From an uncultured Clostridia bacterium (GTDB lineage: Bacteria; Bacillota; SHA-98; UBA4971): DNA of 36,869 bases. The notes beneath the pieces are model-generated. The model worked only from the letters and a program-made list of their open reading frames with translations. It did not search any database and was not told the DNA's origin. Both the position numbers and the translations under genes were made by a program. The DNA lies in assembly GCA_900019985.1 (NCBI GenBank), contig FIZM01000010.1, positions 1 through 36,869 of the forward strand. The letters run 5' to 3'. This document shows positions 1-36,869 of the stretch, in pieces; position 1 is the stretch's first letter; every line of letters begins with the position of its first letter.

Positions 1-201
1 CTTCTAAGATCGATTCCCCAGATAGGCCAGAGGCGCGAACTTGTTCCTGTAGAAGGCGAGGTTCCCGACCTTACCAATCTTCCTCCTGGGTGCAGCTTTA
101 CACCGCGCTGCAAGGATGCTCACTCTGTGTGCTTCAATATTGAGCCGCCTTTTGTCACAATGAATGACGGACGCAAAGTCCGCTGCCATCTATACACCTA
201 G
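1..201 (+). CDS. Oligopeptide/dipeptide ABC transporter ATP-binding protein, C-terminal fragment (cut by window edge)
   Basis: Frame 1 is open from the first base to a TAG at 199-201 and gives 66 residues. They match the C-terminal oligo_HPY extension of DppD/DppF/OppD/OppF-type ATPases: a GEVPDLTNLPPGCSFTPRC block, then a second Cys (SVC) and a final VRCHLY. In the family this Cys-containing tail follows the ATPase domain of the cytoplasmic subunit that powers peptide (or sometimes oligosaccharide) uptake. The nucleotide-binding domain lies outside the window, so substrate and partner cannot be told. The stop codon touches the 20-bp repeat array that follows. The call rests on the conserved Pro/Gly/Cys pattern and is fairly secure at family level. 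Confidence 0.85.
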   Translation, partial: LLRSIPQIGQRRELVPVEGEVPDLTNLPPGCSFTPRCKDAHSVCFNIEPPFVTMNDGRKVRCHLYT

Positions 202-280
202 TTGGCTATCTTTACGGCCGGTTGGCTATCTTTACGTCTAGTTGGCCATCTTTACGACTAGTCGGCCATCTTTACGACTA
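201..280. repeat. Four tandem 20-bp repeats
   Basis: Four head-to-tail copies of a 20-bp unit, GTTGGCYATCTTTACGNCTA, start exactly at 201, 221, 241 and 261. Positions 1-16 of the unit differ only at C/T sites; the last four bases vary in the first two copies. The array begins on the last base of the ABC ATPase stop codon. Short multiple direct repeats of this size also occur as transposase-binding sites at the ends of IS21-family elements, so it could be an IS end relic; no transposase gene is visible here. Confidence 0.8.
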
Positions 281-577
281 GCTGACGGTTTCCCTTCTTT
301 CGCCTGCTCTTCCTTCAGTTCTTTCTGCTGCTCTGTCTTCTGTTCTTTCTTTCGCTCCTTCTTTCGGTGCCTGTTCTGTGCGTTCTTGTACTCTATCTTC
401 CAGAGCCTTTCCTGCTCCTATCTTCTGCTCTTTCTCCTGTTGCTTCTTCTAAGATCTCGTCTGCTGGCTCTTCGGTGGCGTTCTCATATTCTATCTTCCG
501 GCGCCTGTCCTGCTTCTTTCTTTTGCTTCTTCTGTTGCCTCTTTTGAGGTCTGTTCTGTGGCATTCTGATATTCCAT
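278..577 (-). pseudogene. Relic of a charged, repetitive coding sequence (tentative)
   Basis: This stretch is almost pure pyrimidine on the + strand. Read on the minus strand it contains degenerate repeat units about 80-100 bases apart. Two units translate to related Glu/Lys/Arg-rich peptides: one begins MEYQNATEQTSKEATEEAK (ATG at 577), the next IEYENATEEPADEILEEA. A third unit gives an ERTE/DRAAERTEGRAGER-like peptide. Each unit is open in a different frame and ends at a stop, as if a coiled-coil-like repetitive gene had decayed by frameshifts. It could also be simple low-complexity DNA with an accidental purine bias. No start with a convincing ribosome site is seen. Confidence 0.3.
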
Positions 578-654
578 TTTGTGCTGTCTTTCCTGTTGAT
601 TTTGCTGCTTTTTTTACCCGGACTCTGACTCAACCGTTCAAAAACAAATCTAGC

Positions 655-1205
655 TAAGAACGGTTATCGAAATTGAACCACCGTTTGCAGACAACGTGGA
701 CCAATTTCGGCTACTCTTTGCGGTTTTTTTGAGCAAACGCTCATAAATGGGCGATTTTGAGCCACATTTCCTTAAAAAGGTGGTTCAATTTCGACCACCC
801 TTTTGGATTTTTTCGAGCAAACGTTCATAAATGGACGATTTTGAACCACCCAAACTGCCTCAGGCGGTAGAGAATCGACCACATTTTCAGGTTGGAGCCC
901 GGTTTTGGGAGCTTTTTGAGGCTCAGGTGGTAGAATTCCTACCACGTTTTTGGAAAATGTGGCAGTTTTTCGCCCACTTTTTCAGAAAATGTGGGCGAGT
1001 TTCGACCACCAAACCGTGATGTGTAAGATTTTGGGAGGCGTGGTGGTCGATATCCTACCACCTTAACGCCTGATCATGGTAGAAAACCTTCCACCCTTGA
1101 GCCTCTTGGTGGGCGAGACTCTACCATTTTAGAGCTTACGCTCAAAACTGTGGTAGAAAAACTGCCATCAAACAGCCAAATGGTGGGCGATTCTCGACCA
1201 CAGGG
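655..1205. repeat. Dispersed palindrome-rich element, copy A
   Basis: This element is homologous to 29213-29755. Between 731 and 1150 every base aligns at a constant offset of 28,551, with roughly 85% identity by eye. It is made of many short inverted repeats with TGGT/ACCA arms about 40-60 bases apart. Examples are GGTGGT...ACCACC at 779-799, GTGGTAG-AATTC-CTACCAC at 927-945, CGCCCAC (971-977) with GTGGGCG (991-997), and GGTGGT...ACCACC at 1042-1062. A sub-unit with GAGCAAACGYTCATAAATGG is present twice (about 731 and 818). An open frame at 831-1019 is present in both copies, but nearly all differences change the amino acid, so I treat the element as non-coding. Confidence 0.85.
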
Positions 1206-1508
1206 CTGACTTACGAATAATTCCTGACTTGGAGTAAATCCTAAGAACAGGCGTGCTCTTCCAGAGCCACCTAGGGTATCTGTACACCTGGACAAAGCAG
1301 GAGATGCATCTATCCTTGCTGGGAGTTAACAGGTATGGTCTGCGCTGTCGAAGGTGCCGGAGGTGGTAAGGACCGTAGGATAGGTGGCAATGCATACCGA
1401 GGTCAAGGCATCGATTTGTATCTGCCGTAGTAGTCGGTATTATGAGATTTCCTTAGTTTGCAAAGATGTCGGGTGTCGGTATCCGTTGAGGCCAGAAAAC
1501 ATCTTGTA
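1206..1508. other. Gene-free spacer between the palindromic element and the 11-bp array
   Basis: I see no gene, RNA or clear repeat in these 300 bases apart from a possible promoter at 1416-1443. The open frames crossing it are short, have no ribosome-binding site and run into the repeats on the left. Confidence 0.5.
1416..1443 (+). promoter_or_regulatory. Possible sigma-A promoter upstream of the 11-bp array
   Basis: TTGTAT at 1416-1421 and TATTAT at 1438-1443 are separated by 16 bases, close to the sigma-A consensus. If used, it would transcribe the whole 11-bp array as a leader of nearly 900 nt before the glycosyltransferase gene at 2334. Matches of this quality also occur by chance. Confidence 0.3.
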
Positions 1509-2316
1509 GTCTATGAGCAGTCGATTGGAGGCCTATGACCGGTTCCCTACCGGTTTACCTTGAGTGTATAAGGAGTCTATCAGCAGTTCATTGCCGGCCT
1601 ACTGCCGACTGATTAGGAGCCTATTGGTATGCTATGAGTAGTCTATTAGCAGGTCGTTAACAGTCTGGCAGCAGGCCATTAGCAGGCCATTAGCAATCTG
1701 TCAGCAGTCCATTACCGGTTCGCTAGCCGCTGATTAGGAGCCTGTTAGCAATCTATTAGCAGGTCGTTAGCAATGTGTCACCAGTCTGTTGACCGTCTAC
1801 TAGAGGCTCATTAGGAGACTATCAGTAGGCTATGAGCAGTCTATCATCAGGTCGTTAGCAGTTCGTCAGCAGTCGGTTACCGGCCTGCTGGAGGACATTA
1901 GTGGCCTATGAGTAGGCTATTAGCAGTCCGATAGCAGTCTCTCAGGTTGCCGTTAGCAGTCTAACAGCGGCTTGTCACCGGTCTGCCGGCGGTTCATTAG
2001 GCGCCTATTAGTAGGGTATCAGCAGTCCGTTAGCAGTCTGTCAGCAGTCCGTTAGCGGTCTGTCAGCAGTCCGTTACCGGCCTGCTAGAGGCCACAAGAG
2101 GCCTATTGGTAGGCCATTACTGGGCGATTAGCAGTCTTTTTGCAGTCCGTTAGCCATCTGTCAGCAGTCGGTTAGCAGTTTAACAGCGGTTTGTTAGCCG
2201 TCTATTACCGGTCTGTTAGCAGCTAGCAGTCTACAGCAATCTTTGGCACTCTATTCGCAGTTAACCAGCTGGCTATTAGCAGCGTATTAGCGGGCTATTA
2301 GCGGCGTAGCGGCTCA
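1509..2316. repeat. Degenerate 11-bp tandem array, about 70 units
   Basis: From 1509 the sequence can be cut into consecutive 11-mers with consensus close to GTCTGTTAGCA (GYCYRTTAGCA). Examples in register are GTCTATGAGCA at the start and the run GTCCGTTAGCA / GTCTGTCAGCA / GTCCGTTAGCG / GTCTGTCAGCA near 2030-2070. Only a handful of 7-, 8- or 10-base units break the register. The TTAG core puts stops in the reading frames, so it is not coding. The array runs into the ribosome-binding site of the gene at 2334: its last unit ends in CATTAAAGGAGG. The unit is close to one turn of B-DNA. There are no spacers and no long units, so it is not CRISPR. Confidence 0.9.
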
Positions 2317-2333
2317 TTAAAGGAGGAGATACA

Positions 2334-3617
2334 GTGCACGTGATTATGCTTTCCTGGGAGTATCCGCCGAGGGTGGTCGGGGGAATAGCCAGGCATGTGG
2401 AGGACCTTTCGAAAGCCCTGGTTAAGCAGGGAGTGGATGTTGATGTTATCACCTGCGGCCACAGTAATGCCTGCGAAGAAGAGGATGACGAAGGGGTCCG
2501 GGTGTTCAGAGTTCCTTTTCACAATCCTTCTCCTCCTGACTTTCTCACCTGGGTCATGCAGATGAACCTGAACCTTATGGAGCGCGGGATTGAACGGGCT
2601 GCTATGGGTGCGGATCTTGTGCACGCACATGATTGGATAGTTGCCTACGCCGGGAAAGCATTGAAACATGCTTTTAACATTCCTTTAGTCGGTACAATTC
2701 ATGCCACGGAATACGGCCGGAATTGGGGCCTTCACAATGATCTGCAGCGCTACATCAGTAATGTCGAGTGGTGGCTGGGGTTCGAATCGTGGCGTGTCAT
2801 ATGCTGCAGTGAGCACATGCGCCGCGAGTTATCATGGATCTTTCAGCTTCCCGGAGATAAACTGCGCCAAATCCCCAACGGGGTAGACCCAACCAGGTTT
2901 CAAGTGCCTGAAGGCGAGGACCTTGTTGCTTTTCGTTCAAGATGGGCTGCACCTGATGAGCAGATGATCTTCTTCATAGGCAGGCTGGTGCATGAGAAAG
3001 GGGTCCATGTCCTTCTCGATGCGTTCTGCAAAGTCCTTGCTTACAGGGACAAGGTTAAACTGGTTGTCGCGGGCAAAGGCCCTGCTGATGCATATCTAAA
3101 AGAATATGCCGGCAATCTGGGCATCTACAACAGGGTTTACTTCGCAGGGTTTGTCGATGATCCAACTCGCAATAAGCTCTATAAGTGTGCAGACGTGGCC
3201 TGTGTGCCCAGCCTCTATGAACCCTTTGGCATAACTGCGCTGGAGGCCATGGCATCAGGGACTCCGGTTGTGGTTTCAGATGTAGGAGGGTTAGGAGAAG
3301 TAGTCAGACACGGGGTTACAGGCATGAAATGCTACCCCGGTAACCCCAGTTCACTTGCGGATAATATCCTAACCCTCCTTGCAGACAAGCGCTTGTGCGA
3401 CGAAATCCGTGCCAATGCAACACATGATGTTCTAACTAAGTTTAACTGGGACATAATAGCTGAATCCACGTCTCGGGTTTACGACGAAGTCCTTAAGGCA
3501 TACAGGGCAAGTCCGTGGGCGGTAACTAGGCCGAGGTGGATCTTTCAGGCGCAGGAGGCTGTCCCGCACGAGTATTCTCGCGAGTATTCCCGATACTTTG
3601 CGCACAACAGCGGCTAG
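2334..3617 (+). CDS. GT4-family glycosyltransferase, glycogen/alpha-glucan synthase-like
   Basis: This 427-residue protein has the two Rossmann domains of GT-B enzymes. The N-terminal domain has the glycine-rich acceptor loop (GGIARH, 16-21) and HAHDW (97-101). The C-terminal domain has GRLVHEKG (216-223) and the E-X7-E motif EPFGITALE with Glu296 and Glu304, which bind the nucleotide-sugar donor in retaining GT4 enzymes. The product is probably a cytoplasmic alpha-glucan made from ADP-, UDP- or GDP-glucose, inferred from two GH57 branching-type enzymes and a sugar-nucleotide enzyme next door. The start is GTG at 2334 behind AAAGGAGGAG (2319-2328), which directly abuts the 11-bp array. The C-terminus carries a small EYSREYSRYF duplication. 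Another GT4 role, such as capsule or sucrose-type synthesis, cannot be excluded. Confidence 0.85.
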   Translation: MHVIMLSWEYPPRVVGGIARHVEDLSKALVKQGVDVDVITCGHSNACEEEDDEGVRVFRVPFHNPSPPDFLTWVMQMNLNLMERGIERAAMGADLVHAHDWIVAYAGKALKHAFNIPLVGTIHATEYGRNWGLHNDLQRYISNVEWWLGFESWRVICCSEHMRRELSWIFQLPGDKLRQIPNGVDPTRFQVPEGEDLVAFRSRWAAPDEQMIFFIGRLVHEKGVHVLLDAFCKVLAYRDKVKLVVAGKGPADAYLKEYAGNLGIYNRVYFAGFVDDPTRNKLYKCADVACVPSLYEPFGITALEAMASGTPVVVSDVGGLGEVVRHGVTGMKCYPGNPSSLADNILTLLADKRLCDEIRANATHDVLTKFNWDIIAESTSRVYDEVLKAYRASPWAVTRPRWIFQAQEAVPHEYSREYSRYFAHNSG

Positions 3618-3690
3618 TTAGTGCGACTGCGACACGAGCGAGCGACACACTATCAACGAGGCAGCGCAGAGAAAAGGAGGCAGGATTCCT

Positions 3691-6171
3691 TTGAAGGCGG
3701 TAGTGATGGCAGGCGGAAAAGGGACAAGGCTTAGACCTCTTACATGTGACAGGCCGAAGCCCATGGTGCCGGTGGTGAACCGCCCCATGCTGGAGCATGT
3801 CATTGACCTTCTGAAACTTCACGGGTTCTGCGATATCCTCGCCACACTTTACTACATGCCGGAAGTAATCATGGACTACTTCGGCCAAGGAGAAAGATTC
3901 GGAGTCTCCATGGATTACGCTGTTGAAGATACACCCCTTGGCACAGCAGGAAGTGTCAAAGCATGTGAACACCTGCTGGATTCAACCTTCCTCGTGATCT
4001 CAGGAGATGCGCTGACAGATATCAACTTAACTGAAGCTGTGGAGTTTCACAAAGCTAAAGGGGCAATCGCCACAATCGTCCTGACTCGCGTTACAAGCCC
4101 GCTGGAATACGGGGTCGTAATCACCGACGATGACGGCCGCATTACAAGGTTCCTTGAGAAGCCCAGTTGGAGCGAGGTATTCAGCGATACGGTGAATACC
4201 GGCATCTATGTGCTGGAACCGGATGTGTTGCGTCTCTTTGACCCGGGCGTTGAGTTTGACTTCAGCAAGAACCTGTTTCCGCTTATTCTAAAGAAAGGCC
4301 TGCCTCTCTTTGGATATGTAGCCCAGGGCTACTGGAGTGATGTGGGTAATATCGACCAGTACCGCCAGGCCCATTATGATATCCTCCAAGGATTAGTACG
4401 CGTCAGAATTCCGGGAGAAGAAATCGCAAAAGGCATCTACATAGGAAGAGGCACTGAAATCCATCCAAGCGCAAAGCTTGATGCCCCTGTTATAATCGGA
4501 GATTTCTGCCGTATCAGGCGAGGTGTGGAGATCGGCTCAAGCACGGTCATCGGACACAATAATATCCTAAACGACGGTGCTTCCGCAAAACGCAGCGTGC
4601 TCTGGGATGACTCCTTCTTCGGGAAGGACACTGAACTAAGGGGGGCTATCGTCTGCAGCAAAGTAAGCCTCAAGGCAAAGACAGCGGTATTTGAAGGATC
4701 TATCATTGGGTCTCGCTCTGTAGTAGGCGGCAGCTCCGTTATCAAGCCCGGCGTAAAGATATGGCCTGAAAAGGTTATTGACGCAGGCACAACCATTACC
4801 ACAAGCTTGGTGTGGGGGGCTAAATGGTCCAAGCGGTTGTTCGGGACGTATGGAGTCTCAGGCCTTGTCAACGTGGAGCTTACTCCCGAAATCGCAGCCA
4901 AATTAGGGGCAGCTTACAGCTCATGCTTCAAAGAGAGGCGTCAGGTGGTTATAAGCTCAGATGCGTACAAGCCTTCCCGGATGATAAAGCGGGCACTGAC
5001 ATCAGGCCTTCTCTCAGGCGGTGCAGCTGTCTACGATGTTGGCCGTACCACCACACCTGTGACTCGGTACGCCGTTACAGCCCTGGGAGTTGCAGGGGGC
5101 CTGCACGTGCGGCTTTCTCCCTATGACCCGGATATCGCCTTAATCGAATTCCTTGACGATAAAGGCATGAATATCGATAAAGCCACTGAACGAAGAATCG
5201 AGAATGCCTTCTTCAGCGAGGACTTTACCAGGGTAAGCCCGGACGATATCGGGGAAGTGGCTTTTCTAACCCGCCTTATGGAAGAGTACTTAGACTGTCT
5301 CCTCGAGACCATCTCCGTAGATGTGATAAGAGAGAAGCAGTTTAAAGTCGTTGTAGATTACGACCCCGGCAACCTCTCTTTGCTCCTGCCGTCTTTCCTT
5401 TCTGCGCTGGGTTGCACTGTATCTACGTCAGACAGGGAAAGCAATGCAGAACAAGGGCCAAGACACCTCCTGGATATGCTGGATTCTCTATCGTTTCTTG
5501 CAAAGTCCGTCGTTGTTCAGCAGGCGGATCTCGGAATAATCGTTGACAGCAATGCAGAAAGGCTTCTCCTGGTTGATGAAAAAGGCAACAGGGTGTCTGA
5601 GGACCTGTTCACAGCCTTAATGTCCCTTCTTGTCCTGAAATCCAGGGAAGGCGCTACTGTGGCAGTGCCTGTTACAGCTTCGCGAATTATCGAGGAAATG
5701 GCCAGAAGATACCGGGGACGCGTAGTCCGCACCCGAGCCAATCCCAGGTCAGTTATGGAGAAGGCTATTGAAGAAAAGATCTTCATAGGAGAAAAAGGCC
5801 TCCCGGGATTTCAGGCGCCTTTTGACGCCCTCTTTTCTCTTGGAAAGATCCTGGAGACCATGGCACGGGACAGCATCAGGCTTTCAGAATTGGTTTCCAT
5901 GGTTCCTGAATTTTATATCAGCAAGCGCAGCGTGGAATGTCCCTGGGAAGCTAAAGGCAAGGTAATGAGGACTCTCATTAATGAGACCCGCACCAAGCAA
6001 GTGGAGCTTATAGACGGTATTAAGGTTTACCACGAAAAAGGCTGGGCATTGGTTCTGCCTGATTCGGAAGAGCCGCTCTTCCACATCTACAGTGAGGCTT
6101 CCAGTCCGGACGAGGCAGAAGCGCTGCGAGAAGCTTACATGAACCGTATTATGGAGATCGGGACGATCTAA
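3691..6171 (+). CDS. Sugar-phosphate nucleotidyltransferase / phosphohexomutase fusion
   Basis: This 826-residue protein has three parts. Residues 1-235 are a nucleotidyltransferase domain with GGKGTRLRPLT (8-18), GDALTD (105-110) and WSDVGN (215-220). Residues 245-375 are a left-handed beta-helix of hexapeptide repeats. Residues from about 385 are a phosphomannomutase/phosphoglucomutase-like region. Such fusions are annotated as mannose-1-phosphate guanylyltransferase or glucose-1-phosphate nucleotidyltransferase. The mutase part lacks the usual TASHNP phosphoserine loop and has HVRLSPYDPD (472-481), so mutase activity is doubtful although Ser476 is close by. The start is TTG at 3691 with AAAAGGAGG 9 bases upstream. 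It lies 73 bases after the GT4 gene, so it is probably co-transcribed and supplies the nucleotide sugar. Confidence 0.85.
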   Translation: MKAVVMAGGKGTRLRPLTCDRPKPMVPVVNRPMLEHVIDLLKLHGFCDILATLYYMPEVIMDYFGQGERFGVSMDYAVEDTPLGTAGSVKACEHLLDSTFLVISGDALTDINLTEAVEFHKAKGAIATIVLTRVTSPLEYGVVITDDDGRITRFLEKPSWSEVFSDTVNTGIYVLEPDVLRLFDPGVEFDFSKNLFPLILKKGLPLFGYVAQGYWSDVGNIDQYRQAHYDILQGLVRVRIPGEEIAKGIYIGRGTEIHPSAKLDAPVIIGDFCRIRRGVEIGSSTVIGHNNILNDGASAKRSVLWDDSFFGKDTELRGAIVCSKVSLKAKTAVFEGSIIGSRSVVGGSSVIKPGVKIWPEKVIDAGTTITTSLVWGAKWSKRLFGTYGVSGLVNVELTPEIAAKLGAAYSSCFKERRQVVISSDAYKPSRMIKRALTSGLLSGGAAVYDVGRTTTPVTRYAVTALGVAGGLHVRLSPYDPDIALIEFLDDKGMNIDKATERRIENAFFSEDFTRVSPDDIGEVAFLTRLMEEYLDCLLETISVDVIREKQFKVVVDYDPGNLSLLLPSFLSALGCTVSTSDRESNAEQGPRHLLDMLDSLSFLAKSVVVQQADLGIIVDSNAERLLLVDEKGNRVSEDLFTALMSLLVLKSREGATVAVPVTASRIIEEMARRYRGRVVRTRANPRSVMEKAIEEKIFIGEKGLPGFQAPFDALFSLGKILETMARDSIRLSELVSMVPEFYISKRSVECPWEAKGKVMRTLINETRTKQVELIDGIKVYHEKGWALVLPDSEEPLFHIYSEASSPDEAEALREAYMNRIMEIGTI

Positions 6172-6242
6172 TCGAAGATAAGAACAGAGCGGCACGTACC
6201 GGAGACTTTACTGGGTCTTGTGGCATTCCGCGGTCGTCTTTT

Positions 6243-6352
6243 GTGCTCAAGTCTTGGCATAGACATAGATCGATTACAGTGCTTAAAGCCCTTGTATAGA
6301 CATCGAGCGCTCACAGTGCTTAAGCTTTAGCATAGACACTGTAGTCTATCTC
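6243..6352. repeat. Tandem 36-37-bp repeats grown from the 3' end of the GH57 gene
   Basis: Three units begin with GTGCTYAAG or a close variant at 6243, 6279 and 6316 (36, 37 and about 37 bases). All contain a TATAGACA/CATAGACA core. The third unit covers the last codons and stop of the minus-strand GH57 gene ending at 6320 (Val-Tyr-Ala-Lys-Ala-stop). The other two repeat that gene end further downstream in its own transcript direction. They fill most of the gap between two convergent genes. I see no classical terminator in this gap. Confidence 0.75.
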
Positions 6353-7912
6353 AGGAAAGATGTTGTTTCTGTATTCCATCTCCGAAAGCCAGCCTTCGTC
6401 AATGGAATCCCGCCGGATATCTTCATAGAGCTTTGTAAAGCGCCACAGGTGCTCTTTGGTGCGCCTTACCGCATACGGGACCACAGTCCCTGTCTTCATG
6501 ATGAAAGCCCAATCGCTGCTCTGAGCAAGCAGCAGCTCCCTGGCTGCCTGGTTTAAGGCGCGCCTCCTCAGGCCGTCTGTTGAAGGATAGGCTTTGGCCA
6601 GCTCCACCATTCTTTCAGCTGCTTTATGAAGGTGAGGATAGATCCAGTCGTTGGAACCTTCCAGCCAGACCTCATTATAGCCCTTATACCCCCAGCTGGA
6701 CAAGGACGGTGTCGATACCTGGTTGCGCTTATATATGTCCAAGTAATCTCCTGGCGTAATCAACTTGAATATATTCTGGTCATAGGTGACTTTTCGTATC
6801 AGGTAATCGAGCCACTCAGGCCCTTCAAACCACCAGTGCCCGAAGAGCTCTGCGTCGTACGGTGCGACCACGATTGGCTTTCTGTCCATTACAGATGCGA
6901 GATACTCAATCTGCCTTTCTCTGTTGAACATAAAGTTCCCGGCATGGATCGCGGCTTTTCTCAGTGCGCGTTCCCTGTCGTAAGGCTGTTTGTCATGGGT
7001 CTTTCCGGTGATCCTGTAATACTTTATTCCTGTGCTGATCCGAGCTCCGCTCGAGTGGATATACGGTTTTATGTATTCGTAGTCCAGATCATATCCGATG
7101 TCCCGGTAAAACTCCCTGTAATCATAGTCTCCCGGATATCCTTCCCGTGCGCTCCAAACCTGCTTCGATGATTCCATATCCCTGCCGAAGGCAGCCACTC
7201 CGGACCTGCAGTATACAGGTGCAAACACCCCGTACTTTGGCTGAGGGGACGCGAACAGCACTCCGTGAGAGTCCAGTATGAAATACCTTATGCCTTCCTG
7301 TTTCAAGTGCTCATCATCACCGGGGTTAAAGCCGCATTCAGGAAGCCAGAAACCGGGCGAATCACGGTTAAAGCGCTTTCTGTAGTAGTCAACTGCTATC
7401 TTTATCTGAGCACGCACTGCTTCGCGGCATATTTCCATAAGAGGAAGATAGCCGTGGGTTGCACACGAAGTGATAAGCTCCAGGCAACCCCTGTCCTGTA
7501 GTTCAGCAAATGCGGTCACCAGGTTGCATTGATATTCATCTAAGAATACACGCCTGGCTTCGCGGAATTTCTCCAGGTACATAACGGCATTCTTATGAAA
7601 CTCCGGGAGCCAGCGGGTGCGTTCGATTTCCTTTTCTGCAAGCTCAATAAGGCGTTCTATATGGCGAAGGTACCGCTCCTGTAGAAGGCTGTCCTGGAGC
7701 ATACATGCTAGCGGCGGAGTAAGAGACATTGTTATTCGATATCTTATCCCTTCGTCAGCCAGGCGCTTAAAGACCTTTATAAGCGGAATGTACGTCTCTG
7801 TAATGGCTTCATAAAGCCAGGTCTCCTCAAAAAAATCCGGATGCTCCGGGTGTCTTATAAACGGCAAGTGGGCGTGAAGGACAATAGCAAGGTAACCTTT
7901 TTCGCATCCCAT
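6320..7912 (-). CDS. GH57 1,4-alpha-glucan branching enzyme-type protein
   Basis: This 530-residue GH57 glycoside hydrolase has the N-terminal HAHLPF motif (13-18) and the nucleophile motif WLPECGF with Glu192. It also has the second catalytic motif PYDAELFGHWW with Asp353 and a helical C-terminal region containing SSDWAF. This is the pattern of GH57 branching enzymes, which cut alpha-1,4 chains and re-attach them as alpha-1,6 branches. It would act on the cytoplasmic glucan made by the GT4 enzyme. The ATG at 7912 has AAGGAGA about 12 bases upstream, a rather long spacing. It follows the DUF4912 gene by 72 bases on the same strand and is likely one operon with it. Its 3' end is part of the 36-37-bp repeat array. 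A GH57 4-alpha-glucanotransferase is the main alternative. Confidence 0.88.
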   Translation of the reverse strand: MGCEKGYLAIVLHAHLPFIRHPEHPDFFEETWLYEAITETYIPLIKVFKRLADEGIRYRITMSLTPPLACMLQDSLLQERYLRHIERLIELAEKEIERTRWLPEFHKNAVMYLEKFREARRVFLDEYQCNLVTAFAELQDRGCLELITSCATHGYLPLMEICREAVRAQIKIAVDYYRKRFNRDSPGFWLPECGFNPGDDEHLKQEGIRYFILDSHGVLFASPQPKYGVFAPVYCRSGVAAFGRDMESSKQVWSAREGYPGDYDYREFYRDIGYDLDYEYIKPYIHSSGARISTGIKYYRITGKTHDKQPYDRERALRKAAIHAGNFMFNRERQIEYLASVMDRKPIVVAPYDAELFGHWWFEGPEWLDYLIRKVTYDQNIFKLITPGDYLDIYKRNQVSTPSLSSWGYKGYNEVWLEGSNDWIYPHLHKAAERMVELAKAYPSTDGLRRRALNQAARELLLAQSSDWAFIMKTGTVVPYAVRRTKEHLWRFTKLYEDIRRDSIDEGWLSEMEYRNNIFPEIDYSVYAKA

Positions 7913-7984
7913 CTTCCAGATCCATCTCCTTATTTCTGAATACCGGTGAATAACAGGTTGGAATTACCAGGTGCTGTTCCGGTT

Positions 7985-8944
7985 TTACCATGTACTACGG
8001 GTGAGTCTTGTAGTAATCGACCGATTCATGGAGGCATCTTTCGATACTGCCTTGATATCTATGATTTTCTCCCCGTCAGGCAGGGCGTATCTGACATGGA
8101 AAGATCCGTCCGGGCGAAGCTTGACAGGTTGTCCTCCAACCGTAAGATGTGCGTCAGGCTGAGTGGAGCCGTAGATTATCACTTCTACAAGTGCATTCAG
8201 CCAAAACTCCTTTGCCGGCGGCTGCTTTGCCATTCCCGGGCTGGAAATCTCACTGACAAATTCTGAGCCTACGTCCAGGTGCATTCTTTCAGATATGGCA
8301 GAGATTATTTCAGGTGATGCCGGGCTTGCGGTAGGTTTGGAATAGTACCTTTCTATGGCTGAGATCGTCATCCACTCTTCATCAATGATTTCTGAAACGC
8401 CTGCCCTGGGAGTCCTGACTGTGTTAGACCTGGACAAGCATACAAATCTGCCGTCGGGCCCCATGAGTCCCAGTTCTGCACAGTATGATCGGTTAGGCCG
8501 GTCAACGTTTATGTACCAGTTTGTGGCGACATCTCCGATGTCAATATCCATACATCTGTGGGAGTTGTTGCCGTCAAATTCAATATCGGTCACATCATGC
8601 ACTCGAAGGACTCGTCTGGAAGTAGACCATCCTTGCGGCCCCAATTCCGTCGTTACGATATCTGAAATATCTTCAGCGATCTCCCAATACGCGTGGATCC
8701 AATAAGGGTCACGGACCATCAAAACAAGCCTGGTAGAACCATACCCAATGGGAAGCTCATAGTGACTCTCCCACTTGTCTTCCGGGGTTCCGCGGAATTC
8801 GATAGGGGGTTCTCCGACGTGTAATTCGCGAGGCTCAATGACTTCAATCTCAGGGATAGTCTGTGAGATGCTGATTTCCACCGGCTCAGAGGGGCCGGTG
8901 CCTTGGCTGAGGCTATTTTCACTTGTGTTTTCCAATTTCGGCAA
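7985..8944 (-). CDS. DUF4912 domain protein
   Basis: This 319-residue protein carries the DUF4912 signature: a glycine-tyrosine-glycine start followed by RLVLMVRDPYWIHAYWEI (about residues 71-88). Then come a beta-rich segment with VDRPNRSYCAELG and a distal DGSFHVRYALPDG segment. The function of DUF4912 is not established; the domain is often found beside GH57 enzymes, as here. The fold may be a carbohydrate-binding or immunoglobulin-like module (inference). There is no signal peptide or membrane segment; the first 60 residues are acidic and low in complexity. The start is TTG at 8944 because GGGGAGGT lies 7 bases upstream. It precedes the GH57 gene at 6320-7912 and is divergent from the second GH57 gene. 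Confidence 0.85.
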   Translation of the reverse strand: MPKLENTSENSLSQGTGPSEPVEISISQTIPEIEVIEPRELHVGEPPIEFRGTPEDKWESHYELPIGYGSTRLVLMVRDPYWIHAYWEIAEDISDIVTTELGPQGWSTSRRVLRVHDVTDIEFDGNNSHRCMDIDIGDVATNWYINVDRPNRSYCAELGLMGPDGRFVCLSRSNTVRTPRAGVSEIIDEEWMTISAIERYYSKPTASPASPEIISAISERMHLDVGSEFVSEISSPGMAKQPPAKEFWLNALVEVIIYGSTQPDAHLTVGGQPVKLRPDGSFHVRYALPDGEKIIDIKAVSKDASMNRSITTRLTRSTW

Positions 8945-9097
8945 TCAGGTTACCTCCCCACTGAATTGTGTGGACATTTCTAAGCGGACACCTCTGTAAT
9001 AATATCTCTACTGCTGTGCAGGTTTATACCATCGGAATACTGTCTGGGCTTATGACTTACACTAAATATGTTCCATTCTGGAAAGGAGGACAAAAAA
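8945..9097. promoter_or_regulatory. Divergent promoter region between the two alpha-glucan operons
   Basis: These 153 bases separate the start of the DUF4912-GH57 operon (minus) from the second GH57 gene (plus), so promoters for both must lie here. I could not find a -35/-10 pair good enough to place either one. The two ribosome-binding sites are clear: GGGGAGGT read on the minus strand, and AAAGGAGG at about 9082-9089. Confidence 0.5.
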
Positions 9098-10744
9098 ATG
9101 TCAATCGGGTCGCTTGTACTCGTTCTCCACAGCCACCTGCCGTACTGTAGAAAGGCAGGGGTATGGCCTTTCGGTGAGGAGTGGGTTTTTGAGGCTATGG
9201 CGGAAACGTACATACCGCTTTTGGATATTATCAATTCTCTGGCTGACACTGACGCCTTTGGCAGTTTTACAATAGGATTTACACCTGTGCTGCTCGATCA
9301 ATTGCAAGATCCGTATATGCTCCTCCGGTTCGACGAGTACTTAGACGCTAAGATCGCTGCAGCAGAGGCTGACATTGCACGATTCAAGGCTGAGAGGGAA
9401 TGGAGCTTTCAAGAGCTGGCCAAGTTCTACAGGGAACGGTATGAAAAAGTAAAGAGCAGTTTTCATCTTCGGTACGACAGAGACCTGGTGAGTGCATTTC
9501 GGGCACTTCAAGACAGGGGATTGGTTCAGATCGTGGCCGGAGCGGCTACCCATGCATACTTGCCGCTTCTCTCCACTGAGAACTCTGTCTATTCCCAGCT
9601 AAAACTCGGGCGTGATGTATATACAGAGAGCTTCGGGCGTCCTCCGGAAGGGATTTGGCTGCCTGAATGCGGGTATCGCCCGCCGTCAGAGACGACCAGT
9701 GTTGATAGGGTGCTCAAGGATTTAGGATATACTTACTTTTTTGTTGATGCCCATGCAATCGAAGGCGGGGCTCCGATAAGCGTGTACTCAGATAGATCGC
9801 TGAGAAAGCCTGAGGTGAAACCTGCTATCCGAAAACGAACACAAGATTATACCTCGTATCTTCCGTACCTGCTTTCAGGAAGCGGAATCGCAGTCCTCGG
9901 GAGAAACCAGCGTACCGCCTTGCAAGTATGGTCTTCAGAATGGGGCTACCCAGGTGACGGGAACTACCGGGAATTCCACAGGCGTGATCCTGTTTCCGGT
10001 TTCGGTTACTGGAAAGTTACCAGTCGATTAGTGGATCTCTCTGCTAAGGAAGTATATGATCCCGATGCCGCTCTTCGGCGAGCAAAGGAGCATGCAGATC
10101 ACTTTGCCGGCTTAGTGGAACGGCTTCTCTTGGATTTCAACAGAGAAACCGGGAATCAGGGGGTTATTGTAGCTCCCTTCGATATGGAGCTTTTCGGCCA
10201 TTGGTGGCTGGAAGGCCTTGATTGGCTAAGGTGGACATTGGAAAGCCTCGGTAAGAGCCCCCATGTAGAGGTCTTGTCTGCTTCAAGTTGCCTGAAAAAA
10301 CACGTGCCGCATCAGGAGATCGATTTGTTTGAAAGCTCATGGGGCTTAGGTGGGGGCCACTATATCTGGGACAATGATTTGACCGGCTGGATGTGGCAGG
10401 AGATTCACAATGTAGAAAAGGAGATTTGCAGCGCTGCATCGCAAATAAGCAGTAGGCACGGGCAAGAGCAGGACACCGATGACGCGGCTTTGAGAAACAG
10501 GCTCTTGAAGCAGGCTGCCCGTGAGGCCATGCTCCTTCAAAGCAGTGATTGGCCTTTCCTTGTCACCACTCGACAAGCAAGAGACTACGGAGAGCGGAGA
10601 TTCCTCGAACACAGGCACAGATTCGAACGATTGGCCCATGCATTGTCCAAGGATGTGATATCGCCTGACATCATTGACTACTTAGAGCAAGTCGAGTCTA
10701 TTGATGCCGTGTTCCCCGACATTGATTTTACCCTGTTCATGTAG
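9098..10744 (+). CDS. Second GH57 branching enzyme-type protein
   Basis: This 548-residue GH57 protein is a distant paralogue of the one at 6320-7912. It has HSHLPY (11-16), WLPECGYRP with nucleophile Glu190, APFDMELFGHWW with Asp362, and a C-terminal SSDWPF in the helical domain, so both catalytic carboxylates are present. I start it at the ATG at 9098 because AAAGGAGG sits 8 bases upstream; an upstream in-frame ATG at 9068 has no such site. It probably acts on the same cytoplasmic alpha-glucan. Two GH57 enzymes might split work, one branching and one transferring or trimming (inference). Confidence 0.88.
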   Translation: MSIGSLVLVLHSHLPYCRKAGVWPFGEEWVFEAMAETYIPLLDIINSLADTDAFGSFTIGFTPVLLDQLQDPYMLLRFDEYLDAKIAAAEADIARFKAEREWSFQELAKFYRERYEKVKSSFHLRYDRDLVSAFRALQDRGLVQIVAGAATHAYLPLLSTENSVYSQLKLGRDVYTESFGRPPEGIWLPECGYRPPSETTSVDRVLKDLGYTYFFVDAHAIEGGAPISVYSDRSLRKPEVKPAIRKRTQDYTSYLPYLLSGSGIAVLGRNQRTALQVWSSEWGYPGDGNYREFHRRDPVSGFGYWKVTSRLVDLSAKEVYDPDAALRRAKEHADHFAGLVERLLLDFNRETGNQGVIVAPFDMELFGHWWLEGLDWLRWTLESLGKSPHVEVLSASSCLKKHVPHQEIDLFESSWGLGGGHYIWDNDLTGWMWQEIHNVEKEICSAASQISSRHGQEQDTDDAALRNRLLKQAAREAMLLQSSDWPFLVTTRQARDYGERRFLEHRHRFERLAHALSKDVISPDIIDYLEQVESIDAVFPDIDFTLFM

Positions 10745-10778
10745 TGGCAGGGATTCCGGACGAAGTGTTGAATCTCTT

Positions 10779-10819
10779 CGCCTGGGATGGTGTTCCCGGG
10801 CCAAGCGCCGGCCCAGGCG
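10779..10819 (+). promoter_or_regulatory. GC-rich hairpin in the leader of the amino-sugar operon
   Basis: CGCCTGGG (10779-10786) is a perfect inverted repeat of CCCAGGCG (10812-10819), and an inner GGGCC/GGCCC pair could compete with it. No T-run follows, so it is not a standard intrinsic terminator. It lies 15-30 bases before the ribosome-binding site (GAGGAGG) of the gene at 10852 and could be a leader element or only a processing hairpin. Confidence 0.4.
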
Positions 10820-10851
10820 CATTACCCCGGGTCGAGGAGGATAGTAACTGA

Positions 10852-11586
10852 ATGAAGCTTGTAGCTGATCTTCACACTCATACTGTAGCCAGCGGACATG
10901 CTTATTGCTCTGTCAATGAAATGGCTCAGGCTGCTGCCGATGTTGGTCTGGAAATGATCGCCATAACTGATCACGGACCCAATATGCCTGGCGGGCCCCA
11001 TCTATACCACTTCGGTAGTATTCATGTAGTCCCGTCTGTCATAGCCGGCGTCAGGGTGCTAAAAGGCGTTGAAGCGAACATAGCAGGACCTGGCGGAGAG
11101 CTTGATCTTCCTGATCTTCCTCTTTCCGAACTGGATATTGTATTTGCCGGATTCCACACTCATACAGGTTATGATGACAGCGGAATCGTGAAGAACACCC
11201 ATGCGCTGATAAGGACTATGGAAAACCCACACGTAGACGGTATCGTCCACCCCGGGAACCCCACGTATCCGGTGGATATCGATGAAGTAGTCAGAGCAGC
11301 TAAAGACCTTGGCAAGCTCATAGAGATCAATAATGCATCTCTTACTGTCGCCAGGTGGGGCAGTTGGGAAAACTGTGTCAAGTTCGTTGAGAAGGCAGCT
11401 GAATACGGCGCAACGATAGTGATCTGCAGCGACGCTCATCATACCTCTTTGGTAGGTGATTTTGATAAGGCCGTAGAACTTGTAAAATCAGTAGGGTTTG
11501 ACAGTGAGTTGGTGCTAAACACTGATGTCAATAAGATACGCGAGTTCTTGGCTGATAGAGGGAAGAGAGGAAAGGTGCGGAAGTAG
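10852..11586 (+). CDS. PHP-domain phosphoesterase (YcdX-type)
   Basis: This 244-residue protein has the PHP metal-binding motifs: DLHTHT near the N-terminus (6-11), ITDHGP, GVEANI, FHTHTG, HPGNP and CSDAHH. These His/Asp residues build a tri-metal site that hydrolyses phosphate esters. The length fits the stand-alone YcdX-like family rather than polymerase PHP domains. The substrate is unknown. Its place as first gene of an amino-sugar operon, ending 2 bases before the GlcNAc-kinase-like gene, suggests a sugar phosphate (inference). ATG at 10852 has GAGGAGG upstream. Confidence 0.85.
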   Translation: MKLVADLHTHTVASGHAYCSVNEMAQAAADVGLEMIAITDHGPNMPGGPHLYHFGSIHVVPSVIAGVRVLKGVEANIAGPGGELDLPDLPLSELDIVFAGFHTHTGYDDSGIVKNTHALIRTMENPHVDGIVHPGNPTYPVDIDEVVRAAKDLGKLIEINNASLTVARWGSWENCVKFVEKAAEYGATIVICSDAHHTSLVGDFDKAVELVKSVGFDSELVLNTDVNKIREFLADRGKRGKVRK

Positions 11587-11588
11587 GG

Positions 11589-12581
11589 ATGGGGCTTATT
11601 GTTGCACTGGATGCAGGGGGCACGAGAACTGACTGCCTCATCGGGAAGACAGACGGGGAGATCCTGGCAAAGCTGGCTGCCGGCCCTGCCAATTACCACT
11701 TGGTTGGAATAGACGGTGTCACAAGTACCATACGCCGGCTGCTTCGAGAGGCGGACAAGTGCCTGATACATGAAAAACCTACGTTTGAATTGATGTGGAT
11801 GGGTATTGCAGGTTTGGATCGTCCAGGAGAGAGGGAGCAGCTTGCAGCACCTATTCGAGATATGCAAGTGGCAAAGAGGGTCGTTATAGATAATGACGGT
11901 GTAGTAGCACTTGCCAGCGGAACAATGGGAGGTCCCGGAATCGTTGTAATTGCAGGCACAGGTTCATTGGCGTTTGGCGTTAATGAAGAAGGGAAGCGAG
12001 CAAGGTCAGGAGGCTGGGGATATATCCTGGGGGATGAAGGCAGCGCATACTACATAGGCCACAAGGCTCTTAATGCTGTAACCCAAGCTAAAGACGGCCG
12101 CAACAAACCGACTGTCTTGTCTCAAGCAATCATTAGCCATTTTAAAATAAACAGTGTAGATGATCTTGTGGGATTGGCGTATGGCGGGAGATTAGGTAGA
12201 ATTGAAATTGCGAATTTATCTCCCATTGTGGCGGAAGCAGCTGATAAAGGAGACGAAGTAGCTTCTGAGATCCTTGACCTGGCCGGCACTGAACTGGGGA
12301 TTGCAGCCTGCGCTGTGGCAAAGGCGCTGAATATGGAAGATACGCGGTTTCCATGTGTCACTACAGGCGGGGTTTTCAAGTCAGGCAGGCGGGTTACTGA
12401 CGCTCTTATGCGTGAATTGATGAAGGCGGCTCCCGGAGCAATACTCACTCAACCTCAATTCCCTCCTGTAGCCGGCGCATATTTCCTGGCCCTACAGGAA
12501 CTTGGGGTCTCCGTTAATGAGGATGTGGTGGAGCGCGTAAGGAGGTCGCTGGCAAGGCTCGAACCTTCTGTCGGTGTCTGA
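11589..12581 (+). CDS. BadF/BadG-family N-acetylglucosamine kinase
   Basis: This 330-residue ASKHA-fold kinase has the first phosphate loop LDAGGTRTD, the acceptor region GIAGLDRPGE, DNDGVVAL, the second phosphate loop IAGTGSLAFG, and GWGYILGDEGSAYYIG, which is typical of GlcNAc kinases of the BadF/BadG/BcrA/BcrD group. It likely phosphorylates GlcNAc (or a related sugar) with ATP in the cytoplasm. The product fits the next gene, GlcNAc-6-phosphate deacetylase, whose ribosome site AAGGAGGT overlaps this gene's stop. Family members with other substrates exist, so the substrate call depends on context. Confidence 0.85.
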   Translation: MGLIVALDAGGTRTDCLIGKTDGEILAKLAAGPANYHLVGIDGVTSTIRRLLREADKCLIHEKPTFELMWMGIAGLDRPGEREQLAAPIRDMQVAKRVVIDNDGVVALASGTMGGPGIVVIAGTGSLAFGVNEEGKRARSGGWGYILGDEGSAYYIGHKALNAVTQAKDGRNKPTVLSQAIISHFKINSVDDLVGLAYGGRLGRIEIANLSPIVAEAADKGDEVASEILDLAGTELGIAACAVAKALNMEDTRFPCVTTGGVFKSGRRVTDALMRELMKAAPGAILTQPQFPPVAGAYFLALQELGVSVNEDVVERVRRSLARLEPSVGV

Positions 12582-12593
12582 AGGAGGTCGCGT

Positions 12594-13790
12594 ATGATAA
12601 TAAAAGGCGCAGACATTTTGACTCCCCAAGGCATAATAGAATCAGGAATTATCGAGATTAAAGACGGTATTATAACGAGAATCAGCCCTCCGGAGTGCGG
12701 ATGCGAAGGTGCCGGACGGACATGCGGATGTGTAGACGAACACAGCGTGATTGATGCGACAGGTTTGACAGTGGTTCCCGGGTTTATAGATATTCATGCC
12801 CATGGCGGCGGAGGATGCGACATCGAAGACGGCAATTTCGAATCTTTGGAGAAGATGTGCATTACCCATGCAGCCCACGGTACCACGGGAATCCTCCCTG
12901 CCACTACGTCGCCTCCTCGAGGCCTGCTTCTGGAAGTCGCCGGGCTGTTCAGGAGTTATACAGGTAGGCCTACCTCTCGTGGCGCTGAGGTCCTGGGGAT
13001 CCACCTTGAAGGGCCATGGCTTAATCCTAAAATGAAAGGCGCTCAACCCTTATCAGGTATAAGAAGGCCTTCCATAGACGAGCTGGACCGGCTTATCGAT
13101 GCATCGTCCGGTAATATCAGGATGGTTACTCTTGCACCTGAAATGCCTGGGGCATTGGACCTTATTCGGCATGCAAAGGATTCCGGGCTCATAGTCTCTC
13201 TCGGACATTCATCTGCCACGTATGACCAGGTTCTTGCTGCGGTGGATAAAGGAGCAACCCACATAACACATGCTTACAACGCCATGAGCGGTCTGCACCA
13301 CAGAAACCCCGGGATGGTCGGGGCAATGCTTTCCTGTGACAGGCTGACAGTAGATGTGATCCTCGACGGATTTCACATCCATCGTGCTGCTGCCAAAATA
13401 CTTCTGAAGTGCAAAGGCAAGGATAATGTTGCATTGATAACAGATGCTACAATGGCTGCAGGCATGCCGGAAGGCGAGTATGAGCTGGGCGGACAAAAAG
13501 TTATTCACAAAGACGGAGCAGTCAGGCTTCCTGACGGAACCCTTGCCGGTTCTGCACTTACCATGGATAAGGCAGTCAGATATCTGGTACTGGAACTCGG
13601 ATGCTCCCTGAGCGATGCTGTTAAGATGGCATCTCAAACTCCTGCCCGGATTTTGGGTCTAGACAAAAAGAAAGGCAGTGTGGAAGTGGGGAAAGACGCA
13701 GACCTTGTTCTGTTGGATAAGGATCTGCAAGTTAAGGCGACATTTGTGTGCGGTGATCCGGTGTATGTGCAAGAAGGCGTCCTCCGGTAA
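12594..13790 (+). CDS. nagA: N-acetylglucosamine-6-phosphate deacetylase with a Cys-rich insert
   Basis: This 398-residue amidohydrolase converts GlcNAc-6-P to GlcN-6-P and acetate. Motifs in order are DIHAHGGGGCD (66-76), LEGPWLNPKMKGAQ, GHSSATYDQ, THAYNAMSGLHHRNPG and LITDATMAAGMPEGEY, which holds the catalytic Asp; all fit NagA. Between strand residue 30 and the metal-binding HxH there is an extra loop with Cys35-Gly-Cys37 and Cys44-Gly-Cys46, which most NagA proteins lack as far as I recall. It might bind a metal or form disulfides (inference). ATG at 12594 with AAGGAGGT upstream. It lies between the GlcNAc kinase and nagB. Confidence 0.93.
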   Translation: MIIKGADILTPQGIIESGIIEIKDGIITRISPPECGCEGAGRTCGCVDEHSVIDATGLTVVPGFIDIHAHGGGGCDIEDGNFESLEKMCITHAAHGTTGILPATTSPPRGLLLEVAGLFRSYTGRPTSRGAEVLGIHLEGPWLNPKMKGAQPLSGIRRPSIDELDRLIDASSGNIRMVTLAPEMPGALDLIRHAKDSGLIVSLGHSSATYDQVLAAVDKGATHITHAYNAMSGLHHRNPGMVGAMLSCDRLTVDVILDGFHIHRAAAKILLKCKGKDNVALITDATMAAGMPEGEYELGGQKVIHKDGAVRLPDGTLAGSALTMDKAVRYLVLELGCSLSDAVKMASQTPARILGLDKKKGSVEVGKDADLVLLDKDLQVKATFVCGDPVYVQEGVLR

Positions 13791-13847
13791 AGTGACGTTT
13801 GAGTTTTCCACGGAATCTGGCTTGAAGCTTCGATAGGAGGCGACAGC

Positions 13848-14630
13848 ATGAAAGTAATTATTGCCGATGACTATGAGATTATGAGTAGAGAGGCGGCTAA
13901 GGTTGTAGCTGCCGAAATAGAAAAGAACCCTGACTGTGTCCTTGCACTGCCTACAGGCGGAACCCCCCTCGGCTTTTACGCGGAACTGGTCAGGATGCAT
14001 AAAGAGGAAGGCTTGGATTTTTCCCGTGTCACTACATTCAATCTCGATGAGTACCTGGGGCTTCCTGAAACTCACAAATCCAGCTATGCCTTTTACATGT
14101 ATGACAACTTCTTCAATGATGTTAACGTAAACCGAGATAGGGTACATATTCCTCGTGGGCTTGCAGAGGATCCTCACGAGGAAGCAGCCGCGTACGAACG
14201 CGAGATCAAGAAGGCAGGCGGGATTGACCTGGCTGTACTCGGTATAGGGCGTAACGGGCATATCGGTTTTAATGAGCCGAAGACGGAATTCGGTTCGCTT
14301 ACTCGTCCGATCTACCTTGCAAAAAGGACTATTGAAGCTAACGCAAGGTTTTTTGATGATGATCCTGACGCTGTGCCGCGGCAAGCGATTTCCATGGGAA
14401 TCAAGACGATAATGAATTCACGCAAGATTATTCTACTTGCCAACGGCCCTGAGAAGTCCGGTGCCATCTATCAGACTATACATGGGCCTGTAACAGATAT
14501 GGTTCCCAGTTCAGTCCTGCAGCTTCACCCGGATTGCACCGTTTTCTTGGATAGGGATGCTGCATCCGAGCTAAAGCCGCCATCTGATGATGTTGTCCAG
14601 GGACCCGGCATAATGAGTATGGTATACTGA
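13848..14630 (+). CDS. nagB: Glucosamine-6-phosphate deaminase
   Basis: This 260-residue protein converts GlcN-6-P to fructose-6-P and ammonia, feeding amino sugars into glycolysis. Motifs: LPTGGTPLGFY for phosphate binding, FNLDEYLGL with the catalytic Asp, and LGIGRNGHIGFNEP with the active-site His. ATG at 13848 follows AGGAGGCGAC. It is 57 bases after nagA and completes the kinase-deacetylase-deaminase route. The next gene, 85 bases on, is rapZ. Confidence 0.95.
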   Translation: MKVIIADDYEIMSREAAKVVAAEIEKNPDCVLALPTGGTPLGFYAELVRMHKEEGLDFSRVTTFNLDEYLGLPETHKSSYAFYMYDNFFNDVNVNRDRVHIPRGLAEDPHEEAAAYEREIKKAGGIDLAVLGIGRNGHIGFNEPKTEFGSLTRPIYLAKRTIEANARFFDDDPDAVPRQAISMGIKTIMNSRKIILLANGPEKSGAIYQTIHGPVTDMVPSSVLQLHPDCTVFLDRDAASELKPPSDDVVQGPGIMSMVY

Positions 14631-14715
14631 AAGTGTTAAACTACACTGTTCGACCGGGACTCGTGTTGTCGATTGTGACCGACTGAATGCCGGCAACAGG
14701 CGGAGGGATCTGGCT

Positions 14716-15597
14716 TTGCATGAAGGGCGATTCATAATAATCACAGGGCTTTCAGGTGCAGGCAAGAGTGAGGCTGTGCGTGCACTTGAAGATCTCGGTT
14801 TCTTTTGTGTTGATAATCTTCCGCCTACACTGATCCCGAAATTTGCTGAACTCGCGTCACAATCCGAAGGCAAGATTGATAGAATAGCCTTAGTGGTGGA
14901 TATAAGGAGCCGCGAGTTCTTCGATAAGCTGTTTTATGTGCTAGATGACCTCGAGGAAATGGGAGTCAATTACGAGATTCTGTTCCTTGAGGCGTCTGAT
15001 GAAGCTCTTGTACGGAGGTTTAAAGAGACCAGGAGACGTCATCCTCTTTCCGCAGAAGGCGGTATTGTTGAGGGTCTCAGCGAAGAGCGCAGAAAGCTTG
15101 AACAGGTCCGCGAGAAAGCTTCTCGCATCATAGATACATCAAATATTACCCCTAAACAACTTCGCGAGCGAATCGCATCCAGTTTTTCCCAAAAGAGTCC
15201 CAGCAAGGGAATTGACGTGATCATAGTGTCCTTTGGATTCAAGCATGGAATACCTATGGATGCGGATCTTGTTTTTGATGTAAGGTTTCTGCCGAATCCC
15301 CATTATGTGGACGCTTTGCGCCCGCTTACGGGAGAATCTGATGCAGTCAGAGACTATGTGTTCCGTTCCAAGGTGACGAAGTCCTTCCTTGATAAGCTGT
15401 TTGAACTTATGGGGTTTCTCTTGCCACAATACACGAAGGAGGGGAAGACTCAACTCATAATCGGGATAGGATGCACCGGAGGGAGGCACCGTTCTGTTGC
15501 GATTGCAAATCGCCTGGCTGGTTTCTTGAAGGAACAAGGATACAATGTCACAGTGGAACACAGGGATAAAGACATCCCGGAGAGACTGGCTGAGTAG
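14716..15597 (+). CDS. rapZ: RapZ/YvcJ nucleotide-binding protein
   Basis: The 293-residue protein has Walker A GLSGAGKS (11-18), DIRSREF around 62-68, and the C-terminal GCTGGRHRSV (252-261) characteristic of RapZ. In E. coli RapZ senses GlcN-6-P and guides small-RNA control of glmS; in B. subtilis YvcJ is a GTP/ATP-binding protein of less clear role. TTG at 14716 is chosen because CGGAGGGA lies 7 bases before it. The gene follows nagB directly, which is of interest given the GlcN-6-P sensing known for E. coli RapZ. gckA (yvcK) follows 13 bases later. Confidence 0.95.
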   Translation: MHEGRFIIITGLSGAGKSEAVRALEDLGFFCVDNLPPTLIPKFAELASQSEGKIDRIALVVDIRSREFFDKLFYVLDDLEEMGVNYEILFLEASDEALVRRFKETRRRHPLSAEGGIVEGLSEERRKLEQVREKASRIIDTSNITPKQLRERIASSFSQKSPSKGIDVIIVSFGFKHGIPMDADLVFDVRFLPNPHYVDALRPLTGESDAVRDYVFRSKVTKSFLDKLFELMGFLLPQYTKEGKTQLIIGIGCTGGRHRSVAIANRLAGFLKEQGYNVTVEHRDKDIPERLAE

Positions 15598-15610
15598 GAG
15601 AGTCACTATA

Positions 15611-16870
15611 ATGAAGTCTGTTAGGAAGCTTTATCCTCACCTTGACTTGAAGAAATGGTCTTTGGTGTTTGCAGTTGGAGTAGGACTGACAATAGCAGGC
15701 ATCATATCTCTTTCATACAGATGGATGCCTGGCCTTGTCATGGGGCTCGTAGGCGTTGTCATGACTGTCTTTTCCGCCGTGGTGGTGGTTAGACTAGTCA
15801 TCAAAGCCCTTACACCGGATTACGGTGAAAATGTTGTAGAGGTCCTCCACAAGAGGTATGAGCTTGTGCTTGGCCCTAAGATAGTCGTTGTAGGCGGTGG
15901 CACCGGTTTATCTACACTGCTTAGAGGATTAAAGGAGTTCACGGGAAATCTGACAGCCATAGTCACAGTGGCTGATGACGGAGGGAGTTCAGGGAGACTC
16001 AGAAAGGAAATGGGAGTGCTTCCCCCGGGCGATATCCGTAACTGCCTTGTGGCGCTTGCTGATTCCGAGCCTCTTATGGCTCGTCTTTTTGAATATAGGT
16101 TCCCTGAAGGCAACTCCTCAGGGCTGGGAGGGCATAACTTCGGGAACCTGTTTATCGCAACAATGTCTGCGATTACCGGCGATTTTGAAGAGGCGGTGAA
16201 GGAATCCAGCAGGGTGTTAGCGGTAAGAGGCCGGGTGCTTCCCTCAACTCTAGACGATGTGGTCCTTGTCGCCCATTGTCAAGGGGGAAATGTGGTATAT
16301 GGTGAATCGACTATTGGGAAGTGCGGGGTGCGCATAGAGAAGGTATCCCTCCTGCCGGAGAATGCAAAGGCGCTTCCTGAGGCTCTTGAAAGCATTGCTG
16401 ATGCAGATGCCATTGTGCTGGGTCCGGGGAGCCTGTTTACCAGTGTAATTCCTAATCTGCTTGTGGAAGGGATTAAAGAAGCGATCCTGAAGAGCAATGC
16501 ACCCAGGATATACGTGTGTAATGTAATGACCCAGCCCGGAGAAACCGACGGATTTACTGCCGCAGACCATGTGGAGGCTATTATAGATCACGCAGGGAAC
16601 GGATTCATCGACTATGTTGTGGTAAACCGAAGCCGTGTTCCACCGAAGCTGGCTGAGAAGTACAGCGTTGAAGGCGCGTATCCGGTCAAAGTTGACAGAG
16701 ACAGGCTAAGGCGGTTTGGAATCAGGATCGTAGAAGAAGACTTAATGTCTACCGCAAACTACGCCAGACACGATTCTATGCGCGTTGCTGAAACGTTGCT
16801 CCGTATTATTTCAGAGGACGAGAAATCGCAGAAAAAGAGGGCGATTTGGATCAGTCAAAAGTCAAGATAA
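15611..16870 (+). CDS. yvcK: GckA/YvcK-family protein with N-terminal membrane anchor
   Basis: This 419-residue protein has two predicted membrane helices (about 17-35 and 40-64). They precede a CofD-like domain with VVVGGGTGL (92-100), ADDGGSSGRLR (121-131) and LPPGDIRNCL. YvcK proteins bind UDP-sugars and are needed for growth on gluconeogenic carbon and for cell shape in B. subtilis. The B. subtilis protein is soluble; membrane-anchored forms occur in some Clostridia. ATG at 15611 has TAGGAGAG 8 bases upstream. The reading frame extends upstream to a GTG inside rapZ, but that has no ribosome site. The 3' end overlaps convergent spmB by 20 bases. Confidence 0.92.
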   Translation: MKSVRKLYPHLDLKKWSLVFAVGVGLTIAGIISLSYRWMPGLVMGLVGVVMTVFSAVVVVRLVIKALTPDYGENVVEVLHKRYELVLGPKIVVVGGGTGLSTLLRGLKEFTGNLTAIVTVADDGGSSGRLRKEMGVLPPGDIRNCLVALADSEPLMARLFEYRFPEGNSSGLGGHNFGNLFIATMSAITGDFEEAVKESSRVLAVRGRVLPSTLDDVVLVAHCQGGNVVYGESTIGKCGVRIEKVSLLPENAKALPEALESIADADAIVLGPGSLFTSVIPNLLVEGIKEAILKSNAPRIYVCNVMTQPGETDGFTAADHVEAIIDHAGNGFIDYVVVNRSRVPPKLAEKYSVEGAYPVKVDRDRLRRFGIRIVEEDLMSTANYARHDSMRVAETLLRIISEDEKSQKKRAIWISQKSR

Positions 16871-17393
16871 GACGCCATATTGCCACTGAAGAGAGAAACG
16901 CGGCGAAATCTGCAATTAAGCCTGCTGCCAGCGAATGCCTGGTTTTCCTTATTCCGACTGCGCCAAAGTAAACTGTAATGATGTAAATCGTAGTCTCAGA
17001 GCTTGCTTGCATTGTAGAGGCAATTCTGCCGATTAGGGAATCCGGCCCGAATTTCCGGACAAGATCCACTGTGACTTCCAATGCGCCTGTTCCGGACAAA
17101 GGCCGTATCAGCGCCAGAGGTAGCAGTTCTGAAGGCATGCCTATCGTTTGTGTCAGTGGGGAGAGAATCCGCGTCAGTAAAGCTAAAGCGCCGGATTCTC
17201 GAAAGATCCCTATTGCCACAAACATACCTACCAGAAAAGGGACTAACCTTATTGCAATGGCAAACCCGTCCTTTGCGCCTTCTATGAATGTCTCGTATAC
17301 CCTGACCTTCTTCGCGTATCCTGCAATGCAGATAACTGCAATCATAAGGGGAACGACAAGATTTGAGAGAGCGGCAACAGCCTTAAGCAGCAT
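16851..17393 (-). CDS. spmB: Spore maturation protein B
   Basis: This 180-residue membrane protein of the nucleoside-recognition (Gate) family has about four to five hydrophobic segments and the motif RPLSGTGALE. It matches SpmB in length and context. SpmA and SpmB act in late spore core dehydration in Bacillus and Clostridium. It lies downstream of spmA on the same strand with a 28-base gap. ATG at 17393. Its 3' end overlaps the end of yvcK, a convergent arrangement that could give antisense interference between a sporulation and a vegetative transcript (inference). Confidence 0.92.
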   Translation of the reverse strand: MLLKAVAALSNLVVPLMIAVICIAGYAKKVRVYETFIEGAKDGFAIAIRLVPFLVGMFVAIGIFRESGALALLTRILSPLTQTIGMPSELLPLALIRPLSGTGALEVTVDLVRKFGPDSLIGRIASTMQASSETTIYIITVYFGAVGIRKTRHSLAAGLIADFAAFLSSVAIWRLILTFD

Positions 17394-17421
17394 AATCTCT
17401 CTCTCCTTTGATTGATGATCC

Positions 17422-17997
17422 TCAAGTTATATCCCTGAAAAACCTGTCGGCAAGTAATGCAACTGAGGTGGCAAGGATGTTCATGAGGACAATAGGTATG
17501 ACGACTTCTGCCGGATTCAGAGAACGGTAGTGTGTTCGAATGGCAATCACCGTCGTAGGAATGAGGGTGATTCCTGCAGTTGATATTGCCACAAAGGTGC
17601 ACATTGCATCGCTGGCCGCATCTCTTCCCTCATTGAGGGATGCCAGCTCTTCCATGGCTTTTATGCCCAAAGGGGTCGCAGCGTTCCCCATACCGAGGAG
17701 ATTCGCAACCAGGCTCATGGTGATGGCACAAAGGGCGGGATGATCGTCAGGTACTGAAGGGAACAGCCACCTTGCCAAAGGCGCAAAGAACCTGGCAAGA
17801 GTCCGAGTGAGGCCTGCGGATTCTGCGATCCGCATAAGGCCGCTCCAAAGAGTCATGATCCCGATAAACCCGAGACATATGTTTACTGCCTGGTTTGCAC
17901 CTTCAATAATGCCTCTTGTTACTTGAGCGGATGTGCCGCTCAGGATCCCCGTAACAACACCAAGGACGATCAATGCCAGCCAAATGCTGTTTACCAT
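17422..17997 (-). CDS. spmA: Spore maturation protein A
   Basis: This 191-residue polytopic membrane protein has the SpmA features LFPSVPDDHPA, SLVANLLGMGNAATPLG and TTVIAIRTHYRS. It pairs with SpmB and indicates an endospore-forming host. I place the start at the ATG at 17997 (MVNSIW...), which has GGAGG 9 bases upstream and matches the usual N-terminus; an in-frame ATG at 18006 would have its ribosome site abutting it. Upstream on the minus strand, AATATA (18091-18086) and TGTACAAG (18067-18060) faintly resemble a sigma-E promoter, but I would not rely on it. Confidence 0.92.
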   Translation of the reverse strand: MVNSIWLALIVLGVVTGILSGTSAQVTRGIIEGANQAVNICLGFIGIMTLWSGLMRIAESAGLTRTLARFFAPLARWLFPSVPDDHPALCAITMSLVANLLGMGNAATPLGIKAMEELASLNEGRDAASDAMCTFVAISTAGITLIPTTVIAIRTHYRSLNPAEVVIPIVLMNILATSVALLADRFFRDIT

Positions 17998-18006
17998 TTT
18001 AGACAT

Positions 18007-18166
18007 CCTCCATTAAGCGAGATAGCCTAGCTGATTCGTAGGTATCCAACCAGCAAAGCCTTGTACAGGCTGCATCGTACATACCTATATTCCGAAGGCG
18101 AGGCAGATTATGACTATATAAGAGATCCGTTGCCGTGTGATAGAATTAGCTTAGGTGGTGCCAGGA
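18007..18166. promoter_or_regulatory. Divergent promoter region, spmA / whiA
   Basis: About 160 bases lie between the divergent starts of spmA and whiA, so both promoters must be here unless whiA is read from further away. No strong sigma-A pair is visible. The whiA ribosome site AGGTGG (18153-18158) is clear. Confidence 0.45.
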
Positions 18167-19102
18167 ATGTTCTATACAGAGACAAAAGGCGAGCTTGCAC
18201 GCACGATGCCTGAAAGCAAATGTTGTAAGCTCTCAGAGTTTTCGGCAATTGCCAGGAGTCTGGGCAGGTTGGAGATGCCGGTTTTTGAAATCCGAACTGA
18301 AAACGCTGCATCTGCCCGGAAGATAATGTCTTTTGTCAACGTTATCTTCGGTTTCAAACCAAGAATGAGACTTATCCATGGAAAAGGTGGACGCTCAAGG
18401 AATCAGCATATCATCCAACTGCTGCTTGGTAAGAAGACCCTGGAGACACTGAAAGGGCTTGGCGTGATGTCTGAGAGCGGTTCCGGCATTTCTATGGAAA
18501 ACGGTATCCCGTGGCACCTTCTATCCAGGCAGTGTTGCCGGAGAGCCTACCTTCGAGGGGTTTTTCTCGGAAGGGGATATGTGCAAAACCCTGAAAAAGA
18601 GTACCATATGGAGTTTATGACAGATAGCTCAGAGCATGCAAAAGGAATAGTGCAGCTAGCAGAATCCTTTAACGTAACGCCTAAGGTCGCGCCACGCAAG
18701 AAGGGGTACATGGTCTATGTCAAGGGAGGGGACGATGTAGCTCAGCTGCTTCGTGTTATGGGAGCCCACTCCGCAGTGCTTACGCTGGAAAGTGTGAGGG
18801 TGCTGAGGGGTGTGCGCGGCGATGTGAACCGAGTTGTAAACTGCGAGACCGCAAATGTCACAAAGGCAGTGAATGCAGGTCTTTCCCAGATAGATGCCAT
18901 ACAGAGAATTGAGCGGATCATTGGGCTAAAGTCCCTTGCTCCGGGACTTCAGGAGATAGCGGAACTCAGGTTAGCCAATCCTGAGATGACCCTCAGGGAA
19001 CTGGGTCAGTTGTTATCTCCCCCGATCAGTAAATCTGCTGTAAATCACAGGATGAGGAGGCTTATCCATATAGCAAACAGCTTAAACGGTAAAATGGGAT
19101 AG
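18167..19102 (+). CDS. whiA: WhiA-family DNA-binding protein
   Basis: This 311-residue protein begins with FYTETKGELARTMP and CCKLSEF, as WhiA does. It continues into a LAGLIDADG-homing-endonuclease-like domain (GVFLGRGYVQNPEKEYHMEF) and ends in a helix-turn-helix region (TLRELGQLLSPPISKSAVNHRMRRL in parts, with SAVNHR near the end). WhiA controls sporulation septation in actinomycetes and cell division/chromosome segregation in Bacillus. I choose the ATG at 18167, with AGGTGG 8 bases upstream, rather than the tandem GTGs at 18155. In most Firmicutes whiA directly follows yvcK; here spmBA lies between them in reverse. Confidence 0.93.
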   Translation: MFYTETKGELARTMPESKCCKLSEFSAIARSLGRLEMPVFEIRTENAASARKIMSFVNVIFGFKPRMRLIHGKGGRSRNQHIIQLLLGKKTLETLKGLGVMSESGSGISMENGIPWHLLSRQCCRRAYLRGVFLGRGYVQNPEKEYHMEFMTDSSEHAKGIVQLAESFNVTPKVAPRKKGYMVYVKGGDDVAQLLRVMGAHSAVLTLESVRVLRGVRGDVNRVVNCETANVTKAVNAGLSQIDAIQRIERIIGLKSLAPGLQEIAELRLANPEMTLRELGQLLSPPISKSAVNHRMRRLIHIANSLNGKMG

Positions 19103-19175
19103 ATTTCCTAGGAGGATTCTACAAAGGAAATCCTTCGGTCTTCTCGAATATTGTAACGTAAAGGGGTGACATTCA

Positions 19176-20621
19176 GTGAAGCTTGGTTATGAGATGAGCC
19201 TTAAGCAAGTTCAGAAGCTTGTTATTACTCCTGAGCTTCGTCAGGCCATAACCATTCTTCAGTTGCCCTGGATCGAGCTGGAACAGTACATATCTGAAGA
19301 GGTAATGGAAAACCCGTTTCTGGAGCTCGGAGACAAAGTCGAGCCGGCAGGCCAGGATTTATCTGACGTCCGTGAAGAGGCCGGGTTGTCTGCCAATGAA
19401 GCAGAAGAAGCGCGTCATGATATAGACTGGCAACTCTATTTTGAAGATGCCAGTGATATCGGGTACATAGGTTCACGGGTAAACCGGAATCAGCCTGAGC
19501 CATCATATGAATCTTTCATAGGCTCCGAGTCGACATTCCATGATTATCTCACGTTTCAGCTGCGTATTTCACCCCTTGACGAGGACCGGATGAGAATAGG
19601 CGCTCTGATCATCGGCGGGATCGATGACGACGGTTACCTGCGGATGGACATTTCTGAAATTGCAGATATGGCAGGCGTTTCTCCTGAAGAAGCAGCAAAG
19701 GTCCTCAGCATAATCCAGCAGTTTGACCCCACCGGTGTCGGTGCCAGGACCCTTGAGGAGTGTCTCCTAATCCAGTTGGAGTCTTTAAGGAGCACCGGCA
19801 TTTCCTGTGATAAGTTGGAACTGGCAGAGAGATTGATTAAGGAACACCTGGACGATATAGCGCAGGGCGGTTTTGTTAAGATTGCCGAGGCTTTGGGAGT
19901 CGATGTTGTTGAAGTTCAGGAGGCGTGCGATTTAATAAAGACTCTCGACCCGAAGCCGGGACGGCAGTATTCAGGCGGACGTGGGCCTGCATATATTGAA
20001 CCTGATGCAAGTATTGAGAGAGTCGGAGATGAATATGTTGTCACTGTTCACGATGTGTCCGCTCCGCGCCTTAGCATAAACCCGGTCTACCGCAAAATTC
20101 TGGGGCAAGTGGATCCACAACAGGACGGTGCTGTAGATTACCTGAAATCCAAGCTTAATTCGGCTCTGTGGCTTATACGAAGCATAGAACAGCGCAGGCA
20201 GACCCTGCAAAAAGTCATAGAATCCATTGTCAAGTTCCAGCGGGACTTCTTTGACAAAGGAGTCAAGCATCTTAAGCCTCTGACATTGGAGGACGTGGCC
20301 CGCGAGATTGGAGTCCATGAATCTACGGTAAGCAGGGCTACTCAAGGAAAGTATGTTGCAACTCCAAGGGGCATGTTTGAGTTGAAGTTCTTCTTCACAA
20401 GCGGGATCCCGACAGTATACGGTAAAGGGGCATCCAGCGAGAGCGTGAAAAAGATGATCCGCGAGATAATTGAAGGCGAGGATCCAAATAAGCCCCTTAG
20501 CGATAGGGCTATCAGCGAAATGTTGCGGGAGAAAGGGATTATGATTTCCCGCAGGACAGTGGCGAAATATCGCGAAGAGGAGCGGATAGCTCCGTCTACA
20601 CTTAGAAAAAGATTTTCTTAG
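19176..20621 (+). CDS. rpoN: RNA polymerase sigma-54 factor
   Basis: This 481-residue protein has the Gln/Leu-rich activator-interacting region I at the N-terminus (QKLVITPELRQAITILQ), the core-binding region, and a helix-turn-helix (VAREIGVHESTVSRA). The RpoN box RRTVAKYREE at about 459-468 contacts the -24 element. It directs transcription that needs AAA+ enhancer-binding activators. GTG at 19176 is supported by AAGGGGTG 7 bases before it. It lies 73 bases after whiA and just upstream of the glycolytic operon. No -24/-12 promoter was recognised in this window. Confidence 0.95.
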   Translation: MKLGYEMSLKQVQKLVITPELRQAITILQLPWIELEQYISEEVMENPFLELGDKVEPAGQDLSDVREEAGLSANEAEEARHDIDWQLYFEDASDIGYIGSRVNRNQPEPSYESFIGSESTFHDYLTFQLRISPLDEDRMRIGALIIGGIDDDGYLRMDISEIADMAGVSPEEAAKVLSIIQQFDPTGVGARTLEECLLIQLESLRSTGISCDKLELAERLIKEHLDDIAQGGFVKIAEALGVDVVEVQEACDLIKTLDPKPGRQYSGGRGPAYIEPDASIERVGDEYVVTVHDVSAPRLSINPVYRKILGQVDPQQDGAVDYLKSKLNSALWLIRSIEQRRQTLQKVIESIVKFQRDFFDKGVKHLKPLTLEDVAREIGVHESTVSRATQGKYVATPRGMFELKFFFTSGIPTVYGKGASSESVKKMIREIIEGEDPNKPLSDRAISEMLREKGIMISRRTVAKYREEERIAPSTLRKRFS

Positions 20622-20693
20622 CAACAGAAGGAATTTTAGGTGCCGGAACGAATACACTATAGGAAGATATGGCACTTTTTATTTTGACTGAAG

Positions 20694-20719
20694 CGGGACA
20701 ATATAAGCTATGGCGGGAC
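20694..20719 (+). promoter_or_regulatory. CggR operator
   Basis: Two direct CGGGAC repeats at 20694-20699 and 20714-20719 are exactly 20 bases apart. This is the period of the B. subtilis CggR operator (CGGGAC-N6-TGTC-N4 repeated), although the TGTC parts are not kept. The site is upstream of the cggR gene, as expected for autoregulation, with fructose-1,6-bisphosphate as the known inducer in B. subtilis. TTGACT at 20684-20689 could be a -35 box, but its -10 partner is weak. Confidence 0.65.
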
Positions 20720-20757
20720 GTATCGCGACCCACTAATAACCCAGTTTTTGTCTATTT

Positions 20758-20805
20758 TTCGATGGGTGTCAGTTTAAATGGTTCGATGGATGTCATTTTA
20801 GCTCG
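20758..20805. mobile_element. Possible IS-end relic: two 24-bp direct repeats
   Basis: Two adjacent 24-bp copies begin TTCGATGGRTGTCA at 20758 and 20782. A weaker third GTCTATTTT match lies just before them. Tandem GTCA-type repeats with TGG spacers resemble the multiple terminal repeats of IS21-family elements. No transposase or target duplication was found, so this would be a solo end. It lies between the CggR operator and the cggR ribosome site, inside the operon leader. Confidence 0.4.
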
Positions 20806-20825
20806 TGCGAAAGAGGTTTGTATGA

Positions 20826-22867
<2,042 letters not shown>

Positions 22868-22928
22868 GCTGGGCTGTTGATAATGTCAGTCGTCTAAGCC
22901 ATATGTGCTCGAGGAGTGTGATGCGTTT

Positions 22929-24113
22929 ATGGCAAAGGCCACGGTAAGGGATATCGATGTAAAGGGAAAGCGTGTACTTGTAAGAGTAGACTTTAATGTC
23001 CCTTTAGATGCTGAAAGGAACATTACAGATGATACGCGCATCAGATCTGCTCTTCCAACCATTGAATACCTTTTGGAGCGCGGTGCAAGGGTGATCCTTG
23101 CATCCCACCTTGGACGTCCGAAGGGACAGCGGAAGGAAGAGTTCAGCCTTGCTCCTGTTGCAAAAAGGCTTGAAGAACTGCTTGGGAAACCAGTCAAGAA
23201 GCTCGATGATTGCATTGGCGCGGAGGTCGAAGCAGAGGTCCTGGCTATGAAAGACGGAGATGTAATCCTCCTTGAGAATCTCAGGTTCTACAAGGAAGAA
23301 GAAGCCAATGACGAGGCATTTGCCAGGGCTTTGGCCTCTTTGGCTGATATATATGTAAATGACGCATTCGGGACTGCTCACCGTGCCCATGCATCCACCG
23401 CCGGAGTCGCAGAGTTTGTTGACGGAGTCGCCGGGTTTCTTATGGAGAAAGAGATTGAAGTCATGGGGAAGGCGCTGTCTCAACCTGAGAGGCCTTTCGT
23501 TGCGATCCTAGGTGGTGCCAAGGTCAAAGATAAGGTAGGCGTTATCTCAAATCTCATGGAAAAAGTGGATTCGCTGATAATCGGCGGAGGTATGGCTTAT
23601 ACCTTCTTGAAGGCAAAAGGCCTTGAGATCGGCGATTCTATTGTTGATGATGCCAGCTTAGGTTTGGCCGGGGAGCTTATGGAGAAGGCAAAGACTAAAG
23701 GGATAAGATTCCTCCTGCCTGTTGACGTAGTGATAGCAGACAAGTTTGCAGAAGATGCAAACACTAAGGTCGTTGATATAGACGAGATTCCTCCCTCCTG
23801 GCAAGCTCTGGATATCGGCCCGAAGACGCGAGACCTGTTTGCCCGGGAGATCGCGGATGCCAAGACAGTGGTATGGAACGGTCCAATGGGCGTCTTCGAG
23901 ATGAAGCCGTTCGCAGAAGGAACCAGGCGGATTGCCAGGGCACTCGCAGAATCGGAGGCAGTGACGATAGTCGGCGGTGGAGATTCAGTTGCTGCTGTCT
24001 CCGAAATGGGATTTGGAGACAAAATGACCCATGTTTCCACAGGAGGAGGCGCATCTTTGGAATTCCTTGAGGGCAAAGTCCTTCCCGGTGTTGCTGCGCT
24101 GAAAGATAAATAG
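22929..24113 (+). CDS. pgk: Phosphoglycerate kinase
   Basis: This 394-residue enzyme converts 1,3-bisphosphoglycerate and ADP to 3-phosphoglycerate and ATP. Signatures: [11 protein letters not shown] near the start, [18 protein letters not shown], the glycine-rich [10 protein letters not shown] and [10 protein letters not shown] start at the ATG at 22929 (MAKATVRDI) with GAGGAG about 12 bases upstream; an upstream in-frame GTG at 22905 would place that site inside the gene. It follows gapA by 61 bases. Confidence 0.96.
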
Positions 24114-24130
24114 GTAGAGGTGAGAGACAT

Positions 24131-24880
24131 TTGCGCAAGCGTATAGTTGCAGGAAACTGGAAAATGCACAAGACTGTCGATGAAGCCACTGCTCTGGTTA
24201 ATGACTTGAAGAGCCGGGTAAAGGATGTGAGCCATGTAGAGATAGTGGTATGCCCTGCGTTTACCGCTCTTAGTGCAGTTGCCGATGCGATTCAAGGTAG
24301 TAACATCAGGCTTGCAGCCCAGAATATGCATTGGGAGAATGAAGGGGCGTATACAGGGGAAGTATCTCCTGTCATGCTGAAGGATCTGGGATGCACGTAC
24401 GTGATCCTGGGACACTCTGAAAGAAGAGCTTACTTCGGCGAAACTGATGAGATTGTAAACAAAAAGGTGAAAGCAGCTCTAGCCGGTGGCCTTCTGCCCA
24501 TTATCTGCGTCGGAGAGACTTTGGAAGTGCGGGAGGAAGGCAAGACCGAGGAAGTTGTGACAAGACAGACAAAAGGAGCGCTGGACGGCATAGATGCTGC
24601 TCAGGCAGAAGGTATTGTCATAGCTTATGAGCCTGTCTGGGCAATAGGGACAGGGCGCACTGCGTCGGCTGAAGAGGCAAACAGGGTGATCCGGATTATC
24701 CGAAGTGTTGTAGCTGAAATATTTGACCCCAAGATTGCCCATGAGATGAGGATTCAGTACGGCGGAAGTGTGAAGCCTAATAACGCAGGAGAACTGTTCA
24801 GTCAGTCAGACATAGATGGGGCCCTTGTAGGAGGCGCCAGTCTAAGTGCATCTGATTTTGCGGCTATAGTCAAAGCTTAG
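24131..24880 (+). CDS. tpiA: Triosephosphate isomerase
   Basis: This 249-residue TIM barrel has AGNWKMHK with the catalytic Lys, LGHSERR with the electrophilic His, AYEPVWAIGTG with the catalytic Glu, and QYGGSVKP. It interconverts dihydroxyacetone-P and glyceraldehyde-3-P. TTG at 24131 is the start because AGAGGTGAG lies 6 bases before it. It is 17 bases after pgk. In many Firmicutes a phosphoglycerate mutase (gpmI) follows tpiA; here enolase follows directly. Confidence 0.96.
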   Translation: MRKRIVAGNWKMHKTVDEATALVNDLKSRVKDVSHVEIVVCPAFTALSAVADAIQGSNIRLAAQNMHWENEGAYTGEVSPVMLKDLGCTYVILGHSERRAYFGETDEIVNKKVKAALAGGLLPIICVGETLEVREEGKTEEVVTRQTKGALDGIDAAQAEGIVIAYEPVWAIGTGRTASAEEANRVIRIIRSVVAEIFDPKIAHEMRIQYGGSVKPNNAGELFSQSDIDGALVGGASLSASDFAAIVKA

Positions 24881-26179
<1,299 letters not shown>

Positions 26180-26265
26180 ATTTAGGCTGTGTTTCCAATA
26201 AGTTGTACGTGGATTTGCTGTCTTTTTCTTAGGCGAATTCTAAAAGAAGATTGGTTATAGATCGG

Positions 26266-26309
26266 GCGAAGATCTCTTTTGTAGGTTGCGAAGATCTCTT
26301 TTGTAGGTT
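26266..26309. repeat. Perfect 22-bp tandem duplication
   Basis: The 22-mer beginning GCGAAGATCTCTTTTG is present twice without mismatch at 26266-26287 and 26288-26309. It lies in the 460-base gap between eno and secG, in the presumed eno 3' region. Perfect identity suggests a recent duplication. Confidence 0.9.
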
Positions 26310-26351
26310 ACAAACAAATCACGGCACCGACTCCGGCGCTGTCTCTTTAAG

Positions 26352-26498
26352 CTAGCTAAAGTAGGCAGCGCCTTGCTGTTTTTCCTCTACACTCCGTGGT
26401 TTTGTAGTATGGTTACATATGTCAAAATCGTCTAATTCTTTAGCTTCGTTCCACTTAAATGACTGCTTTTTCCCCTGCTTTTGTGATATAATCTCCAT
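26352..26498 (-). CDS. Small hypothetical protein, 48 residues
   Basis: ATG at 26498 has a full AGGAGG (26512-26507) 8 bases upstream, and the frame stays open for 48 codons to TAG at 26352-26354. The product is hydrophilic and charged (MEIISQKQGKKQSFKWNEAK at its start) with no membrane segment and no family I recognise. It is antisense to the space between eno and secG. The excellent ribosome site in otherwise empty DNA is the main support; codon choice is neutral. It could be a relic of a longer gene. Confidence 0.45.
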   Translation of the reverse strand: MEIISQKQGKKQSFKWNEAKELDDFDICNHTTKPRSVEEKQQGAAYFS

Positions 26499-26552
26499 AA
26501 GGGCAACCTCCTAATATTTTGAAGTGTACTACATGGTAGTCCCGACAGTGCC

Positions 26553-26581
26553 TTGCTGAGTTTGGCGGCGTGTGCTAGAAT
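26553..26581 (+). promoter_or_regulatory. Sigma-A promoter of secG
   Basis: TTGCTG (26553-26558) and TAGAAT (26576-26581) are exactly 17 bases apart, about 60 bases before the secG start, and no other gene lies between. Confidence 0.55.
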
Positions 26582-26641
26582 CTATGATAGTTTGCTGAAG
26601 GGTTTTCTTGCTGAGTTGAAAGTATTGGGGGTGAAGCTTCA

Positions 26642-26863
26642 TTGCGCACAGGTCTTATAGTATTTCAATTCGTCATATCCATAGCTCTTATCGCTGTAGT
26701 GCTCCTTCAACCAAGTAAAGGCGAAGGACTAGGGTCCATCGGCGGTGGGGGACGGTTATTTTTCTCCAAGAACAAAAAAATGGAAGAGTTTTTGAGCAAG
26801 ATGACTTCTGTCGTAGCCGTACTTTTCTTGATGTCCTCAGTGTTGCTGAGTATCATAAGATAA
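26642..26863 (+). CDS. secG: Protein translocase subunit SecG
   Basis: This 73-residue protein has two membrane helices (about 4-22 and 52-71) flanking the conserved loop LLQPSKGEGLGSIGGGG, the SecG pattern. It is the small accessory subunit of the SecYEG channel. TTG at 26642 follows GGGGGTGA by 8 bases. In many Firmicutes secG precedes rnr and smpB; here a pyrophosphatase and an HD gene lie between secG and smpB and no rnr is present. Confidence 0.93.
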   Translation: MRTGLIVFQFVISIALIAVVLLQPSKGEGLGSIGGGGRLFFSKNKKMEEFLSKMTSVVAVLFLMSSVLLSIIR

Positions 26864-27009
26864 ATATTGCTCGCCTATTTGACGTGCAAGGAAAAGAAAA
26901 AAATAGATGCAGCAGATGTTGTCTCTTAAGGACGGGTACGATGCAATCTTTGTAATATAGTTCGCCATATCTTCCGTTACGGTCTAATAATTTTAGAGGT
27001 GAGTAGTGT

Positions 27010-29046
27010 ATGACATCCATCGGTGCGTCTTCTATTTTGTACGCGGCCTTAGCAGGCGGTTTAGGGCTCCTTTTTGTCGCCTATCTTGTGCAGTATGTGT
27101 TAAAGAAAGATCCTGGCAGTGCAAGAATACAAGAATTATCAGGAGCCATACATGAAGGTGCAATGGCCTTCTTGAGGCGGGAGTACAGAGTCGTTCTGGT
27201 TTTCATCGGTGTTATCTTCTTGCTTATAGTGTTTGCGATTAATGTACATACCGCGATTGCTTTCTTAATAGGAGGATTAACGTCTGTTTCTGCAGGATAT
27301 GTGGGAATGAAGATAGCTACAGCTGCTAACAGCAGGACTGCCCACGCTGCAGCAGACGGTTTCAATGAAGCCCTTAGAGTGGCCTTTCCCGGCGGCGCGG
27401 TTATGGGAATGTATGTAGCCAGCATAGGGCTGTTTTCTTTGTCTATTGTGTACTACATATTGTCGGTCTTGCCTGGCGGAGATGTGTTCTCTGCGACAGA
27501 TTTGATATCAGGGTTCAGTATGGGCGCGAGCCTTGTGGCGTTGTTCGCAAGGGTTGCAGGGGGCATATACACAAAAGCGGCAGATGTCGGTGCAGACCTC
27601 GTCGGTAAAGTAGAGAAAGGCATTCCTGAAGATGACCCTAGAAACCCTGCGGTCATCGCTGACCTTGTAGGTGATAATGTAGGGGACGTAGCAGGAATGG
27701 GAGCCGACCTTTACGAGTCTTATATTGGGGCGATTGTATCTGCGCTTGTTATTGCTACGGCAACCAGCCTCAACGCTCCTGACGGCTTCAAGAAGATCAT
27801 ATTTGCCCTCTGTTTGGCAGGGATCGGCATTATCTCATCGATCATCGGAACATTCTTTGTAAGAACCGGAAAAACCGAAGGAGATCCGGGAGGCGCTTTG
27901 CGCAATGGCACGCTTGTCAGCGCAGGATTAGTTGTTGTCGGCGCTTTCTTCCTGAGCAAGTATTACTACGGTGAACTCAGCGTATTTTGGGCAGCCTTCT
28001 TCGGCCTCCTGGCAGGGATGGTTATCGGAGGGATTGCTGAAAAGTATACATCCGGAAAGGCAGTGGAGGATTTAGCTGAGACTTGCCTTACCGGGCCTGC
28101 TACGAATATTATCAGCGGGTTTGCTTTGAGTATGCGGAGCACGGTAGTTCCTCTTATCTTTATCGCTCTTTCAACATTGATCTCCTATTACACAGCAGGT
28201 TTCTACGGCATAGCCATTGCAGCTGTGGGAATGCTTTCTACCACAGGCATGACTGTAGCTGTGGATGCGTACGGACCTATATCAGATAATGCAGGCGGAA
28301 TTGCTGAGATGGGTCATATGCCGTCGCAAGTTCGGGAAGTGACTGACTCTCTGGATGCTGCGGGAAATACTACTGCAGCTATTGCCAAGGGTTTTGCAAT
28401 CGGGTCCGCTGCCCTGACAGCACTTGCTCTGTTCTTTGCATATGTGCATGCAGTGCAGCTTCAAGCTATAAACCTGCTAAGCGCTAAAGTTGTGGCAGGG
28501 GTTCTGATAGGTGCAATGGTACCTTACATATTCGCTTCCGAAGTCATGAGCGCTGTGGGGCGTGCTGCGTTTAAGGTAGTTGAAGAAGTCAGAAGGCAGT
28601 TTGCCGAGATTCCCGGTCTTATGGACGGTACCGGGAGAGCGGATTATGCCAAGTGTGTAGACATAACTACTGCTGCTGCTCTTCGAGAAATGGTGGCCCC
28701 CGGACTTGTGGCAGTGTTCCTTCCGCTTGCTGTAGGGGTATTTCTGGGCCCTGAAACTCTGGGAGGTGTCCTGGCAGGGTCATTGACAAGCGGTGTGCCC
28801 TTGGCTATCCAGCTTGCCAATGCAGGCGGCGCCTGGGATAATGCCAAGAAACACGTGGAAGCCGGAAACCTTGGAGGCAAGGGAACTCCTGTACACGCGG
28901 CTGCAGTGATCGGTGATACGGTAGGAGACCCCTTTAAGGATGCTGCCGCACCGGCTATGAACATCCTGATTAAGTTGATGACTGTTGTAGCCCTTGTTTT
29001 CGCTCCGTTGATTGTACATTTGAATGAGCTTATAGGGTTGTTCTAA
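27010..29046 (+). CDS. hppA: Membrane-bound ion-pumping pyrophosphatase, K+-dependent type
   Basis: This 678-residue protein with about 16 membrane helices couples pyrophosphate hydrolysis to H+ (or Na+) export. The substrate-site motifs are DVGADLVGK (192-200), [20 protein letters not shown] (207-226) and DNAGGIAEM. In [16 protein letters not shown] (452-467), Ala456 and Ala459 mark the K+-dependent subclass; K+-independent enzymes have Lys and Thr there. H+ versus Na+ specificity cannot be settled by eye. ATG at 27010 has AGAGGTGAG 6 bases upstream. The last codons form the first unit of a 30-bp repeat array that continues past the stop. Confidence 0.96.
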
Positions 29047-29209
29047 CTGTCAAACTGTCAAATGAACCTATAGGGCTGTCGGGACTGTTGAATGAACTCG
29101 TAGGGTTGTTATAGCTATTAAGTGAACTTGTGAGGTTGTTCGAACTGGTAAATCAACTCATACGTTGTTCGAACTATTGAATCCGATTATAGGGTTGTTC
29201 TGACTATTA
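29023..29209. repeat. 30-bp tandem repeats grown from the 3' end of hppA
   Basis: Six units start at 29023, 29061, 29091, 29121, 29151 and 29180. Five are 30 bases and one is 29, with an 8-base insert after the first. The consensus is AATGAACTYATAGGGTTGTT followed by about 10 bases. The first unit contains the last codons of hppA (Asn-Glu-Leu-Ile-Gly-Leu-Phe-stop). Later units still resemble this coding sequence (for example Asn-Glu-Leu-Val-Gly-Leu-Leu) but sit after the stop. Confidence 0.88.
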
Positions 29210-29212
29210 TCA

Positions 29213-29755
29213 GTGTGGTCGGTTTCCGGCCACATTTTACCAATTAGATGGTTGACCGAGGCCACCCTTAATGGTTTTTTTGAGCAAACGCTCATAAGTG
29301 GTCGGTTTTCAACCACCTTTCCTTAGAGAAGTGGTTCAATCTCGACCACCCTTTCGGATTTTTCCGAGCAAATGTTCATAAATGGGCGATTCTGAACCAC
29401 CCAAAGCGCCTCAGGTGGTAGAGAATCGACCACATTTTCAGGTTGCAACCCGGTTTTTGGAGCTTTTTGGGGCTCAGGTGGTAGATTCTCTACCACTTTT
29501 TTTAAAAACGTGGCAGTTTTTCGCCCACTTTTTCAGAAAATGTGGGCGAGTTTCGACTACCAAACCGCGATTTTCCACCTTGTGGGAGGCGCGGTGGTCG
29601 ATATTCTACCACCTGGACGCCTGATCGTGGTAGAAAACCTTCCACCTTTAGGCCTCCTTGTGGGCGAGAATCTACCATTTTAGAGCGTACGCCCAAAACT
29701 GTGGTAGAAAACCTTCCACAGAAAAGCCTTACGGTGGTAGGAATTCGACCATACA
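29213..29755. repeat. Dispersed palindrome-rich element, copy B
   Basis: This is the partner of the element at 655-1205, in the same orientation, and has the same series of TGGT/ACCA inverted repeats. Several arms are intact while the loop between them differs: GTGGTAGATTCTCTACCAC here against GTGGTAGAATTCCTACCAC in copy A. Copy B starts directly after the hppA-derived 30-bp array. An open frame at 29382-29624 parallels the one in copy A, but its changes are nearly all non-synonymous. Confidence 0.85.
29214..29238 (+). terminator. Probable intrinsic terminator of hppA
   Basis: TGTGGTCGG (29214-29222) pairs with CCGGCCACA (29226-29234) in RNA, with one G-U pair and a UUU loop; UUUU follows. 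It is the first hairpin of palindromic element copy B, so the element seems to supply the terminator, about 170 bases after the hppA stop. Confidence 0.5.
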
Positions 29756-29855
29756 GACTATCGCTTCCTAGGGCGGTGCCGGAAATCGAACCACGTACTC
29801 GGAGATCGTGAGAGTGCGAGACGGCCCATGGAAACGGTCGCGGGAGAAGGCGCTG

Positions 29856-30132
29856 AAACTGTCATAAAGTCGGCCATAATGAACCCGTTTTAAGGAATCT
29901 GTTACAGAATCAGTCCTAACGGGTCAGCCACGGAATCGAGCATAATGAACCCGCCGTAATGAATAGGACACAGAATTGGCTGTAGTGGATCGGTCATAGA
30001 ATCGGAAATAGAAACGGCTGTAGTGGATCGGCCACCAAATCGAGCATAATGAATCTGTCATAATCAGCTGGCCACGGAATTGCGCGTGAAGCGCCTATAG
30101 TGAGATCCACTGTGATGAAACTGGCCTTAGTG
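29856..30132. repeat. Degenerate 12-14-bp tandem array before the HD gene
   Basis: About 21 consecutive short units of mostly 12 or 14 bases share a consensus near ATCGGYCATARTGA. Examples are ATCGAGCATAATGA twice, ATCGGTCATAGA, and the pair ATTGGCTGTAGTGG / AACGGCTGTAGTGG. The period is less strict than in the 11-bp array at 1509-2316 and the sequence is unrelated, but the setting is the same: it fills the gap up to a gene's ribosome site. Stops occur in all frames. Confidence 0.65.
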
Positions 30133-30174
30133 TTAGGTGGGCAGTATTGAGCAGCAAATGAGGAGGCAGTGATG

Positions 30175-30726
30175 ATGAAGAGAGAAGATGCGTTGAGGCT
30201 TGTGAAGAAGCACGTGAAGACGAGGAATTTGGTAAAGCACATGCTTGCGGCAGAAGTTGTTATGGCGGCTTTAGCAAGACATCTTGGTGAAAATGAAGAG
30301 AAATGGGCACTTGCCGGACTGCTGCATGACGTCGACTATGACGAGACTTCAGATGAACCTGAGCGCCACAGCTTGGTCGGAGGCAAACTCCTCGAAGAGC
30401 TGGGGGTCGATGAGGATATAGTCTATGCAGTTAAGGCTCACAATGAATGCCACGGGCTTCCGCGAGAGTCGCTTCTGGACAAAGCCCTGTGGGCGGTTGA
30501 TCCTTTAACCGGGCTTTTGGTGGCTGCTGCATTGATCCACCCTGAGAAAAAGCTGAATGCTATAGATGTAGGCTTTGTGCTGAACAGATTCAAGGAGCCT
30601 TCATTTGCCCGAGGGGCGAACAGGGAACAGATGAAGTCTTGCTGTGAACTAGGACTTAGTCTCGAAGAATTCATAAAGATCGGTCTTGAGGCAATGCAGT
30701 CCATATCCTCTGAGCTGGGTTTGTGA
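30175..30726 (+). CDS. HD-domain phosphohydrolase-like protein
   Basis: This 183-residue protein has the HD-superfamily metal residues: His22 in KHMLAAE, LLHDVDYD with His51-Asp52, then RHSLVG, AHNECHG and VDPLTG. It belongs to the small HDIG-type family of unknown substrate; nucleotide or cyclic-dinucleotide hydrolysis is only a guess. I start at the ATG at 30175 because AGGAGG (30161-30166) is 8 bases upstream and family members begin MKRE; in-frame GTG 30169 and ATG 30172 are too close to that site. It is followed by the smpB promoter. Confidence 0.82.
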   Translation: MKREDALRLVKKHVKTRNLVKHMLAAEVVMAALARHLGENEEKWALAGLLHDVDYDETSDEPERHSLVGGKLLEELGVDEDIVYAVKAHNECHGLPRESLLDKALWAVDPLTGLLVAAALIHPEKKLNAIDVGFVLNRFKEPSFARGANREQMKSCCELGLSLEEFIKIGLEAMQSISSELGL

Positions 30727-30751
30727 GGCCAAAGCCCGTGTTCAGGGTTGC

Positions 30752-30780
30752 TTGAACCGCCTGATCCTCCGTGCTATAAT
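30752..30780 (+). promoter_or_regulatory. Sigma-A promoter of smpB
   Basis: TTGAAC (30752-30757) and a perfect TATAAT (30775-30780) are separated by 17 bases. Transcription would start about 14 bases before the smpB start, leaving just room for its ribosome site. Confidence 0.75.
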
Positions 30781-30800
30781 TGGCGTGCAGGTGAGACAGG

Positions 30801-31259
30801 TTGGCAAATAAAGTTGTTGCAACAAATAGAAAAGCCTATCACGACTATCATATAGGCGAGACATATGAAGCAGGAATCGTCCTTACCGGTACAGAGATTA
30901 AGTCTGTCAGGCAAGGAATGGTGAGTCTTCGCGACAGTTTCGCCAGAGTGGAGAACGGCGAAGTTTTCCTATATAATATGAATGTAAGCCCTTATGATGC
31001 CGGCAACAGGTTCAACCATGAACCCAGGCGCACAAGGAAGCTACTTCTTAATAAGTCTGAGATACGAAAACTTGCCACAAAAACGCAAGAGAAAGGGTTT
31101 ACACTAGTTCCGCTGAAAGTCTACTTGAAGAATGGTTGGGCTAAGGTGGAGCTTGCTCTTGCACGAGGCAAGCGGCTTTACGATAAGAGAGAAGACATTA
31201 AGAAGCGGGATATCAGGAGACAAGTAGATCGAGCTATTAAGGACAGGGGATCATACTGA
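30801..31259 (+). CDS. smpB: SsrA-binding protein SmpB
   Basis: This 152-residue protein binds tmRNA and brings it to stalled ribosomes. It has the SmpB beta-barrel motifs [24 protein letters not shown] and [12 protein letters not shown]. The basic C-terminal tail ([19 protein letters not shown]) enters the empty mRNA channel. TTG at 30801 is used, with AGGTGAG about 6 bases upstream. The tmRNA gene follows about 100 bases downstream. Confidence 0.96.
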
Positions 31260-31271
31260 GGGAGACCGTTC

Positions 31272-31355
31272 TAAGCTCGACAACGTTTTCAAGGAAATAT
31301 AAGCTTCGAGGTTTAAGAAAGGAACATTAAGCTTCGCGGTTTAAGATATCATAAG
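31272..31355. repeat. Three 28-bp tandem repeats between smpB and ssrA
   Basis: Units beginning TAAGCT lie at 31272, 31300 and 31328, each 28 bases long. The second and third share TAAGCTTCGNGGTTTAAGA; the first is more diverged. They end 6 bases before the tmRNA 5' end, so they probably contain or displace its promoter. Confidence 0.7.
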
Positions 31356-31361
31356 GTTTAT

Positions 31362-31721
31362 GGGGGCGTTATGGTTTCGACGGGGAGTTGCAACGACAAG
31401 AGTAGCGAGCCGAGATTCCGCCAACCTCGTAAAACGGTGGAACGCACAATAAGTGCCAACAACAATTACGCTTACGCTGCTTAAGAAATAAAGCAGCCGT
31501 CCAATCCGGACTTTTCCTGGGAGGCCGGTGCGGGCGTCAAATAAACCAGGATGCGTTCAAATTCTGTTCTCGGAGGATTTGAGCTAAGACTTTAACGGGA
31601 TAGCCCTGGAGGAACTCGCGTAGGAGAGCTTCCTTGGCGAAACTTAAACCCTACGCTACGCTCGTAGAAGCTCTTCGAGTTGGCTTTTCGGACGCGGGTT
31701 CGATTCCCGCCGCCTCCACCA
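31362..31721 (+). ncRNA. ssrA: tmRNA (SsrA)
   Basis: The 5' end GGGGGCG pairs with CGCCTCC before the encoded CCA at 31719-31721, forming the tRNA-like acceptor. It is followed by the conserved TTATGGTTTCGACGGGG. The 3' half has a T-arm with GGTTCGATTCC. The tag frame runs from 31455 to the TAA at 31482-31484 and encodes ANNNYAYAA. This is shorter than common ANDENYALAA-like tags and ends in YAYAA rather than YALAA. The length is about 360 nt. It rescues stalled ribosomes together with the neighbouring smpB product. Confidence 0.97.
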
Positions 31722-31772
31722 GTTTTTCATAGATTTCGTAACTTAATCGAAGGTAGATTCTGTCAAGATGTT

Positions 31773-31796
31773 GCGTCCGATTTCGGGCGCTTTTTT
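31773..31796 (+). terminator. Intrinsic terminator after ssrA
   Basis: GCGTCCG (31773-31779) pairs with CGGGCGC (31784-31790) around an ATTT loop, with one G-U pair, and is followed by TTTTTT. It lies about 50 bases after the tmRNA 3' end. Confidence 0.85.
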
Positions 31797-32279
31797 ACTT
31801 AACAGGGGTAGGATTTCTCAACTTATTGTCATTACTGAATAGCTACAACTTAAGAAAACGTGTGTTTTTGTGTTTTTGTTGGAAGTCTTGATCCGCTTAA
31901 GGCTCAAATCTCAAACCTTACACTTTAAGCCTTAAACCCTGCTCAGTTTAGAACGACAAAACGGTGGGCGAGAATGTATCGGCCATTACGACAGAATGCG
32001 ACAGAATCCGCCGGGTTTCTTCACCAATAGGGACGGTTTGCCGGAGAGCATAGAAAGGAGTGGATGGTGCGGGGAGGAGGCCGTTGTGGTGAAAACGTGT
32101 CTGAAGTGTTATAAAGCCGGTTAAGAAGGATTCTTAAGGTTTGTAAGGAATATGTTTCTCAAGAGACAATTGGTCACATTTTTCGACACATATCGAGGTT
32201 CTTCAGGGAAGCGTCATCGATCGCCATTGAAATCGGGAATCCGTATGTTTTGTTGCGAGAGGGATAGGGGGTTATCATA
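31797..32279. other. Gene-free region between ssrA and the GH13 gene
   Basis: I see no convincing gene or RNA here. A segment near 31970-31995 (GGTGGGCGAGAATGTATCGGC, a single unit) resembles one unit of the 655-1205 / 29213-29755 element and may be a stray fragment. A tiny frame of 11 codons near 32090 was not accepted. Confidence 0.5.
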
Positions 32280-33566
32280 GTGGCTGTTGATACTCCCAAA
32301 TGGGTGAAAAATGCCGTCATTTATGGGGTTTATCCCAGAAACCATTCTGCCGACGGCACGTTTATGGACATTTTCAGTGATCTCGAAAGGATTAAAAGCC
32401 TGTATACGGATGTTCTATGGCTGATGCCTGTCTATCCTATAGGTATCGTCGACCGCCAAGGGACCCTGGGCAATCCGTATGCTGTCCGAAACTACCGTGC
32501 TGTCAACCCTGAACTCGGAGACCCGCGAGCTTTGAAGATGGTAATAGACAAGGCTCACTATCTGGACATGAAGGTAATTATTGACATCGTGTACAACCAC
32601 ACATCCAAAGACAGTGTTCTCTTCACCGAACATCCTGAATGGTTTCTTAAAGATCCGAAAGGGGAGTTCTTTACCAAGGTGCCTGACCGGACAGATGTGT
32701 ACGACCTGGACTACCGGTCATCTGACCTTTGGGAGTATCAAATAGAAACCCTTGAGCAGTGGGCTGAGTTTGGCGTGGATGGATTTCGTTGCGATTTGGC
32801 ATCCCTTGTTCCGCTGGACTTCTGGCTGGCCGCCCGCGAGAGGCTAAAACGAAAAAGCGATAGAGAAATCCTTTGGATTGCAGGGAGTATAGAAAAGTCT
32901 TTCGTCAAATACATCCGAGATAGAGGCTATAAGGCCTACTCCGATCCGGAACTTCACGAAGCCTTTGATCTGACATGCGACTACGATGGGTTTGAGTACA
33001 TTACAGATTACTTCCACGGCAAGCGCCCACTCAGAGACTATCTCAACTATTTGCACATCCAGGAGACGCTTTACCCTGAGAACGCAGCAAAGCTTAGATT
33101 CTTGGAAGACTACCGGACTCCACGAGCAGCAGATTTTATAAGGAGTAGAGACTCTTTACTCAACTGGCTCGTCTTCTATACGTTACTCCCGGGAGCAACT
33201 CTTGTTTATACAGGCCAGGAAATCGGCGCAGAGACGACTCCAAGCCTTTATGAGAAGGGCCCGATAAACTTGGAAGATGCAGACGTTGAGCTTATGTCTT
33301 TTATGCAGAAGGTGTTAGGGCTTGCCAAAGACATCAAGGCCGGCTGCGACAAGTTTTCTGTTGAGGAGCCGGCGGAGGGTATTATTAAGCTTACCTGGAG
33401 AAGTAATAACGTAGCTTATGTTGCATTGCTAAACATGGCAAATAAGTACGGAGAAATCCATATTGATGGATTACGCCAGGCAGAAGTCTGCCTGGGCAAT
33501 GCAGATGACCTGAGGGTTTTTCCCATGGAGCGCATGCCATTCATTTTGAAAACCTTGATCGTTTAG
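32280..33566 (+). CDS. GH13 alpha-amylase-family protein with degenerate active site
   Basis: This 428-residue protein has the GH13 (beta/alpha)8 barrel. Region I is DIVYNH (102-107), region II GVDGFRCD with the nucleophile Asp172, and GQEIG is at 312-316, followed by a small C-terminal beta domain. In region III the usual general-acid Glu (as in WLAES) is replaced: WIAGS has Gly202. In region IV the usual NHD is replaced by DYR (276-278), so the transition-state Asp is also absent. Two of three catalytic residues therefore seem lost while the frame is intact, pointing to a binding or regulatory role or an altered chemistry (inference). GTG at 32280 has AGGGGG 8 bases upstream. No signal peptide, so cytoplasmic. 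Confidence 0.85.
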   Translation: MAVDTPKWVKNAVIYGVYPRNHSADGTFMDIFSDLERIKSLYTDVLWLMPVYPIGIVDRQGTLGNPYAVRNYRAVNPELGDPRALKMVIDKAHYLDMKVIIDIVYNHTSKDSVLFTEHPEWFLKDPKGEFFTKVPDRTDVYDLDYRSSDLWEYQIETLEQWAEFGVDGFRCDLASLVPLDFWLAARERLKRKSDREILWIAGSIEKSFVKYIRDRGYKAYSDPELHEAFDLTCDYDGFEYITDYFHGKRPLRDYLNYLHIQETLYPENAAKLRFLEDYRTPRAADFIRSRDSLLNWLVFYTLLPGATLVYTGQEIGAETTPSLYEKGPINLEDADVELMSFMQKVLGLAKDIKAGCDKFSVEEPAEGIIKLTWRSNNVAYVALLNMANKYGEIHIDGLRQAEVCLGNADDLRVFPMERMPFILKTLIV

Positions 33567-33587
33567 TGCAATGGATGCTGATGCACT
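33565..33587. terminator. Weak hairpin between convergent GH13 and aldolase genes
   Basis: AGTGCA (33565-33570) and TGCACT (33582-33587) form a six-pair stem with an 11-base loop. The left arm overlaps the GH13 stop codon. It could end both convergent transcripts, but there is no T-run on either side. Confidence 0.25.
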
Positions 33588-33615
33588 CGATACATTTGAT
33601 ACTTGGATTCCTATT

Positions 33616-34269
33616 CTATTTGCGTGTTCGAGCTGCTTTCACTTCTTGAATAAACTTCGAGGCCAGTTCAGCTAAGTCGTCCCACCTTTTTTCCTTGACG
33701 AAGTCTTTCTTAACCAGTGATGAGCCGGCACCGACAAAAGATGCTCCGGCTCTGATAAAGTCTCCGGCGTTTTGGAGATTAACGCCTCCTGTCGGGGTAA
33801 GGCGCACCTGCGGTAGCGGTCCTAAGATATCCTTCAGATATGACGGACCTACGCTGCTTGAAGGAAAAACCTTGACAAAGTCCGCGCCTGCTTCCCAGGC
33901 TGCCAGGATTTCCGTAGGAGTAAACGCGCCTGGAATGCACATTACACTGTACCTTCGACAGAGCTTAATCAGGTCGAAATTGGTTACAGGACTGACAATA
34001 AAGTTGGCGCCTGCTCTGATAGCAGCTTCGGCTGTCTCAGGATCAAGAACCGTACCTGCGCCGATAACGGCTTCATCCTTGAAAATAGAAGACGCCTCGC
34101 GTATTGCTTCCAGCGCCCCGGGAGAGGTCATTGTGACCTCAAGAGCTAAAACCCCTCCTTTTTTCAAGGCCCGCATTATGTCCACTAACTCCGAGCCAGA
34201 ATCCACTCTAATAACTGCGACTACGCCGGTATCCATCAGTATCTGAGTGCATTCTTCCTTAGTTAACAC
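33616..34269 (-). CDS. eda: KDPG/KHG aldolase
   Basis: This 217-residue class I aldolase splits 2-keto-3-deoxy-6-phosphogluconate (or 4-hydroxy-2-oxoglutarate) to pyruvate and an aldehyde. It has Glu44 in LEVTMTS, GAGTV, the Schiff-base Lys133 in FVKVFPSSSVG, and the phosphate loop TPTGGVN (158-164). The start is GTG at 34269, inside the last codons of the dehydrogenase upstream (11-base overlap), so translation is coupled. It is the last gene of a minus-strand sugar-acid operon. A KDPGal aldolase is the main alternative. Confidence 0.88.
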   Translation of the reverse strand: MLTKEECTQILMDTGVVAVIRVDSGSELVDIMRALKKGGVLALEVTMTSPGALEAIREASSIFKDEAVIGAGTVLDPETAEAAIRAGANFIVSPVTNFDLIKLCRRYSVMCIPGAFTPTEILAAWEAGADFVKVFPSSSVGPSYLKDILGPLPQVRLTPTGGVNLQNAGDFIRAGASFVGAGSSLVKKDFVKEKRWDDLAELASKFIQEVKAARTRK

Positions 34270-35260
34270 AGTCTTTCATCCCTTTCAGAGCCAGGCTGTC
34301 GACTTCATTGTTGACAATGTGTTCAGGCAGTTCGCCATTTAGGGCTTTCATAAGATTTGAAACTGCCATGCGCCCCATGGCTTTCACTGCTTCGTCAGTA
34401 TGTGCACCGATGTGCGATGTTAAGACTACGTTATCAATGGTTGTGAGCAGGGAGTCCTTAAGCGGTTCATCCTCGTAGACATCCAATCCTGCACCCCATA
34501 TTCGCCTCTCTTTTAAGGCAGTATACAGGGCGTTCTCATCTATCATTTCGCCCCGGGACGTATTGATCAGGATGGCTGTTGGTTTAAACATAGCAAGTTC
34601 ATCTGCTCCGATCAGATGATAAGTGTCCTCAGTTAATGGCAGATGGAGGGTGACAATATCGGCATTCTTAATCAGGTCACGGAAACCAACGTATGAAACG
34701 CCCATTCTCTTTGACCATTCGTAGTCAGGCTCAATGTCGTGAGCGATTATTGTCATCCCAAACCCCTGGACCTTTGAAACCAGCATCTTACCGATCTGGC
34801 CGGTGCCGACAATACCCAGGGTTTTTCCCCGGAGTTCAAACCCCATGTACTTTCCCCATTTGCCCTGTCTCATCTTGCGATCTGAATCCGAGATATGTCT
34901 TGCGACATCCAACATCAGCCCGATAGTCAACTCCGCCACTGCGGAACTGTTGACCCCGGGAGTATTAGTGACTATAATGCCTTTTTCTGTGGCGGACTCA
35001 AGATCTATATTATTAACCCCGGAACCGTATTTCGAGATAACTCGCAGTTTCGGGGCGTGAGACATGACTCTTTCGTCTATCTCATCGAGTCCTACTATTA
35101 TACCGTCTACTTCTTTGACGAGTGGGATAAGCTCGTCTTGTGTAAGGGGCCTTCCGAACGGATTGAGGATCACTTCATAACCGGCTTCTTCCATAATGGC
35201 TATGGGCACTGGATCCGTTTTTCCGAACGTTCGCGGGGTGATCAGGATTTTACAGCTCAA
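34259..35260 (-). CDS. D-isomer-specific 2-hydroxyacid dehydrogenase
   Basis: The 333-residue NAD-dependent enzyme is of the phosphoglycerate dehydrogenase / glyoxylate reductase group. It has GIVGTGQIGK for nucleotide binding (149-158) and the catalytic triad Arg236 (NTSRGEM), Glu265 (DEP) and His283 (SHIGAH). There is no ACT or other regulatory C-terminal domain, so it is probably catabolic rather than the serine-pathway SerA. TTG at 35260 is supported by GGGAGGT 7-8 bases upstream. Context with KDPG aldolase, an RpiR regulator and an MDR dehydrogenase suggests sugar-acid breakdown. The exact substrate is unknown. Confidence 0.85.
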   Translation of the reverse strand: MSCKILITPRTFGKTDPVPIAIMEEAGYEVILNPFGRPLTQDELIPLVKEVDGIIVGLDEIDERVMSHAPKLRVISKYGSGVNNIDLESATEKGIIVTNTPGVNSSAVAELTIGLMLDVARHISDSDRKMRQGKWGKYMGFELRGKTLGIVGTGQIGKMLVSKVQGFGMTIIAHDIEPDYEWSKRMGVSYVGFRDLIKNADIVTLHLPLTEDTYHLIGADELAMFKPTAILINTSRGEMIDENALYTALKERRIWGAGLDVYEDEPLKDSLLTTIDNVVLTSHIGAHTDEAVKAMGRMAVSNLMKALNGELPEHIVNNEVDSLALKGMKDCVN

Positions 35261-35301
35261 CGTGTGAACCTCCCAGCTACAGTAGAGTCCATAGGAATAA
35301 G

Positions 35302-36153
35302 CTAGAACCGTTTGCTGGCTATTGCTTCCCTTGTTAACTGAATGTTTTCAATTGCTTTCTCCGGGTCGCGCAGAGAAACCCCGATAAACAAAGCGTCGAT
35401 TATGGACAACTGAGCAATACGTGATGATGTGCTTTCAGTTCTATAGAAAGTCTCGTTAGAGGCGGTGCACAGCTTAATATCAAGGACCTTGTCTATGGGC
35501 GACTTGGCATAGTGGGTAAGGCCGATGGTAGTCGCACCTTTCTTTCTGGCCAGTTCTAAGGCTTCGATAATATCGCGACTACTGCCGGAGTGAGAGATAC
35601 CCACTACGACATCGCCCTTTCCTAGGAGAGAAGCCGCCATGACCTGCATATGAGTATCGATGTACGCGGCAACAGGTTTCCCTGTTTTCATAAACTTGTG
35701 AGCTGCATCTTGCGCTATGGAGCCTGAGCCTCCCACACCGTAGAAATGGATTTGATTCGCTGCAGCAAGGGCATCTACAGCTTGTTTTAGGTCGCGCACA
35801 GGTAACACGTTCAGTGTAGAATTCATGGTTTGAATATTAGCGGCGAACACCTTCTTTACGATGGTTTCCATGTCGTCGCCGTCTTGAATCTGTTCGTGAA
35901 CTGTTTGCAGAGGCTGGACATTTTGTGCCGCCAGGCTAATCTTCAGCTCATGAAAGCCTTTGAACCCGATTTTCTTGCACATCCGGACAATAGTTGCTTC
36001 ACTCACCCCTATTACCTCAGCGAGTTCAGTTATGGGCGAACCGATTACCTCTCGCGGGTGGGTGAGTATATACTCAGCAACTTTTTGTTCCGATTGCCGG
36101 AAGGCATGACGTTCTTCTCGGATTTTTTCTAAAATTGAATCTGCTTTCAACAT
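35302..36153 (-). CDS. RpiR-family transcriptional regulator
   Basis: The 283-residue protein has an N-terminal HTH_6 domain (about 1-80, with GVSEATIVRMCKKIGFKG) and a SIS sugar-phosphate-binding domain (about 125-260, with FYGVGGSGSIAQDA and GISHSGSSRD). RpiR proteins sense phosphosugars and control sugar catabolism genes. Its place inside the operon suggests it controls these genes with a phosphorylated intermediate as ligand (inference). ATG at 36153 has GAGGTGG upstream. Confidence 0.9.
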   Translation of the reverse strand: MLKADSILEKIREERHAFRQSEQKVAEYILTHPREVIGSPITELAEVIGVSEATIVRMCKKIGFKGFHELKISLAAQNVQPLQTVHEQIQDGDDMETIVKKVFAANIQTMNSTLNVLPVRDLKQAVDALAAANQIHFYGVGGSGSIAQDAAHKFMKTGKPVAAYIDTHMQVMAASLLGKGDVVVGISHSGSSRDIIEALELARKKGATTIGLTHYAKSPIDKVLDIKLCTASNETFYRTESTSSRIAQLSIIDALFIGVSLRDPEKAIENIQLTREAIASKRF

Positions 36154-36183
36154 TGTACCACCTCATATTTGACTTGACAGCTT

Positions 36184-36869
36184 TTACACAGTGAGCACGA
36201 TCTTCAGTGCTTCTTTGTTTTCTACAAGATCGCAAGCATGGTTTATCTCTTCCAAGGGAAGAACGTGGCTCAGCATGGGCTTTACTTTAACGGATCCATT
36301 CTTAATAAACTCAAGAGCCAGCAGATAGTCAGGCCATGTAAACCCTTGCAAGCCTTTCATTCGTTTTTCGTCACGTACCACGTTCCAAGGCTTGAACCTT
36401 ACCTCTTTACCGCCGAATCCACTGCCGCCCATCAGGAAGAGTCCGCCTGGGCAAGTAATCTCGAGAGCCTGTGTTACGGCTTCCACATTGCCTGTGGCTT
36501 CCAGCACTAAGTCAGCGCCCCAGCCGTCTGTCATTTCCGCTATTTTTTCCACCGGGTCTTCCTGGTCGCTTATTATTATCTCATCTGCTCCAAGCTTCTT
36601 GGCAAGTTCCAATCGTGCTTTGTCTCTGCTTAACCCTACCATTACCAGTTTGCGCGGGCTGGAAAGCTTAGCCACCTGTTGGAGGAATAATCCGAAAGGA
36701 CCAGGCCCTAAGACTACAACGAAACCTCCGGGAGGGATGTGATTGGTTCTAAACGCCCTAACCGCAGTAGTGATAGGTTCCAGCAGTGCTACCTCTTCGT
36801 CTGAAATGAACTCCGGTACCGGGAAGAGGATCTCCTCAGGCACAGCAACATATTCCGCAAAACAACCGG
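36184..36869 (-). CDS. Zinc-type medium-chain dehydrogenase, C-terminal part (cut by window edge)
   Basis: The frame is open to the window edge: codons before the GTG at 36843 read GCFAEYVAVPEEILF, which is typical MDR sequence, so the gene starts outside the window. Visible are the LLEPITTAVRAF helix, the nucleotide-binding VVVLGPGPFGLF and the GLSRDKARLELAKKLGADE stretch with Ser-Arg at the specificity site. The zinc-binding N-terminal domain is off the window. Related proteins oxidise polyols, threonine or sugar acids; here the operon suggests a sugar or sugar-acid substrate. It ends 30 bases before the RpiR gene. Confidence 0.88.
   Translation of the reverse strand, partial: GCFAEYVAVPEEILFPVPEFISDEEVALLEPITTAVRAFRTNHIPPGGFVVVLGPGPFGLFLQQVAKLSSPRKLVMVGLSRDKARLELAKKLGADEIIISDQEDPVEKIAEMTDGWGADLVLEATGNVEAVTQALEITCPGGLFLMGGSGFGGKEVRFKPWNVVRDEKRMKGLQGFTWPDYLLALEFIKNGSVKVKPMLSHVLPLEEINHACDLVENKEALKIVLTV

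Follow-up and report, generated by a model that had tools for sequence, protein, structure and literature searches.

A degenerate 11-bp tandem array in the leader of a glycosyltransferase operon, best read as an old and species-private minisatellite

The GT4 locus

The window analyzed here is a stretch of 36,869 nucleotides from an uncultured Clostridia bacterium (assembly GCA_900019985.1, contig FIZM01000010.1). Near its start, an ABC transporter gene and a GT4-type glycosyltransferase gene enclose a long intergenic region with the following features.

1 to 201, plus strand: 3'-terminal part of a gene for the ATP-binding protein of an oligopeptide/dipeptide ABC transporter (oligo_HPY), which is the neighbor on this side in all congeners
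185 to 286, no strand: 20-bp tandem array of 5 units, separate, in the same intergenic region as the 11-bp array
290 to 609, no strand: degenerate 12-bp array of ~27 units, likewise separate and in the same region
700 to 1206, plus strand: one copy of a dispersed, palindrome-rich intergenic element of ~490 bp
1215 to 1247, plus strand: conserved promoter-like element, GAATAATT-N14-AATCMTAAGAA; the 11-bp array lies between it and the GT4 gene
1264 to 1505, no strand: leader stretch from the conserved element to the array, with no detectable periodicity
1296 to 1304, plus strand: AGGAGAT-containing stretch, possibly a relic ribosome-binding site (weak; by-eye alignment)
1506 to 2319, no strand: degenerate 11-bp tandem array of ~74 units, consensus TTAGCAGTCT(A/G), with weak higher-order blocks (9/18 units)
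2321 to 2326, plus strand: Shine-Dalgarno sequence AGGAGG of the GT4 gene, conserved in congeners
2334 to 3617, plus strand: GT4-type glycosyltransferase gene (Glyco_transf_4 and Glycos_transf_1), the first gene after the array

The GT4 gene starts with a GTG codon at 2334. Near it lie a nucleotidyltransferase/phosphomutase fusion at 3691-6171 and two GH57/branching-enzyme-type genes at 6320-7912 and 9068-10744, and together these genes form a glucan-metabolism cluster. The element at 1215-1247 is, to judge from its position, probably a promoter of unassigned sigma class.

Extent and inner structure of the 11-bp array

By cyclic-profile alignment, the array measures 814 bp, or 74.0 units, and occupies window positions 1506-2319. 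The initial annotation had placed it within 3 bp of these boundaries (1509-2316) and counted about 70 copies of GTCTGTTAGCA, which is a rotation of the unit found here. Self-identity at lag 11 reaches 0.538 over 1501-2330, compared with 0.252 (sd 0.017) in resampled sequence, where the maximum at any of 70 lags was 0.324 (500 resamplings), and harmonics at lags 22, 33, 44, 55, and 66 all lie between 0.43 and 0.53. The head-to-tail repetition that had been proposed from the letters alone is thus real and clearly above chance. In the same alignment the units differ from the consensus by 239 substitutions (29%), with transitions twice as frequent as transversions, and the register breaks only six times in 814 bp, four of these falling within the final ~100 bp. 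The high divergence of the copies explains why Tandem Repeats Finder recovers the array only piecemeal, as fragments. As first described, the array runs into the Shine-Dalgarno sequence of the GT4 gene, ending 1 bp before it at 2319. No long open frame was found on either strand of the leader, where the longest stop-free run is 62 codons; the array is therefore non-coding, again as annotated, and its interpretation as coding sequence was rejected.

Identity between units is nearly flat with distance (0.56 for neighbors, 0.54 overall), with a peak of 0.62 at 18 units apart (permutation P = 0.0035 over 30 lags) and raised values at 9 and 11 units. Two 10-base units, 18 units apart and inside matching blocks, carry the same 1-bp deletion. 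An old array that had duplicated in blocks would show this pattern. In addition, there are 40 substitutions per register break, within the range of 8 to 52 seen in the other arrays; the 11-bp register is therefore not specially kept, and we rejected the idea of its special maintenance.

The locus across the genus

All seven species of the genus share the ABC transporter gene upstream and the GT4 gene downstream, and each of their genomes has a single copy of the promoter-like element, placed upstream of GT4. A weaker version of this element is found in the sister genus too. At the other end of the leader, window positions 2320-2400 are 89 to 93% identical to five congeners. The distance from the promoter-like element to the GT4 start is 1119 bp here versus 91, 91, 91, 108, 354, and 427 bp in the congeners, the last of these spanning an assembly gap, and the total intergenic length is 2132 bp versus 155 to 1215 bp. 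Since three congeners have only 91 bp where this genome has 1119 bp, the array grew inside the leader. An AGGAGAT motif ~51 bp past the promoter-like element, near the Shine-Dalgarno position of the congeners, may be a faint relic of the ancestral ribosome-binding site.

No homologue of the 11-bp array was detected among 40 other genomes (one per species), including all six congeners. The initial annotation had named homologous loci without an array as a finding that would count against its readings; such loci are what the relatives carry, and they count against a function. Two of the genomes have periodic sequence of their own at this locus: G005 contains an unrelated 21-bp array in the same GT4 leader, and in G006 the final 300 bp ahead of GT4 have a 40-bp periodicity, most of it upstream of the promoter-like element.

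Functional readings of the array

A protein or an RNA that recognizes the unit could make the array a cis-regulatory leader or binding platform of the GT4 operon. Its location, with a conserved promoter-like element on one side and the Shine-Dalgarno sequence on the other, is consistent with such a role, as is the single-strand fold, which is stronger than that of dinucleotide shuffles (z = -5.9). However, column-permuted arrays fold equally well (z = -0.56; 34 of 120 at least as strong), so the excess comes from being a repeat. The array thus displays no structure beyond that of comparable repeats; no Rfam family matches up to E = 1, and nothing like it is conserved in relatives. A selected RNA structure was rejected on the column and unit permutations together with the absence of an Rfam match. 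A sigma-70 scan found no promoters inside the array.

DNA makes one turn per 10.5 bp, so that an 11-bp spacing precesses by ~17 degrees per unit; at most a few successive units share a face, and no single face is kept over 74 units. This arithmetic, together with the equal frequency of other periods in this genome, led us to reject the platform of identical helical faces suggested at first. Bent DNA, a further suggestion, was likewise rejected, as the 814 bp contain a single A-tract instead of a series phased at ~10.5 bp. Furthermore, every congener lacks the array although operon and promoter-like element are conserved, the unit forms no other array in the genome, and arrays of other units are common outside leaders. 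We therefore consider regulation through the array improbable. Of the interpretations initially offered, slippage without function is the only one that fits, while binding or bending along one helical face and a regulatory repeated leader both failed.

Comparison with a plasmid centromere

In plasmid R1, the centromere parC consists of ten 11-bp direct repeats bound by ParR (PMC9426499). The array resembles it in having an 11-bp direct-repeat unit and in lying directly upstream of an operon, but it has 74 decayed units instead of ten, and no par genes adjoin it: its flanks are the ABC transporter gene and the GT4 gene. The downstream gene is a glycosyltransferase in a sugar-metabolism operon, and the contig carries ordinary chromosomal genes, e.g., those for an H+-pyrophosphatase and tmRNA. 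A genome-wide search for ParM gave no match here, and none in the control genomes either. No similar array was found in 72,556 plasmids or 50,697 phages. Given the gene context and this absence from both sets, we rejected a parC-like centromere, which has next to no probability in our assessment. The phage result also led us to reject a viral origin of the array.

Other arrays in the genome

In a sample of about 750 kb of the 1.83-Mb genome, we observe 39 to 42 degenerate intergenic arrays, depending on window and threshold, with unrelated units and periods of about 10 to 40 bp. Among 100-bp windows, 3.9% of the intergenic and 0.09% of the coding ones are periodic, a split that is approximate because genes were called by a simple home-made caller; the resampled null gives 0.05% of windows, counted in 120-bp windows at a slightly different threshold. 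Among relatives (congeners G001, G004, and G005, and G007 from the sister genus), all with smaller samples, 0.3 to 1.1% of intergenic windows are periodic. This Firmicute species thus stands out for an unusually high number of degenerate arrays in its intergenic DNA.

Of these arrays, 19 sit in co-directional, 7 in convergent, and 2 in divergent gaps, with 11 more beside contig ends; leaders are not their main location. As the gap types are mixed and other periods are common, there is nothing special about a period of 11 bp or about a position in a leader. Two other arrays that were compared across species are private to this species as well. The 11-bp unit forms no second array in the genome, and its two near-matches (contigs C52 and C64) are isolated single sites, so the search of host genome and relatives proposed in the initial annotation ended with a unit private to this locus.

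Two further arrays have 11-bp units of unrelated sequence, L070:6811-6923 with CAAGAATGGCA and L077:189-333 with GGGCTAATGTG; a copy of the dispersed ~490-bp element lies only ~12 bp away from the second. In L051 (contig C6), positions 14241-18930 hold five unrelated tandem arrays (21, 14, 24, 16, and 15 bp) in less than 5 kb.

A minisatellite in an operon leader

Bacterial minisatellites and VNTR loci, such as the MIRU loci of Mycobacterium tuberculosis, are non-coding, intergenic tandem repeats with locus-specific units of ~10 to 100 bp, built by slippage or recombination. The array at the GT4 locus shares these properties: its copies stand head to tail, it is intergenic and non-coding, and its unit is specific to one lineage and one locus. 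It is far more diverged (29%) than such loci and probably old, and each species is represented here by one genome. We thus regard it as very probably a degenerate minisatellite without dedicated function, best read as old, private to this species, and placed in the GT4 leader by happenstance.

In the history we propose, a short stretch of the leader, between the promoter-like element and the Shine-Dalgarno sequence, would have been duplicated by replication slippage and then enlarged as whole blocks of 9 and 18 units were duplicated, afterwards decaying by substitution to its present divergence. It would have been tolerated because both flanking elements stayed intact. We infer that slippage or unequal recombination made the array and that the product is neutral; the longer mRNA leader could still change GT4 expression as a by-product.

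Three observations sit less easily with a minisatellite. The array has the most copies in the sample (74; the next has ~27), it sits exactly between a conserved element and the Shine-Dalgarno sequence, and conservation differs among the 11 positions of its unit, though block amplification of variants explains this unevenness too. If the minisatellite reading is right, a striking array can be filler private to one lineage even where it stands precisely between promoter-like sequence and ribosome-binding site.

Intergenic enrichment of 6- to 11-bp tandem repeats is already described for some prokaryotes, namely, Methanococcus voltae, M. aeolicus, and Natrialba magadii (PMC4060949). As in those genomes, long-unit repeats are over-represented here in intergenic and not in coding DNA. 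That survey, however, counted exact repeats, whereas the arrays reported here are degenerate, have periods of about 10 to 40 bp, and belong to an uncultured Firmicute genus.

A dispersed palindrome-rich element beside the arrays

The element at 700-1206 is non-coding and intergenic. Roughly a dozen copies in this genome, either nearly complete or covering much of its length, match it at 82 to 91% identity. Among them are a second copy in the window (29260-29737) and copies at L051:18158-18661, L057:9365-9854, L083:703-1184, and L111:7670-8150. In seven aligned copies, the 3' boundary of the element is sharp, and the sequence contains a succession of imperfect GTGG...CCAC palindromes, several of them ~32 bp apart.

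The association of arrays with this element is the most interesting lead of our analysis. An array lies within 400 bp at 8 of 12 element loci, in some cases touching the element, and 8 of 11 gaps with an element contain an array versus 27 of 181 without (Fisher P = 6e-5; 3e-4 when only gaps holding 400 bp or more of other sequence are counted). Viewed from the arrays, 12 of 42 are at most 400 bp from an element versus 6.7% expected (P = 1.4e-5, arrays counted as independent). These figures concern 11 to 12 loci, several of them near contig ends, and a 400-bp cut-off that was picked after the data were seen.

Hairpins formed by the palindromes might stall replication and provoke slippage nearby, which would make the 11-bp array a by-product of the copy at 700-1206. 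Yet ~300 bp, including the promoter-like element, separate the start of the array from that copy; G005 has an array in its leader but no copy of the element at the locus; about 30 of the 42 arrays are not near any copy; and arrays and element copies may both merely accumulate where intergenic DNA is tolerated. For the 11-bp array we consider this origin unlikely. Slightly better chances, though still slim, attach to the broader proposal that a genus-specific palindromic element seeds arrays of unrelated units beside it and inflates intergenic DNA by a previously undescribed, element-linked slippage, with the 11-bp array as the largest product seen. If true, this would provide a testable route for the growth of bacterial intergenic DNA.

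With a copy from G006 as the query, the element gave 35 matches in G006, 29 in G004, and 7 in G003, and none was found in G001. Identity between species is ~70%. The G006 copy that lies at the GT4 locus has, outside itself, its best-scoring match in the orthologous copy of G004 (85% over 439 bp), with two other copies as similar over shorter lengths (86 to 87%). The same G006 copy is only 68% identical to the copy in the present genome, in which copies are 82 to 91% alike, suggesting either that copies are homogenized within each genome or that each lineage had a separate burst.
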